A stretch of 64,000 nt of DNA from Actinomycetospora chiangmaiensis DSM 45062 (GTDB taxonomy: Bacteria; Actinomycetota; Actinomycetes; Mycobacteriales; Pseudonocardiaceae): assembly GCF_000379625.1 (NCBI RefSeq), contig NZ_KB903240.1, forward strand, positions 248,195 through 312,194, read 5' to 3'. Of the stretch, positions 1 through 64,000 are shown piece after piece. Every line of letters starts with the position of its first letter. The stretch's first letter is position 1. The notes under the pieces are model-generated. The model ran no database searches, was not told where the DNA came from, and saw only the letters and a list, made by a program, of their open reading frames with translations. Made by a program: the position numbers and the translations under genes.

Positions 1-85
1 ACGCTACTGCCCACCCCCGACGGTCCGGCGACCCTTCCTGCCACTCCCCCGGAACCGCCAGCCACGGTGGCGGCGGAGGCCCCAC

Positions 86-91
86 TAGGGT
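86..91 (+). promoter_or_regulatory. -10 element of the Lrp gene (leaderless)
   Basis: TAGGGT matches the actinobacterial TANNNT -10 hexamer and sits 8 nt before the ATG at 100. Transcription would start at or next to the A of the start codon, which favours the ATG over the upstream in-frame GTG at 67. Confidence 0.5.
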
Positions 92-99
92 CGGACACC

Positions 100-579
100 A
101 TGCGGGAGATCCTCACCGTGCTGGAGTCCGACGCGCACGCGAGCGCCGAGCGCATCGCGACGCTCACCGGGATCGACGAGGCGACGGTGCGCGAGCACAT
201 CGCCGCGTGGGAGGCGTCCGGGGTGATCCGGCGCTACAAGGCGGTGGTCGACTGGGACCGCTTCGGCGACGAGCGCGTCACCGCCTTCGTCGACGTGACC
301 GTCGCCCCCGAGCGTGGGCGCGGGTTCGACGACGTCGCCGAGCGCATCGCGCGGTTCCGCGAGATCCGGGCGGTGCACCTCGTCAGCGGGGCGCAGGACC
401 TGCGCGTCGAGGTCGAGGGCGCGTCGATGAAGGAGGTCGCCGACTTCGTCGCGCAGAAGCTCTCGGGCATCGACCGCGTCACCGCGACCACCACGCACTT
501 CCTGCTGCGCCGCTACAAGGACGACGGTCAACTGCTGACCGACCCCGAGCCCGACCAGCGGCTGTCGGTGACGCCCTGA
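100..579 (+). CDS. Lrp/AsnC family transcriptional regulator
   Basis: A 159-residue protein of normal Lrp/AsnC length. The N-terminal half is a winged helix-turn-helix (an ASAERIATLTGIDEATVREH-type segment followed by a wing), and the C-terminal half is a RAM ligand-binding domain with the alternating strand pattern around VTAFVDVTV and the VHLVSGAQDLRVEVEG segment. Family members bind DNA as dimers or octamers and respond to amino acids. The frame is open back to a GTG at 67, but the ATG at 100 is preferred because a TAGGGT -10 lies 8 nt before it. The stop codon overlaps the ATG of the following aminotransferase by one base (TGATG), so the two are one translationally coupled unit and the aminotransferase is the probable target. 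Confidence 0.9.
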   Translation: MREILTVLESDAHASAERIATLTGIDEATVREHIAAWEASGVIRRYKAVVDWDRFGDERVTAFVDVTVAPERGRGFDDVAERIARFREIRAVHLVSGAQDLRVEVEGASMKEVADFVAQKLSGIDRVTATTTHFLLRRYKDDGQLLTDPEPDQRLSVTP

Positions 580-1769
580 TGGGCGCACCGGACGGGCAGC
601 GCGACGGCGCCGGAGGGTCGACGCCGCAGCGGCCCTTCTCCCGCACCGTCGCGGCGATCCCGCCGTCGGGCATCCGGAAGTTCTTCGACCTCGCCCAGAG
701 CATGCAGGGCGTCATCTCGCTCGGCGTCGGCGAGCCGGACTTCCCGACGCCGTGGAGCGCCCGCGAGGCCGCCATCCACGCCCTCGAGCACGGCGCGACC
801 ACCTACACCTCCAACAGCGGGCTGCTGCCGCTGCGCGAGGCGATCACCGACGACCTCGCCGACCGCTACGGGGTGCGCTACCGGGCCGAGGACGAGTGCC
901 TCGTCACCAGCGGGGTGTCCGAGGGGCTCGACCTCACGCTGCGGGCGCTGCTCAACCCCGGCGACGAGGTGATCGTCCCCGAGCCCTGCTACGTCGCCTA
1001 CCAGCCGTGCGTGGCGTTCGCGGGCGGTATCCCGGTGCCGGTGGCACTCGATCCGGGCGACGCCTACCGCCTCGACCCCGCCATCATCGGCGCGGCGGTC
1101 ACGGAGAACACGAAGGCGATCCTCTTCGGCTCGCCCTCGAACCCCACCGGCAGCGCCCAGAGCGCCGGCGACCTCGAGGCGCTGGCGGCCCTCGCCCGCG
1201 AGCACGACCTGTGGTTGCTCTCCGACGAGATCTACGACCGGCTGACCTACCACGGGATCCACACCCCGGTCGCGGCGTCGGCGCCCGAGCGGACGGTGAC
1301 CCTCGGCGGGTTCTCGAAGTCGTACGCGATGACGGGCTGGCGGGTCGGCTACGTCTGTGCGCCGGAGCCCCTCGCGCAGCTCATGCACCGCATCCACCAG
1401 TACACGATGCTCTGCGCGCCGCACATGTCCCAGATCGCGGCGCTCGAAGCGATGCGCACCGCGCAGGACGACGTCGAGGAGATGGTCGCCGACTACGACC
1501 GCCGCCGGCGCCTGTTCTCCAAGGGACTCGACGAGCTCGGCCTGACGTGCCCCGTCCCGGGCGGCGCCTTCTACGTCTTCCCGTCGATCGCGTCGACCGG
1601 CATGACCTCGGAGGAGTTCGCCGAGGGCCTGCTCACGCAGGAGAAGGTCGCCGTGGTGCCGGGCAACGTCTTCGGTCCCTCGGGTGAGGGGCACGTGCGC
1701 TGCTCCTACGCCACGGCCCTCTCCCAGCTCGAGCAGGCGCTCGAGCGCATCGCCCGCTTCATCGCCTGA
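579..1769 (+). CDS. Class I/II pyridoxal-phosphate aminotransferase
   Basis: A 396-residue fold-type I aminotransferase. Visible landmarks are the substrate loop SLGVGEPDF (about residues 47-55), the SNPTG segment that carries the PLP-stacking Asn (187-191), the SDEIYD segment with the PLP-nitrogen Asp (about 215-220) and the Schiff-base lysine Lys247 in GGFSKSYAMTGWR. The phosphate-binding Arg is in the same segment. The family transfers the amino group from an amino acid to a 2-oxo acid; sequence alone does not fix whether it is aspartate, alanine or aromatic. The start ATG overlaps the stop of the Lrp gene, which suggests regulation by amino acid level. The frame extends upstream but that part is antisense-like composition inside the Lrp gene. 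Confidence 0.88.
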   Translation: MGAPDGQRDGAGGSTPQRPFSRTVAAIPPSGIRKFFDLAQSMQGVISLGVGEPDFPTPWSAREAAIHALEHGATTYTSNSGLLPLREAITDDLADRYGVRYRAEDECLVTSGVSEGLDLTLRALLNPGDEVIVPEPCYVAYQPCVAFAGGIPVPVALDPGDAYRLDPAIIGAAVTENTKAILFGSPSNPTGSAQSAGDLEALAALAREHDLWLLSDEIYDRLTYHGIHTPVAASAPERTVTLGGFSKSYAMTGWRVGYVCAPEPLAQLMHRIHQYTMLCAPHMSQIAALEAMRTAQDDVEEMVADYDRRRRLFSKGLDELGLTCPVPGGAFYVFPSIASTGMTSEEFAEGLLTQEKVAVVPGNVFGPSGEGHVRCSYATALSQLEQALERIARFIA

Positions 1770-1780
1770 CGGCGGGTCGA

Positions 1781-3031
1781 TCAGCGGCGCGCGAAGGCCG
1801 CGAACGACGGCAGGGGGCAGCTGCCGCCGTACGGGGCGAGGGCGCCGACGACGGCCTCGGCGAGGTCGAGCACGGCCTGCTCCCGCTGGCGGGCGGCGTC
1901 GGTGGCGAGGCGCTGCCAGTACCCGGAGAGCACCGCGGCGGCCCGCTCGGGCGGGCGTCCGACGACGACCTGTTCCGGGACCGAGCCGTCCCCGACGACG
2001 ACCGGCAGCAGCGAGCGGGTGCACACCCACACCCACAGCGTGGTCGCGGCGAGGTGGCGGGGCCCGGCGACGGCGGGGTCGGCGAGCTCCGGCCACACGC
2101 CGGCGACCTCCGACTGCCACGACGCGGTCATGGCCTCGGCCATCCCCGAGGGCAGTGCGAAGGGCGCCGCCCACCCCGGGAACGGGAGCCGGACCGACGA
2201 CGCGGTGAAGGCGACGTCGCGGAAGCACCCCCACTCGAAGTCGAGGAACCGCGCCCCGGCGCCGGTCAGCAGGCAGTTCTCCGGCGACACCTCGGACGGG
2301 CTGAAGGCGCGGTACCGCGTGCCGCCGAGCAGCGAGGCGGCGGCACGCGCGTGCTCGACGGCCGCGGGCGCGGCCTCGACGCGCAACCGGTCGGCGAGCA
2401 GGTCGGGGATCTCGGCCAGCGCGCTGCGGGCGTCGTCGGCCAGCGGGTCCCGCCAGTGCCGGACGCCGGAGCGGCGCAGGAGGGCGCCGAAGTCGCCCTC
2501 GCGGGCCGCGGTCGCCGCCTGGAGCCGCCCGAGGGCACGGGTGGCACCGAGCAGGGCGCGTTCGGCGGACTTGGCGTCGTCGCCGTGGAGCTTGTCGGCC
2601 AGGGTGGCGCCGCGGCCGAGGTCCTCGAGCACGAGGAGCCGCCGCTGCGGGTCGTTCGCGTAGAGGGTCGGGGTCGCGCGGTCGTCCGCGGGCATGGCGG
2701 TGAAGAGCTGGCAGCTGGCCGCCTCGTACGGGAACGGATCGACACGCTCCGTCGCCGAGGTGCGCGCCGAGGCGGTCGCCTCACCCAGGTAGTGCTTGAC
2801 CACCAGGGACCGCGGCAACGAGAAGGGGTTCCGCGCGACCCGGACCCGCACCACCCGCGAGCGGCTGCTACCGCCCAGATCCTCCGCATCCGCGAGCCGT
2901 ACCCGGGCGCCGGCCCGGCGGGTGAGGAGTTCCTCGGCCAGCGCGACCGTGTGCTCGACCGAACGGTCGGAGCCGGTAGCGGGGTCGAGGACGAAGGGGG
3001 CGTCGGAGTCATCGGCCGTGAGCGGGGTCAT
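1781..3031 (-). CDS. Aminoglycoside-phosphotransferase-fold protein with altered catalytic loop
   Basis: A 416-residue protein with the layout of the APH/choline-kinase fold: an N-lobe with a candidate ATP lysine (Lys79 in SLVVKHY), a hinge-like RRLLVLEDLGRG segment (131-141), a catalytic-loop equivalent at 243-254 and a metal-binding Asp264 in RFLDFEWGC. The usual HGDxxxxN loop reads SPSEVSPEN here: the Asn (252) is kept, the catalytic Asp is replaced by Glu247 and the His is missing. It may therefore be a weak kinase, a kinase of changed chemistry or a pseudokinase. It is transcribed away from aspS, with its own promoter about 10 nt upstream of the ATG. No substrate can be inferred from the neighbours. 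Confidence 0.65.
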   Translation of the reverse strand: MTPLTADDSDAPFVLDPATGSDRSVEHTVALAEELLTRRAGARVRLADAEDLGGSSRSRVVRVRVARNPFSLPRSLVVKHYLGEATASARTSATERVDPFPYEAASCQLFTAMPADDRATPTLYANDPQRRLLVLEDLGRGATLADKLHGDDAKSAERALLGATRALGRLQAATAAREGDFGALLRRSGVRHWRDPLADDARSALAEIPDLLADRLRVEAAPAAVEHARAAASLLGGTRYRAFSPSEVSPENCLLTGAGARFLDFEWGCFRDVAFTASSVRLPFPGWAAPFALPSGMAEAMTASWQSEVAGVWPELADPAVAGPRHLAATTLWVWVCTRSLLPVVVGDGSVPEQVVVGRPPERAAAVLSGYWQRLATDAARQREQAVLDLAEAVVGALAPYGGSCPLPSFAAFARR

Positions 3032-3041
3032 CAGACGATGG

Positions 3042-3076
3042 AGCCTACCGTCCAGGACGTTCGCTACTCGCGAGTA
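3042..3076 (-). promoter_or_regulatory. Promoter and 12-bp palindromic operator of the kinase-fold gene
   Basis: Reading the minus strand, TAGGCT (3047-3042) is a TANNNT -10 lying 10 nt before the ATG. Exactly 17 nt further upstream is the perfect palindrome TACTCGCGAGTA (3076-3065), which occupies the -35 position. The symmetry is typical of a TetR-type operator; which regulator binds is unknown. Confidence 0.4.
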
Positions 3077-3130
3077 ACTTGGCCTCGGGTGCTTCGGAAT
3101 CGATGCATGTGGGTGTACTGCACCCCACGA

Positions 3131-3179
3131 TTCGGTTGCGCGACGTCACCGTGTGTGGCAACGACGGCGCGCAACCGAA
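3131..3179 (-). terminator. 12-bp inverted repeat downstream of aspS
   Basis: TTCGGTTGCGCG (3131-3142) and CGCGCAACCGAA (3168-3179) are perfect complements separated by 25 nt. It begins 25 nt past the aspS stop and has no T-run, so it would be a U-less actinobacterial terminator. A role as a binding site is not excluded. Confidence 0.45.
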
Positions 3180-3204
3180 CGCCGGGACGGGACCGGACCC
3201 GGCG

Positions 3205-5067
3205 TCAGGAAGGCCGGTCGCCGGGGTCGTCCACGGGGCGCTCCGGCGGCTTGACGGGGTTGGCGGGCAGCGTCCCCCCGGTGTCCGCGGGCTTCGCGGT
3301 CGGAGGCGTGGCGTCCACCCCCGCCTCCTTGCGCTGCAGCGCGGTGATGGGCGCCGGGGCGGCGGTGAGCGGGTCGTAGCCACCGCCGGTCTTCGGGAAG
3401 GCGATGACGTCGCGGATGGAGTCGACCCCGGCCAGCAGGGCGCAGATCCGGTCCCAGCCGAACGCGATCCCGCCGTGCGGCGGAGGGCCGAAGGAGAAGG
3501 CGTCGAGCAGGAAGCCGAACTTCTCCCGCTGCTCCTCGGGGGACAGGCCCATGAGCGCGAACACCCGCTCCTGGACGTCCTGCCGGTGGATACGGATGGA
3601 CCCGCCGCCGATCTCGTTGCCGTTGCAGACGAGGTCGTAGGCGTAGGCGAGCGCGTGCGCCGGGTCCTCCTCGAAGCGGTCGATCCACTCCGGGGTCGGG
3701 GAGGTGAAGGCGTGGTGCACCGCGGTCCACTGCCCGGAGCCGACCGCGACGTCGCCCGCGGCCGTCGCCTCGTCGGCCGCCTCGAACAGCGGGGCGTCGA
3801 CGATCCACACGAACGACCAGGTGCCCGGCTCGATGAGGTCCAGGCGCCGGGCGATCTCACCCCGCGCGGCGCCCAGCAGCGCCCGCGACGACGACCGGGG
3901 CCCGGCGGCGAAGAAGATGCAGTCGCCGGGGTTGGCGCCGACGGCCTTCGCGAGGCCCTCGCGCTCGGCGTCGGAGAGGTTCTTCGCGACGGGGCCACCC
4001 ATGCCGACCTCGCCGTCGTCGCCGACGAGCACGTAGGCCAGTCCGCGGGCGCCGCGCTGCTTGGCCCACTCCTGCCAGCCGTCGAACGTGCGGCGGGCCT
4101 GGGAGGCGCCGCCGGGCATGACGATCGCGCCGACGTAGGGCGCCCGGAAGACGCGGAAGGGCGTCTCGGCGAAGTAGTCGGTGAGTTCGGTGAGCTCGAT
4201 GCCGAAGCGCAGGTCGGGCTTGTCCGAGCCGTAGCGGGCCATCGCGTCGGCGTAGGTCATCCGCGGCACCGGCGTCGGCAGCTCGTAACCCGCGAGCTCC
4301 GACCACAGCGCGCCGATGATCGCCTCGCCCAGGGCGATGACGTCGTCCTGGTCGACGAAGCTCGCCTCGATGTCGAGCTGGGTGAACTCCGGCTGGCGGT
4401 CGGCCCGGAAGTCCTCGTCGCGATAGCAGCGCGCGATCTGGAAGTAGCGCTCCAGGCCGCCGACCTGCAACAGCTGCTTGAACAGCTGCGGTGACTGCGG
4501 CAGCGCGTACCAGCTGCCCGGGCGCAGGCGGGCCGGCACGAGGAAGTCGCGCGCGCCCTCGGGGGTCGACCGGGTCAGGGTCGGGGTCTCGACCTCGACG
4601 AAGTCGCGGTCGGAGAGCACGTCGCGGGCGATCTTGTTGGCGCGCGAGCGCAGCCGGATCGCGTGCGCCGGGCCCTCGCGACGCAGGTCGAGGTAGCGGT
4701 AGCGCAGGCGCACGTCCTCGCCGGGCGTCTCGTCCATCTGGAACGGCAGCGGCGCGGACTCCGAGAGCACCGTCAGCTCGGTCGCGCTGACCTCGACGGC
4801 GCCGGTGGCCAGGTCGGCGTTCTCGCTGCCGCTCGGGCGGGCCTCGACGGTGCCGACGACCTGCACGCAGTACTCGGCGCGCAGCCGGTGGCTCGCCTCG
4901 GCGACCTCGCCCGACCGGAACACGACCTGGACGACCCCGGAGGCGTCGCGCAGGTCGATGAACACCACGCCGCCGTGATCGCGGCGACGGGCCACCCATC
5001 CGGCGAGGGTGACGGTGGCGCCGACGTGCTCGGCGCGCAGCGTGCCGGCGGGGTGCGTGCGCATCAT
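3205..5067 (-). CDS. aspS: Aspartyl-tRNA synthetase
   Basis: A 620-residue class IIb synthetase of the bacterial type. The N-terminal OB-fold anticodon domain (about 1-110, [19 protein letters not shown]) is followed by the catalytic core with motif 2 ([20 protein letters not shown]), the large bacterial GAD insertion, and motif 3 near the C-terminus ([10 protein letters not shown]). The tail adds about 40 Pro-rich residues, as in mycobacterial orthologues. It charges tRNA-Asp; many actinobacterial AspRSs also charge tRNA-Asn for GatCAB, which the sequence does not settle. Two ATG codons stand side by side at the start, preceded by a GGAGA ribosome-binding site about 10 nt upstream; either could be used. 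An inverted repeat lies just past the stop. Confidence 0.97.
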
Positions 5068-5114
5068 CTGCGGTGAATCTCCTGGTCGCGTCGGGTGGGA
5101 GACACCCAGGCTAT

Positions 5115-5528
5115 CTAGCCGCTGACGGTCGGCCCCGCCCGGTCGAGGTGGATCCGCACCGCCACCCGCCGCTCGCGGCGCATCGCGTCGTCGAACTCGT
5201 CCCAGTCGTCGTGCTCACCGCCGGTGACCTGGCGGTAGAGCGTCCGCAGTGGCTCGTGGGCCGCGGGCAGGTCGACGATCTCGACGTCGCCCTCGACCTG
5301 CACCCACTCCCCGAAGAAGGCGTCGGGGAAGACGCACACCCACGCCCGCGGCGTCCGCCGCAGGTTCTTCGCCTTCACCGCGGTCTCCCGGGTGCTGATC
5401 ACCGCCGCGCCGTCGTCGTCGATCCCGACGACGACGGGCGAGAGCTGCGGGGCACCGTCGGAGCGGGTGGTGGCGAGCACGGCGTGGTGGTGCTCGCGGA
5501 GGTAGGTGCGAGCCTGGTCGAGGTCCAT
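5115..5528 (-). CDS. PPOX-class split-barrel F420/FMN-dependent oxidoreductase
   Basis: A 137-residue protein with the pyridoxamine-5'-phosphate-oxidase-like split-barrel fold: an N-terminal helix, the [20 protein letters not shown] strand pair, a phosphate-binding [18 protein letters not shown] segment and a C-terminal AVRIHLDR strand. The size and pattern match the small actinobacterial TIGR03618-like group, members of which bind F420 or FMN and reduce small molecules. The ATG at 5528 is chosen because family homology starts right there; the frame stays open upstream but with no family similarity. No strong ribosome-binding site is visible. The substrate is unknown. Confidence 0.8.
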
Positions 5529-5650
5529 GCCCGGGGAGTACCCCGGGAGCCCACCCGTCGTCCGGGCGCTGGTCGGGGTCGGTGGCCGATCCGTCGCACC
5601 GGACGCGTCGGAGGGGCCGTCGACCCGTGGCGTCGGTGGAGCGGTGGTCG

Positions 5651-7213
5651 CTACAGCAACGAGAGCTGTTCCGGCGGCGCCGACTCGACCAGCGCCGCCG
5701 GCACCCGCGGCAGCGCTCCGTCCGGCCACGGTTCCGGGTTGTCGGACTGCGCCCCCCTCCCGCCGTCCAGCCGCCCGCCCATGTGGTGCCCGCCGCCGTC
5801 GAGGCCGTGGCGGCGCAGCAGCACCCGGACGCGCGCGGCGAGGTCGTCCCGGTACGCCCGCTGCACGTACGCCCCGTGGCGGTAGAGCTCCGCGTAGCGC
5901 TCGAGCAGGTGCGGGTGCTCGCGGGCGAGCCAGCCGTGGAACCACTCGCGCGTGCCGGGCCGCAGGTGCAGGGCCAGCACCGACGCACCGCTCGCCCCGG
6001 CGGCCGCGATCTCGCCGAGCAGGGCGTCCAGGGCGGCGTCGGCATCGGTGAGCCCCGGCAGGACGGGTGCCACGAAGACCCCGACGGGGAGTCCGGCGTC
6101 GGCGAGGCGCCGCACGAGGTCGAGGCGGGCCCGCGGGGTCGGGGTGCCGGGCTCGACCGAGCGGTGCAGGTCGGGGTCGAGCAGCGCGAGCGACACGCCC
6201 ACCCCCACCGGGACGTCGCGCCCCGCCGCGGTGATCTCGGGCAGGTCCCGCGCAAGGAGCGTGCCCTTGGTGAGGATCGACAGCGGGGTCCCCGAGCGGC
6301 CGAGCGCCCGGATGATGCCCGGCATCAGCCGGTAGCGGCCCTCGGCCCGCTGGTAGGGGTCGGTGTTGGTGCCCATGGCCACGTGCTCGCGGGTCCAGCG
6401 GGACGAGCGCAGCTCCCGGGCGAGCACCTCGGGGGCGTTCAGCTTGACCACGACCTGCCGGTCGAAGTCCTCCCCCGCGTCGAGGTCGAGGTAGGTGTGG
6501 GTGTTGCGGGCGAAGCAGTTGTGGTGCACCAGCCCGACGGCGACGTAGTCCCCGGCCGTGGTGGTGACGTCGTAGACGGTGCCCTCCCCCGCCGGCTCCA
6601 CCGCGACGAGCGTCCGGTCGGCGCCGCGGGACTCGTCGAGCACGTCACGGACCCCGGCGAGCCCGGGGGCGGGCAACGTCTCGGCCCCGACCAGGGCGTC
6701 GCCCGGCACGAGCCAGGTGCCCCCGTGACCGTCGGCCCCCGACCGGGAGACGTGCCGCCAGCCGGTGCGGGCCAGCAGCCGGTGGTCGGCCCCGACGAGG
6801 ACGGACGTCCCGTCGACGACCCGCACCCGCACCACCGAACGCCGGCTCGACCAGTGGGCGAGGACGTGGGTGCGCACGAGCCGACGCACCCCGCCCTCCT
6901 CGACGGTCCCGACGATCGCGTCCCCGACGCGCAGATCGGCCATGGGCACCGTCCCGCCGTCGGCCCGCAGGACCGGCGTCCCGCCCGCCACGCAGTAGGT
7001 GCACGCGTGGGAACAGCCGCGGTACGGGTTGACGGTCCAGGCGAAGGGCATCGGGGAGCCGCCCGGGACCCGGTTGAGCACGGAGCGCGCCCGCACCTCG
7101 TGGAACGTGATCCCGGCGAACTCGGGCGTCTGCACGCTCCGGACGAGGCCCTTGAGGGCCGGCATCCCCGGCAGCGCCCCGTCGTCGTCCAGTTGCTGAC
7201 CCGCCCACCGCAT
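5651..7213 (-). CDS. Rv2578c-family radical SAM protein interrupted by a mini-intein
   Basis: A 520-residue precursor. The N-extein (1-73) ends in GCSHACTY, carrying Cys67 and Cys71 of the radical SAM CxxxCxxC motif. Residues 74-232 form an intein, and the C-extein resumes with Cys233 in CFARNTHTYLDLD. Splicing would join GCSHACTY to CFARN and so complete the [4Fe-4S] site; the mature protein would have 361 residues. The C-extein has the usual TIM-barrel segments (GTNTDPYQRAEGRYRL, LSILTKGTLLARDL, GVGVSLALLD). The family resembles spore photoproduct lyase-like enzymes, but its reaction is not established. The M. tuberculosis orthologue is in the LexA regulon, and here tandem LexA boxes lie 10-42 nt upstream of the ATG at 7213. 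The frame extends further upstream through those boxes, so that part is not coding. Confidence 0.9.
   Translation of the reverse strand: MRWAGQQLDDDGALPGMPALKGLVRSVQTPEFAGITFHEVRARSVLNRVPGGSPMPFAWTVNPYRGCSHACTYCVAGGTPVLRADGGTVPMADLRVGDAIVGTVEEGGVRRLVRTHVLAHWSSRRSVVRVRVVDGTSVLVGADHRLLARTGWRHVSRSGADGHGGTWLVPGDALVGAETLPAPGLAGVRDVLDESRGADRTLVAVEPAGEGTVYDVTTTAGDYVAVGLVHHNCFARNTHTYLDLDAGEDFDRQVVVKLNAPEVLARELRSSRWTREHVAMGTNTDPYQRAEGRYRLMPGIIRALGRSGTPLSILTKGTLLARDLPEITAAGRDVPVGVGVSLALLDPDLHRSVEPGTPTPRARLDLVRRLADAGLPVGVFVAPVLPGLTDADAALDALLGEIAAAGASGASVLALHLRPGTREWFHGWLAREHPHLLERYAELYRHGAYVQRAYRDDLAARVRVLLRRHGLDGGGHHMGGRLDGGRGAQSDNPEPWPDGALPRVPAALVESAPPEQLSLL
6518..6994 (-). other. 159-residue mini-intein inside the radical SAM gene
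   Basis: Translated from the minus strand it starts CVAGGTPVLRADGG (block A with nucleophile Cys1), has a block-B-like VGADHRLLARTGW with the conserved His but Gly instead of the usual Thr three residues before it, and ends in a block F/G stretch VYDVTTTAGDYVAVGLVHHN, with penultimate His and terminal Asn. The next residue is Cys (+1). All splice-site residues are therefore present. At 159 residues there is no room for a homing endonuclease domain, so it is a splicing-only intein. The insertion point is immediately before the third cysteine of CxxxCxxC. Confidence 0.9.
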
Positions 7214-7222
7214 GAGCAGCAG

Positions 7223-7255
7223 TCGAACACGTGTTCGCATCGAACGCAAGTTCGA
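7223..7255. promoter_or_regulatory. Tandem LexA (SOS) boxes
   Basis: The actinobacterial SOS box is TCGAAC-N4-GTTCGA. A perfect copy is at 7240-7255 (spacer GCAA), and a copy with one changed base (final A to C) is at 7223-7238 (spacer ACGT). Their centres are 17 bp apart, so two LexA dimers could bind on adjacent turns. They lie between the divergent radical SAM gene and acyl-CoA dehydrogenase gene; known regulation of Rv2578c points to the former. Confidence 0.85.
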
Positions 7256-7325
7256 GTGGCCCGCCTGGTTTCGGTACCGTCGGTACGCGGTACTGCAGAT
7301 CACACCCGGACAGGAGGCCCGCGTC

Positions 7326-8693
7326 ATGTCGTTCACCCTCGAGCTCACACCGGCGCACCACGAACTGGTGCGGCGCGCGCACACCTTCGCCGAGGAGGTG
7401 ATCCGGCCGGCCGCCCCGAAGTACGACGAGCTGCAGGAGTGCCCCTGGGACATCGTCGACGCGGCCTCGCGGGAGGGTTTCTACAACGCGCTGTTCTACG
7501 CCGACCTGATCGCCGACCCGACCGGGCTCTCCCTGCCGCTGTTCCTGGAGGAGATCTTCTGGGGGTGCGCGGGGATCGGTCTGACGATCGTCCTGCCGGC
7601 CCTCGCCCTCTCCGCGCTCAACCAGGCCGGCACCCCCGAGCAGATCGCCACGTGGGCCCCGGAGATGTTCGGGACCCCCGGCGACATCAAGCTCGCCGCC
7701 CTCGCCGTCAGCGAGCCGCAGGGCGGCAGCGACGTCTCCAACCTGCAGACCAGGGCGGTCAAGGACGGCGACGACTGGGTGCTCGACGGCACCAAGATCT
7801 GGATCGGCAACGGAGGGATCGCCGACGTCACGGTGGTCAACGCCGTCGTCGACCCCGACCTCGGCACCCGGGGCCAGGCCATGTTCCTCGTGCCGAAGGG
7901 CACGCCGGGCATGGACCAGGTGCGGCGCCTCGACAAGCTCGGGCACCGCGCGTCGCACACCGCGGAGCTGTCGTTCACCGACTGCCGCATCCCCGGTGAC
8001 CAGCTCCTCGGCGGCGAGGACAAGCTCAACCACAAGCTGGACAAGGCCCGGCGCGGCGACCACACCCGCTCCGCCGCCCTCGGCGCGTTCGAGCAGACCC
8101 GCCCGATGGTCGCCGCGATGGCGCTCGGCGTCGCGCGGGCGGCGTTCGAGTACGCGTGCGACTACGCCTCGAAGCGCGAGGCCTTCGGGCACCCGATCAT
8201 CGAGAACCAGGGCGTCGCGTTCCCGCTGGCCGACCTCGCCGCGGACATCGACGCCGCGCGCCTGCTCGCCTGGCGTGCCTCCTGGATGGCCGCGAACGGC
8301 GTCCCCTTCCACTGTGGCGAGGGGTCGATGTCGAAGCTCAAGGCCTCCGAGGTCGCGGTCCGCGCCGCCGAGCAGGCCATCCAGACCTGCGGTGGCTGGG
8401 GTTACGTCAGCGACCTGCCGGTGGAGAAGTGGTACCGGGACGCGAAGCTCTACACGATCTTCGAGGGCACGAGCGAGATCCAGCGGATGGTCATCGGCCG
8501 CACGCTCGCCACCGAGGCCTCCCAGACCCCGCAGCACCACCTCCTGCCGGGCGACCACGCCGGGCTCTCGCGGAAGTTCGGGCACGGGTCGCTCGCGCGC
8601 GCCCGGGCCGGGGAGGCCTTCCTCAAGCTCGCCCAGAAGGCGCCCCACCGGCTGCTCGAGCTGGGCGGTCGCCTCGCCTCGCCCGGGCGTTGA
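7326..8693 (+). CDS. Acyl-CoA dehydrogenase
   Basis: A 455-residue flavoprotein of the acyl-CoA dehydrogenase family: an N-terminal helical domain (about 1-120), a middle beta domain with the FAD/substrate segment LAVSEPQGGSDVSN and the KIWIGNGG strand, and a C-terminal four-helix domain with a CGGWGYVSDLPVEKWYRDAK FAD-contact segment and IFEGTSEIQRMVIGR, whose Glu is the position of the catalytic base in many members. It introduces the alpha-beta double bond of a fatty acyl-CoA, passing electrons to ETF. The chain-length preference cannot be told. The ATG at 7326 has an AGGAGG site 9 nt upstream. It is divergent from the SOS-controlled gene and may be weakly affected by the same boxes. Confidence 0.9.
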   Translation: MSFTLELTPAHHELVRRAHTFAEEVIRPAAPKYDELQECPWDIVDAASREGFYNALFYADLIADPTGLSLPLFLEEIFWGCAGIGLTIVLPALALSALNQAGTPEQIATWAPEMFGTPGDIKLAALAVSEPQGGSDVSNLQTRAVKDGDDWVLDGTKIWIGNGGIADVTVVNAVVDPDLGTRGQAMFLVPKGTPGMDQVRRLDKLGHRASHTAELSFTDCRIPGDQLLGGEDKLNHKLDKARRGDHTRSAALGAFEQTRPMVAAMALGVARAAFEYACDYASKREAFGHPIIENQGVAFPLADLAADIDAARLLAWRASWMAANGVPFHCGEGSMSKLKASEVAVRAAEQAIQTCGGWGYVSDLPVEKWYRDAKLYTIFEGTSEIQRMVIGRTLATEASQTPQHHLLPGDHAGLSRKFGHGSLARARAGEAFLKLAQKAPHRLLELGGRLASPGR

Positions 8694-8767
8694 TCACGAC
8701 GTCGGGGGCGGGGACCCTCTAGGGTGCGCTCACACACCCGTCCCCCGGATGCCGTAGCGAGGGCCCG

Positions 8768-10153
8768 ATGACGCAGTCGACGACGCCGCCGTCGGGCGAC
8801 CGCCCCAACGCCCGGTCGGTCCGTCCGGCACCGCGGGCGCAGGAGCCCGCTCCCGGCGTGCTCGACACGGTGTACGCCCTGGCCGCGGCCTCGGCGCGCA
8901 CCGCCGTCGAGCTCACGCTGCGCGGGCCCTCGATCGTGCGGGGGCTCGCGTCGGCCGCCCACACGGTGTCGGTCGAGGTGACCCCGTTGGTCGGCGACGC
9001 GTTGCGGGCACTGCCGCGCGTCGTGACGGTGCTCGAGCAGCTGCTCCCGCTGGCCCAGGACCTGCAGCAGTCGCTGGACCGGCTCGCCTCAGCGGCGCCG
9101 GACATCCACGCGCTCGCGACGGCCGTCCCGGCGCTGCAGCAGCTCGGTGGTGCCGCCGAGGACATCCACGCCCTGCGCGAGGCGATCCCCGCCCTGCAGC
9201 AGCTGGGTGGCGCCGCCGGGGACATCCGCGCGCTCACAGCCGCCGTCCCGGCGCTGCAGCAGCTCGGTGGCGCGGCGGAGGACATCCACGCCCTCACCGC
9301 CGCCGTCCCCGCCCTGCAACAGCTGGGCGGGGCCGCCGAGGACATCCACGCCCTGCGCGAGGCCGTCCCCGCCCTGCAGCAGCTCGGTGGCGCCGCCGCC
9401 GACATCCACCTCCTCACCGGCGCCGTCGACTCGCTCGCCCGCCTCGGCGGGGCGGTCGACGACCTCCGTCGCATCGCCGCAGCCACCGACGACGTCACGA
9501 CGATCGCCGGGGCGGTCGGCACCGTCGAGCAGATCGCCGGCGCCATCCCGACGATCGACCGCATCGCGGAGGCCGTCGGCACCGTCGAGGCCATCGCCGC
9601 GGCCGTGCCGACCGTCGAGCGCCTCGCCGACGCCGTGGGCACCGTCGAGCAGCTCGCCGCGGCCGTGCCCACGCTCGAGCGCCTCGCAGAGGCCACCGGC
9701 ACCCTCGACCAGCTCGCCGCGGCCGTCCCGACGGTGGGGCGGGTCGCCGACGCGGTCCCGACGGTGCGGGCGCTCGCCGACGCGGTGCCCACCGTCGCGC
9801 AGCTCGCCGAGGCGGTGCCGACGATCCGGGCGCTCGCCGAGGCGGTGCCCGAGGTGCGCAAGCTGACGGCCGCGATCGAGCACGTCGAGACGCTCGCCCA
9901 CCACGCCGACACCACGTTCCCCGAGCTGCCGCCGCGCCTGGAGACACTCGACTCGTCGCTCTCGGTCGCGGCGTCGGAGCTCGTCCGCGTCGCTCCCGAC
10001 CTGCGCACGGTCGCGGGCCGCATCGAGGACCTGGACGGTGCGATCAAGGTCCTCGCGGACGCCCTCGCGCCCCTGCAGGGCACCACCGAGCGCCTCGGCC
10101 GCCTCGTCGACCGCCTGCCCGCAGGCCGGCGCCAGAAGGCCGTCGAGGGCTGA
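8768..10153 (+). CDS. Decapeptide-repeat protein of unknown function
   Basis: A 461-residue protein I do not recognise. Residues 1-30 are Pro/Arg-rich and probably disordered. Residues 31-110 look alpha-helical and amphipathic. Residues 111-370 are 26 consecutive decapeptides without a single insertion or deletion, consensus P-T/A-hydrophobic-x-x-L-A-x-A-V; the first eleven alternate as EDIHALxxAV and PALQQLGGAA, later ones as PTVERLADAV-like and GTVEQLAAAV-like units. A Thr or Asp at position 2 could cap a short helix in each unit. Residues 380-461 are again helical with regular Leu spacing. There is no signal peptide or membrane helix. A TAGGGT -10 is at 8720-8725 and a GAGGG site just before the ATG. 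It could be a solenoid scaffold or a surface-active, granule-coating protein; both are guesses. Confidence 0.8.
   Translation: MTQSTTPPSGDRPNARSVRPAPRAQEPAPGVLDTVYALAAASARTAVELTLRGPSIVRGLASAAHTVSVEVTPLVGDALRALPRVVTVLEQLLPLAQDLQQSLDRLASAAPDIHALATAVPALQQLGGAAEDIHALREAIPALQQLGGAAGDIRALTAAVPALQQLGGAAEDIHALTAAVPALQQLGGAAEDIHALREAVPALQQLGGAAADIHLLTGAVDSLARLGGAVDDLRRIAAATDDVTTIAGAVGTVEQIAGAIPTIDRIAEAVGTVEAIAAAVPTVERLADAVGTVEQLAAAVPTLERLAEATGTLDQLAAAVPTVGRVADAVPTVRALADAVPTVAQLAEAVPTIRALAEAVPEVRKLTAAIEHVETLAHHADTTFPELPPRLETLDSSLSVAASELVRVAPDLRTVAGRIEDLDGAIKVLADALAPLQGTTERLGRLVDRLPAGRRQKAVEG
9098..9877 (+). repeat. 26 tandem 30-bp units coding for decapeptides
   Basis: The DNA keeps an exact 30-bp phase for 780 bp. 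From 9098 to about 9397 neighbouring units pair into 60-bp near-identical copies (each containing CAGCAGCTGGGTGG-like DNA), the most recently amplified part. The downstream half is more diverged but still in phase. Confidence 0.9.
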
Positions 10154-10197
10154 ACCGGTCCGGTTCGGGGCGAGAGGCCCCTTCGGTCGGGTAGATC

Positions 10198-10218
10198 GAG
10201 CGAGGGGCCCCCTCGCTC
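10198..10218. terminator. Bidirectional terminator between convergent genes
   Basis: GAGCGAGGGG and CCCCTCGCTC pair perfectly around a single C. The hairpin touches the malic enzyme stop codon and follows the repeat-protein gene, so it can serve both strands. A related partial repeat (GCGAGAGGCCCC) lies about 20 nt to the left. Confidence 0.6.
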
Positions 10219-11884
10219 AGTAGGCCGGGTCCCAGCGGGTGTCGCGGATCGCGGCGCGGAGCTCGTCGTCGGAGGCCTGGGGGGCGACCCCGTCGGCGAC
10301 CGCCTGCCGGGCCACGGCGAGCGCGATGTCGTCCGCGACGTCCCGCACCTCGGCCCACGCGGGCAGCAGCGGGGCGCGGGAGTCCTGCAGGGCGGGTGAG
10401 GCGTCGCCCAACGCGCGGGCGGCGGCGCGCATCATCGCGTCGGTGACCCGTGTGGCCCGCGCCGCGGTCACCGCGAGCCCCACGGCGGGGAAGATGTAGA
10501 CGTTGTTGCACTGGGCGACCGGGACGTCGTCGCCCTCCTGCCGGGCGAGCGGCGGGAAGGGCGAGCCCGTGGCGATGAGCGCCCGTCCGTCGGTCCAGTC
10601 GTCGAGGTCGGCCGGGCGCGCCTCGGCGTTCGCGGTCGGGTTGGACAGCGGGAAGACGACGGGCCGGTCGACCTTCGCCGCCATCGTGCGGACGATGTCC
10701 TCGGTGAACGCGCCCTGGGCGGTGGACAGGCCCAGGAGCACCCCGACGGTCACGTGCTCGACGACGTCCGCGAGTCCGGGCAGGCCCCCCTGTCCCTCCT
10801 CCCGGCTGAGGCCCCAGTCCGCGACGTCGGCCGGGTCGTGGGCGAAGGCCCGCTGGTCGTCGGAGAGGTCGTCCCGGTCCGTCGTCAGGAGGCCGCGGAC
10901 GTCGACCACCCAGCAGCGGGCGCGCGCGTCCGCCTCGGACAGCCCCTCGTCCACCATCTCCTGGCGGACCATCTCCATGACCCCGATGCCGGCCGACCCG
11001 GCACCGAGCATCACGACCTGCTGCTCGGCGAGCCGGGTCCCGGCGACCTCCGACGCCCCCTGCAGCGCCCCGAGCGCCACCGCCGCGGTGCCCTGGATGT
11101 CGTCGTTGAAGGTGAGCAGCCGGTCGCGGTAGCGGGCGAGGACGGGGGCGGCGTGCGGCGTCGCGAAGTCCTCCCACTGCAGCAGCACGTCCGGGAGTTC
11201 GGCCTCGACAGCGGCGACGAAGTCCTCGACGAAGGCGAAGTACTCCTCGTCGTCGATCCGGCGGTGCCGCCAGCCGAGGTAGAAGGGATCGTCGAGGAGG
11301 TCGGCGTTGTCGGTACCGACGTCGAGCAGGATCGGCAGGGTCCGCGCCGGGTCGATGCCCCCGATGAGGGTGTAGAGCGACAGCTTGCCGACCGGGATGC
11401 CCATCCCGCCGACGCCCTGGTCGCCGATGCCCAGGATGCGCTGGCCGTCGGTCACGACGATGACGTCGACCTCGGCGTGGGGCCGGTTGCGCAGCATCGC
11501 GCGCAGGTCGCCGCGGTCCGGCCACGCGAGGTAGAGCCCGCGGGGGCGGCGCCAGAGCTCGGAGAACCGCTTGCAGCCCTCGGCGACGGTGGGCGTGTAG
11601 ACGAGCGGGAGCGCGGTGGGGACGTCGGCGGCGAGCACGGAGTAGAAGAGGTGCTCGTTGCGGTCCTGCAGGGAGCGCAGGTAGACGTAGCGCTGGAGGT
11701 CCGTCGCCTGCCGGTCGACCTCGCCCCAGCAGCGTCGCACCTGGTCCTCGAGCGTGGTCACGGCGTACGGGAGCAACCCGAGCAGCCCGTGCTCGACGCG
11801 TTCCTCGGCCGTGAACGCGGTCCCCTTCGTGCGCATCGGGTCGTCGAGGATGACGCCCTCGTCACCCGTCCCGGTCGCCCCCAT
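10217..11884 (-). CDS. NAD-type malic enzyme
   Basis: A 555-residue malic enzyme of the long class: the YTPTVAEGC segment with the catalytic Tyr, the signature GIGDQGVGGMGIPVGKL, the metal-binding FNDDIQGTAAV stretch and a Rossmann segment VVMLGAGSAGIGVME, with a later SNPTANAEA motif. It oxidatively decarboxylates malate to pyruvate and links the TCA cycle with pyruvate pools. NAD versus NADP preference is inferred from the overall similarity to the long bacterial/eukaryotic class. The frame opens at a GTG at 11902, but that GTG lies in the ribosome-binding sequence; GAGGGAGGAG stands 6 nt before the ATG at 11884, which I take as the start. Confidence 0.93.
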   Translation of the reverse strand: MGATGTGDEGVILDDPMRTKGTAFTAEERVEHGLLGLLPYAVTTLEDQVRRCWGEVDRQATDLQRYVYLRSLQDRNEHLFYSVLAADVPTALPLVYTPTVAEGCKRFSELWRRPRGLYLAWPDRGDLRAMLRNRPHAEVDVIVVTDGQRILGIGDQGVGGMGIPVGKLSLYTLIGGIDPARTLPILLDVGTDNADLLDDPFYLGWRHRRIDDEEYFAFVEDFVAAVEAELPDVLLQWEDFATPHAAPVLARYRDRLLTFNDDIQGTAAVALGALQGASEVAGTRLAEQQVVMLGAGSAGIGVMEMVRQEMVDEGLSEADARARCWVVDVRGLLTTDRDDLSDDQRAFAHDPADVADWGLSREEGQGGLPGLADVVEHVTVGVLLGLSTAQGAFTEDIVRTMAAKVDRPVVFPLSNPTANAEARPADLDDWTDGRALIATGSPFPPLARQEGDDVPVAQCNNVYIFPAVGLAVTAARATRVTDAMMRAAARALGDASPALQDSRAPLLPAWAEVRDVADDIALAVARQAVADGVAPQASDDELRAAIRDTRWDPAY

Positions 11885-12095
11885 GGCGTGCTCCTCCCTC
11901 ACGGTCGTCGTTGATCAGCGTCCTCCCTCGAACGCCCTACCCACCGGTATCGACCGGGGGTTCTGAGGAGATGCTGAGCCTGGGGCGATCACCGGTGTCC
12001 CTTTGGTGTCGTTATCGTGCTGTTCACCTGATCGTCGTGATCATGGCGGGGCCCGTTCGGTCGGAGCGGTCCCGGGGTGGGACGGAGGCCTCACG

Positions 12096-12977
12096 ATGAC
12101 GCACCCCGCGGGGCCGGTCCCGGCCGACCGGACCGACCTGGCCGAGGCCGTCCGGATGCTGGTGCGCACCGTGCTGCCGGTCGGGGTCCTGCTCGGGCTC
12201 GCGCTCGCCGTCTACGGCGGCACGGGGCACGACCTCACGATCGTGCTGCAGGACCGCTTCCCCGAGGACTCCGAGTACTCCGGGCTCGTCACGATCGCGT
12301 TCTCGAGCGCCCTCATGGTCTGCGCCGGCATCGCGCTCGGGTCCCTCGTGGTGTCCCGCGCGTGGTCCCGCACCACCGGGGAGGCGACCGCGACCTCGCC
12401 CGCCCTGACCGCCGGGCTCGCCGTCGCCGTCCTCGGCATCTTCCTCGGCTTCGACGACATGATGATGGTCCACGACGCCGTGCTCCCGGGCGCCGGGATC
12501 CCGGAGGACGCCGCGCTCGGCGTCTACGCGCTCGTCGGCCTCGCCCTCGTCGCCCGGGCGTTCCGGCCGCTGCTCGCCGAGCGGCTCGGCCTGACCTTCC
12601 TCGCCGGCCTCGCCCTGCTCGGCGGCTCCCTCGCCGGCGACGTGCTGGAGTCGTTGTTCGAGGCGGACCACCCCGGCGTCGCGACCGTTCTCGGGCACGC
12701 CGAGGACGTCGTGAAGTTCCTGGCCTACGCGGCGATGTGCCACCTCTGCGTCCTGCTCGCGCACCGCGTCATGGCGCGCACCCTCGCCGCGGCCACCGAG
12801 AAGGCCGCCCGCGAGGCGGTCGAGCGGGCCGGGGTCCCGACGACGGGTGCCCCCGCGACGGCGTCGGGCCGCGTGCCGCTGCGGGTCACCGCCGGGCGCC
12901 ACGCCGCGCCCACGGGGTCGACGCCGACCATGGCGGGGTCCGACGCCGACCTCACCCGGCCCATCCCCCGACCGTGA
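12096..12977 (+). CDS. Multi-spanning membrane protein of unknown function
   Basis: A 293-residue protein with about six hydrophobic segments: near 25-45 (VLPVGVLLGLALAVY), 60-85, 105-125 (LTAGLAVAVLGIFLGFDDMMM), 140-160, 165-185 and 205-225. A short acidic FDDMMMVHD stretch sits at the end of the third segment. The cytoplasmic tail is rich in Pro, Thr and Arg. A GGAGG ribosome-binding site precedes the ATG at 12096 by 7 nt. The 211 nt upstream, shared with the divergent malic enzyme gene, must hold both promoters; I see no clear hexamers there. No family recognised. Confidence 0.7.
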   Translation: MTHPAGPVPADRTDLAEAVRMLVRTVLPVGVLLGLALAVYGGTGHDLTIVLQDRFPEDSEYSGLVTIAFSSALMVCAGIALGSLVVSRAWSRTTGEATATSPALTAGLAVAVLGIFLGFDDMMMVHDAVLPGAGIPEDAALGVYALVGLALVARAFRPLLAERLGLTFLAGLALLGGSLAGDVLESLFEADHPGVATVLGHAEDVVKFLAYAAMCHLCVLLAHRVMARTLAAATEKAAREAVERAGVPTTGAPATASGRVPLRVTAGRHAAPTGSTPTMAGSDADLTRPIPRP

Positions 12978-12987
12978 GGCCGACGGG

Positions 12988-14256
12988 TCAGCCGTGCACC
13001 GCGCGGTCGACCGCCGCGGCGGCGTCGAGGAGCGCGACCTCGGTCTGACTGCCGTCGCCGAGGTCCTTGAGCTGGATGGTGCCGGCCTCCAGGTCACGGT
13101 CGCCGAGCACGAGGGCGTAGCGCGCCCCCGACCGGTCCGCCGCCTTCATCGCGCCCTTCAGCCCGCGGCCGCCGTAGGCGAGGTCGGACCGGATCCCGGC
13201 CCGACGGAGCTGCCCGATCAGCCCGACGAGGTGGTCGCGTGCCGCCTCGCCGAGCGGCACGCCGAACACCTCGACCCGGCGCGCCGGCGCGACCTCCAGG
13301 CCCTCGGCCCGGCACGCCAGCAGGGTGCGGTCCACGCCGATCCCGAACCCGACCCCGGACAGCGCCTGCCCACCGAGCTCGGCCATCAGCCCGTCGTAGC
13401 GGCCGCCGCCCCCGATCCCGGACTGCGACCCGAGCCCGTCGTGGACGAACTCGAACGTCGTCTTCGTGTAGTAGTCCAGCCCGCGGACCATGCGCGGGTT
13501 CTCGGTGTAGGCCACGCCGAGCTCGTCGAGGTACTGCTTGACCTTCGCGTGGTGGGCCGCCGCCGCGTCCGAGAGGTGGTCGACCATGAGCGGTGCGTCC
13601 GCGAGCTGCTCGCGGACCTCCGGGCGCTTGTCGTCGAGCACCCGCAGCGGGTTGATCCTGGCCCGCTCGCGCGTGGCCTCGTCGAGATCGCACTTCTCCA
13701 GGAACGCCTGCAGCTCGGCGCGGTAGGCGGGCCGGGTCTCGGCGTCGCCCAGCGAGGTGAGCTCCAGGCGGTACCCGGTCAGGCCCAGGGCGCGGAACCC
13801 GGCGTCGGCGACGGCGAGCACCTCCGCGTCGAGCGCGGGGTCGTCCACCCCGATGGCCTCGACGCCGACCTGCTGGAGCTGCCGGTACCGCCCGGCCTGC
13901 GGGCGCTCGTAGCGGAAGAACGGCCCGGCGTAGCGCAGTTTCACCGGCAGCGTGCCGCGGTCCATGCCGTGCTCGATGACGCTGCGGACGACGCCCGCGG
14001 TGCCCTCGGGGCGCAGCGTGACGCTGCGCCCGCCACGGTCGGCGAAGGTGTACATCTCCTTCGAGACGACGTCGGTGGACTCGCCGACCCCGCGGGCGTA
14101 GAGCGCGGTGTCCTCGAAGACGGGCAGCTCGAGGTGGGCGTACCCGGCGCGGTCGGCCTCGCGGACGAGGGTGTCGCGGACGGCGACGAAGTCGGGCCCG
14201 ACGTACTCGGGGATGCCCTTGGGCGCGGCGAAGCCGCCGGGCGGGATCTCGGCCAA
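12988..14256 (-). CDS. hisS: Histidyl-tRNA synthetase
   Basis: A 422-residue class II synthetase. Motif 1 is around [15 protein letters not shown], motif 2 is [16 protein letters not shown], the two histidine-specific motifs are [11 protein letters not shown] and GGGGRYDGL, and a C-terminal anticodon domain follows (about 325-422). It charges tRNA-His. The start is a TTG at 14256, where family homology begins, with an AGAGAGA purine run upstream. It lies 13 nt after the hydrolase stop, in the same order as Rv2581c-Rv2580c of M. tuberculosis, so they form an operon. Confidence 0.96.
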
Positions 14257-14269
14257 TTCGGTGTTCTCT

Positions 14270-14962
14270 CTAGAGGTTCCGGCCGGGCGCGTGCTGCGGC
14301 CCCTGCAGGAACGGGTTGGTGTGCCGCTCGTCGCCGATCGTGGTCGGCTGCCCGTGGCCGGGCAGCACCGCCGTCTCGTCGGGCAGCGTCAGGAGCTTGG
14401 TCCGCAGGCTCGTCATCATCTCCTCGAGCGACCCGCCGGGGAGGTCGGTGCGCCCGATGCTGCCCTGGAACAGCGTGTCCCCGGCCAGCACGAACGGCGC
14501 GCCGTCCTCGGTGGCGCTGCGGAAGACCACCGAGCCGCGGGTGTGGCCGGGCGTGTGGTCGACGGTGAGGCTGATGCCCGCGAGCTCCAGGGTGGCCCCG
14601 TCGGCGAGCGTCTCGACGCGCCGCGGCTCCCGGAACTCCAGGCCCGGGTACATCGCGGCCAGCTGGGCGCCCATCGGGCCGACCCCCGACAACGGGTCGG
14701 CGAGCATCGACCGGTCCTCGGGATGGATCCACGCCGGGATGTCGTCCCCGTCGCACACCGGGGTCACCGACCACATGTGGTCGAGGTGCCCGTGGGTGAG
14801 CAGCACCGCGACCGGGCTCAGCCGCCGCTCCGCGAGCACCCTGCGCAGGGGCTCCTCGGCGTCCTGCCCCGGGTCGACGACCACGCACGGACCGCCCTCG
14901 TCGGGCGCGATCACGAAGCAGTTGGTCTGGAAACTCCCGGCCGGGAACCCGGCGACCAGCAC
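14270..14962 (-). CDS. Metallo-beta-lactamase-fold hydrolase, glyoxalase II-like
   Basis: A 230-residue MBL-fold protein with the zinc motif THGHLDH (about 56-62), further ligands in DHTPGHTRG and AGDTLF, and the terminal PGHGQPT. It resembles the actinobacterial Rv2581c group, annotated as hydroxyacylglutathione hydrolase-like; since actinobacteria use mycothiol, the physiological thioester is open. Start GTG at 14962 with GAGGAGGG about 10 nt upstream. First gene of a two-gene operon with hisS. Confidence 0.9.
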
Positions 14963-15056
14963 GTCGGTCCACCCTCCTCGAGACGACTGGCGTCCAGCCT
15001 AGTCGGCACCGCCCGGTGTCCCCTGACCTGCCCGAACTCACCGGGGCCTGACTTCC

Positions 15057-15062
15057 TAGGAT
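15057..15062 (+). promoter_or_regulatory. -10 element of the cyclophilin gene (leaderless)
   Basis: TAGGAT ends 6 nt before the GTG at 15069, so the transcript probably begins at the start codon. No Shine-Dalgarno sequence is present. Confidence 0.55.
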
Positions 15063-15068
15063 GCGGCC

Positions 15069-15869
15069 GTGCCGACCAACGAGCAGCGCCGCAAGGCCGC
15101 CAAGCGCAAGCTGGAGCGACAGATCGAGCGCCGGGCCGAGCGGGCGCGGCGGCGCCGGCAGCGGTTGGCGATCATCGCCGTCGGCGCCGTCGTCGCCGTG
15201 CTGGCCGCCGGCATCGCGATCTACATTGCCACCCGTCCCTCGGACACCGTGGCGTCCCCGGCGGCGGCCGCGTCGGGGGCCTGCACCTACACCCCCGACG
15301 GCCAGGCCTCCCGGCCCGTGCAGACGCCGGACCCGAACCCGGCGCGCACCGGGGTCGTCGGGCTCACCCTGCAGACCTCGCAGGGTGCGATCCCGCTGAC
15401 CCTCGACCGCGCCCAGGCGCCCTGCGCGGTCAACGCCGTGACCTCGCTCGCGCAGCAGGGCTTCTACAACGACACGCCGTGCCACCGCCTCACCACCGGC
15501 GAGGGCCTCAAGGTGCTGCAGTGCGGTGACCCGAGCGGCACCGGCTCGGGCGGCCCGGGCTTCCGCTACGCCGAGGAGCCGCCGGCCAACCTCGCGCCGT
15601 CCCCGCTCGGCCAGGGCGCCGCGAACTACGCCCGCGGCCTCGTCGCCATGGCCAAGACCTCGCAGCCCGACACCACGGGCAGCCAGTTCTTCCTCGTCTA
15701 CGCCGACTCGGCGCTGCCGCCGCAGTACACCGTCGTCGGCCGGATCGCCCCCGAGGGCCTCGCCGTCCTGGACAAGGTCGCCGCGGGCGGGACCGACAAC
15801 TCGAACGGTGACGGCGACGGCAAGCCGCGTACCGCCGTGCAGATCCAGCAGGCCCAGGTCCAGCCCTGA
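15069..15869 (+). CDS. Membrane-anchored cyclophilin-type peptidyl-prolyl isomerase
   Basis: A 266-residue protein. The first 33 residues are strongly basic (an RRxxKRKLERQ-like run), then one transmembrane segment (about 34-54, LAIIAVGAVVAVLAAGIAIY), an extracytoplasmic linker and a cyclophilin domain (about 92-262) with GVVGLTLQTSQGAIPLTL, FYNDTPCHRL, GLVAMAKTSQPDTTGSQFFL and YTVVGRI. It catalyses cis-trans isomerisation of prolyl bonds outside the membrane. The domain carries several extra Cys, including those in APCAVNAV and LQCGD. The order hisS, hydrolase, cyclophilin equals Rv2580c-Rv2582 (ppiB) in M. tuberculosis. Confidence 0.92.
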   Translation: MPTNEQRRKAAKRKLERQIERRAERARRRRQRLAIIAVGAVVAVLAAGIAIYIATRPSDTVASPAAAASGACTYTPDGQASRPVQTPDPNPARTGVVGLTLQTSQGAIPLTLDRAQAPCAVNAVTSLAQQGFYNDTPCHRLTTGEGLKVLQCGDPSGTGSGGPGFRYAEEPPANLAPSPLGQGAANYARGLVAMAKTSQPDTTGSQFFLVYADSALPPQYTVVGRIAPEGLAVLDKVAAGGTDNSNGDGDGKPRTAVQIQQAQVQP

Positions 15870-15938
15870 CGGCGGGTCCCCGCCGCCGAGGGTGACGTCA
15901 GGCAGTCTCCGGACGCCCCGGTACCTGCCCGACGGACA

Positions 15939-15977
15939 CCTCGCGACGGCGGATCGGCACGACCCGCCGTCGCGAGG
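15939..15977. terminator. 14-bp perfect hairpin between convergent genes
   Basis: CCTCGCGACGGCGG (15939-15952) and CCGCCGTCGCGAGG (15964-15977) are perfect complements with an 11-nt loop, 5 nt from the gltD stop. There is also a small GGCGGG-TC-CCCGCC hairpin right after the cyclophilin stop. Together they probably stop transcription from both sides. Confidence 0.65.
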
Positions 15978-15982
15978 GCGGC

Positions 15983-17491
15983 TCAGACGCTGAGCGGCAG
16001 CGCTCCCGGGTGGACCGGCGCCGGGAGGTCGGTCCGGCCGTCGCCCGAGAGGTGAGCGTCGACCGCCGCGGCGGCCGACCGGCCCTCGGCGATGGCCCAG
16101 ACGATCAGCGAGGCGCCCCGGTGGGCGTCGCCGCAGACGAACACCCCCGGGACGTCGGTCTGCCAGTCGGAGCCGCAGCCGATCGTGCCCTTGGGGGTGC
16201 GCTCGATCCCGAGGCCGGGGACGAGCGCGCCGTCGTCGGGGCCGGTGAAGCCGATCGAGAACAGCACGAGGTCGGCCGGGAGGGTGTGGATCTCCTCGGA
16301 GGTCGGCACCACCTCGCGCTCCCCGTTCTCGTTCCGGCGCACCTCCACCGTCGAGAGCTCGACGGCCCGGACGTGACCGCGGTCGTCGCCGACGAAGCGC
16401 TTCACCGCCGTGGCGAACAGCCGCTCGCCGCCCTCCTCGAGCGCCGGCGGGGTGCGGTACACCAGCGGCCACGTGGGCCAGGGCGAGCGCGCCTCGTCGC
16501 GGGTCTGCGGCGGGGCGGGGTACTGGTCGAGCTGGTGCACGCCGATGGCGCCCTGCCGGGTCGCGGTGCCGTAGCAGTCGGCGCCGGTGTCCCCGCCGCC
16601 GATCACGACGACGTTCTGGCCCCGCGCGTTGATGGGCGAGGGCCCGTCGCCCTCGCACTCACGATTGGCCGGCGTGAGGTACTCCATGGCCAGGTGGATG
16701 CCCTCGAGGTCACGCCCCTCGAGGGTGCGGTCGTCCCGGCCCTGCAGCGCGCCGACGGCGAGCACCACGGCGTCGTTCTCCGCGCGCAGCCGTTCGACGG
16801 GCAGGCCGTCCCCGCCGACCTCGCAGTTGACGACGAAGCGCGTCCCCTCCGCCCGCATCTGCTCCAGGCGGCGGTCCAGCTCCCACTTCTCGAACTTGAA
16901 CTCCGGGATGCCGTAGCGCATGAGCCCACCGAGCCGGTCGTCGCGCTCGTAGACGGTGACGTCGTGGCCCGCGCGGGTCAGCTGCTGGGCGGCGGCGAGG
17001 CCGGCGGGCCCGGAGCCGACGACGGCGACCCGCTTGCCCGACGACTCCGCGGCCGGCTGCGGTGCGACGTGCCCGTCGCGCCAGGCGACCTCGGCGATCG
17101 ACCACTCGACCCGCTTGATCGCCACCGACCCCGGCTGCTCGGTGATCGAGAGGACGCACGCCTCCTGGCACGGCGCCGGGCACAGCGCGCCGGTGAACTC
17201 CGGAAAGTTGTTGGTGGCGTGCAGCCGCTCGCTCGCCCGGCCCCACTCACCGCGGCGGACGAAGTCGTTCCACTCCGGGATCAGGTTGCCCAGCGGGCAG
17301 CCCGCGGAGCCGGAGTGGCAGAACGGGATGCCGCAGTCCATGCAGCGCGCGGCCTGACGACGGGTCTCCGCCTCGACGTCGGGGTCGGTGACGTCGGCGT
17401 AGATCTCGTGCCAGTCGGTCCGTCGGACCTCGACCGGCCGCTTGGGGTTGTCCTCGCGCGGATAGGTGAGGAAACCGCGTGGGTCAGCCAC
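15983..17491 (-). CDS. gltD: Glutamate synthase small subunit
   Basis: A 502-residue GOGAT beta subunit. The N-terminal part binds two 4Fe-4S clusters through cysteines in [13 protein letters not shown] and [12 protein letters not shown]. An FAD Rossmann site ([21 protein letters not shown], about 150) and an NADPH site ([13 protein letters not shown]) follow, then a C-terminal FAD segment [13 protein letters not shown]. It passes electrons from NADPH to the large subunit for synthesis of two glutamates from glutamine and 2-oxoglutarate. The GTG start overlaps the gltB stop by 8 nt (GTGGCTGA), so it is translationally coupled. Confidence 0.97.
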
Positions 17492-20400
17492 CCGCCACCT
17501 CCATGATGACCTCGTTCGGGTCGCGACCCTCGGTCGCGGCGCGCTGCTCGGCGTCGAGCACGCGTTGGTAGTCGGTCGGCATGACCTTGGTGAAGTGCCC
17601 GACCTGGGTCTCCCACTCGTCGAGCAGCCGGGCGGCCTTCGGTGAGCCCGTCAGCTCCAGGTGGCGCTCCACGACGTGCCGGAGCCACTCGGCGTCCTCG
17701 CCGTCGACCGGCAGCAGGTCCACCATCTCCTGGTTGACCCGGATCTCCGGCAGCTCGTGCACGAACGCGATGCCGCCGGACATGCCGGCGCCGAGGTTGC
17801 GACCGGTGCTGCCGAGCACCACGACGCGGCCGCCGGTCATGTACTCGCAGGCGTGGTCGCCCACGCCCTCGACGACCGCGAGGGCCCCCGAGTTCCGGAC
17901 ACAGAAGCGCTCCCCCACCTGACCCCGCAGGAACACCTCGCCCGAGGTGGCGCCGTAGGCGATGACGTTGCCGGCGATGACCTGCTGCTCGTCGCGGTCG
18001 GAGTCGGGGTCCTCGGTGTACGGGGCGCCCTCCGGCGGCCGCACGATGACCCGCCCGCCGGACAGGCCCTTCGCGACGTAGTCGTTGGCGTCGCCGACGA
18101 GGTCGAGCGTCACCCCGCGCGGCAGGAACGCGCCGAACGACTGGCCGGCCGAGCCGGTGAAGGTGACCCGGATGGTGTCGTCGGCGAGCCCGTCGCGACC
18201 GTAGCGCCGGGTGACCTCCGCGCCGAGGAGCGTGCCCACGGTGCGGTTGACGTTGCGGATCGGCATCTCGAGCCCGACCGGCACGGCGTCGTCGAGCGCA
18301 CCCTCCGCGAGCTGGATCAGGGTGCGGTCCAGCGCCTCGTCGAGCCCGTGGTCCTGGTACTTCGTCCGGCGCCGGTCGGTCGAGGCGCCCTCGGGGACGT
18401 CCGGCACCGTGAACAGCGGCGTCAGGTCGATGCCCTGCGCCTTCCAGTTGTCCACCGCCTCGCCCGCGTCGATCAGCTCCGAGTGGCCGACGGCCTCGTC
18501 GATCGTGCGGAACCCGAGCTTCGCGAGGTATTCACGGACCTCCTCGGCGATGAACCAGAAGAAGTTCTCGACGAACTCCGGCTTGCCCGTGTAGCGCTTG
18601 CGCAGCTCCGGGTTCTGGGTCGCGACGCCCACCGGGCAGGTGTCGAGGTGGCAGACGCGCATCATGATGCAGCCGTTGACCACCAGCGGCGCCGTCGAGA
18701 AGCCGTACTCCTCGGCGCCGAGGAGCATCCCGACCATGACGTCGTAGCCGGTCTTCATCGCGCCGTCGACCTGCACCGAGATGCGGTCGCGCAGCCCGTT
18801 CAGCATCAGCGTCTGCTGCGTGTCGGCGAGCCCGATCTCCCACGGCGCCCCGGCGTGCTTGAGGCTCGTCAGGGGCGCCGCACCCGTGCCGCCGTCCCAG
18901 CCGGAGATGAGCACGACGTCGGCGTGGGCCTTGCTCACCCCGGCCGCGACGGTACCGACGCCGACCGAGCTGACCAGCTTGACGTGGATCCGCGCGGCGT
19001 CGTTGGCGTTCTTCAGGTCGTGGATGAGCTGCTTGAGGTCCTCGATGGAGTAGATGTCGTGGTGCGGCGGCGGGGAGATCAGCCCCACGCCGGGCGTGGA
19101 GTACCGCACCTCGGCGATCCACGGGTAGACCTTCTTGCCCGCCAGCTGGCCGCCCTCGCCCGGCTTCGCGCCCTGCGCCATCTTGATCTGGATGTCGTCG
19201 GCGTTGACCAGGTACTCGCTGGTCACCCCGAAGCGGCCCGAGGCGACCTGCTTGATGGCCGAGCGCTTCGACGGGTCGACGAGGCGGACCGGGTCCTCCC
19301 CGCCCTCGCCGGTGTTCGACTTGCCGCCGATGTTGTTCATCGCGATCGCGAGGTCGGTGTGCGCCTCGCCGGAGATCGAGCCGTAGCTCATCGCCCCGGT
19401 CGCGAAGCGCTTGACGATCTCGGTCGCCGGCTCGACCTCGTCGAGGTCGATCGGGGTGCGGTCCTCGAAGCGCAGCCGGAACAGGCCGCGCAGCTGGCCG
19501 CCGCTGCGGGTCAGGCGGTCGACCTCCGCGGTGTACTTCCGGAACACGTCGCGCTGCTTGGTCCGCGTCGAGTGCTGCAGCAGGAAGACGGTCTCCGGGG
19601 TGAACAGGTGCAGTTCACCCTCGCGCCGGTAGGCGTACTCCCCGCCGACGTCGAGCCGGCGGTGCGCCCGCTCGGTCGGGTTCGAGGGATAGGCCGCGGC
19701 GTGCCGGGCGCCGACCTCGGCGGCGAGCACGTCGAGCCCGCCCCCGCCGAGCTTGGACGACGTGCCGTGGAAGTACTCGTCGAGGAAGTCCTGGGAGAGC
19801 CCGATGGCCTCGAAGACCTGCGCGGCGGTGTAGCCCGACACCGTCGAGATGCCCATCTTGGACATCACCTTGAGGACGCCCTTGACGCACGCCTTCACGT
19901 AGTTCGCGATCGCCTGGTCGACCTCGAGGTGGTCGAGCCAGCCCGAGGCGATCATGTCCTCGATCGACTCGAACGCGAGGTAGGGGTTCACCGCGGCGGC
20001 GCCGTAGGAGAGCAGCAGCGCCATGTGGTGGACCTCGCGGGCGTCGCCGGCCTCGACGATCAGCGCCACCTGGGTCCGCTCGCGGGTCGCGACGAGGTGG
20101 TGGTGCACCGCCGAGACCAGCAGCAACGACGGGATCGGCGCCCAGCGGGCGTCGGAATCGCGGTCGGAGAGCACGAGGATCCGCTTGCCGTCGGCGATGG
20201 CCTCGCTCGCCTGACGGCGGATCCGGTCCAGTGCCTCGCGCAGCGCGGCCTCGCCGCCGTCGACCTCGTAGAGCCCGGAGAGCACGGTCGCCGCGAACCC
20301 GGGCATGTCCCCGTCGTGGTCGATGTGGATGAGCTTCGCGAGCTCGTCGTTGTCGATCACCGGGTAGGGCAGGACGACCTGCCGACAGCTGGCCGGGCCC

Positions 20401-22082
20401 GGGTGGAACAGGTTCTGCTCCGCGCCGATCGGCCGCGACATGCAGGTGACGAGCTCCTCGCGGATCGCGTCCAGCGGCGGGTTCGTCACCTGCGCGAACA
20501 GCTGCACGAAGTAGTCGAAGAGCAGCCGGGCCCGCCGCGAGAGCGCCGCGGTGGGGGTGTCGGTGCCCATCGAACCCAGCGGCTCGGCACCCGTCGTCGC
20601 CATCGGGGCGAGCAGGATCCGGAGATCCTCCTCGGTGTAGCCGAACGTCTGCTGGCGGCGCATCACCGACTCGTGGGTGTGCACGACGTGCTCCCGGTCG
20701 GGGAGCTCGTCGAGCCGCACCAGGCCCGCGTGCAGCCACTCCGCGTACGGCTCCGCCGCGGCGAGCTCGGACTTGAAGGCGTCGTCGTCGACGAGGCCCC
20801 GCCCCCGCGTGTCCACGAGCAGCATCCGCCCCGGCCGCAGTCGCCCCTTCGCGACGACGTCCTCGGCCGGCACGTCCAGCACCCCGGACTCGCTCGCGAG
20901 CACCACCCGGCCGTCGGCGAGCTGCCACCAGCGGCACGGTCGCAGACCGTTGCGGTCCAGGGTCGCGCCCAGGAGCGTGCCGTCGGAGAAGACGACGGCG
21001 GCGGGGCCGTCCCAGGGCTCCATGAGGCTCGCGTGGAACTGGTAGAACGCCCGCTGGTCGGCGGGCATCTCGGCGTGGTTCTCCCAGGCCTCGGGCATCA
21101 TCATCATCACGGCGTGCGGCAGCGACCGGCCGCCCAGCGTGAGCAGCTCGAGGACCTCGTCGAAGCTCGCCGAGTCGGACGCGTCCGGCGGGCAGACCGG
21201 CATCGCCCGCTGCAGGTCACCCGGGAAGTTCTCGGTGCCGAGCAGCGCCTCGCGGGCGCGCATGCGGTTGCGGTTGCCGCGGATCGTGTTGATCTCGCCG
21301 TTGTGCGCCATCGTGCGGTAAGGGTGGGCGAGCGGCCAGCTCGGGAACGTGTTCGTCGAGAACCGGCTGTGCACCACGGCGACCGCGCTGCGCAGGCGCT
21401 CGTCGCGCAGGTCGGGGAAGAACAGGGGCAGCTGGTCGGTGGTCAGCATGCCCTTGTAGGTGACGGTGCGGCTGGACAGCGACGTCACGTAGAGCCCGCA
21501 GCCCTGCTCGACGGACTCCCGCTCGGCGCGCTTGCGCACGATCCACGCGACGCGGTCGAGCTCGATGCCGGCGAGCGTCCGCTCGGGGTGCGCGACCAGC
21601 ACCTGCGCGAAGCGGGGCATCGCGGAGCGGGCCACCGAGCCGACGTCGGCGCCGTCCGGGTCGACCGGGGTCTCGCGCCAGGCGAGGACCTCGAGGCCCT
21701 CCTCGGCGGTGATCCGCTCCAGCAGCGAAACGGCCTTCGCGTAGGCGTCGTCGTCCGCGGGCAGGAAGATCAGCCCGCAGGCGTACGCGTACTCGTCCTG
21801 CCCGCCGTCGGCCGAGGGCCGGGGTGCCGGGAGCTCCACGTCGACCGTGGCGCGCAGGAGCTCGTCCGGGATGCCGAGCAGGATGCCGGCACCGTCCCCA
21901 CTGGTGGGCTCGCTGCCGGCGGCGCCGCGGTGGTCGAGGTTGTGCAGCACCTGGAGGGCGTCGGCCACGATGCCGTGGCTGCGACGACCCTGGGAGTCGA
22001 CGACGGCGCCCACGCCGCAGGCGTCGTGCTCGAAGGCGGGATCGTAGAGGCCCTGGGGCCCCGGAACGGACGAGAACAGCAC
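17484..22082 (-). CDS. gltB: Glutamate synthase large subunit
   Basis: A 1532-residue GOGAT alpha subunit of full length. The amidotransferase nucleophile is Cys22 in FEHDACGVG, so a 21-residue propeptide should be removed. After the glutaminase domain (about 22-430) come the central domain, the FMN-binding synthase barrel (about 820-1210, with [19 protein letters not shown] and [12 protein letters not shown]) with a Cys-rich cluster [13 protein letters not shown] for the 3Fe-4S centre, and the C-terminal beta-helix GXGXG-type domain. Start GTG at 22082 with AGGAGG 9 nt upstream. Forms an operon with gltD. Confidence 0.97.
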
Positions 22083-22199
22083 TGGGCAGGCCTCCTGGTC
22101 GCCGGGGCTGGCAGCCCGGCGGACGGCGACGGGCGCAAGGCCCCTCGGCGATCGTCGCGAGCCGGATGGTGGTATCCGGGACGACGATGGCCCGGCTGG

Positions 22200-22220
22200 A
22201 TTCTAGCCCGCGCAGCGGGC
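22200..22220 (-). promoter_or_regulatory. Probable gltB promoter with adjacent palindrome
   Basis: On the minus strand TAGAAT (22205-22200) is close to the consensus -10. Directly upstream is the palindrome GCCCGC-TGC-GCGGGC (22220-22206), which may be an operator in the spacer or the terminator of lgt, whose stop is 36 nt away. The predicted gltB leader is about 110 nt. Confidence 0.4.
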
Positions 22221-22255
22221 GACGGCGGTGTCCGAGACGGCCGCCGTGGCCGGGA

Positions 22256-23365
22256 TCAGGACGATCCGCCCGCGGCCGACGGCGGCGCCGCCGAGGCCTC
22301 CTCCTCGGGCTGCGTGCCCTCGGGCTCGGCGTCGACACCGGACGGCTCGGCCCCGCCGTGGCTCGGGTCGCGATCCGGCGCCGAGACCTCGTGACGCTTC
22401 TCGCGGGCGAGATCCGCGTCGTCCGTGCGCTGGTCCTTCTCGTCGGCCGTCACGGGATCGGGCGTACCCGCGACGTGACCCGACGAACCGGTGGACTCCG
22501 TCGGCATGGATGCCGACAGGTCCTCCCGGGGGCCTCGCGCCAGGGCCAGGTAGAGCAGCGCCGCGACGCAGACGACGGCGGCGACGATGACGTTCACCCG
22601 CACGCCGTCGACGCGCGTGAGCGCCGGGTCGGTGCGCAACATCTCGATCCAGAAGCGCCCGAGGGTGTAGCCCGCGACGTAGAGCGCGAACGCCCGACCG
22701 CGGGCGAGCGTGAAGCGCCGGTCGGCCCAGAGCACGACGAGCGCGACCGCGACGTTCCACAGGAGCTCGTAGAGGAACGTCGGCTGGACGATCTCGACGG
22801 GGGTGCGGTCGACCGCCACCCCGTTGAGGTTGTCCACGGCGCCGGTCGCCGGGTCGATCCGCCGGTAGATCTCCAGGCCCCACGGCAGCGTGGTCGGTGC
22901 GCCGTAGAGCTCCTGGTTGAACCAGTTGCCCAGCCGGCCGATCGCCTGGGCCAGCACGATGCCGGGCGCCGCGGCGTCGGCGAAGGCGGTGAGCGGCACG
23001 CCGCGCCGCCGGCAGGCGATCCACGCGCCCACGCCGCCGAGCGCGATCGCGCCCCAGATGCCGAGCCCGCCGTTCCACACGTACAGCGCGGCCACCGGGT
23101 CGCCGCCCGGGCCGAAGTAGGTCCGCCAGTCGGTGGCGAGGTGGTAGAGCCGGCCGCCGACGAGGCCGAAGGGCACGGCCCAGACCGCCACGTCGATGAC
23201 GAACCCCGGCGCGCCACCGCGCGCGACGAAGCGCCGCTCGGTCAGCCAGACCGCCACGACGATGCCCGCGATGATGCACAGCGCGTAGGCACGCAGCGGG
23301 ATCGGACCGAGCTCCCAGACGCCCTGGGGCGGGCTGGGGATGGTCATCGGCAGCGACGAGAGCAC
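22256..23365 (-). CDS. lgt: Prolipoprotein diacylglyceryl transferase
   Basis: An integral membrane enzyme that moves diacylglyceryl from phosphatidylglycerol to the lipobox cysteine of prolipoproteins. Seven hydrophobic segments are visible, as is the Lgt signature region NWFNQELYGAPTTLPWGLEI with a GRLGNWFN motif (Lgt motif with essential Arg/Asn), an RAYALCI segment, and GYTLGRFWIEMLR near the end of the core. The last about 90 residues are a charged Asp/Glu/Pro-rich tail, typical for actinobacteria. The frame is open to a GTG at 23395. I prefer the GTG at 23365 because TAGCGT lies 7 nt before it; an ATG at 23347 is a third possibility. Follows trpA on the same strand. Confidence 0.93.
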   Translation of the reverse strand: MLSSLPMTIPSPPQGVWELGPIPLRAYALCIIAGIVVAVWLTERRFVARGGAPGFVIDVAVWAVPFGLVGGRLYHLATDWRTYFGPGGDPVAALYVWNGGLGIWGAIALGGVGAWIACRRRGVPLTAFADAAAPGIVLAQAIGRLGNWFNQELYGAPTTLPWGLEIYRRIDPATGAVDNLNGVAVDRTPVEIVQPTFLYELLWNVAVALVVLWADRRFTLARGRAFALYVAGYTLGRFWIEMLRTDPALTRVDGVRVNVIVAAVVCVAALLYLALARGPREDLSASMPTESTGSSGHVAGTPDPVTADEKDQRTDDADLAREKRHEVSAPDRDPSHGGAEPSGVDAEPEGTQPEEEASAAPPSAAGGSS

Positions 23366-23372
23366 GCGCGCC

Positions 23373-23378
23373 ACGCTA
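23373..23378 (-). promoter_or_regulatory. -10 element of lgt (leaderless)
   Basis: TAGCGT on the minus strand, 7 nt before the GTG at 23365. It lies in the gap after trpA and would make lgt independent of the trp operon. Confidence 0.4.
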
Positions 23379-23421
23379 TCGGTCACCCCCGACACCGTCC
23401 GTGAGGCGGGGTGAGGTGGGC

Positions 23422-24243
23422 TCAGCGACCGGTGTGGTTGCCCCGGACGCCCGCGGCGAGCTCCGTGGTGAGCCGGGCGACCGCGGCGCGCCCGTGCTCG
23501 GCGGCGGAGACGAGGGCGGAGCCGACGATGACCCCGTCCGCGAACTGCGCGACCTCGCCCGCCTGCGCTCCGGACCGCACCCCGAGGCCCACCCCGATCG
23601 GCAGGTCGGTGTGCGCCCGGGTGCGGGCGACCAGGGCCGGGGCGGTGTCCGACACCGCGTCGCGGGCACCCGTGACGCCCATCGTGGAGGCGGCGTAGAC
23701 GAAGCCGCTCGTGGCCGCCGTCGTCGAGGCGATGCGCTGCTCGGTCGAGGACGGGGCCACCAGGAAGGTGCGCCCGAGGCCGTACCGGTCGGCGGCGTCG
23801 AGCCAGTCCCCCGCCTCGTCGGGGACGAGGTCGGGCGTGATGATCCCGAGCCCGCCCGCGGCCGCGAGATCGCGGGCGAACGCCTCGACCCCGTAGTGCA
23901 GCACCGGGTTCCAGTACGTCATGACGACGGCCCGTCCCCCGCGGGCGGCGATCGACTCGATCACCTCGAGGGTGTCCCGCGTGCGTACGCCGCCGCGCAG
24001 GGCGGTCTCCACGGCGTGCTGGATGACCGGCCCGTCGAGCACCGGGTCGGAGTAGGGCAGCCCGACCTCCAGGAGGTCGGCGCCCGCGTCGAGCGTCTGG
24101 GCGAGCAGCCCCTTCGAGCCGGCGACCGTCGGGTAGCCGGTGGGCAGGTAGCCGATCAGGGCGGCCCGGCCCTCCGCCCGCGCGGTGGTGAAGACCTCGT
24201 CGAGCACGGTGAGGCCCGTCCGGGCGCCCGCCCCGGTGCTCAC
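23422..24243 (-). CDS. trpA: Tryptophan synthase alpha chain
   Basis: A 273-residue TIM barrel that cleaves indole-3-glycerol phosphate to indole. Catalytic Glu is in [11 protein letters not shown] and catalytic Asp at the position of [10 protein letters not shown]; phosphate-binding GVGLGVRS and VIVGSALV are near the C-terminus. The GTG start overlaps the trpB stop by 4 nt (GTGA). Last gene of the trp cluster. Confidence 0.96.
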
Positions 24244-25535
24244 AGCTCCCGCTCCCCCGCCGCGGCGTCGTCGGGCACCGGCTCGGTGGTGGGCAGGGCC
24301 GCAGGGTCGACCACCTCGAACCACCGGGCGGCGGTCTCGACGTCCTTGTCGCCGCGCCCGGAGAGGTTCACCAGCAACGTCGCGTCCGGCCCGAGCTCGC
24401 GGCCCAGGCGCAGCGCGCCCGCGATCGCGTGCGCCGTCTCGATGGCCGGGATGATCCCCTCGGTCCGGCACAGCAGCCGGAACGCCTCCATCGCCTCGGT
24501 GTCGGTCACCGGCACGTACTCCGCGCGGCCGATCTCCGCGAGGTACGAGTGCTCGGGCCCGACGCCCGGGTAGTCCAGGCCCGCCGAGATCGAGTGCGAC
24601 TCGACCGTCTGCCCGTCCTCGTCCTGCAGCACGTAGGTCAGCGCGCCGTGCAGGGCTCCCGGGGACCCGCCCGTGATCGAGGCGGCGTGGCGGCCGGTGT
24701 CGACCCCGTCGCCCGCGGCCTCGCACCCGACGAGCCGGACGCCCTCGTCGTCGAGGAACGGGTGGAAGATGCCGATCGCGTTCGAGCCGCCCCCGACGCA
24801 GGCGAGCACCGCGTCGGGCAGCCGGCCGTGGCTGGCCAGCACCTGGGCGCGGGCCTCGAGCCCGATCACGCGGTGGAAGTCGCGCACCATCATCGGGAAC
24901 GGGTGCGGCCCGGCGGCCGTGCCCAGCACGTAGTGGGTGTGCCCCACCGAGGAGACCCAGTCGCGGTAGGCCTCGTTGAGCGCGTCCTTGAGCGTCCGCG
25001 AGCCCGTGGTCACCGGGATCACCTCGGCGCCGAGCAGCCGCATCCGGGCCACGTTGAGGGCCTGTCGCTCGGTGTCGACCTCGCCCATGTAGACGACGCA
25101 CTCGAGGCCGAGCAGCGCCGCGGCCGTGGCGGTGGCGACGCCGTGCTGGCCCGCCCCGGTCTCGGCGATCACGCGGGTCTTGCCCATGCGCACCGTCAGG
25201 AGCGCCTGGCCCAGCACGTTGTTGATCTTGTGCGAGCCGGTGTGGTTGAGGTCCTCGCGCTTGAGCAGGATCGTCGCCCCGCCCGCGTGCTCGGAGAGCC
25301 TCCGCGCCTCGGTGACCGGGGACGGGCGGCCGGCGTAGTCGCGCTGCAGCCGGTCGAGCTCGTCGAGGAACTCCGGGTCCTGCCGCGCCTTCTCGTACTC
25401 GGCGGCGACCTCGTCGACGGCCGCGATGAGGGCCTCGGGCATGTACCGGCCGCCGAAGCGGCCGAAGTGTCCGCCGACGTCGGGGTCGTGCGCGTGGCGG
25501 GCGAGACCGTCCGAGGCGCTGGGCAGCGGGCCCAT
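24240..25535 (-). CDS. trpB: Tryptophan synthase beta chain
   Basis: A 431-residue TrpB1-type subunit with the PLP lysine in [15 protein letters not shown], the carboxylate-binding ETGAGQHG loop and the phosphate-binding [10 protein letters not shown] motif. It condenses indole with serine. The ATG overlaps the trpC stop by one base (TGATG); the stop overlaps trpA by 4 nt. The reading frame is open far upstream through trpC and trpM, but that stretch is antiparallel-frame noise. Confidence 0.97.
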
Positions 25536-26344
25536 CAGCGGGCGGGCTTCGGGCAGGCGGGGTGCGAGCCGGCCGTGACCAGCTGGCGCACGGCGGCCCG
25601 CGGGTCCTCCGCGGTGGCCATCGACTCGCCGACGAGCACCGCGTCGGCCCCGAGGCCGGCGTAGGTCATGAGGTCGCCGGGGCCGCGCACGCCCGACTCC
25701 GCGACGCGCAGCACCTCGCCGGGCAGGCCCGGGGCGAGCCGGCTGAACACCTCGCGGTCGACGTCGAGCGTCTTGAGGTTCCGCGCGTTGATGCCGACGA
25801 GCTTGGCGCCGGCCTGCAGCGCCATGTCCGCCTCGATCTCGTCGTGGATCTCGACGAGCGCGGTCATCCCGAGGGAGTGCACGCGGTCGACGAGGGCGTC
25901 GAGGGCGTTCTGCTCCAGCACCGAGCACATGAGCAGCACCAGGTCGGCGCCGTGGGCCCGCGCCTCGTGCACCTGGTAGGTGCCGACCACGAAGTCCTTG
26001 CGCAGCACCGGGATGTCCACGGCGGCCCGCACCTCGTCGAGGTCGGTCAGCGACCCCTCGAAGTAGTGCTGCTCGGTCAGCACGCTGATGATCCGGGCGC
26101 CGCCCTCGACGTACTGCCGGGCGAGCTTCGCGGGGTCGGGGATGTCGACCATGTGGCCGCGCGACGGCGACGCCCGCTTGACCTCGGCGATCACCCCGAT
26201 GCCCTGGCCCTGCAGGGCCGCGAGCGCGTCCTTCGGGGGCGGTGCGGCGGCGGCCGCGGCCTTGACCTCGTCGAATCCGACGGCGGCCTCGCGGGCGGCG
26301 AGGTCGGCCCGGACCCCCTCGAGGATCTGCTCCAGGACGCTCAC
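25535..26344 (-). CDS. trpC: Indole-3-glycerol-phosphate synthase
   Basis: A 269-residue TIM barrel: catalytic Lys in [11 protein letters not shown] (about 54), Lys in VLRKDFVVG and Glu in [10 protein letters not shown], with the [12 protein letters not shown] and [11 protein letters not shown] segments. It closes the indole ring from CdRP. Not fused to trpF, unlike in enterobacteria. Confidence 0.96.
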
Positions 26345-26428
26345 GCGGGTGCTGCCCCCATCCTTCGGGCTCTGATCGAGCCGGCTTCCCGCGCGTGCGG
26401 GGCGCCGGATCCGGTCCCTGGCGAGTAC

Positions 26429-26449
26429 ACCGGGAGTTTAACTCCCGGT
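26429..26449 (-). other. Perfect 10-bp hairpin at the trpM stop codon
   Basis: ACCGGGAGTT and AACTCCCGGT pair around a single base and include the trpM stop codon, in the 93-nt gap before trpC. With no T-run it may be a partial terminator, an RNA-stability element or a processing site that makes trpEM and trpCBA expression unequal. Confidence 0.45.
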
Positions 26450-27058
26450 CCCGTCGGTTCCGTCCGGTGCCCTCGGTGTCGGGCTCTGCGGACGCGCCGT
26501 GGGGTCCTCCCCGGCGTCGAGCGCCTCCCAGAGGGAGCGCTCCTCGTCGTCGTCCCGACGACGGGTGCGGGCGCCGGGCGCGTCGTACCGCGCGCCCAGC
26601 CGTGGCATCGCCGCCCCCCGCAGCGCCACGAGCAGGCCCACGGCGACGAGCAGGAGCCCGCCCAGGCCGCCGAGCAGCGGCCACACCACCGAGGGCTCGA
26701 CGCCCACCGCGCGACCGGCCTGGCGTGCGGCGGCGGGCAGCGCGTCGGGCGCGGGCGCCGCGAGTCCGGACAGCGAGCCCAGCAGCGCCCACAACCCGGC
26801 GATCCCGACGACGGCCCCGACCGCCCGCCGGCCCCACCCCGACGTCGCGAGCAGCCCGCCGATGGCGGCGAGGGCGAGCAGCGCCCACGGTACGAGGACC
26901 GGCTCGGTGTCCGCGCCGGTGGCGCTGACGACGACCCGGCCGCGTACCGGGACGTCCCACGTCGCGGTCAGCCAGGTCCCGCGCGACGCTCCCCACAGCG
27001 CCGCGGCGGCGAGCAGCAGCCCGACCACGGCGGCCCCGAGCAGCCGCGGGCCCCTCAC
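26438..27058 (-). CDS. Trp-operon-associated membrane protein
   Basis: A 206-residue protein of the family found between trpE and trpC in actinobacteria (Trp_oprn_chp). Four hydrophobic segments: about 4-22 ([18 protein letters not shown]), 55-75, 80-100 and 130-150; after the first lies the extracytoplasmic loop with [10 protein letters not shown]. The charged C-terminal tail contains a [19 protein letters not shown] segment, a recurring feature of the family. The role is unknown; tryptophan transport or sensing has been guessed. GTG start overlapping the trpE stop by 4 nt. Confidence 0.85.
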
Positions 27059-28629
27059 GTCGCGGCCCCGGGCTCCGGGGCGCGCAGCGTGGCCGCCGTG
27101 GCGACCGCCGCGAGCACCGCCCGGGCCTTGTTCGACGCCTCGGTGTCCTCGGCGACCGGGTCGGAGTCGGCGACGATGCCGCCGCCCGCCTGCACGTGGG
27201 CGACACCGTCGCGCAGCAGCCCGGTGCGGATCGCGATCGCGGTGTCGGCGTCCCCGGCGAAGTCGAGGTAGCCGACGATCCCGCCGTAGAGCCCGCGCCG
27301 GGTGGGCTCGAGCTCCTCGATGATCTCCATGGCCTTCGGCTTCGGGGCGCCGGAGAGCGTGCCGGCGGGGAAGCACGCCGCGACCGCGTCGAAGGCGCTG
27401 CGGTCGTCGCGCAGGCGGCCGCTCACGGTGGACACCAGGTGCATCACGTGGCTGTAGCGCTCGATGTCGAAGAACCGGTGCACCTTGACCGTGCCGGGCA
27501 CGCAGACCCGCCCGAGGTCGTTGCGCCCGAGGTCGACGAGCATGAGGTGCTCGGCGCGCTCCTTCTCGTCGGCCAGGAGGTCCTTCTCCAGCAGGAGGTC
27601 CTCCTCGGCGTCCGTCCCCCGCCACCGGGTGCCGGCGATCGGGTGCGTCGTGGCAACGCCGTCGCGCACCGTCACCAGGGCCTCGGGGCTCGACCCGACG
27701 ATCTCGAAGGGGCGGTCGGCCGCGTCGGTGAGCCGCAGCAGGTACATGTACGGGCTCGGGTTGGTGGCGCGCAGCACCCGGTAGACGTCGAGCGCGTCGG
27801 CGTCGGTGTCGGACTCGAACCGCTGGCTGACCACCACCTGGAAGGCGTCGCCCGCCCGGATGCGCTCCTGCGCCGACGCGACCGCCGCGAGGTAGGCGTC
27901 GCGGTCGAACCGGCGCCGGACCTGCGGCGAGCCTCCCGCCGTCGGGTCGTACTGCGCGACCGTCGAGGGCGCGGGGGCGCCGAGCTCGGCGGTCATCCGG
28001 TCGAGCCGGGCGACCGCGTCGTCGTACGCGGCGTCGGCGCGCTCCGGGCTGTCGTCCCAGTTCACGGCATTGGCGATGAGGGTGACGGTGCCCTCGTGGT
28101 GGTCCAGCGCGGCGAGATCGGTGGCGAGCAGCATGACCAGCTCGGGGATCCGCAGGTCGTCCTCGGTCAGCTCGGGGAGGCGTTCGAGGCGGCGGACCGC
28201 GTCGTACCCCACGTACCCGACCAGCCCGCCGGTCAGCGGCGGCAGCCCCGGCAGCGAGTCGGTCCGCAGCCGCTCGAGGGTCTCGCGCAGCGCGTCGAGC
28301 GGGTTCTCCTCGTCGCCGGGGAGACCGACCGGCGGGGTCCCGGTCCAGTGCGCCCGGCCGCCGCGCTCGGTGAGGGCCGCCGCGCTCCGCGCCCCGACGA
28401 ACGACCAGCGCGACCAGGACTCGCCGTTCGCGGCCGACTCGAGCAGGAAGGTCCCGCTGCGTCGGCCCGCGAGCTTGCGGTACACCCCGAGCGGCGTCTC
28501 GTCGTCGGCGAGCAGCCGCCGGACCACCGGGATCACGCGGTGGTGCGCCGCGAGCCGGTGGAACTGCTCGCGGCTCGGCTGGACGGAGCCGAGGGTGGTC
28601 GGCGGGTCGGTCACGGACACGCCGCCCAT
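27055..28629 (-). CDS. trpE: Anthranilate synthase component I
   Basis: A 524-residue chorismate-binding enzyme. The N-terminal regulatory part has LLESA (about 63), the motif for tryptophan feedback inhibition; the catalytic half has [10 protein letters not shown], the PIAGTRWRG loop, [12 protein letters not shown] and the [22 protein letters not shown] and GIVGYLDF signatures. It makes anthranilate from chorismate using ammonia from TrpG, whose gene is not in this window. ATG at 28629; a GTG 9 nt further in is an alternative. Only 23 nt separate it from the exporter gene, so there is no room for a trp leader peptide. Confidence 0.96.
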
Positions 28630-28652
28630 TGTGGACGCCGGGTCCGACACTC

Positions 28653-29591
28653 TCAGGCGGCGGCCTCCTCCGGGGCCGGTTCGACCCGGCGCCGGACGGC
28701 GACCGCGACGGCCGCGATGACGACCGCGCAGCCCACGAGCTGCCAGGTGGTGGGGAACTGGCCGAGCACCGCCATCCCGAGGAGCACGGCCCCGACGGGC
28801 TGGAGCAGCAGGATCGAGGCCCCGGTGGACGAGGGCAGCGCCGCCATCCCGCCCGCGATGAGGACCCAGCCGATCGACTGGCCGATCACCGCGAGCAGGG
28901 CCAGCCAGCCGATCGCGGTCCACCCCGGGGTCAGGTCGACGCCCTGCCAGAGCGAGCCGAGGACGAACGAGCTGACCGCCGCCGCGGCCGTCGCCACCGT
29001 CACCGGTGCCGCCTTCTCCCCCGGCGCGGCCCCGAGCCGCAGGAACAACAGGTAGCCGGCGTAGGCGAACGCCGCGAGCAGGGCGAGCACGGTGCCGAGC
29101 ACCGGGTCCGGCGCCGTCGACGGGTCGCTGTCGACCAGGCCGCCCGCGAGCGCGACGCCGATCAGCATCACCGGCACCGTCAGCAGGAACCCCGTCCGGA
29201 TGCGCTCGCCGAGCGCGAGGAACGCGAGCAGCGGGAGGATGACCACCTGGGCGTTGACCAGCACCGTCGAGACGCCGGCCCCGACGGCGTGGATCGCCCC
29301 CGTCCACAGGGTCATGTCCAGCCCGAGCAGCAGGCCCCCGACGACGACGAGCCACGGCCGGCCGAGCCGGCCGCCCCCGAGCTGCACCCGCCGGGTGCGA
29401 CGCCGCTCCAGCACCGCGATCGGGATCAGCACCGGCAGCGCGAGCAGGCACCGGAACACCGTCGCGGTGCCCGGTGAGGTGCCCGAGAGGGCGATGAGGA
29501 TCGGCGACAGCGCGATGCAGAGGCTGCCGAGGACGGCCATCACCCGTGGGTCGACGGCGCGACGGCGGACGGGGGTCGAGCTCGCGAGCAT
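28653..29591 (-). CDS. EamA/DMT-family transporter
   Basis: A 312-residue membrane protein with ten hydrophobic segments arranged as two EamA repeats (about 20-150 and 165-295). The first repeat carries the [23 protein letters not shown] signature, the second [32 protein letters not shown]. Such proteins often export amino acids or related metabolites. A LysR-type regulator is divergent 87 nt away, a classic exporter-regulator pair, and trpE follows 23 nt downstream on the same strand, which hints at co-transcription. Start ATG at 29591 has no good ribosome-binding site; a GTG 15 nt upstream is possible. Confidence 0.85.
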
Positions 29592-29665
29592 CCCGGGAAC
29601 GGCCACGGGACCAGCCTGCGACGGGGCACCGTTCAGGACCAGCGACTTCTCCTCGCCGGGAATCG

Positions 29666-29671
29666 TAAGCT
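29666..29671 (+). promoter_or_regulatory. -10 element of the LysR gene (leaderless)
   Basis: TAAGCT ends 7 nt before the ATG at 29679. The exporter start is divergent, so the regulator probably binds in this 87-nt gap. Confidence 0.5.
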
Positions 29672-29678
29672 CTGCTGC

Positions 29679-30644
29679 ATGTTCGGGATCGCGCGGCTGC
29701 AGGCGCTGGACGCGGTGGCGACCCACCGCACCGTCGGCCGGGCGGCCACGGCCCTGCACCTGACGCCCTCGGCGGTGTCCCAGCAGCTCGCCACCCTCGA
29801 ACGCGAGGCGGGCCACCGGTTGACCGAGCCGGCCGGCCGCGGCATCCGCCTCACGCCGGCGGGCCTGGTCCTGGCCGGCCACGCCGCCGCGCTGCTCGCG
29901 CGGATGGCCGCCGCCCGCCGCGACCTCGACCGCCTCGACGACGAGGTGGTCGGCCCGCTGCGGATCGGCGCGATCCCGACGTCGGCCCACGCCCTCGCAC
30001 CCGCCACGCTCGCCCGGCTGCGGGCCGCGCACCCCGACCTCACCGTGCTGCTCGACGACGGCGAGGCCGAGGAGACGATGCCGGCGCTGCTCGCGGGCGA
30101 TCTCGACCTCGCCGTCGTCGAGAACTGGGAGGGCCTGCCGTCGCCCTCACCGGCGGGCACGAGCCGCACGAAGCTCTGCGACGACGTCCTCGACCTCGCC
30201 CTCCCCCGGGAACACCCGCTGGCCGCCGCCGGGCACGTCGCCCTCGTCGAGCTCGCCGACGCGGATCTCGAGTGGGTGGCCGACACCCGGAGCTCGCGGG
30301 CGCACGACTGGCTGCTCGACACCCTGCGTCGGGCCGGCGTCGAGCCCCGGGTGACGAGCCGGGTCTGCGGCTTCGCGATCCACCTCGAGCTGGTGGCCGG
30401 GGCCGGGCTGGCGGCCATGGTGCCCCGCCTCGCCCGGCCCGCCGTGCCGTCGCGGGTGCGGATGCTGACGACGACCCCGGTGCTCGCCCGCACGGTCGAC
30501 GCCGTGTGGCGGTCGGACCGTGAGACCCCGGCGGTGCGGGCGGCCGTCGCGGCGCTGCGCACGACGGTGGCCGCCACGGCGCCGTACGCCCCGCACGTCC
30601 CGGGCACCACCGCCCGGGAGTCCCCGCTCAGCCCTCGTCGGTGA
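29679..30644 (+). CDS. LysR-type transcriptional regulator
   Basis: A 321-residue regulator: winged helix-turn-helix at 1-60 ([25 protein letters not shown]), linker helix, and a periplasmic-binding-protein-like effector domain (about 90-300; [34 protein letters not shown]). Divergent from the EamA exporter, which is the likely target. Its last 17 nt overlap the 3' end of hisI on the opposite strand. Confidence 0.92.
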
Positions 30645-31014
30645 GCAGCACGTCGGCGTCGAAGCAGGTCCGGTCGCCGGTGTGGCACGCCGCGCCCTGC
30701 TGGTCGACCAGCACCAGCACGGTGTCGCCGTCGCAATCGAGCCGCACCTCGTGCACGGCCTGCGTGTGCCCGCTCGTGGCGCCCTTGATCCACAGCTCCT
30801 GGCGGGACCGGGACCAGTAGGTGGCCTCGCGGGTCTCCAGGGTGCGGGTGAGGGCCTCGTCCGACATCCACGCCACCATGAGGACCTCGCGGGTGTCGTA
30901 CTGCTGCACCACGGCACACACCAGGCCGTCGGCGTTCCACCGCACGCGGGCGGCGAGCTCGGGCGTCATCACGCCGGTCGAGCTCCGCTGCGCCGCGTCT
31001 CCGGTCGTGGTCAT
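30628..31014 (-). CDS. hisI: Phosphoribosyl-AMP cyclohydrolase
   Basis: A 128-residue HisI without a fused HisE. Metal-binding residues are in [29 protein letters not shown]; the start of the fold is [16 protein letters not shown] and [15 protein letters not shown]. It opens the purine ring of PR-AMP in step three of histidine synthesis. ATG overlaps the hisF stop by 4 nt (ATGA). Confidence 0.95.
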
Positions 31015-31784
31015 CGGACCTCCACCCCGGACTCCCGCAGCGCGTCCTTGACCTCGCCGATCCGCATCATGCCGAAGTGGAACACGCTGGCGGCCAGCAC
31101 GGCGTCCGCGCCCGCCTCGACCGCCGGGGCGAAGTGCTCGACCGCGCCCGCTCCCCCGGACGCGATCACCGGCACGTCCACCAGGGACCGCACCCGCCGG
31201 AGCATCTCCAGGTCGAAGCCGTTCTTCGTGCCGTCCGCGTCCATCGAGTTGAGCAGGATCTCCCCGACGCCGAGCTCCGCCCCCCGCTGCGCCCACTCCA
31301 GCGCGTCGATGCCGGTGCCGCGCCGGCCACCGTGGGTCGTCACCTCGAACCCCGAGGGCGTCGGCCTCCCGTCCGCCGGCACCCGCCGGGCGTCCACGGA
31401 CAGCACGATGCACTGCGACCCGAACCGGCGGCTGGACTCGCCGAGGAACTCCGGGCGGGCGATCGCGGCGGTGTTGATGCCGACCTTGTCCGCGCCGGCC
31501 CGCAGCAGCTTGTCGATGTCCTCGTTCGTCCGCACCCCGCCGCCGACCGTCAGCGGGATGAACACCTGCTCGGCGGTCCGGCGGACCACGTCGTAGGTCG
31601 TCTCCCGCTCCCCCGACGACGCGCTCACGTCGAGGAAGGTCAGTTCGTCGGCGCCCTCGGCGTCGTAGAGCCGCGCCATCTCCATCGGGTCCCCGGCGTC
31701 GCGGAGGTCGACGAAGTTGACGCCCTTGACCACGCGCCCGGCGTCGACGTCCAGGCACGGGATCACACGGACGGCCACACCCAT
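31011..31784 (-). CDS. hisF: Imidazole glycerol phosphate synthase, cyclase subunit
   Basis: A 257-residue TIM barrel with catalytic Asp in [14 protein letters not shown] and the second Asp in [23 protein letters not shown] and LAASVFHFG bind phosphate. It works with HisH to produce IGP and AICAR. A TAGGCT -10 lies 6 nt before the ATG, so it probably has its own leaderless promoter even though hisA ends only 22 nt away. Confidence 0.96.
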
Positions 31785-31790
31785 GCGATC

Positions 31791-31796
31791 AGCCTA
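31791..31796 (-). promoter_or_regulatory. -10 element of hisF (leaderless)
   Basis: TAGGCT on the minus strand, 6 nt before the ATG at 31784, inside the 22-nt hisA-hisF gap. Confidence 0.5.
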
Positions 31797-31806
31797 CTGA
31801 GTCGGC

Positions 31807-32550
31807 CTACCGGGCCGGACGGGCCGCGGCGTCGAGTGCCTCGGGCAGGGTGAAGGCCCCCGCGTAGAGGGCCTTGCCGATGATCGCGCCTTCCACACCC
31901 TGCGGGGCGAGAGCCGCGAGCGCCCGCACGTCGTCGAGGGTCGCGACCCCGCCACTGGCCACCACCGGCGCGTCGGTCCGCGCACAGACCGCCGCCAGGA
32001 GGTCGGTGTTCGGGCCGGTCAGCGTGCCGTCGCGGCCCACGTCGGTGACGACGTAGCGGGCGCACCCCTCCGCGTCGAGACGGGCGAGGACGTCCCACAG
32101 GTCCCCGCCGTCCGACACCCACCCGCGGGCGGCGAGCCGGTGCTCCCCGTCCCGGATGTTGACGTCGAGGCCGACCGCCACGCGGTCCCCGAACTCCGCG
32201 ATCGCCTTCGCGCACCAGGCCGGGTCCTCGAGCGCGGCGGTCCCGATGTTGACCCGGGCGCAGCCGGTGTCGAGGGCCCGGCGCAGCGAGTCGTCGTCCC
32301 GGATGCCGCCGGACAGCTCGACCCTGATCGGCACCTGCTCGACGAGGGCGGCCAGCAGCTCGGCGTTCGAGCCCCGCCGGAACGCGGCATCGAGGTCGAC
32401 GAGGTGGATCCACTCCGCGCCGTCGTCGACCCAGCCGCGGGCCGCGTCGAGGGGATCGCCGTAGCCGGTCTCGGTGCCCGCCTCGCCCTGGACGAGGCGG
32501 ACGGCCTGGCCGTCGACGACGTCGACGGCGGGCAGCAGGTCGAAGCTCAC
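31807..32550 (-). CDS. priA: Phosphoribosyl isomerase A, probable HisA/TrpF bifunctional PriA
   Basis: A 247-residue TIM barrel. The N-terminal catalytic Asp is in [15 protein letters not shown], with phosphate sites [16 protein letters not shown] and [13 protein letters not shown] and a second catalytic Asp in [14 protein letters not shown]. HisA isomerises ProFAR. In actinobacteria this protein (PriA) also does the TrpF step, and no trpF is present in the trp cluster here; that supports but does not prove dual use. GTG start, preceded by a TAGGCT -10. Confidence 0.92.
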
Positions 32551-32559
32551 GGGTCCGTG

Positions 32560-32565
32560 AGCCTA
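32560..32565 (-). promoter_or_regulatory. -10 element of hisA/priA
   Basis: TAGGCT on the minus strand, 9 nt before the GTG at 32550, in the 19-nt gap after the sigma factor gene. It would free hisA-hisF-hisI from dependence on the inserted sigma module. Confidence 0.4.
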
Positions 32566-32569
32566 GTGG

Positions 32570-33859
32570 TCACGCCCGACCCCCGAGCGAGGCCTCCCGC
32601 AGATCCTCGAGCCGTCGTCGCAGGAGATCCCGCTCGGCCTGGTTGGACGCGAGCCCGGCCGCGCGCTCGAGCTCCGCGGCGGCCTCGGCGGGGCGATCGA
32701 GCTGCACGAGCAGGTCCGCCCGGACGGCCGGGAGCAGGTGGTAGCGGGCGAGGGCAGGGGTCTCCCGCAACCCGTCGACGATCGCCAGCGCCGCGGCCGG
32801 ACCCGACGCCTTCCCGACGACGACCGCCCGGTTGAGTTCCACCACCGGGGACGGGGACGCCGCCGCCAGCTCCCCGTAGAGCTCCGCGAGCCGGGCCCAG
32901 TCGGTGGCGTCGACGCTGCCGGCCCGTGCGTGCTCGGCGGCGATCGCGGCCTGCAGGGTGTACGGGTCGGCGCCGCCCAGCGCCCGGGCGCGTGCCAGTC
33001 CCGCGAGCCCGCGCCCGATGAGCAGCCGGTCCCAGCGCCCACGGTCCTGGTCGGCCAGCAGGACCGGACGGCCGTCGGGGCCGGTGCGCGCCCGCAACCG
33101 CGAGGCCTGCAGTTCCATGAGGGCGAGCAGGCCGTGCACCTCGGCCCGGTCGGGCAGCAGCGCCGCCAGGCGGCGACCCAGCCGCATGGCCTCGTCGCAG
33201 AGGTCGTGACGGACCCAGTCGGCGCCCGCCGTCGCGGTGTAGCCCTCGTTGAAGACGAGGTAGACGACCTCCAGCACGGCGCCCAACCGGGCGGGCAGTT
33301 CCTCCGCCGAGGGGATCTCCAGCTCGACCCCCTGGGCGGAGAGCCGCTTCTTCGCGCGGGAGATGCGCTGCCCGACGGTCGTGGACGCGATGAGCAGGCC
33401 GCGGGCGATCTCGTCGGTGGTCAGACCGCCGAAGAGCCGCAGCGTCAGCGCCACCCGCGACTCCCGGGCGAGCACCGGGTGGCACGTCGCGAACAGCAGC
33501 GCGAGCACGTCGTCGCCGACCGTCCGGGTCGGGTCGGCGACCACGTCCGCCGCGTCCGGGGCGACCCGGTGCGACTCCGCCCGACCGACCTCCTCGGCCT
33601 TGCGGGCGAACGTCTGCTCGCGGCGGATCGTGTCGATCGCCCGGCGCCGCGCCGTCGCGGCCAGCCACGCGCCCGGGTTGTCGGGGACGCCCTCGCCGGG
33701 CCACTGCTCGAGGGCCGCGACGAGGGCGTCGTGCGCGAGCTCCTCGGCCCGGCCCACGTCGCGCACCACGCGGGCGACCCCGGCCACGATCCGCGCCGAC
33801 TCGGTTCGCCAGACGGCGTCGAGGACGGCGAACGGATCGCGCGGCCCCGTCGTCGTCAT
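32570..33859 (-). CDS. ECF42-type RNA polymerase sigma factor with C-terminal extension
   Basis: A 429-residue extracytoplasmic-function sigma factor. Sigma2 is at about 12-80 (GRAEELAHDALVAALEQWP, ARRRAIDTIRREQ), sigma4 at about 125-180 (LFGGLTTDEIARGLLIASTTVGQRISRAKKRL), followed by a roughly 230-residue helical extension of the DUF6596/TPR-like kind (NEGYTATAGADWVRHDLCDEAMRLGRRL, LLADQDRGRWDRLLIGRGL). This architecture and the neighbouring DGPF proteins define group ECF42, which has no anti-sigma factor; the extension is thought to control activity. ATG overlaps the stop of the preceding DGPF gene by 4 nt. Confidence 0.92.
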   Translation of the reverse strand: MTTTGPRDPFAVLDAVWRTESARIVAGVARVVRDVGRAEELAHDALVAALEQWPGEGVPDNPGAWLAATARRRAIDTIRREQTFARKAEEVGRAESHRVAPDAADVVADPTRTVGDDVLALLFATCHPVLARESRVALTLRLFGGLTTDEIARGLLIASTTVGQRISRAKKRLSAQGVELEIPSAEELPARLGAVLEVVYLVFNEGYTATAGADWVRHDLCDEAMRLGRRLAALLPDRAEVHGLLALMELQASRLRARTGPDGRPVLLADQDRGRWDRLLIGRGLAGLARARALGGADPYTLQAAIAAEHARAGSVDATDWARLAELYGELAAASPSPVVELNRAVVVGKASGPAAALAIVDGLRETPALARYHLLPAVRADLLVQLDRPAEAAAELERAAGLASNQAERDLLRRRLEDLREASLGGRA

Positions 33860-34287
33860 GACCCGTGCTGCTCGGCCACCTGCGCCCGCATCCGCTCCTC
33901 GGACTCCATGACCTCCTCCGGGGCCACGCCCGCGAAGTCCTCGGGGTCGAACACGCGCCGGATCTGCACGCGCTCGCCGTGTCGGAAGGGGGCACGACGG
34001 GCCCAGCCGACGGCCTCGTCGAGGGAGTCGACCCGCAGGATCCAGAAGCCGCCGATCAGCTCCTTGAGCTCGGTGAACGGGCCGTCGGTGACGGTGGGCT
34101 CCTCCTCGCCGTCTGAGAACGCCACGATCGCGCCCTGGGCACTCGGGGCCAGGCCCTCACCGGCGAGGAGGACGCCCGCGTCGACCATCGCCTGGTTGAA
34201 GCGGCCCATCTCCTCGAAGATCTCCGGCTCGGGCGGGCGGCCGGCGGCCTCGGCCTCGTCGTAGGTCAGGACGAGCATGAAACGCAT
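33856..34287 (-). CDS. YciI/DGPF-domain protein
   Basis: A 143-residue ferredoxin-like-fold protein beginning MRFMLVLTYDE, with the DGPF motif in VTDGPFTELKELIGGFWIL. Proteins of this group accompany ECF42 sigma factors and are their main regulated targets; the function is unknown. A second ATG 9 nt upstream is possible, but the AGG-containing ribosome-binding sequence fits the ATG at 34287 better. Stop overlaps the sigma factor start (ATGA). Confidence 0.9.
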   Translation of the reverse strand: MRFMLVLTYDEAEAAGRPPEPEIFEEMGRFNQAMVDAGVLLAGEGLAPSAQGAIVAFSDGEEEPTVTDGPFTELKELIGGFWILRVDSLDEAVGWARRAPFRHGERVQIRRVFDPEDFAGVAPEEVMESEERMRAQVAEQHGS

Positions 34288-34309
34288 GGGCGGCATCCTG
34301 CCCGGTCCG

Positions 34310-34747
34310 TCAACGCGCGTTGCGCTCGGCGATGCGCTGCCGCAGCGCCGCCTCGCCGTCGATCACCTCGGCGGGCGCGATGTCGGCGAACTCGCGGAAC
34401 TCGTGGACCCGCCGCACCGCCAGGGTGACCCCCGGACCGACCGGGCAGCGCCGCGCCCACTGCTCGGCCTCGACGCGGGACGCGACGTCGAGGATCCAGA
34501 AGCCCGCGATGAGCTCCTTGGCCTCGGTGAACGGCCCGTCGGTGACGATCGCGGACTCCGAGGCCGGGTCGTCCTTCGTCACCGTGAAGCCCTCGGCGCT
34601 CGATGCGAGCCCCTCGGCGGCGAGCAGCACCCCGGCCTCGACCAGCTCGGTGTTGTACCGACCCATGGACTCGAAGGACTCGTTCATGGCGGCCGGGTCG
34701 GTCGGGAAGGCCGACTCGGGGGCCTGGATGATCATCATGTAGCGCAT
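34310..34747 (-). CDS. YciI/DGPF-domain protein
   Basis: A 145-residue paralogue of the following gene, starting MRYMMIIQAPESAF, with VTDGPFTEAKELIAGFWILD. First gene of a three-gene module (DGPF, DGPF, sigma). GAGGAG lies 7 nt before the ATG. The frame continues upstream over the promoter without family similarity. A probable ECF42-dependent promoter starts 54 nt upstream. Confidence 0.9.
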   Translation of the reverse strand: MRYMMIIQAPESAFPTDPAAMNESFESMGRYNTELVEAGVLLAAEGLASSAEGFTVTKDDPASESAIVTDGPFTEAKELIAGFWILDVASRVEAEQWARRCPVGPGVTLAVRRVHEFREFADIAPAEVIDGEAALRQRIAERNAR

Positions 34748-34800
34748 CGGATGCTCCTCGCGTCCTCGGCGGCCGGGTGACTCCCGGCCCGCACCCCCAC

Positions 34801-34827
34801 GTCGAACGGGCGGACCGGCCTTCGACA
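34801..34827 (-). promoter_or_regulatory. Predicted ECF42-type autoregulated promoter
   Basis: On the minus strand TGTCGA (34827-34822) is followed after 17 nt by CGAC (34804-34801). As I recall, TGTCGA at -35 and CGA-containing -10 sequences were reported for ECF42 targets in Streptomyces venezuelae. It lies directly upstream of the DGPF-DGPF-sigma module, as expected for an autoregulated group. Confidence 0.6.
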
Positions 34828-34846
34828 CCCGGCGTCGGGAGAACTC

Positions 34847-35485
34847 CTAGAGCACCGCGAGCCAGTTCTCCAGCAGCCGACGCCCCGCGTCGCCGGACTT
34901 CTCGGGGTGGAACTGCGTGGCCCACAGCGGCCCGTTCTCGACGGCGGCGACGAAGTCCTCGCCGTGGTGCGCCCACGTCACCTTCGGGGGCGTGAAGGGC
35001 TCGACGGGCTCGAGCTCCCAGCGCCGCGCGGCGAAGGAGTGCACGAAGTAGAAGCGCTCGTCGGCGGGCATGCCGGCAAACAGCTGCGAGTCCGCGGGGG
35101 CCGAGACGGTGTTCCAGCCCATGTGCGGCAGCACGTCGGCGTGGAGCTTCTCGACGGTGCCCGGCCACTGCCCGGCCCCGGCGGCCTCCTCGCCGAACTC
35201 GACGCCGCGCTCGAAGAGCACCTGCATCCCGACGCAGATGCCCAGCACCGGGCGGCCGCCCGCGAGCCGCTGCTCGAGGATCCGCTCGCCGCCGACGGCC
35301 CGGAGCCCGGCCGCGCAGGCCGCGAACGCGCCGACCCCGGGGACCACGAGCCCGTCGCTGTCGATGGCGGCCCGGGAATCGGCGGTCACCTCGACCTTGG
35401 CGCCCGCCCGCTCCAGCGCCCGCTCCGCGGACCGCAGGTTGCCCGACCCGTAGTCGAGGACGACGACGTGGGGTGGAGTCGACAT
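34847..35485 (-). CDS. hisH: Imidazole glycerol phosphate synthase, glutamine amidotransferase subunit
   Basis: A 212-residue class I amidotransferase: the oxyanion strand [12 protein letters not shown], the nucleophile Cys in [12 protein letters not shown] (about 84), and the His-Glu pair in [12 protein letters not shown] near the C-terminus. It feeds ammonia to HisF. ATG at 35485 with TAGGCT 7 nt upstream. Here it is separated from hisA by the inserted DGPF/sigma module. Confidence 0.96.
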
Positions 35486-35492
35486 GGTCCCC

Positions 35493-35498
35493 AGCCTA
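35493..35498 (-). promoter_or_regulatory. -10 element of hisH (leaderless)
   Basis: TAGGCT on the minus strand, 7 nt before the ATG at 35485, in the 24-nt gap after the methyltransferase gene. Confidence 0.5.
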
Positions 35499-35509
35499 GC
35501 GGCGCGGAC

Positions 35510-36190
35510 CTACCAGCCCGGGCCCGTCGTCGGGGCCGACGCCGCCACCACCTCGAGCACGGCTACCACGTGGGACGCGCCCGTCGAGGGGTGCAGGGGC
35601 TGCTCGCCGGTCTCGACGATGCGGGCGATCCGGCGTGCGGCGAGGCGGCGCAGGTGGTGCTCGATCTCGGCCCAGCCCTCGGTGTGCACCGTGAGGACGA
35701 TGTGCCCGCCCCGGTGCACCACCCGGGCGAACTCCACGAGCGCCGAGGCCGGGAGGTGGCCCGGCTCGAGGGCGTTCACGCACGTCACGACGCCGAACTT
35801 GTCGGGGGCGCCGGGCAGCCGCTGCGTGAGGTCCGCCGGCCCGAGGTCGTGGTAGACGCGGCGGTGCCGGGCGTGGGCGATCATCCGCGGCGAGACGTCG
35901 AGCCCGTCGACCGAGGTGAACCCATGACGGGCGAGGGCCGCACCCACCAGGCCGGTGCCGCACGCCGCGTCGAGCACGTCGGTCTCGGGCTCGTCGAGCC
36001 GGGCGACGACGTCGGCCACGATCCCCGGCAGCGGGTAGTCGTCGCCGTGGGGGCCGCCGAGGTCCTCGTCGTACGTCGGGGCCCACTCGTCGTAGACCTC
36101 ACGGGCCTCGGACGCGTCCGTGGCCGCGCGCGCCCGCGCCCCGAAGTGCTCGGCCTTCCGGCCGCCCTGCTGCGTCTCCACGCCCACCAC
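35510..36190 (-). CDS. Class I SAM-dependent methyltransferase
   Basis: A 226-residue Rossmann-like methyltransferase: the YDEWAPTYDEDL entry motif, motif I VLDAACGTGLVGAALARHG (about 91-109), the DGLDVSPRMIAHAR strand and the later VVHRGGHIVLTVHTEGW. The pattern with YDxWAxxYD resembles the WBSCR27/UbiE-related group. The substrate is unknown, and it is not a known histidine enzyme, so it looks like an addition to the his cluster. Two adjacent GTG codons are candidate starts; homology begins about 30 residues in, so the true start may be later. Confidence 0.82.
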   Translation of the reverse strand: MVGVETQQGGRKAEHFGARARAATDASEAREVYDEWAPTYDEDLGGPHGDDYPLPGIVADVVARLDEPETDVLDAACGTGLVGAALARHGFTSVDGLDVSPRMIAHARHRRVYHDLGPADLTQRLPGAPDKFGVVTCVNALEPGHLPASALVEFARVVHRGGHIVLTVHTEGWAEIEHHLRRLAARRIARIVETGEQPLHPSTGASHVVAVLEVVAASAPTTGPGW

Positions 36191-36271
36191 CCCGTGCCTC
36201 GCGTCCCGTTCCTGGTTCCCCGGGGACGGGACTTCAACCGCGCACCACCGACCACCACCCGGGGAGCCGGA

Positions 36272-36433
36272 TCACACGAGGCGCAGCACTCCGGCGACCG
36301 CCGCGACGACCGCCAGCAGGGTCAGGACCACGGCGGGGATCCAGCGCCGCTCGCGGCCGAAACTGATGACGCCGCCGATGAGGAAACCCGCGAGGAGGAG
36401 CAGGCCGAGGGCCAGGAGCTGGGCCCCGCTCAC
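36272..36433 (-). CDS. Small two-helix membrane protein in the his cluster
   Basis: A 53-residue protein beginning MSGAQLLALGLLLLAGFLIG: one hydrophobic helix (about 4-22), a short basic loop FGRERRW, and a second helix (about 31-51). The GTG at 36433 has a strong GGGAGGGAGA ribosome-binding site 7 nt upstream, and the gene fills the gap between hisB and the methyltransferase, so I consider it real despite its size. Function unknown. Confidence 0.65.
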   Translation of the reverse strand: MSGAQLLALGLLLLAGFLIGGVISFGRERRWIPAVVLTLLAVVAAVAGVLRLV

Positions 36434-36463
36434 GCTGAATCTCCCTCCCGTCGCTTCGCTCGC

Positions 36464-37069
36464 CTAACCCAGGACGCCCTTGGTGGACGCGGTCCCGCCG
36501 TGCAACCGGGCGTCGGGCTCGGTGGCCGCGCGCAGGGCCCGCGCGATCGCCTTGTACTCGGCCTCGGTGATGTGGTGCGGGTCCCGCCCACCGGTGACCC
36601 GGACGTGCAGCGCGATGCCGGCGTGAAAGGCGATCGACTCGAACACGTGCCGGTTGAGCACCGTCGGGTAGTTGTTGCCGACCACGAAGCCCGTCATCAG
36701 CTCGGGCTCCCCGGTGTGCACGCAGTACGGGCGACCGGAGACGTCGACGACGGCCTGGGCGAGCGCCTCGTCCATCGGGATCCAGGCGTCGCCGAAGCGG
36801 CGGATGCCGGACTTGTCGCCGAGGGCCTGCCGCAGGGCCTGCCCGAGGACGATCGCGACGTCCTCCACCGTGTGGTGCGCGTCGATCTCCACGTCGCCGG
36901 TCGCCCGGACCACGAGGTCGAAGCTGCCGTGCTTGCCGAGCGCGTCGAGCATGTGGTCGAAGAACGGCACCCCGGTGGCGACCTCGGTGCGTCCCGTCCC
37001 GTCGAGGTCGATCTCGACGAGGACGCTCGACTCCTTGGTCACGCGCTCCACGCGCCCGGTGCGGCTCAT
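36464..37069 (-). CDS. hisB: Imidazoleglycerol-phosphate dehydratase
   Basis: A 201-residue monofunctional HisB with the manganese-binding histidines in [28 protein letters not shown] and [25 protein letters not shown]. It dehydrates IGP to imidazole-acetol phosphate. ATG at 37069 lies unusually close (2 nt) to GGAGG. Begins 23 nt downstream of the flavoprotein-methyltransferase stop. Confidence 0.95.
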
Positions 37070-37092
37070 GCCCTCCAGTGTGACGCACCGGC

Positions 37093-38667
37093 TCACGGCC
37101 GCCGCCGGACCTCCACGATCTCGTCGGTGATCGTCGCCTCCTGCCCGTCGGGCCCGGTGGCCACCCGCTCCGGCGATGCCGCCCGCACGACCTCCCACTC
37201 CGGCCCGAGCTCCAGCGACGCGAGGACCTCGGGCGCCGTCGGCAGGCGCAGCGACGGGTCCCACGACCACGGGGCGAGCCGGCCGTGCCCGAGCACCAGC
37301 AGCGTCCCGCCCGGCGCCACCGCCGCGGCCGCGCGCCGCAGGATGGCGGTGCGCGGGAAGTCGGGGTGCGGCGAGTGCAGGAACGACGCGGTCACCAGGT
37401 CGAACTCCCCCGCCGGGAAGGTCTCGGTCAGATCGTGCCGCTCGGTGGTGAGGGGCCGGTCGCCCGCACGCCCGGCGATCCGGTCGCAGGCGGTCTGCGA
37501 GACGTCGGTGGCAGTGACCTCCCACCCCCGCTCGGCGAGCCACAGTGCGTCCCCGCCCTCCCCGGCGCCGAGGTCGAGCGCCCGGCCCGGGGTGAGCGCC
37601 TCCGCCGTCGCCGCCACGGCGGCGTTCACCCGCCCGCTCCACACCTGGTCGCGCTCGGCGTAGAACCGCTCCCAGAACTCCGGGCTGCCGTCCCGGCCCG
37701 CGTGCAGGGCGAGCCGGACGTCCTCCGCGACGAGGTCGGCGTTGACCGCCGCCGCGGCCGCCACCCCCTGCGCCGACGCGACGATCACGGTGGCGCGCAG
37801 GTCGGTGATGTTGCCGGCCGCCCAGACCCCGGGCACCGCGGTGAGGCCCTGCGCGTCGCTCGCGACGTGCTCGCCGACGACGACGTCCCCCGTCCGCATC
37901 TCGACCAGCGGCAGCCCGAGCATCGCGGCGACCTCGCCGCGGGCGTGCACGACCGTCGCCACCGCGAGCGCGTCGACCGCCACCCGGGAGCCGTCCGCGA
38001 GCTCCACGCCCTCGAGGGCGTCCCCGACGACGAGCCGGGTCACCTTGCCCCCGACCACCTCGATGTTCCGGGCGGCGAGCTCGTCGTGGGCGTGGTGGCC
38101 CAGGTCGAGGGCGTCGTTCGCGAACAGCACCACGTCGTCGCTCCACTGCCGGAAGAGCTGCGCCTGGTGCAGTGCGAGCGGGCTCGTCGCGAGGATCCCG
38201 ATCCGCCGGTCGCGGACCTCCCAGCCGTGGCAGTACGGGCAGTGCAGGACGTCGCGGCCCCACCGCGCGGCCAGGCCCTCGACGTCGGGCAGCTCGTCGA
38301 CGACCCCGGTGGCGAGGACCAACCGTCGGGCGTGGAGGGCGCTCCGCGTCGTCCCCCCGTCGCTCCGCTCGCCCGGGCCGTCGAGGGTCACCTCGAAGCC
38401 GCCGGCCGCCGACGATGCGGCGGCGGTGACCACACCGCGCCGGACCACCCCGCCGTAGGACTCGACCTCCACCCGCCCGTCGGCGAGCAGGGCGGCCGGC
38501 GAGGCACCCTCGCGGCCGAGGTAGTTGTGCATGTGGGCGGCGGGGGCGTTGCGCGGCTCGCCCGCGTCGACGACCAGCACCCGCCGTCGGGAACGGGCCA
38601 ACGTCAGCCCCGCCGCCAGGCCGGCGGTCCCGCCGCCGACCACGATCACGTCCCAGTTCTCGGTCAT
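37093..38667 (-). CDS. Thioredoxin-reductase-like flavoprotein fused to a methyltransferase
   Basis: A 524-residue fusion. Residues 1-315 are a thioredoxin-reductase-like domain: FAD site [20 protein letters not shown], redox pair Cys143 and Cys146 in [10 protein letters not shown], second FAD segment [10 protein letters not shown]. Residues 325-524 are a class I methyltransferase with motif I at 364-372 (LDLGAGEGG), and the [20 protein letters not shown] segment, similar to TehB-type enzymes. The CPYCHG group includes dithiol oxidases of natural-product pathways, so a joint job on small thiols or chalcogens is plausible but unproven. ATG at 38667. A Xre-cupin regulator is divergent 59 nt away. 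Confidence 0.9.
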
Positions 38668-38714
38668 GGCGACGACTCTGCGCCCGACCGTGGCCGATCG
38701 GCAAATGTTCTTGC

Positions 38715-38720
38715 TATAAC
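38715..38720 (+). promoter_or_regulatory. -10 element of the Xre-cupin gene (leaderless)
   Basis: TATAAC ends 6 nt before the ATG at 38727. The 59-nt divergent region has GGCAA repeated on both sides of a TTGC, which could be the regulator's own site. Confidence 0.5.
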
Positions 38721-38726
38721 GGCAAC

Positions 38727-41785
<3,059 letters not shown>

Positions 41786-41840
41786 TCATCAGGTGCAGGA
41801 TGGTTGTGGAGACAACTGTTAGCCGTACGAAGGAGCACCC

Positions 41841-42437
41841 ATGAGCGACGACGCCCGCCGTCCGCTGCTGCAGATCATCGTCGCGAGCACCCGGCCCGGC
41901 CGCGTCGGGGAGCCGATCGCGCGGTGGTTCGCGGACTACGCCCGGGCGTACGAGGGCTTCGAGGTGGAGATCGTGGACCTCGCCGAGGTCGACCTGCCGA
42001 TGTTCGCCGAGCCCGAGCACCCCCGCTTCGGGCGCTACACGCTCGACTCCACCAAGGCCTTCAGCGCGATCATCGCGCGCGCCGACGCCTTCGTCTTCGT
42101 CACCCCGGAGTACAACCACAGCTTCAACGCGGCGCTGAAGAACGCGCTCGACCACCTCAACCGCGAGTGGGCAGGCAAGCCCGCCACGATCGTCAGCTAC
42201 GGCGGCGTGGCGGCCGGTGCCCGGGCCGCCGAGGCGCTCTGGCCGGTGCTGGTCGGCCTGAACATGGTCCCGGTGCCCGCCGCCGTGCCGATCCCGTTCG
42301 CGATGAAGAACGTCTCGGGCGAGGGCGACGAGCGCGTGTTCACCCCGGCCGCGGAGACCGAGGGCGGCGCCAAGGCGGCTCTCGACGGCATCACGGCGTG
42401 GATCGAGAAGCTGGGGCTGCAGGGCACCCGGTCCTGA
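41841..42437 (+). CDS. NAD(P)H-dependent FMN reductase
   Basis: A 198-residue flavodoxin-like reductase: phosphate loop [18 protein letters not shown] (about 12-29), [19 protein letters not shown] around 88-106 and [13 protein letters not shown]. It reduces FMN or quinones. AAGGAG lies 7 nt before the ATG. The upstream 84 nt, shared with hisD, contain GTTGT-GGAG-ACAAC (near 41803-41816), a possible operator such as those of HxlR or MarR regulators. Confidence 0.88.
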
Positions 42438-42455
42438 CCAACGCCCGGTGACAGC

Positions 42456-42496
42456 AAAGCGTCGGTGCTTGCATCGGGTGCAAGCAACGACGCTTT
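42456..42496. terminator. 18-bp stem hairpin between convergent genes
   Basis: AAAGCGTCGGTGCTTGCA (42456-42473) and TGCAAGCAACGACGCTTT (42479-42496) pair at 17 of 18 positions around a 5-nt loop; the A-run and T-run at the ends give U-tracts on both strands. It is the strongest intrinsic bidirectional terminator in the window. Confidence 0.85.
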
Positions 42497-42513
42497 CCCG
42501 TCGGACGGGCGGG

Positions 42514-43374
42514 CTACTGCCCGTTGCGCGTCACCGAGAAGTTCGTGACCTTGAGGCCCTTGCCGCCGGTCCACGGCTCGAAGCCCGCCTGCACGCTGGT
42601 CATGTACCAGGTGCTCCTGATCACGCCGCGGTTGGACGCGTCCCGCACGAAGAGGTCGATCGGCAGGTTCGTGACCGAGGTGGTCGGCGTCTTGCGCACG
42701 TAGGAGATGACCGGCAGGTCGGTCTTGCCGTACCAGACGGTGTAGATGACGCCGCCGACGTTGACGTCGTAGTAGGGCTTGCCGATGGGCTGGACCCACG
42801 AGGTGCGGTTGAGCCAGATCATCATCTCGGCGCCCGTGTTGCGCCCGGCCTGCGCGGGGTTCGGGTCGAACCAGATGTCGTAGGCGGTGTTGTACTGGTT
42901 CACCGGCTGGGTCCTGTCGGGGCCCGTCGTCGCGAGGTTCGACCGGACGGTGCCGAGCGTGCGGACCGGGGCCGGGAAGAGGTTCGCCGAGCCCGGCGTG
43001 CAGTAGCCGTAGTTGCAGCCGCGGTAGATCGACGGGTAACCCGAGGGGCCCGTGTTGTTCGCGCCGTCGGCGACGTCGAGGGAGAAGCCGGTGTCGAACG
43101 GCGTCACGCACTGCTTGTTCGGCGTGCCCCACCGGTCGTTCTGCACGACGTACTTGCCGCCGACGCCCTGGGAACCGAACTGGTCGCAGATCTGGGCGTA
43201 CGTCGCGGCCGAACCGACCGCGTTGCCGACGAAGACCGAGCCGCCCGCCACCACGAGGGTGAGGATCGCAGCGACCAGGAACCGCGTCCGACGGGTCGCC
43301 CGGGCAGCGGCGCGCCGTACCGCTGCGCGACCACCCTGGATGGTGCCCCTTGCGTCCGACGTCCGATCTGTCAT
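42514..43374 (-). CDS. Secreted or anchored family 12 glycoside hydrolase (endoglucanase)
   Basis: A 286-residue protein with a basic N-terminus and one hydrophobic segment (about 31-50) acting as signal or anchor. The rest is a GH12 jelly-roll: SGYPSIYRGCNYGYCTPGS, the nucleophile Glu183 in GAEMMIWLNR, and acid/base Glu266 in QAGFEPWTGGKGL. Cysteines 63/89 and 120/125 are positioned for disulfides. GH12 enzymes cut beta-1,4-glucans such as cellulose or xyloglucan. ATG at 43374 follows a GGGGGAG stretch 11 nt away. Confidence 0.88.
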   Translation of the reverse strand: MTDRTSDARGTIQGGRAAVRRAAARATRRTRFLVAAILTLVVAGGSVFVGNAVGSAATYAQICDQFGSQGVGGKYVVQNDRWGTPNKQCVTPFDTGFSLDVADGANNTGPSGYPSIYRGCNYGYCTPGSANLFPAPVRTLGTVRSNLATTGPDRTQPVNQYNTAYDIWFDPNPAQAGRNTGAEMMIWLNRTSWVQPIGKPYYDVNVGGVIYTVWYGKTDLPVISYVRKTPTTSVTNLPIDLFVRDASNRGVIRSTWYMTSVQAGFEPWTGGKGLKVTNFSVTRNGQ

Positions 43375-43528
43375 CGTGTGTCGTACTCCCCCGTGACCGT
43401 CCGCGAACGGTCTGCTCCCGTCGCGGTACGTCACCTACCTCGCCGCCGAGATCCCAACTGTTAGCGGGTCACGGGAAAGTCACTCCGACGAGCGTGTGCG
43501 GGCCCGGTTGTCGGGCATTCTCCTCGTT

Positions 43529-44968
43529 GTGAGTCAGACAGCGGAGATCGGCGTCAGCGGCCTCGCCACCATGGGCCGCAACCTCGCACGGAACCTCGCG
43601 CGGCACGGCCACGCCGTCGCGCTGCACAACCGGACCGACAAGCGGACGACGGATCTCGCGGAGAACTTCTCCGACGAGGGCACCTTCGTCCCGACCTACT
43701 CGGCCGAGGAGTTCGTGCAGGCCCTCGAGAAGCCGCGGCGGATCATCCTCATGGTCCCGGCCGGGAAGGCCACCGATGCGGTGATCGACGAGTTCGTCCC
43801 CCTCCTTGAGCAGGGTGACGTGATCATCGACGCGGGCAACGCGCACTACGTGGACACCCGCCGGCGCGAGAAGGCCCTCTCGGAGAGGGGGCTCAACTTC
43901 GTCGGGATGGGCGTGTCCGGCGGCGAGGAGGGGGCCCTCAACGGGCCCTCGATCATGCCCGGCGGGCCGAAGGAGGCCTACGACAGCCTCGGTCCGCTGC
44001 TCGAGGACATCTCCGCCAAGGTGGACGGGCAGCCCTGCTGCACCCACATCGGGGCGGACGGCGCGGGCCACTTCGTCAAGATGGTGCACAACGGCATCGA
44101 GTACGCCGACATGCAGCTCATCGCCGAGGCCTACGACCTGCTGCGCAAGGGCCTGGGCATGGACCCGGCCGCGATCGCCGAGACCTTCACCGGCTGGAAC
44201 CGGGGCCGGCTCGACTCGTACCTCATCGAGATCACCTCCGAGGTCCTCGCGCACGCGGACGCCGAGACCGGCAAGCCGTTCGTCGACGTCGTCGCCGACG
44301 AGGCCGAGCAGAAGGGCACCGGTCGCTGGACCGTGCAGGCCGCGCTCGACCTCGGTGTCCCCGTCACCGGCATCGCCGAGGCCACCTTCGCCCGCTCGCT
44401 CTCGGGCAACCGCACGCTGCGCGACGCCGCGAAGGACCTCCCCGGGGTCAGCGGCGCCCGCCTCGAGGGGGCGGCGGCCGAGGGGTTCGCCGACGACATC
44501 GAGCAGGCCCTCTACGCCTCGAAGATCGTGGCCTACGCCCAGGGCTTCAACGAGATCCAGGCCGGCGCCGAGGAGTACGGCTGGGACATCGACCTCGGCA
44601 AGGTCGCCAGCATCTGGCGCGGCGGCTGCATCATCCGGGCGAAGTTCCTCGAGGAGATCACCGCCGCCTACGAGCGCGACCCGGGCCTGACGACGCTGCT
44701 GACCGACAGCTCCTTCGCGGACGCCATCGGCGGGGCGCAGGACTCGTGGCGCCGTGTCGTCGCGAGCGCCGCCCAGCTCGGCATCCCGACGCCGGGCTTC
44801 TCCTCGGCCCTCGCCTACTACGACGGCATCCGCGCCGACCGGCTCCCGGCCGCCCTCGTGCAGGGCCAGCGCGACTTCTTCGGGGCGCACACCTACCGCC
44901 GCACCGACCGCGAGGGCACCTTCCACACCGCGTGGGCGACCGACGACCGCGCGGAGTCGGAGGCCTGA
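43529..44968 (+). CDS. gnd: 6-phosphogluconate dehydrogenase (decarboxylating)
   Basis: A 479-residue enzyme of the long form. NADP Rossmann site is IGVSGLATMGRNLARNLARHG, and the substrate residues are in GMGVSGGEEGALNGPSIMPGG and GAGHFVKMVHNGIEY (catalytic Lys). The C-terminal helical domain ends in GAHTYRRTDREGTFHTAW. Note the second Gly of the usual GLAVMG region is GLATMG. Produces ribulose-5-phosphate, CO2 and NADPH, feeding PRPP for his and trp. The frame opens at 43496, but the GTG at 43529 is where homology starts. Confidence 0.96.
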   Translation: MSQTAEIGVSGLATMGRNLARNLARHGHAVALHNRTDKRTTDLAENFSDEGTFVPTYSAEEFVQALEKPRRIILMVPAGKATDAVIDEFVPLLEQGDVIIDAGNAHYVDTRRREKALSERGLNFVGMGVSGGEEGALNGPSIMPGGPKEAYDSLGPLLEDISAKVDGQPCCTHIGADGAGHFVKMVHNGIEYADMQLIAEAYDLLRKGLGMDPAAIAETFTGWNRGRLDSYLIEITSEVLAHADAETGKPFVDVVADEAEQKGTGRWTVQAALDLGVPVTGIAEATFARSLSGNRTLRDAAKDLPGVSGARLEGAAAEGFADDIEQALYASKIVAYAQGFNEIQAGAEEYGWDIDLGKVASIWRGGCIIRAKFLEEITAAYERDPGLTTLLTDSSFADAIGGAQDSWRRVVASAAQLGIPTPGFSSALAYYDGIRADRLPAALVQGQRDFFGAHTYRRTDREGTFHTAWATDDRAESEA

Positions 44969-45023
44969 GTCTCAGGAGGATCTCAGCCGGGGGCGGGAGC
45001 GAACCGGACATTCCGGACGTTGG

Positions 45024-45716
45024 ATGATCGTGCTCCCGCTCCAGGCCCCGCCCGGCACCGACGGTCTCGCCGGTTGGGCGACCGACCTCATGGCCGCCCT
45101 CGGCGCCCCGGGCGCCGGGCTCGTCGTCGCGATCGAGAACGTCTTCCCCCCGATCCCCTCGGAGATCGTCCTGCCGCTGGCGGGCTTCGCCGCGGGTCGG
45201 GGGGAGTTCTCGGTCTGGGCGGCGATCGGCTGGACGACGGCGGGGTCGGTCGTCGGGGCGATCGCGCTCTACCTCGTCGGGATGCTGTGCCCCGACCGCT
45301 GGGTGCGCCGCACGCTCGCGCGGATGCCCCTGGTGGGCGAGGACGACGTGGTCCGGGCCGAGGCGTGGTTCGACCGGCACGGACGTGCCTCGGTGTTCTG
45401 GGGCCGCATGATCCCGGGCGTCCGGTCGTTCGTGTCCGTCCCGGCCGGACAACGCCGCATGCCGTGGTGGGAGTTCATCCTGTTCACGGCGCTGGGCAGC
45501 CTCGTCTGGAACTCCGTGTTCGTCGGCGGCGGCTACGCCCTGGGCGCGCAGTGGCAGCGCGTCGAGCGGTATGCGGGCGTGCTCCAGTCGATCGCGCTGA
45601 CGCTGCTGGTGGTGCTCGTCGTGGTGATGCTCGTCCGGCGCTACCGGCGTCGCCGGGCCGCGCGGCGGACGGCGGCGCCGACCCGGGTCCTGCGCGTTCC
45701 CGACGACGGGTCCTGA
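45024..45716 (+). CDS. DedA-family membrane protein
   Basis: A 230-residue member of the DedA (SNARE-associated Golgi protein) superfamily with about five hydrophobic segments. Signature stretches are ENVFPPIPSEIVLPLAGF (about 31-48) and FWGRMIPGVRSFVSVPAGQRRMPWWEFILFT, with the conserved re-entrant-loop residues. Family members act as lipid scramblases or flippases for carriers such as undecaprenyl phosphate. ATG at 45024; no clear ribosome-binding site. Confidence 0.9.
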   Translation: MIVLPLQAPPGTDGLAGWATDLMAALGAPGAGLVVAIENVFPPIPSEIVLPLAGFAAGRGEFSVWAAIGWTTAGSVVGAIALYLVGMLCPDRWVRRTLARMPLVGEDDVVRAEAWFDRHGRASVFWGRMIPGVRSFVSVPAGQRRMPWWEFILFTALGSLVWNSVFVGGGYALGAQWQRVERYAGVLQSIALTLLVVLVVVMLVRRYRRRRAARRTAAPTRVLRVPDDGS

Positions 45717-45727
45717 CGGTCGGCGGC

Positions 45728-46438
45728 TCAGGTCCGCGACACCCCGCCGAGCAGGTCGACCACGCGGTCCCACGGGTTGCGGGCACCGTGGGGGTAGCGG
45801 GCGCGTGACCGGCGGTCGCGGCGCGAGCCCCGCGTGTACCGGCGGCGGGCCCACGGCGAGCCCGGCCGGGCCAGGCGCAGGGCCCCGAGGAGCGCCACGG
45901 GAGGGAGCAGGACCCCGACGATCGCGGTGACGATCTTGCCCTTGAACGCGGCGGTGACGGCGGCGCCCGTCGTCACGACGACCGAGAGCGCCACGCCGAG
46001 CGCGCCGTCCGCGCCGCTCGTGCCGAACGGGTTGGCGCCGAGCACGAGCAGGCTGCCGACCACGGCCACCATGAGCACGGCGTCGACCGAGAGTCGCCCC
46101 TCGTCCGACCAGTAGACGTCGGCCAGCCGCAGCCAGAGCGCGAACTCGTCGAGCGCCAGCGCCGCACCGGCCCCGAACGCGACCGCCAGCACCGTCCGCC
46201 ACACGCCGTCGGGCCGGTAGATGAACTCCCCCGCCCCGGCGACCAGCATCAGGGCGATGCCGTAGACGAGGTGGTGGACGTGGACCCCGCCGACCGAGGT
46301 GTCGCGGAAGGGGCCGCGGCCGGCCCGGATGAGCCGGGTGATCGACCGCGTCACCAGGAACACGACGAGGAACGAGCCGAGCATCCAGACGGCGGCCAGG
46401 CGACCGGCGCCGAAGTCCACGTCGAGGGACAGGGTCAT
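45728..46438 (-). CDS. Integral membrane protein, paralogue of the next gene
   Basis: A 236-residue membrane protein with about five hydrophobic segments. Conserved blocks shared with the adjacent paralogue are GVHVHHLVYGI (about 50-60), GAGEFIYRPDG, DEFALWLRLADVYWSDEGRLSVDA and the basic tail with WARRRY and WDRVVDLLGG. His and Asp/Glu residues clustered in these blocks could bind a metal. Ribosome-binding site GGAGGAGG precedes the ATG. I know this only as an unassigned actinobacterial family. Confidence 0.8.
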   Translation of the reverse strand: MTLSLDVDFGAGRLAAVWMLGSFLVVFLVTRSITRLIRAGRGPFRDTSVGGVHVHHLVYGIALMLVAGAGEFIYRPDGVWRTVLAVAFGAGAALALDEFALWLRLADVYWSDEGRLSVDAVLMVAVVGSLLVLGANPFGTSGADGALGVALSVVVTTGAAVTAAFKGKIVTAIVGVLLPPVALLGALRLARPGSPWARRRYTRGSRRDRRSRARYPHGARNPWDRVVDLLGGVSRT

Positions 46439-46513
46439 CCGGGGCCTCCTCCACGAGCGCGACCGCCCCAGCCTGACCGATCGTCCGTCCCGGCACGAGG
46501 CCCCGGGGGGCGA

Positions 46514-47230
46514 TCACGGACCGCTCGGCTCCCGGGGGACGCCGCCGAGGACGTCCACGAGCGCGTCCCACCGCGTCCGCCGTCCCTCGGGGAAGCGGGC
46601 CCGCGCCCGGACGTCCTTCGACGATCCCTCGCGGTACCGGCGGCGGGCCCACACCGACCGGGGACGCGCCAGCCGGACCGCCGCCACGACCGCGACCACC
46701 GGGAGGACGACCCCGATGATCGCCGACCCCGGCTTCCCCTTCAGGGCCGCCACGACGGAGAAGAGCACCGTGAGCACCACGCCCACCACGAACGCGGCGA
46801 CGTCGCCCGGTTCGTCGGCGGTGAACGGGTCGGCCCCGAGGACGACCAGCAGGCCCAGCACGCCGACCACGAGCACCGCCTCCACCGACAGCCGGCCCTC
46901 CGGCGACCAGTAGACGTCGGAGAGGTGCAGCCAGAGCGCGAACTCGTCGAGCGCGAGGGCCATCCCGGCGCCGAACCCGACCGCCAGGACGACGCGCCAC
47001 CCGCCGTCGGGCCGGTACACGAACTCCCCCGCCCCGGCGAGCACCATCAGGACGATCCCGTGGACCAGGTGGTGGACGTGGACCCCGCCCACGCTCGCGT
47101 CGCGGAACGGCCCCCGCCCGGCCCTGATCATGCGGGTGACGAACCGCGTGGCGAGGAAGACCACGACGAAGGAGCCGAGCAGCCAGAGGGCCGTCAGCCG
47201 ACCGGGGTCGAACTCGAGCCGTACGTCCAT
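46514..47230 (-). CDS. Integral membrane protein, paralogue of the previous gene
   Basis: A 238-residue protein colinear with its neighbour: GVHVHHLVHGI, GAGEFVYRPDG, DEFALWLHLSDVYWSPEGRLSVEA and WARRRYREGS. About two thirds of residues match by eye. The pair arose by tandem duplication and stayed in the same orientation, 75 nt apart. GAGGAGG ribosome-binding site before the ATG at 47230. Function unknown. Confidence 0.8.
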   Translation of the reverse strand: MDVRLEFDPGRLTALWLLGSFVVVFLATRFVTRMIRAGRGPFRDASVGGVHVHHLVHGIVLMVLAGAGEFVYRPDGGWRVVLAVGFGAGMALALDEFALWLHLSDVYWSPEGRLSVEAVLVVGVLGLLVVLGADPFTADEPGDVAAFVVGVVLTVLFSVVAALKGKPGSAIIGVVLPVVAVVAAVRLARPRSVWARRRYREGSSKDVRARARFPEGRRTRWDALVDVLGGVPREPSGP

Positions 47231-47343
47231 CCGAGCGACCTCCTCGTCCGCGCCGTCATCCCACGGTGACCGATCCGGGGCCTCCGGGGGAGGTCCTGGC
47301 TGGTCACGAGTCGCTCTCGACCGCGGGGGGCCGACGCGCCACG

Positions 47344-48261
47344 ATGACCCGTGTGGCGCAGACCCTGGACACTCGACGTGATCAGCGGCTGCTGCTCCTG
47401 TCGGTCTGGTCGTCGGCCGGGTTCGCCGTCGTCTCCTCGGTGTGGGGCCTGCTCGCCGGCTCGTCGATGATCGTGTTCGACGGCCTGTACTCGTTCGCCT
47501 CGATCGGGCTCTCGCTGTTGGCGGTGGCGGCCCTGCGGACCTCCCGGCGGGGCCCGGACGACGCGCACCCGTGGGGCCGCGAGGAGTGGGAGCCCGTCGT
47601 CGTCGTGGTCAAGGCGCTCGCGCTGGCCGCCCTGTCGGTCTACGCGGTGGTCGGCGGGATCGCGGACCTGCTCGCCGGGGGGCGGGAGGTCGCCACCGGG
47701 TGGGCGCTCGGCTACGCGGTGCTCGCGACGGCGGGCGGTGCCGTGATCACGGTGCTCCTGCGCCGCGGCGACGGCGGTCTCGTCCGCGCCGAGGCGGCCG
47801 AGTGGCAGGGCGACACGCTGCTGTCGGTGGGGGTCCTCGTGGGGTTCGGGATCGCCGCCGGTCTCGTGGCCGCCGGGCGTCCCGACCTCGCCGCCTACGT
47901 CGATCCCGGCATGGTCGTGCTCGTCTCGCTGGCCTTCCTGCGCGTGCCGGCCGGCCTCGTCGTCCGCGCCATGCGGGAGCTCCTCGCGATGTCCCCGCCC
48001 GCGGAGGTCATGCTCGGTCTGCGGGGGTGCGTGGACGCCGTGGCGGAGCGCTACGGCCTGCGCGACGCCGTGCTGCGGGCGTCCGCGGTCGGCAGCCGGG
48101 TGGACGTCGAGATCGACTTCGTGGTCGACGACGCCTCGCGGGTGCGGACGGTCGCGGACTGCGACGAGGTCCGGGCCGACCTGCACGAGCGGCTGGCGGC
48201 GCTCGGCCACGAGCGCTCCGTGGTCGTGGCCTTCACGACCGACCCGAGGTGGACCCGGTGA
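47344..48261 (+). CDS. Cation diffusion facilitator family transporter
   Basis: A 305-residue CDF-type protein: six hydrophobic segments, helix 2 with SSMIVFDGLYSFASIGLSLL, the loop HPWGREEWEPV in the position of the usual HPYGHxRxE, and helix 5 with EAAEWQGDTLLSVGV. A soluble C-terminal domain (about 215-305) has RVDVEIDFVVDD. Candidate metal ligands are Asp and Glu in helices 2 and 5, slightly different from zinc-type CDFs, so the ion is uncertain. GTGA overlap with the next gene. Confidence 0.85.
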   Translation: MTRVAQTLDTRRDQRLLLLSVWSSAGFAVVSSVWGLLAGSSMIVFDGLYSFASIGLSLLAVAALRTSRRGPDDAHPWGREEWEPVVVVVKALALAALSVYAVVGGIADLLAGGREVATGWALGYAVLATAGGAVITVLLRRGDGGLVRAEAAEWQGDTLLSVGVLVGFGIAAGLVAAGRPDLAAYVDPGMVVLVSLAFLRVPAGLVVRAMRELLAMSPPAEVMLGLRGCVDAVAERYGLRDAVLRASAVGSRVDVEIDFVVDDASRVRTVADCDEVRADLHERLAALGHERSVVVAFTTDPRWTR

Positions 48262-48818
48262 CGGCGGCGCGCGAGGAGATCGTCGTGCACCTCGACGCCC
48301 CCGAGGACCTCTTCGCGGTGGACCCGCTCGCGCCGTTGTCCGCCTCGCCGGGCGACCGGCTGCGCGTGACGCCGGGGGTGGAGGAACTGCTCGGCGAGCT
48401 GCTCGGGCGCCCGGGCCTGCGCCGCCCGCGCCGCGTGGTGCTCACGCTGCCCCCGGCGGCCGCCGCCGAGGACGGTGTCGCCGACCGGCTCGAGGACGCG
48501 CTGCGCCGGTGGTGCACCGCCCGCACGAAGCGGATCGAGCGGGAGTCCCGGGCGGCCTGGCGCCAGGGGCTGTGGTCGCTGCGCGGCGGGGGTGCGCTGT
48601 TCGTCGTCGGCCTGCTGCTCTCGACCGACCTCCTCGACCCGGAGGTCCCGCCGTTCCTGCAGGAGGTCCTGGGCAACGGCGTCTTCCTCGTGATCGCCTG
48701 GATCGGGCTGTGGTACCCGCTCGACCTGCTGTTCTTCGCCCGCTCCCCGGCCCGCCGGGAGATGCGGGCGCTCGACGTCCTGGCCACGGCGCCGGTCACG
48801 GTGCGGCCGCGACCGTGA
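48258..48818 (+). CDS. Two-helix membrane protein coupled to the CDF gene
   Basis: A 186-residue protein I do not recognise. The N-terminal about 105 residues are soluble (EEIVVHLDAPEDLFAVDPLA, GVEELLGELLGRP); then a hydrophobic hairpin with two segments at about 112-128 (GGGALFVVGLLLSTDLL) and 140-162 (GNGVFLVIAWIGLWYPLDLLFF), and a short basic tail. The GTG start overlaps the CDF transporter stop by 4 nt, so a joint function is likely. Confidence 0.75.
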   Translation: MTAAREEIVVHLDAPEDLFAVDPLAPLSASPGDRLRVTPGVEELLGELLGRPGLRRPRRVVLTLPPAAAAEDGVADRLEDALRRWCTARTKRIERESRAAWRQGLWSLRGGGALFVVGLLLSTDLLDPEVPPFLQEVLGNGVFLVIAWIGLWYPLDLLFFARSPARREMRALDVLATAPVTVRPRP

Positions 48819-48833
48819 CCGGCGGGGACCGGA

Positions 48834-50765
<1,932 letters not shown>

Positions 50766-50805
50766 GAAGATGACTTCCTTCTACAGGGTGTCGGTCCCTC
50801 CCAGG

Positions 50806-51828
50806 TTACCGACCGTGATCCGCCGGGTCGTCGGGTGGACCGATGGCGTGCGCCACGTGGTCCTCCGCGACCGCCGCGGCCAGGCGTTCCCCCAGCAGGG
50901 GGGCGAACTTCGCGAGGTTCCCGCCCCACAGGACATGGACGTTCCCCGCCCGCGCCGTCCGCACCCCGTCCCCCTCCCCCACCGTCGGGGTGCAGGTGAT
51001 CTCGTCGACCGGCTCCGGGTCGAGCTCGGGCAGCCGCTCCCGGACGTGGGCCGTGACGGCCTCGCGGGACCGCCGACGGACGTCGTCGAGGGAGTTCGTC
51101 GCGGTGGCCGTCACCTCGTCCGGCAGGTGGCCGCCGACCGCCCACGTCCCGTCCGGCGTGCGGTGCTGGTACGTCGCGTCGTCGATGTGGGCGGGCGGGA
51201 TCACGGCCGGCCGCTCCCGGAACCGGAAGGCGAACCGGACGTGGTGCGCGAGCTCGGCCGGCACGGCGATCCCCCGCTGCGCCGCCAGCTCGGCGGTCCC
51301 CGCACCCGCCGTCAGGACGATCGCGTCCGCGTCGAACTCGTCGAGGTCCACCACCCGCCCGGGCCGCAGGTGGGGCTTCGTCGTCCGGAGCAGCAGCTCA
51401 CCCGCGCCCGCGAGGTCGAGCGCTCCCCCGGACGGGTCGCCGAGCACCGGGCCGTCCGTCCTGCCCAGCGTTCCCGACAGAGCAGTCGAGCACGCCGATA
51501 GGGGGTCGCCGACCTGGTGCGGCGCGCCCGCGGCCGCCATCGCCGCGGCCCAGGCGTCGACCCGCGGGCCGGAGACGACGGCCCCCTCGTCGCCGAGCAG
51601 CGGACGCCCGGCGCGCTCGGACCAGGCGTCCCACAGCCCGCGGGCCTCGACCGCCGCGGCGACCAGGTCCGGGTCGCCGTGGGCGGACCGGAAGATGCGC
51701 GACGACCCGACGCTGCGCGCGCCCAGCGGTCGGCGCGCCTCGAGGACCGTCACGTCGTGGCCGCGGCGCAGGAGCGCGTCCGCGGTGGCCAGTCCGACGA
51801 TCCCGGCGCCCACGACGGTGACCCGCAT
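50806..51828 (-). CDS. FAD-dependent oxidoreductase of the D-amino-acid oxidase superfamily
   Basis: A 340-residue flavoprotein: FAD site VTVVGAGIVGLATADALLRRGHDVTVLE at the very start, an SSRIFRSAHGDPDLV segment typical of sarcosine oxidase/N-methyl-tryptophan oxidase relatives, IVLTAGAGTAEL, and a C-terminal VHVLWGGNLAKFAPLLGERLA in place of the usual GHGF/K FAD motif. The flavin-attaching Cys of monomeric sarcosine oxidase is not evident. Substrate unknown. The ATG at 51828 is directly before the FAD motif. Confidence 0.85.
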   Translation of the reverse strand: MRVTVVGAGIVGLATADALLRRGHDVTVLEARRPLGARSVGSSRIFRSAHGDPDLVAAAVEARGLWDAWSERAGRPLLGDEGAVVSGPRVDAWAAAMAAAGAPHQVGDPLSACSTALSGTLGRTDGPVLGDPSGGALDLAGAGELLLRTTKPHLRPGRVVDLDEFDADAIVLTAGAGTAELAAQRGIAVPAELAHHVRFAFRFRERPAVIPPAHIDDATYQHRTPDGTWAVGGHLPDEVTATATNSLDDVRRRSREAVTAHVRERLPELDPEPVDEITCTPTVGEGDGVRTARAGNVHVLWGGNLAKFAPLLGERLAAAVAEDHVAHAIGPPDDPADHGR

Positions 51829-51885
51829 GAAACTCAGGGTCGCACCCCGATCCCGGACCGCGCAGTCCGGCGGAGGCTCGACGTC

Positions 51886-52089
51886 ATGAAGATCGTGGTG
51901 TGGATCCTGGTCGGTATCGGCGCGCTCGTGGTGCTCGGTGGGGTCGTCCTGCCGCTCGTGCACTGGCTGCTCGGGGTGCTCGGCTGGCTGATCGCGGGCG
52001 CGCTCGTGATCGGCGGCGGCATCTGGCTCGCGAAGCGGGCCGGTGCACGCGGGGAGGTGGGCACGGGCGACCCGCAGCGCCTGCCGTGA
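51886..52089 (+). CDS. Small membrane protein
   Basis: A 67-residue protein starting MKIVVWILVGIGALVVLGGV with two closely spaced hydrophobic helices (about 3-22 and 27-47) and a basic, Gly-rich tail. GGAGG lies 9 nt before the ATG. Of a kind common in actinobacteria; function unknown. Confidence 0.65.
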   Translation: MKIVVWILVGIGALVVLGGVVLPLVHWLLGVLGWLIAGALVIGGGIWLAKRAGARGEVGTGDPQRLP

Positions 52090-52104
52090 CGGCCGGGCCG
52101 GATG

Positions 52105-52146
52105 TCAGTGGCACGGAGGCACCGCAGGGGCGCCCGATGCCACTGA
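52105..52146. terminator. 9-bp hairpin between convergent genes
   Basis: TCAGTGGCA (52105-52113) and TGCCACTGA (52138-52146) pair perfectly over a 24-nt loop, located between the small membrane protein and the SCO6745-type gene. No U-tract, so the call is moderate. Confidence 0.5.
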
Positions 52147-52216
52147 AGTCCGCCGGGACCTCGTCAGGGGCCACGGCGGGTCCCCCGGGCTGCCTCACAT
52201 CATGACCGGGACCCGG

Positions 52217-53092
52217 CTACGACACCGTCGGCGCCCGGTCGGCGCCGGCGGCGAACACCCCGCTCGGGAAGGCGCCCGCCTCGAGGAGGCGCTTCGTGAG
52301 GCCGCCGCCGACCTCGGCGAGTTCGGCCGCAGCCTCGTCGCCCAGGTGCTGCCAGGGCGCCGCCGACATGCGGTCGGTCGCGGCCTCGATCGCGTCCCGG
52401 AAGGCGGCCCCGTCGTCGGTGAGCGACAGCGCGTCGTCCACCAGACCCCGGGAGCGCAGGCCCACCACGGCGTCGCCCCACTGCTCGGCGGACCACCCGC
52501 GGGTGGCCTGGGCGACCTCGGGGAGGAAGCCGCGTCCGGTCGCAGTGTGCAGGACCAGGGCCTCGACGCCGGACACGCCCGCGGCGAGCAGGGCCGCGAG
52601 GTGCGCGTCACCGCGGTACTCGCGCAGCAGCGTGACGGCGTGCCAGAGCGCGAGGTGCGGCTCGTCGGGCCAGGGCAGGTCGGCGTGCGCGGCGTAGAGC
52701 GGACGACCCTCTGGGCCGCAGACCGAGGCGGCCCGCCGGGCGAGGACACCGGCCCGCTCGCACTCCCGCGAGGTCGCGGCGTCACCGAGCAGGCGGCGCA
52801 GGGCGCGGTCCGCAGCGCGCAGCCGGGCGTTGAGCACGGCCTCGGGCGAGGCGGACAGCCAGATCATCGGCACGAAGCGCACGACCAGGGCCGGGTTGAA
52901 GTTGAAGTAGGTCGCCGCCACGACCCCCGGCCCCACGGGTCCCATGGCCGCCGAGCGCTGCGCGAAGTACTGCGCGCGCGGGTGGTCGATGCCGAGCTCC
53001 GAGAGCTCCTCACCGACCTCGGGCGCGAAGTAGATCATCGAGTGCAGGGGCTCGATCCGGCGGTACAGGCGCGCGACGTCGCTGGGCTCCAC
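52217..53092 (-). CDS. SCO6745-family protein
   Basis: A 291-residue protein of an actinobacterial family named after SCO6745. The N-terminal region has RRIEPLHSMIYFAPEV and RAQYFAQRSAAMGPVGPGVVAATYFNFNP, well-kept family blocks; the C-terminal half is a winged-helix-like region (WSAEQWGDAVVGLRSRGLVD, LSLTDDGAAFRDAIEAATD), suggesting nucleic-acid binding or a helix-rich fold. Molecular role unknown. The frame is open to 53116; the GTG at 53092 is preferred since TAGCGT lies 8 nt before it and avoids crowding the divergent esterase start. Confidence 0.8.
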   Translation of the reverse strand: MEPSDVARLYRRIEPLHSMIYFAPEVGEELSELGIDHPRAQYFAQRSAAMGPVGPGVVAATYFNFNPALVVRFVPMIWLSASPEAVLNARLRAADRALRRLLGDAATSRECERAGVLARRAASVCGPEGRPLYAAHADLPWPDEPHLALWHAVTLLREYRGDAHLAALLAAGVSGVEALVLHTATGRGFLPEVAQATRGWSAEQWGDAVVGLRSRGLVDDALSLTDDGAAFRDAIEAATDRMSAAPWQHLGDEAAAELAEVGGGLTKRLLEAGAFPSGVFAAGADRAPTVS

Positions 53093-53100
53093 GGGGACGC

Positions 53101-53106
53101 ACGCTA
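53101..53106 (-). promoter_or_regulatory. -10 element of the SCO6745-family gene (leaderless)
   Basis: TAGCGT on the minus strand, 8 nt before the GTG at 53092. Confidence 0.4.
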
Positions 53107-53124
53107 ACGCCATCACACACGATC

Positions 53125-53997
53125 ATGGGCACACTGGAGCCCGTGACCCGGTGGCCCGAACGAGCGCCCCTCGGCGGCCTCGCTCCCCGGCGCCGCCGGT
53201 TCGTGCTGATCATGACGGCGATCGTGCTGGCCGTGGCGGTGCTCGTCGGGGTGTCGGTCGCCCGCGAGTACGCGGTGCCGGCGAAGGCCGATCCCGCCGT
53301 CATGGGCCCGGTCGTGCTCGTCCCGGGCTACGGCGGCAACACGGCCGCGCTGCAGGCGCTTGCGCTGCGCCTGCAGGTGGTCGGGCGCCCGGCCGTCGTC
53401 GTGAACCTCCCCGACGGCGGGACGGGGGACTTCGCCGCGCAGGCGGCGGCCATCGACGACGCGGTGCGCGACCTCCTCCGCCACGACGGGGCCACGAGCG
53501 TCGACCTCGTCGGCTACTCCGCAGGCGGCGTCGCGTCGTGGCTCTACCTGGAGACGGGGACGACGGCGCCCGCGATCCGCCGCCTCGTCACACTCGGCTC
53601 CCCGCTGCAGGGCGCCGAACTCGCCGCGGCGGGCGGTGCCCTGGTCCCCGGTGCCTGTCCCCGGGCCTGCCAGCAGCTCGCGCCCGGCAGTTCCCTGCTG
53701 GCCCGCCTGGCGGCGCAGCCCCGGCCGGACATCCCGTGGCTCTCGCTGTGGACCGACCAGGACGAGACCGTCACGCCGCCCACCTCGTCGGCCCTGCCCG
53801 GAGTGCGCTCGATCCGGCTGCAGGCGGTCTGCGACGGCATCCTCATCGGGCACGGCCAGCTCCCGACGGCGGGTCTCGCCGTCGGGCTGACCCTCCGCGC
53901 CCTCGGCACCCGCCCGCTCCCGGTCCCCGTGCCGGGCGACTGCACGCGCCTGCAGGCGGAGGGCGTCGGCCGCCCCGTCCTCGTCGGCACACGATGA
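53125..53997 (+). CDS. Secreted or anchored alpha/beta-hydrolase (lipase/esterase)
   Basis: A 290-residue protein: basic start, one hydrophobic segment (about 30-50, FVLIMTAIVLAVAVLVGVSVA), then a hydrolase fold beginning VVLVPGYGGNT with the nucleophile Ser in LVGYSAGGVASW, an Asp candidate in LSLWTDQDETV and a His candidate in LIGHGQLP. Six Cys include the CPRACQQL pair, suggesting disulfides outside the cell. It resembles small actinobacterial secreted lipases. GTG at 53143 is an alternative start; neither has a clear ribosome-binding site. Confidence 0.85.
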   Translation: MGTLEPVTRWPERAPLGGLAPRRRRFVLIMTAIVLAVAVLVGVSVAREYAVPAKADPAVMGPVVLVPGYGGNTAALQALALRLQVVGRPAVVVNLPDGGTGDFAAQAAAIDDAVRDLLRHDGATSVDLVGYSAGGVASWLYLETGTTAPAIRRLVTLGSPLQGAELAAAGGALVPGACPRACQQLAPGSSLLARLAAQPRPDIPWLSLWTDQDETVTPPTSSALPGVRSIRLQAVCDGILIGHGQLPTAGLAVGLTLRALGTRPLPVPVPGDCTRLQAEGVGRPVLVGTR

Positions 53998-54017
53998 TCG
54001 CGACCACTTTCAGCTGA

Positions 54018-54046
54018 CGCAAGCGTTGCGGTGCGCAATCGTTGTC
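54018..54046 (+). promoter_or_regulatory. Paired operator upstream of the MarR-ClC operon
   Basis: CGCAAGCGTTGCG (54018-54030) is a near-perfect palindrome, and a second related copy CGCAATCGTTGTC lies at 54034-54046, centres 16 bp apart. Two copies just before a MarR gene suggest autoregulation. Confidence 0.5.
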
Positions 54047-54049
54047 TAG

Positions 54050-54499
54050 GTGAACGATGCGGTGGACGCGCTCATGGCCACGACCCGGCTGCTGGTCGGG
54101 ATCGCGACCCACGCCCTCGAGGACCTCGGCATGTCCCTGCCGCAGTTCCGCCTGCTGCTCGTCCTCGACGACCTCGGCCCGAGCGCCGGCACCGTCGCGG
54201 CCCACCGGCTCGGCACCGCCCCCTCGTCGGTGACCCGCCTCGGCGACCAGCTGGAGGCGTCGGGCCACCTCACCCGTCGTCGGGACCCGGCGAACCGCAG
54301 CGTCGTGGTGCTCGAGCCCACCGCGGCGGGGCGGGCCGTCGTCGCGACGGTCCTGGCCCGTCGTCGGGACGCGCTCGCCGAGCTCGTCGGCCGGCTCCCG
54401 GCCGCGCAGCGCGACGCCCTCACCGCAGCCCTGTCCGCCCTTCGAGACGCCGCCGGCGCCGATCACGGCACCGGCCCCGTGGAGCTGATGACCCCGTGA
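54050..54499 (+). CDS. MarR-family transcriptional regulator
   Basis: A 149-residue winged-helix regulator: dimerisation helices at both ends, recognition helix in GTVAAHRLGTAPSSVTRLGDQLEA and wing around LTRRRDPANRSVVVLEPT. Start GTG at 54050, with in-frame GTG at 54062 and ATG at 54074 as alternatives. The stop overlaps the ClC gene start by 4 nt (GTGA), so it probably controls its own operon and the channel. Confidence 0.88.
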   Translation: MNDAVDALMATTRLLVGIATHALEDLGMSLPQFRLLLVLDDLGPSAGTVAAHRLGTAPSSVTRLGDQLEASGHLTRRRDPANRSVVVLEPTAAGRAVVATVLARRRDALAELVGRLPAAQRDALTAALSALRDAAGADHGTGPVELMTP

Positions 54500-56151
54500 C
54501 GAGACGCCCAGGACCACTCTCCGACTTCACCCTGACGCCCCGGGTGGGGGTGATCGTCGCATGGGCGATCCCGATCGGCGCGCTCGGGGCGGGTGCGGCC
54601 TGGCTGCTCCTCACCCTGATCGGGCTGATCACCAACGCCGTCTTCGGCGGCCGGCTCTCGGCCACCACGGTGAGCCCGGGGCAGCTGCACGCCCCGTGGT
54701 GGGTGGTGCTCGTCGCGCCCGTGGTCGGCGGGCTGATCGTGGGGCTGATGGCGCGCTACGGCTCCGAGAAGATCCGCGGGCACGGCATGCCCGAGGCGCT
54801 CGAGGCGATCCTGTTCAAGCGCAGCGTCGTCGAGGCGAAGGTCGCGGTGCTCAAGCCGACCTCGGCCGCGATCAGCATCGGCACCGGCGGACCGTTCGGC
54901 GCCGAGGGCCCGATCATCATGACCGGCGGCGCCCTCGGCTCCCTCGTCGCCCAGCGGCTCACCCTCACCGACGACGAGCGCAAGGCCCTCATGGTCGCGG
55001 GCGCGGCGGCCGGCATGGCGGCGACCTTCGACGCGCCGCTCGCCTCCGTCCTGCTGGCCGTCGAGCTGCTGCTCTTCGAGTGGCGTCCGCGCAGCTTCCT
55101 GCCGGTGACGGCGGCGGTCGTGGTCGCGACGCTGCTGCGCGGACCGCTGCTCGGGTCGGGGCCGCTCTTCGGGCTCGACACCACGCGCTGGGGTGTCGGC
55201 GCCCTCGCCGACGGGCTGAGCGTGGGGATCGGGTTGCTGGGCGGCCTGCTCGCGGTGGCCGTGACGGCGCTGGTCTACCGCTCCGAGGACACGTTCGAGC
55301 TGCTCCGCGGGCGGCTGCACTGGATGTGGTGGCCGGCGATCGGCGGGCTGATCATCGGGATCGGCGGGCTGATCGTGCCCCGCGCGCTCGGCGTCGGGTA
55401 CGACGTCATCGGCGACCTGCTCTCCGGCCACGCCGCGCTGTCGCTCATCGTCGGGATCCTCGTGGTGAAGTCGCTGATCTGGGGGCTGTCGCTGGGCTCC
55501 GGGACGTCCGGTGGCGTCCTCGCGCCGACGTTCATGATCGGGGCCGCGCTCGGCGCGCTCGCGGGCTTCGTGCTGCCGCCGGTCGGACCGGGCTTCTGGG
55601 CGCTGGTCGGGCTCGCGGCCACGGTCGGCGGCGTGATGCGCTCGCCGCTCACCGGCGTCGTGTTCCCGCTCGAGCTCACCCACGCCTGGTCGGCGCTGCT
55701 CCCCCTGCTCGTCGCGTCGGCGACGGCCTACGGGGTGTCGGTGCTCCTGCTCCGGCGCTCCGTGCTCACCGAGAAGATCGCCCGCCGGGGCGGGCACCTC
55801 TCGCGCGAGTACGCCGTGGACCCGCTCTCGGTGCGCTTCGTCGACGAGGTGATGCTCCCCGTCCCGGACGACGGAGAGGGTCGGCCCCGGCTGCGCGTGG
55901 CTGCGGACGGCACGCTCGTCGGGGTGGTGCGGCGCTCGGGGGAGGTCGTGACGGACCCGGTGACCCTCGGGCCGGACGACACGCTCGTCGACGCCCGGCA
56001 CCGGCTGCTGACCGCGGGGGTCACGGCAGCACCCGTCGTCGGGACGGGCGGGGAGCTGGTGGGGACGGCGACGCTGGAGGCGCTGCTGGCTCAGTCCCCG
56101 ACGGTCGCGGGTGCGAGCCGGACGAGCGCGTCCGCGGCGGGGACGACGTAG
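54496..56151 (+). CDS. ClC-family chloride channel or exchanger
   Basis: A 551-residue membrane protein with the ClC repeats. The anion-filter motifs are GTGGPFGAEGPIIMTGG, with the gating Glu (E148 of E. coli ClC) kept, and GLSLGSGTSGGVLAPTF for the GSGxxGG loop; the C-terminal half adds a cytosolic piece (from about 440) resembling a single CBS-type fold (VDEVMLPVPDDG, LVGVVRRSGEV). The gating Glu suggests a Cl-/H+ exchanger, and the absence of the fluoride-type sequence argues against Fluc-like ClC-F. Its last 61 nt overlap the convergent peroxidase gene. Confidence 0.9.
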   Translation: MTRRPGPLSDFTLTPRVGVIVAWAIPIGALGAGAAWLLLTLIGLITNAVFGGRLSATTVSPGQLHAPWWVVLVAPVVGGLIVGLMARYGSEKIRGHGMPEALEAILFKRSVVEAKVAVLKPTSAAISIGTGGPFGAEGPIIMTGGALGSLVAQRLTLTDDERKALMVAGAAAGMAATFDAPLASVLLAVELLLFEWRPRSFLPVTAAVVVATLLRGPLLGSGPLFGLDTTRWGVGALADGLSVGIGLLGGLLAVAVTALVYRSEDTFELLRGRLHWMWWPAIGGLIIGIGGLIVPRALGVGYDVIGDLLSGHAALSLIVGILVVKSLIWGLSLGSGTSGGVLAPTFMIGAALGALAGFVLPPVGPGFWALVGLAATVGGVMRSPLTGVVFPLELTHAWSALLPLLVASATAYGVSVLLLRRSVLTEKIARRGGHLSREYAVDPLSVRFVDEVMLPVPDDGEGRPRLRVAADGTLVGVVRRSGEVVTDPVTLGPDDTLVDARHRLLTAGVTAAPVVGTGGELVGTATLEALLAQSPTVAGASRTSASAAGTT

Positions 56152-56990
56152 TAGGCGCCGGTGAGGGCCGTCGTGTAGCGCGTCAGCGCGTCGCGGGGGC
56201 CGTCCTTGCCGGCCATGGCGTCGAGCATGGTCGCGAGCGGGCCCTGCGAGGCGCAGAAGCCGACGAACATCGTGCCGTGGTCGGAGGTGTCCCCGTAGGC
56301 GGAGTTGCGCCGGAAGATGTGGCCGTAGGTGTCCTGGTCGGTCCGGGCGGCGTGGGCGTCCGCCGGCTTGGGGTCGAGCTCCACCGAGTCGGGCTTCGTC
56401 CGGCCGATGACGTCCTCCTGGGTGCCGCGGTCGAGCGCGTACCAACGGTCGGCGTCGTGCCGCCACTTCTGCAGCAGGAGCACCGAGCCGCCGGCACCGG
56501 GCCGCCCGTCGGGCACGAGGACGACACCGGGCGCCTCGGCCGCCGAGGGGTTCTCGGTGCCGTCCTCGAAGCCCGTGAGGTCGCGGTCGTGGTGGTGGGA
56601 CCAGGCGGTGGTCTCGTCGGCGAGGGCCGCGACCGCGTGCAGGGCCGCGACGGCGGAGGTGCTGCCGTCGAACACCACGGAGCGGCTGCCGCCCGACACC
56701 CAGATCACCGCGTCGTGCTGGGTCGCGGGCATGGTGAACCCGTCGGGGCCCGTGACGGGCTCGTCGTAGCCGCGCACGCCCGCGGGGGCGTCGTCCGGTG
56801 CGACCTCGGCCCACAGCTCGGGCCGGATCCCGACGACGAGGCTCACGGCTCCCGTCGTCCGGACCGAGACGGCGAGCTCCGCCAGCGCGTGGACCAGGGC
56901 CGCGGCGTCGATCCCCGGCAACCGGTCGAACTCCAGGTAGGCGTGCGAGGAGGTGCCGAGCGCGAGCACCCCGTTCTGCGGGACGGCCAT
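56091..56990 (-). CDS. DyP-type heme peroxidase
   Basis: A 299-residue dye-decolorising peroxidase. The signature GFEDGTENP (140-148) holds the catalytic Asp143; His213 in DAHAAR is the likely proximal heme ligand, and Arg in HIFRRNSAYG is the distal Arg. The size fits the shorter bacterial classes. No signal peptide and no C-terminal encapsulin-targeting sequence is visible. ATG at 56990 with a TAGCGT -10 8 nt upstream. Overlaps the ClC 3' end by 61 nt. Confidence 0.93.
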   Translation of the reverse strand: MAVPQNGVLALGTSSHAYLEFDRLPGIDAAALVHALAELAVSVRTTGAVSLVVGIRPELWAEVAPDDAPAGVRGYDEPVTGPDGFTMPATQHDAVIWVSGGSRSVVFDGSTSAVAALHAVAALADETTAWSHHHDRDLTGFEDGTENPSAAEAPGVVLVPDGRPGAGGSVLLLQKWRHDADRWYALDRGTQEDVIGRTKPDSVELDPKPADAHAARTDQDTYGHIFRRNSAYGDTSDHGTMFVGFCASQGPLATMLDAMAGKDGPRDALTRYTTALTGAYYVVPAADALVRLAPATVGD

Positions 56991-56998
56991 GGTCGGGC

Positions 56999-57004
56999 AC
57001 GCTA
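56999..57004 (-). promoter_or_regulatory. -10 element of the DyP gene (leaderless)
   Basis: TAGCGT on the minus strand, 8 nt before the ATG at 56990. Confidence 0.5.
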
Positions 57005-57026
57005 CCGGCGGGCGGGCCGGGACCGC

Positions 57027-58067
57027 CTACTGCGCGACGTCCTTCGTCGTGAAGTTCGCCCACGCCGCGAGCATGAGGATCACGACGTAGGCGGCCTGCA
57101 CGAACAGGCCCGACCGGATGTCACGCAGGAAGATCGGGTCGCGGAAGAAGTCGATCCACGCCAGCCAGTAGCGCGTCGGCAGGTACGGGGTCACCGACGC
57201 GGCGGCGTCGAGGGTCACCAGGACCTGCGACGAGATCAGCGCGGCGAGGGCACCCAGGGTGGCCCCCAGGGACGAGGCCGTCACCGTCGAGAGGAAGAGC
57301 GCGATCGCCCCGACCCCGAGCATGGACACGGTGATGTAGGCCATCGCACCGAGGAGCCGCAGCGCCAGGTCCATCGGCGAGAGCGGGTCACCCGAGAGCG
57401 AGGCGACGGAGTCGGCGGCCCGCTCCCGTGCCTGGGTCGGATCGAGCGCCGGCGCGCCGTTGTCGGCGCCCGCCCCCGCGGTCGGCGCACCCGGCGCCGC
57501 CGGAGCCGGGGCCGCCGGGTCGGCCGCGCTCGCGGAGCCGCCCGCGGACGGCGTCGACGCGGAGCCGCCGCCGGACCCGCCCGACGACGAGCCGCCCCCG
57601 CCCGGCCCCGAGATCTGGGGGATCGCGTTGACCACGGCGACCGGGTCGCCCGCGCCGAACAGGGTCACGCCCACCACGTACGACGTCCCCGCCACGGCGG
57701 CCACCGTCGCGACCACGAAGGCCACGATCGACACCAGCTTGGCCAGGAGCAGCTTCGTCCGGCTGACGGGGCGCACCAGCAGGTAGCGCAGGGTCCCGGC
57801 ACCCGACTCCCCCGCCACCGTGTCGCCCGCGACCACCGCCACCGCGACCGGCAGGAAGATCGGCAGGACCAGCGCGAGGGCGGCCGCCGGGTACAGGGAC
57901 CCGGACTCCAGGACGGCCGAGAGGAACGCCGCCCCCTCGCCGGGCGCGGGCGCGATGCGGGTCGTCGCCAGGAACACGGCGACGATCGCCGGCAGGAGGC
58001 ACAACAAACCGATCGTCACCCACGTGCGCGGCCGCCGGAACAGCTTGCGCAGCTCGACGACCATCAT
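57027..58067 (-). CDS. ABC transporter permease with low-complexity extracellular loop
   Basis: A 346-residue ABC-2-type permease. It begins MMVVELRKLFRRPRTW, the basic entry typical of the family, and has six membrane segments. Between the third and fourth membrane segments lies a loop of about 120 residues, of which about 50 are Gly/Ser/Ala/Pro-rich low complexity (GGGGSSSGGSGGG and similar). ATG-ATG start overlapping the ATPase stop by 4 nt. Substrate unknown. Confidence 0.85.
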   Translation of the reverse strand: MMVVELRKLFRRPRTWVTIGLLCLLPAIVAVFLATTRIAPAPGEGAAFLSAVLESGSLYPAAALALVLPIFLPVAVAVVAGDTVAGESGAGTLRYLLVRPVSRTKLLLAKLVSIVAFVVATVAAVAGTSYVVGVTLFGAGDPVAVVNAIPQISGPGGGGSSSGGSGGGSASTPSAGGSASAADPAAPAPAAPGAPTAGAGADNGAPALDPTQARERAADSVASLSGDPLSPMDLALRLLGAMAYITVSMLGVGAIALFLSTVTASSLGATLGALAALISSQVLVTLDAAASVTPYLPTRYWLAWIDFFRDPIFLRDIRSGLFVQAAYVVILMLAAWANFTTKDVAQ

Positions 58068-59122
58068 GTCCGGTCGCTCCCGGGCCCCGTGATCCGCACG
58101 ACGACGTCCTCGAGGCTCACCGTCTCCGGCTCCAGCGCGTCGAGGCGCACGCCGGCCCCGACGAGATGGCGGGCGAGTCCCGCCGCCCCGGTGCCGTCGG
58201 CCGGCGTGACGATCAGTGCGCCGTCGGGGGTCCGGTCCACCAGCGCCGACCCGAGCGCGGCCGCCGCCCGGTCGGCGTCGGGGGTCCGCACCACGACCCG
58301 TCCCGTCGGTCGCCGCACCGCGTCCAGCGGCTCCTCGAGCACGAGCCGCCCGCGGTCCACCACCCCGACCCGGGTGCACAGGGCCTCGATCTCGGCCAGC
58401 AGGTGGCTGGAGAGGAAGACGGTGGTGCCCTCGGTGTTCAGCTCGACGAGCAGCTCGCGGATCTCGCGGATGCCGTGCGGGTCGAGGCCGTTGGTGGGCT
58501 CGTCGAGGATGAGCAGGTCCGGCTTCGAGAGCAGCGCGCCGGCGAGGCCGAGCCGCTGCCGCATCCCGAGCGAGTAGGTGCGCACCGGTCGGCGGTCCAC
58601 CCCGCCGAGGCCGACGCGCTCCATCGCCTCCCCCACGCGCCGCCGTCGCCCCGCCCGCGGGCCGGGGCCGGAGGCGTCGAGCAGGTCCAGGTTGGTGCGG
58701 CCCGAGAGGTGGCCGTACGCCGCCGGCCCCTCGACCATCGCGCCGATCCGCGGCAGCACCTGGTGCACCTCGCGCGGCACCTCGTGCCCCAGCACCCGGA
58801 TCTCGCCGCGGGTCGCGAACACCAGCCCGAGGAGCATCCGGACCATCGTCGTCTTCCCCGAGCCGTTCGGGCCGAGGAACCCGTAGCGGTCCCCCCGCGC
58901 GACGTGCAGGTCGACGTCGTCGACGGCCGCCCGGGTGCCGTACCGCTTGGTGAGCCCCCGCGTCTCGATCACCAGCGGGGTGTCCACCGGCGGCCCCGGC
59001 AGCGGGCGCGCCCGCTGCACGGGCACCGGCTCGCTCGGGGTGCGGACGCCCGTGCCGGCGGTCGAGCCCCGCGGCGCCCCGTCCCGTCGCTCGCCGTCGC
59101 TGCGCTGGCCCAGGTCGGTCAC
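58064..59122 (-). CDS. ABC transporter ATP-binding protein
   Basis: A 352-residue ATPase of the ABC-2/CcmA type. After a 50-residue Arg/Pro-rich lead: Walker A GPNGSGKTT, Q-loop region, signature YSLGMRQRLGLAGAL, Walker B LLILDEPTNGLDP, switch His in LSSHLLAE, and a C-terminal domain of about 80 residues. GTG start overlaps the LolA-like gene stop by 4 nt; the Arg/Pro-rich lead could mean a later true start near residue 52 (LVIETRGLTKRYG). Confidence 0.92.
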   Translation of the reverse strand: MTDLGQRSDGERRDGAPRGSTAGTGVRTPSEPVPVQRARPLPGPPVDTPLVIETRGLTKRYGTRAAVDDVDLHVARGDRYGFLGPNGSGKTTMVRMLLGLVFATRGEIRVLGHEVPREVHQVLPRIGAMVEGPAAYGHLSGRTNLDLLDASGPGPRAGRRRRVGEAMERVGLGGVDRRPVRTYSLGMRQRLGLAGALLSKPDLLILDEPTNGLDPHGIREIRELLVELNTEGTTVFLSSHLLAEIEALCTRVGVVDRGRLVLEEPLDAVRRPTGRVVVRTPDADRAAAALGSALVDRTPDGALIVTPADGTGAAGLARHLVGAGVRLDALEPETVSLEDVVVRITGPGSDRT

Positions 59123-60342
59123 GATGCTCCTGCGGAGTCGGCGGCGATGTCGGTCACGGCGCGGTCGAGGACGTCGTCGGTCACGAGCCCGCCGATCGCC
59201 CACGCCCGGGTGCCCACGCGCAGCACGGCCAGCCGCAGCAGCGAGGACTCGAGGGCGCCGGCGCTCGCGTTCGCCGTCCGGCCGAGCGCGTTCTGCGGCG
59301 CGGCGACGGCGATGGTCCGGCCGGCGGACCCGGCGTCGCCGATGTTGCCGAGCAGGGATCCCGCGATGTCGGCGGGCAGCGGGACCACGATCAGCTGCGA
59401 CAGCGTCGTCCCGTACTTGCCGATCGCCGCGAACCCGCGCTGCGGGGCGACGCGCGCCACCCCGTCGACGACGGCGGGCACCGAGTCGGGGCTGCCCCGG
59501 CCGAGGACGCCGAACAGGTCGGAGGTGGGGCTGCGGGTGACCCCGACGCCGGGCGTCGGCTGCGCCACGAACAGCGACGGGTCCGGCGTCTCCCGGTCCA
59601 GGTCGAGGAAGCGGGTCACGACGACGGGTCCGGCCGACAGGGTGCCCGTCGCGCCCTTCGTGTGCAGCTCGACGGCGACCGGGAGCCCGTCGGTGGGGTC
59701 CGCCCAGACGTCGAGCGCGCCCACGGTGGTCCGCGGGTCGGCCACGGTGACGCGGAAGCCCGCTGCGTCCACCCCGGCCACGCGGCGGGCCGGCAGCCCG
59801 GTCACGGGATCGTCGGGAAGGGTGCCGGAGAGCAGGCGCCGCGCGAGCTGCGGGGGCAGCAGGTCGTCGGGGCGGGGAAGCCGAACGAGCGGGTCGCGCC
59901 GGACGTAGGTCAGCAGCTGGGCGCCGTAGTCCCACACGACCTGCCCGGTGGACGTGGTGTACCGGCTGCGCTCGCCCGCGGGGTAGAGCTGGTCGACGCG
60001 CACCCGGTCGGGGGCCGCGTACCAGCCGCGCAGCCGGGAGGTGCCGGAGAGCAGGGTGGTGACGTCGGAGAACTGGGCGACGTCGGGGAGGTTCAGCCCG
60101 CCCGAGGCCTCGGCGTACCCCGACCACGGGAGGTTCCCCGAGGCGGCGACACGGTCGCGCAGCTCGGCCGGCGACACCGACACGGCCGGCGACACGGGCC
60201 ATGCTGCGACGACGACGGGGACGGCCACGAGCAGGGCCGCGACGACGGCGACCACCGTCCAGCGCCGGACCCGGACGGACCGGATCGGCGGCGGCGCTCC
60301 GCCGTCACCGGTCGCGCGGAGACGGTCGAGAATCGCGGTCAC
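59119..60342 (-). CDS. Membrane-anchored LolA-like protein
   Basis: A 407-residue protein: N-terminal anchor (about 28-47, WTVVAVVAALLVAVPVVVAAW), then an extracytoplasmic domain with a LolA/MucB-like pattern (WYAAPDRVRVDQLYPAGERSRY, QVVWDYGAQLLTYVRRDPL, DVWADPTDGLPVAVELHTKG). C-terminal region is less clear. First gene of a three-gene operon with ATPase and permease; such actinobacterial operons may handle lipids or lipoproteins, which is inference. GTG start. Confidence 0.75.
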   Translation of the reverse strand: MTAILDRLRATGDGGAPPPIRSVRVRRWTVVAVVAALLVAVPVVVAAWPVSPAVSVSPAELRDRVAASGNLPWSGYAEASGGLNLPDVAQFSDVTTLLSGTSRLRGWYAAPDRVRVDQLYPAGERSRYTTSTGQVVWDYGAQLLTYVRRDPLVRLPRPDDLLPPQLARRLLSGTLPDDPVTGLPARRVAGVDAAGFRVTVADPRTTVGALDVWADPTDGLPVAVELHTKGATGTLSAGPVVVTRFLDLDRETPDPSLFVAQPTPGVGVTRSPTSDLFGVLGRGSPDSVPAVVDGVARVAPQRGFAAIGKYGTTLSQLIVVPLPADIAGSLLGNIGDAGSAGRTIAVAAPQNALGRTANASAGALESSLLRLAVLRVGTRAWAIGGLVTDDVLDRAVTDIAADSAGAS

Positions 60343-60420
60343 CCGCAGCCACGCTCCGTCCCGCCGACCCCGTCCACTCCGTCGAGAGTGCCATCCGCGG
60401 GGCAGGAGCGCCGTGAGGCC

Positions 60421-61449
60421 TCACACCGATTCGAGATCGCGCTTCCGGCTCCTCCGCGTGCGCAGGAGGCTCGCGACGGTGGTCAGGGCGAGGACGCCGA
60501 TGATCACGCCCAGGGACAGCTCGATCCCGATCAACGGCACACCGACCGGCCGCCCGCCGTTCACGAACGGCAGCGTGTTGGTGTGCAGCGCCTCGAGCAC
60601 GAGCTTCACGCCGATGAACGCGAGGATCACGCCGAGGCCGTACTGCAGGTAGACCAGGCGGGACAGCAGCCCGCCGAGCAGGAAGTACAGCTGGCGCAGC
60701 CCGAGCAGGGCGAAGGCATTGGCGGTGAAGACGATGTAGGGGTCCTTGGTGAGCCCGAAGATCGCCGGGATGGAGTCGAGGGCGAACAGCAGGTCGGTCA
60801 GCCCGATGGCGATCATCACCATGAGCATCGGGGTGATCATCCGGCGCCCCGCCTCGCGCACTATGAGCCGGGCGTCGCGGTAGTCCCTGGTGACCGGGAC
60901 CACGCGCCGGACCGCACGGAGCAGGATGTTCTCGCGGAACTCGTCGTCGCCGGCGTCGGAACGCTCGAGGAAGACCTTGACCGCGGTGGCCACCAGGAAG
61001 GCGCCGAAGAGGTAGAACACCCAGGAGAACCGGGAGATCACGGCGGCACCGGCGAGGATGAACCCGCCACGCATCACCAGCGCGATGAGGATGCCGACCA
61101 GCAGCACCCGGTGCTGGAACGCCTTCGGCACCGCGAACGCCGTCATGATCAGCAGGAACACGAACAGGTTGTCCACCGAGAGCGAGTACTCGGTGACGTA
61201 GCCCGCGATGAACGCCGTCGCCTTCGGCCGGCCGCCGAGCACCAGCACCCCGGCCGCGAAGACCACCGCGAGGCCCACGTAGATCGCGACGCCCCGCCCG
61301 GCCTGGCGCATCGTGACCTCGGCCGGCTCACGGCCCGCCCACAGGTCGATCGCGAAGATCAGCACCAGGCCCGCGATCGTCAGGGCCCACACCCAGAAGG
61401 GTTCTCCTCCGCGGACCACGACGGGCCCCGGCACGGCAGACAGCAACAC
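60421..61449 (-). CDS. TerC/Alx-family membrane protein
   Basis: A 342-residue integral membrane protein with about nine helices. TerC signatures are SLSVDNLFVFLLIMTAF, with its membrane Asp, and GLTDLLFALDSIPAIFGLTKDPYIVFTANAFALLGLRQLYFLL, with a second Asp pair. Relatives export Mn2+ (Alx, TerC) and help metallation of secreted enzymes. The GTG at 61449 has GGAGG 6 nt upstream, and the RNA before it carries a probable manganese riboswitch. Confidence 0.92.
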   Translation of the reverse strand: MLLSAVPGPVVVRGGEPFWVWALTIAGLVLIFAIDLWAGREPAEVTMRQAGRGVAIYVGLAVVFAAGVLVLGGRPKATAFIAGYVTEYSLSVDNLFVFLLIMTAFAVPKAFQHRVLLVGILIALVMRGGFILAGAAVISRFSWVFYLFGAFLVATAVKVFLERSDAGDDEFRENILLRAVRRVVPVTRDYRDARLIVREAGRRMITPMLMVMIAIGLTDLLFALDSIPAIFGLTKDPYIVFTANAFALLGLRQLYFLLGGLLSRLVYLQYGLGVILAFIGVKLVLEALHTNTLPFVNGGRPVGVPLIGIELSLGVIIGVLALTTVASLLRTRRSRKRDLESV

Positions 61450-61454
61450 GGAAT

Positions 61455-61600
61455 CCTCCGGTGGGAAGGTCGGCACCACACCGGAGGTCTCTCCCGCGCC
61501 CGACCCGCAACGGGTCGGCGCACCGGGCGCCCCGGACATCTTCCGGCTGTCGTGCTGACGAGGCGCTCGCAGGCGATCCGGGGATACTCCCCTCCACCAG
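61455..61600 (-). promoter_or_regulatory. Probable yybP-ykoY manganese riboswitch with anti-Shine-Dalgarno switch
   Basis: Read on the minus strand: GGAGGGGAGTA (61595-61585) has the 5' P1 strand followed by the GGGGAGUA-type loop of this riboswitch class; GAGACCTCC (61491-61483) supplies the 3' side ending in AGA plus the P1 complement. P1 is GGAGG/CCTCC. Between them a hairpin CCGACCCG-TTG-CGGGTCGG is found. The CCTCC strand can instead pair with the start-site Shine-Dalgarno: CCTCCGGTG and CACCGGAGG are perfect complements over a 15-nt loop. Formation of P1 would free the ribosome-binding site. Both aptamer size (about 113 nt) and the TerC partner fit RF00080. Confidence 0.6.
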
Positions 61601-61702
61601 GGACCCTCCCACGCCGGATCCGCGGCGACCACGCGGGGTGTCCGAAAGCTCACTCTCCTGCGCGCAACCCCGGTGCCCCACGCCGACATCACCGCGGCCA
61701 CC

Positions 61703-61708
61703 TAGGGT
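61703..61708 (+). promoter_or_regulatory. -10 element of the hydrolase-ABC fusion gene (leaderless)
   Basis: TAGGGT ends 7 nt before the GTG at 61716. No ribosome-binding site is present. Divergent from terC. Confidence 0.5.
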
Positions 61709-61715
61709 TCCGGTG

Positions 61716-64000
61716 GTGATCCGCCTGTTCGTGCTGCCCCTGGTCGTGCTGCTGGGGGTGCTCCTCGCGGCTCCGGCGCAGGCGGTGCCGACCCAGACCT
61801 CGGACGGGGTCCGCACCCAGGACCTGCGCATCGCGGTGCGCGACGGCCCGGCCCGGGACCAGCCGCAGTCCCTCGACGCCACGCTCTACCTCCCGGCCCG
61901 GACCCCGGCGCCCGCGATGCTGCTGGCCCACGGGTTCGGCGCGGACAAGCGGTCGGTCGCCGGCGAGGCCCGCAGCCTCGCCGCCCGCGGGTACGTGGTG
62001 CTGGCCTGGTCCGCGCGCGGATTCGGGCAGAGCACCGGACAGATCGCGCTGAACAACCCGGACTACGAGGTCGCGGACGCCTCCCAGCTCGTGGACTGGC
62101 TCGCGCAGCGCCCGGAGGTCACGCAGGACGGCCCCGGCGACCCGCGGGTGGGCGTCATGGGCGGCTCCTACGGCGGCGCGCTCTCCCTCCTGCTCGCCGC
62201 CTACGACCGGCGGGTCGACGTGGCCGTCCCGATCATCACCTGGAACGATCTCGGTCAGGCGCTCTTCCCGAACGACGCCGCCACGGGTCCCCTCGCGGCC
62301 ACCCCGGCGGCGGGCGCGGACGCCCCGGACGGGGTGTTCAAGCGGTCGTGGGCCTCGCTGTTCTTCGGGATCGGCACGCAGACCGGCTCGACCGCGGCAC
62401 CCGACGTCTGCGGCCGGTTCCTCCCCGAGGTCTGCGCGGGCTACGTCGAGGCGGTGCGCACCGGCCGGGAGCCCGCCGCGCTCGCGAGCTACCTCGAGCG
62501 GTCCTCCCCCGCGTCCGTCGCGAACCGCATCACGGCCCCGACGCTGCTGGTGCAGGGCGAGAACGACACGCTGTTCGGCCTCGACCAGAGCGACGCGAAC
62601 GCCCGTGCGATCGCCGCCGGCGGCGGGACCGTCGCCGTGGCCTGGTTCAACGGGGGTCACGACGGCGGGTCGCCGGACGCACGCACGAACGCGCGGATCC
62701 AGGGGTGGTTGGACCACTACCTCCTGGGGACCGGGTCGACGCCGTCCACCGAGTTCACCTACGCGCTGCCCTCCGGGGTCCGCAGCCGCTCGGCGCCCAC
62801 CCAGCGCGTCGTCACCGCACCGGCCTACCCCGCGACGGCGCCGCGCGCCGACCTCGCCCTCTCCGGGGACGAGCAGGCCGTCGTCGCCCCGGCGGGCGGC
62901 GTGCCCGGTTCCATCTCGTCGATCCCCGGTCTCTCCGCCCTGGCCGGCGCCGCCGCCGGTGGCTCGGGCGGCTCGGGCGGCGGGTCGGGCGGCGGGTCGG
63001 GCGGCACCGAGGGATCCGGCGGCGGCGGCGGCGCGGGCGGTGGCGGGGGCGCGGGCGCCCTGCTCGGCCGGCTCGCGGCCGACCTCCCCGGCCAGGCGGC
63101 GACCTTCCGCACCGCGCCGCTGGCGGACCGGACGATCATCTCGGGCTCCCCGCGGGTCCGCATCGCCGTCACGACGACGGGTACGACCGCCCCCGGCGCC
63201 CCCGCGCCGTCGTCGGGACCGGTGCTCTTCGGCAAGGTCTACGACGTCGCCCCCGGACAGAACGGCGCCCCGGAGACGCGGACGCTGCTCGGCAACGCGG
63301 TCGCCCCGCTGCGGCTCGGGCCGCAGGTCGGCACGCAGACGGTGACCGTGACCCTCCCGGCCGTGGCGGCGACCGTGCAGGCCGGGCACCGGCTCGAGGT
63401 CGCGATCGCCACGACCGACCAGGGCTTCGCCTCCCCCGCGGACCCGGCGGTCTACCGCGTCGCGCTCGCCGGTCCGACGCTGTCGGTCCCGGAGGTCCCC
63501 GGCGAACAGGCCGGCGGGTCCACCGTGTCGACCGCACCGCTGATCGCGATCGGGATCCTGCTGCTCGCGGTCGTGGTCGCGGTGATCGTGGGACGGGTCG
63601 TCGCGGCGCGGCGGCGGCGTCGGGACCTCGAACCCGGCGGCGACCTCGCCGTCGACCCGGAGCTCGTCGACGTGCCGCTCGTGGTGCGGGGTGTCGCGAA
63701 GCGGTACCGCAACGGGTTCACCGCGGTCCGCGACGTGTCGTTCCGGGTGGAGCGCGGCCAGGTCCTCGGACTGCTCGGGCCGAACGGGGCCGGCAAGACG
63801 ACGACCCTGCGCATGCTCCTGGGGCTGCTGCGCCCGACGGCCGGTGAGCTGCGGGTCTTCGGGGTGCGGGTGACGCCGGGAGCGCCGGTACTGGGCCGCA
63901 TCGGCTCGTTCGTCGAGGGTCCGGGGTTCCTGCCGCACCTGTCGGGACGGTCGAACCTGGAGCTGTACTGGGCGGCGACCGGACGCCCGCTCCGCGAGGC
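61716..64000 (+). CDS. Secreted hydrolase domain fused to an ABC transporter ATPase (partial)
   Basis: Open to the window edge; 761 codons seen. It begins with a signal or anchor (VIRLFVLPLVVLLGVLLAAP, then AQA). An S15/CocE-type alpha/beta-hydrolase domain (about 30-340) has LAHGFGADKRS, nucleophile Ser in GVMGGSYGGALSLL, Asp in LVQGENDTLFGL and His in FNGGHDGG. A Gly/Ser-rich linker (about 410-445) follows, then a beta-sandwich of the X-Pro-dipeptidase C-terminal kind, a membrane helix (about 607-630, APLIAIGILLLAVVVAVIVG), and a cytosolic ABC ATPase with Walker A LGPNGAGKTT at 688-697. The frame was checked at several points and is continuous. The signature and Walker B motifs lie beyond the edge. 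Confidence 0.85.
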   Translation, partial: MIRLFVLPLVVLLGVLLAAPAQAVPTQTSDGVRTQDLRIAVRDGPARDQPQSLDATLYLPARTPAPAMLLAHGFGADKRSVAGEARSLAARGYVVLAWSARGFGQSTGQIALNNPDYEVADASQLVDWLAQRPEVTQDGPGDPRVGVMGGSYGGALSLLLAAYDRRVDVAVPIITWNDLGQALFPNDAATGPLAATPAAGADAPDGVFKRSWASLFFGIGTQTGSTAAPDVCGRFLPEVCAGYVEAVRTGREPAALASYLERSSPASVANRITAPTLLVQGENDTLFGLDQSDANARAIAAGGGTVAVAWFNGGHDGGSPDARTNARIQGWLDHYLLGTGSTPSTEFTYALPSGVRSRSAPTQRVVTAPAYPATAPRADLALSGDEQAVVAPAGGVPGSISSIPGLSALAGAAAGGSGGSGGGSGGGSGGTEGSGGGGGAGGGGGAGALLGRLAADLPGQAATFRTAPLADRTIISGSPRVRIAVTTTGTTAPGAPAPSSGPVLFGKVYDVAPGQNGAPETRTLLGNAVAPLRLGPQVGTQTVTVTLPAVAATVQAGHRLEVAIATTDQGFASPADPAVYRVALAGPTLSVPEVPGEQAGGSTVSTAPLIAIGILLLAVVVAVIVGRVVAARRRRRDLEPGGDLAVDPELVDVPLVVRGVAKRYRNGFTAVRDVSFRVERGQVLGLLGPNGAGKTTTLRMLLGLLRPTAGELRVFGVRVTPGAPVLGRIGSFVEGPGFLPHLSGRSNLELYWAATGRPLRE

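Follow-up and report, generated by a model that had tools for sequence, protein, structure and literature searches.

The gene for a putatively SOS-controlled radical SAM enzyme of Actinomycetospora chiangmaiensis DSM 45062 most probably carries an ordinary class 1 mini-intein, the remnant of a LAGLIDADG homing element that became fixed at an Fe-S codon of its host. We put the probability of this reading at roughly 0.84. The gene lies within a stretch of 64,000 nucleotides (assembly GCF_000379625.1, contig NZ_KB903240.1, positions 248,195 to 312,194), which was analysed as a whole and is referred to here as the window (Table 1). Inteins are maintained at active-site codons that are conserved, since nothing but their precise removal is tolerated there. 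Judging from the two boxes in front of the gene, LexA is predicted to repress its transcription until DNA damage occurs, and this control at the level of the gene would operate independently of the intein. The precursor is predicted to fold with the Hint domain splitting the cluster motif. According to residues and fold, the intein would then excise itself by means of Cys1, the block B His and the terminal HN, thereby joining Tyr73 to Cys233, which would restore GCSHACTYCFAR and enable the enzyme to take up its cluster. Any redox effect exerted through the cysteine at position -3 (Cys-3) and Cys1 would be a by-product of the insertion site.

Host gene and insertion site

The open reading frame of 520 amino acids reads ...NPYRGCSHACTY/CVAGGTPVLRAD...YVAVGLVHHN/CFARNTH..., with the slashes marking the borders of the intein. 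Across the junction the host sequence is GCSHACTY/CFARNTH, which makes the third cysteine of the CxxxCxxC motif the +1 residue. The three cysteines of this motif, C67, C71 and C233, are invariant among 37 aligned sequences, irrespective of whether these contain an intein. Against the NCBI models NF038136 ('intein-containing Rv2578c family radical SAM protein') and NF038135, its counterpart for the family without intein, the precursor scores 783.8 bits (cut-off 700) and 522.8 bits, respectively. The Pfam domain Radical_SAM (PF04055) is recognized in the host protein. A radical SAM host with an intein is an architecture that NCBI already curates, and the remark in the initial annotation that intein proteins of the Rv2578c type are known as a group is borne out by NF038136, which covers the same host and the same insertion site. 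The two differ in size: the model comprises 574 positions and the commonest inteins of the family have 292 or 294 residues, whereas the window's intein has 159 residues and yields no endonuclease match. The top named relatives of the precursor are from Actinomycetospora, with A. soli reaching 91% in its best segment. Downstream of the gene, an open reading frame on the minus strand (5115-5522) resembles, by inspection, a small flavin/F420-dependent protein of the pyridoxamine-oxidase type.

Table 1. Features of the precursor gene, its upstream region and the element junctions in related genomes (positions refer to the window unless a locus is named)
Feature	Position	Strand	Basis
Precursor gene (520 codons and stop), intein-containing radical SAM protein of the Rv2578c family	5651-7213	-	NF038136, NF038135 and PF04055 matches
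N-extein, residues 1-73, with cluster cysteines C67 and C71 (C71 is Cys-3 to the intein)	6995-7213	-	both cysteines invariant across 37 aligned sequences
Mini-intein, residues 74-232 (159 aa), Cys1 to Asn159; Cys1 is its sole cysteine	6518-6994	-	sequence, relatives, model, fold match
Intein Cys1, standing in the sequence where the third cluster cysteine would be	6992-6994	-	sequence
Block B GADH (usual TxxH; Gly for Thr, His kept)	6782-6793	-	sequence, family comparison
Penultimate His and terminal Asn (HN) of the intein	6518-6523	-	HN in 76/76 distinct inteins
Cys+1 (C233), third [4Fe-4S] cysteine of the mature enzyme	6515-6517	-	invariant in 37 aligned sequences
C-extein, residues 233-520 plus stop	5651-6517	-	ORF translation, extein matches
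SOS-type box, palindromic, one mismatch to TCGAACNNNNGTTCGA, at -25	7223-7238		pattern match; -24/-25 is the commonest offset in relatives
SOS-type box, perfect TCGAACGCAAGTTCGA	7240-7255		pattern match
Element junctions in related genomes	L173 (G126) 2171-2242 and 16019; L175/L176 (G109); L177 and L139 (G148); L056 3030

To define the empty site, 161 loci (L001-L161) were compared. An N-extein match was obtained in 152 of them and both extein halves in 151; the nine loci without N-extein match are L002, L046 and L047 as well as the split-gene loci L056, L090, L127, L129, L139 and L146. The gap between the N- and C-extein measures exactly 0 nt in 57 of the 151 loci, and the other 94 contain an intein, whose length is a multiple of three in 92 cases. 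Alignment of intein-free orthologues across the junction, which the initial annotation had put forward as a check, is therefore clean, and it places the cut where it had been proposed, namely just before the third Fe-S cysteine with Cys+1 as the third cluster ligand. The proposed span of 6518-7000 was right to within two codons, the intein actually covering 6518-6994. After removal of 20 identical hosts, of L104 (matched host part of only 164 residues), of L096 (no C-extein) and of L140 (stop in the N-extein; its upstream box scored 8/12), 129 distinct hosts were kept out of the 152. L105 (G050) and L106 (G082) were counted as intein-bearing hosts and left out of the set of 76 distinct inteins. 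Their intein regions contain stops and do not share the reading frame of the exteins, so that either the gene is broken or the assembly is wrong.

Anatomy and fold of the intein

The residues of a class 1 intein are present, that is Cys1, the terminal HN and Cys+1, and the block B His is kept. All 76 distinct inteins start with Cys, end with His-Asn and are preceded by Cys at position -3; in 17 of them, including that of the window, there is no cysteine beyond Cys1. The initial annotation had pointed out that block B lacks its usual Thr. This holds for the window and is a trait of the entire family, since the position three residues before the His is occupied by Ser in 61 and by Gly in 15 of the 76 distinct inteins, and never by Thr; the missing Thr was accordingly dismissed as a special feature of the window's intein. 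Gly occupies this position in seven of seven distinct inteins of the window's clade, in which the first splicing step could thus be slow. Because Cys1 replaces Cys233 in the linear sequence, the precursor possesses a complete CxxxCxxC motif. Cys1 hence does stand in for the missing ligand in sequence, as had been suggested, and the accompanying statement that no cluster is possible prior to splicing is an inference.

When searched alone, the intein scores 25.1 bits against TIGR01445 (intein_Nterm; cut-off 24.5) and also matches part of NF038136. The score against Pfam Intein_splicing is 18.0 bits and falls below the cut-off of 35.8. No strong sequence relative was detected in the PDB, the best match (E 0.14) being itself an intein. 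An AlphaFold model of the precursor, calculated with 37 aligned precursors and intein-free relatives as input, reached a mean pLDDT of 79.2 and a pTM of 0.63, with values below 50 for residues 234-249 directly past the junction. Foldseek comparison of this model returned solved inteins first (6frg, E 8e-10; 6riz, TMt 0.90), the matches comprising Ssp DnaB, Npu DnaB and gp41-1 and, lower down, Mtu RecA. In the model, the window's intein adopts the Hint fold.

No LAGLIDADG or other endonuclease model matched the window's intein at E <= 1, and a weak match to Hom_end_hint corresponds to the Hint part. In contrast, LAGLIDADG_3 was found in two of three longer inteins of the family that were scanned (L173, L081). 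Intein lengths are 159, 165 or 166 residues within the genus of the window and range from 143 to 519 residues among the 77 intein-bearing hosts, the commonest being 292 (22 hosts) and 294 (nine hosts). As longer relatives carry LAGLIDADG_3 and lengths extend from 143 to 519 residues, the forms with 143-166 residues look like remnants devoid of endonuclease, and the 159-residue intein looks like a reduced form that has lost it. The 519-residue intein of Pseudonocardia dioxanivorans (L050, 1540-3096) is unusually long; it yielded no endonuclease match and contains a weak collagen-like match of low complexity.

SOS-type boxes and control of the host gene

A link to DNA damage had been surmised initially and is apparent from the two LexA-type boxes just upstream of the gene. 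Boxes were scored against TCGAACNNNNGTTCGA, which we take to be the consensus of the mycobacterial-type SOS box, using a threshold of 11/12 that was set after the scores were known. The perfect pattern occurs at 13 places in the genome of the window and the reversed control pattern at none. Among the 129 hosts, 132 boxes reach at least 11/12, and 101 of these are located at -24 or -25 in front of a conserved R-W start. In the Pseudonocardiaceae, taken here as the hosts named as such together with those carrying the family code of the window (f1), such boxes precede all 74 intein-bearing and all 26 intein-free hosts. Outside this family they are present in three of three intein-bearing and in eight of 26 intein-free hosts. 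The 18 hosts that miss a box of at least 11/12 score 8-10 in 16 cases, all of them other or unplaced actinobacteria, and 7 in two cases, an unplaced bacterium and a member of the Terriglobia. In several of 15 upstream regions inspected, a TTGAC-like hexamer is located ahead of the box, in which case LexA would cover the promoter. Since alleles without intein have the box just as regularly, the SOS link belongs to the host gene, and the predicted SOS control is a property of this gene that is independent of the intein. The box was therefore discarded as part of a logic linked to the intein.

Genes for Y-family polymerases and error-prone DNA polymerases are typical of the mycobacterial SOS response. 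We scanned 19 open reading frames beside the 13 perfect boxes, chosen among the longest that start within 260 nt on either side. Only two resemble SOS genes, both with scores below the model cut-offs: one is similar to Y-family polymerases (43.2 bits, cut-off 367) and the other, which ends at the locus end, to error-prone DNA polymerase (DnaE-like; 467.9 bits, cut-off 939). Five others have unrelated matches, including the divergent acyl-CoA dehydrogenase gene of the window, and 12 are without match. The LexA table published for Streptomyces venezuelae includes the radical SAM gene vnz_31145 (PMC9380542), and a RecA-dependent 'DNA repair photolyase' is reported for M. tuberculosis (PMC8151990). 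Provided that these genes are orthologues of the host gene, its putative SOS link agrees with the two reports.

Distribution and evolution of the intein

Among 249 family genomes, 118 score above the NF038136 cut-off, and these comprise all 16 examined from the genus of the window. None of 14 control genomes does so, although seven of them show weaker matches. Intein-bearing hosts outside the Pseudonocardiaceae belong to the Jiangellaceae and Ruaniaceae or represent one unplaced actinomycete. On a quick tree of the 129 distinct hosts, presence of the intein requires 18 changes, at least 11 of which are forced by starred branches, as compared to a mean of ~40.5 changes when the intein labels are shuffled. 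The distribution is thus clustered but patchy. Within the two Actinomycetospora clades, mean identity is 0.804 for the intein versus 0.912 for the exteins in one clade and 0.868 versus 0.928 in the other, with median omega values of 0.210 versus 0.118 and 0.164 versus 0.127, respectively. That is, the intein evolves faster than its exteins and is nevertheless under purifying selection, as continued splicing would require. Between the clades, identity drops to 0.470 for the intein and 0.830 for the exteins, with omega values of 0.743 and 0.257, which may be inflated by saturation because dS hardly rises there.

In the intein tree, the window's clade groups with Pseudonocardia inteins (99/98.5) and apart from the other Actinomycetospora clade, as would result if the mini-intein had arisen twice in this genus; a tree in which both clades are held together has a p-AU of 0.26, making a single origin compatible with the data. 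Both the patchiness of the intein and its faster evolution are more readily reconciled with a passenger than with a conserved switch, and they are as expected of a decayed homing element. However, presence of the intein in all 16 genomes of the genus would also be expected of a useful and therefore retained element, and this counts against a mere passenger. No relative of the protein was detected among phage-collection records at E <= 1e-5.

Redox gating, impaired splicing and related inteins

It is conceivable, although in our view unlikely, that splicing is gated by redox state or metals. In this scenario, a disulfide between C71 and Cys1, or zinc or an immature cluster on the CxxxCxxC motif, would block the first splicing step, allowing maturation only in a reducing and iron-replete cell. 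A direct precedent is the intein of P. abyssi MoaA, itself a radical SAM enzyme according to PMC5352715, in which a disulfide between the N-extein Cys-3 and the intein Cys1 blocks the first step under oxidizing conditions; this work (Callahan et al. 2011) is cited here as described in PMC10663303 and PMC3922620, which likewise mention an engineered DnaE redox trap that relies on a splicing-blocking Cys-3/Cys1 pair. The same pair is found in all 76 distinct inteins, and Foldseek matched our model to the solved redox-trap precursor 3nzm as well (rank 41). Moreover, with Gly in block B the first step may be slowed, so that precursor would be available for trapping, and the CxxxCxxC motif of the precursor might bind a metal that traps Cys1 rather than allowing activity. 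Yet Cys-3 is a cluster ligand that is invariant with or without intein; as its conservation is forced by the Fe-S motif, it is uninformative on a role for the intein. In addition, the occurrence of the SOS box is unrelated to that of the intein, the intein is patchy and faster-evolving than the exteins, and the model is poor just past the junction and gives no distances. One may also imagine two locks in series, in which DNA damage lifts LexA and splicing is subsequently held by the Cys-3/Cys1 disulfide or a metal, the enzyme maturing only if the cell is reducing and iron-replete. If true, the insertion site would make the Fe-S motif itself the sensor, but we consider this improbable as well. 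The initial annotation had located the novelty in such a redox/SOS logic of the intein. This view finds no support, as the box is not tied to the intein, the intein is patchy and evolves faster than its exteins, and the redox logic has been published for MoaA.

An impaired intein that splices poorly or not at all, leaving the gene effectively off in the genus, appears very unlikely. The Gly shared by all seven distinct inteins of the window's clade and the low Intein_splicing score would be in line with it. However, the two exteins and the rest of the catalytic residues are intact, the NF038136 cut-off is passed, and the exteins are under purifying selection in the genus (median omega values given above), although loss of the enzyme should relax them.

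As judged from the sources cited above, the MoaA intein resembles that of the window in its radical SAM host, in the cysteine at -3 and in Cys1. It differs in being archaeal, in residing in another host family and in that disulfide control has been reported for it, but is merely conceivable for the window's intein. Mycobacterial DnaB and SufB inteins (PMC6195587, PMC7360933, PMC8891592), with responses to stress or zinc reported for DnaB, are likewise actinobacterial and reside in replication or iron-sulfur proteins; as far as these sources go, they differ in host and site and have experimental data behind them. No study on splicing of the present intein was found in open-licence PMC articles, among the matches listed. 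The window offers what may be a bacterial equivalent of the redox-trapped MoaA intein, encoded by a gene that is preceded by SOS-type boxes. Natural intein-free alleles can serve as controls, which renders the redox dependence of splicing with a cysteine pair forced by the site directly testable.

Integrative elements at the intein/extein junction

In three related genomes, namely G126 (Kutzneria buriramensis), G109 and G148, the N-extein and the whole intein end with HN-Cys and are followed by foreign DNA encoding a large serine recombinase. The recombinase of G126 comprises Recombinase, Resolvase and zinc-ribbon domains. That of G109 is 80% identical to it over 498 residues, and that of G148 is 68-78% identical over three pieces in three frames. 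The C-extein follows ~14 kb further on in G126 and ~22 kb further on in G109, and in G148 it is found on a different contig. G126 and G109 share one genus code, and their elements are related to each other (84% over 3.7 kb, host flank included). In Amycolatopsis anabasis (L056) only a right junction is present, giving left junctions in three and right junctions in four cases. At the left junction the sequence is AGCCACAACTGTTC.TGTTCACT for G109 and G148 and AGCCACAATTGCTCGTGTTCACT for G126, and at the right junction it is GACCACAACTG.TTCGCCCGC, or ATGACAACTGTTTCGCGCGC in G148. Common to these junctions is the core ACAACTG, which has one T on the left side of G126 and encodes the end of the His codon, Asn and Cys+1. 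All 94 intein/C-extein junctions contain this core, as opposed to none of the 57 intein-free ones, which as a rule read TACTG. The candidate attachment site in these related genomes thus appears, from three to four cases, to be created by the junction of intein and extein. Among the matches listed, no report of an intein junction serving as attB was found in open-licence PMC articles.

The Streptomyces phage Samy is described in PMC12924846 as targeting an Rv2578c-family gene. Identity of its att site with the intein codon was considered and rejected: in four Streptomycetaceae loci the 12-bp repeat is not at the codon, and an 8-bp word occurs in one of them, elsewhere in the locus. An intein-free allele is interrupted in G016 (L174, 1282 and 16713): its two halves, separated within the His-Ala-Cys codons at the second cluster cysteine and a few bases upstream of the intein site, flank a distant serine recombinase (27% over 284 columns).
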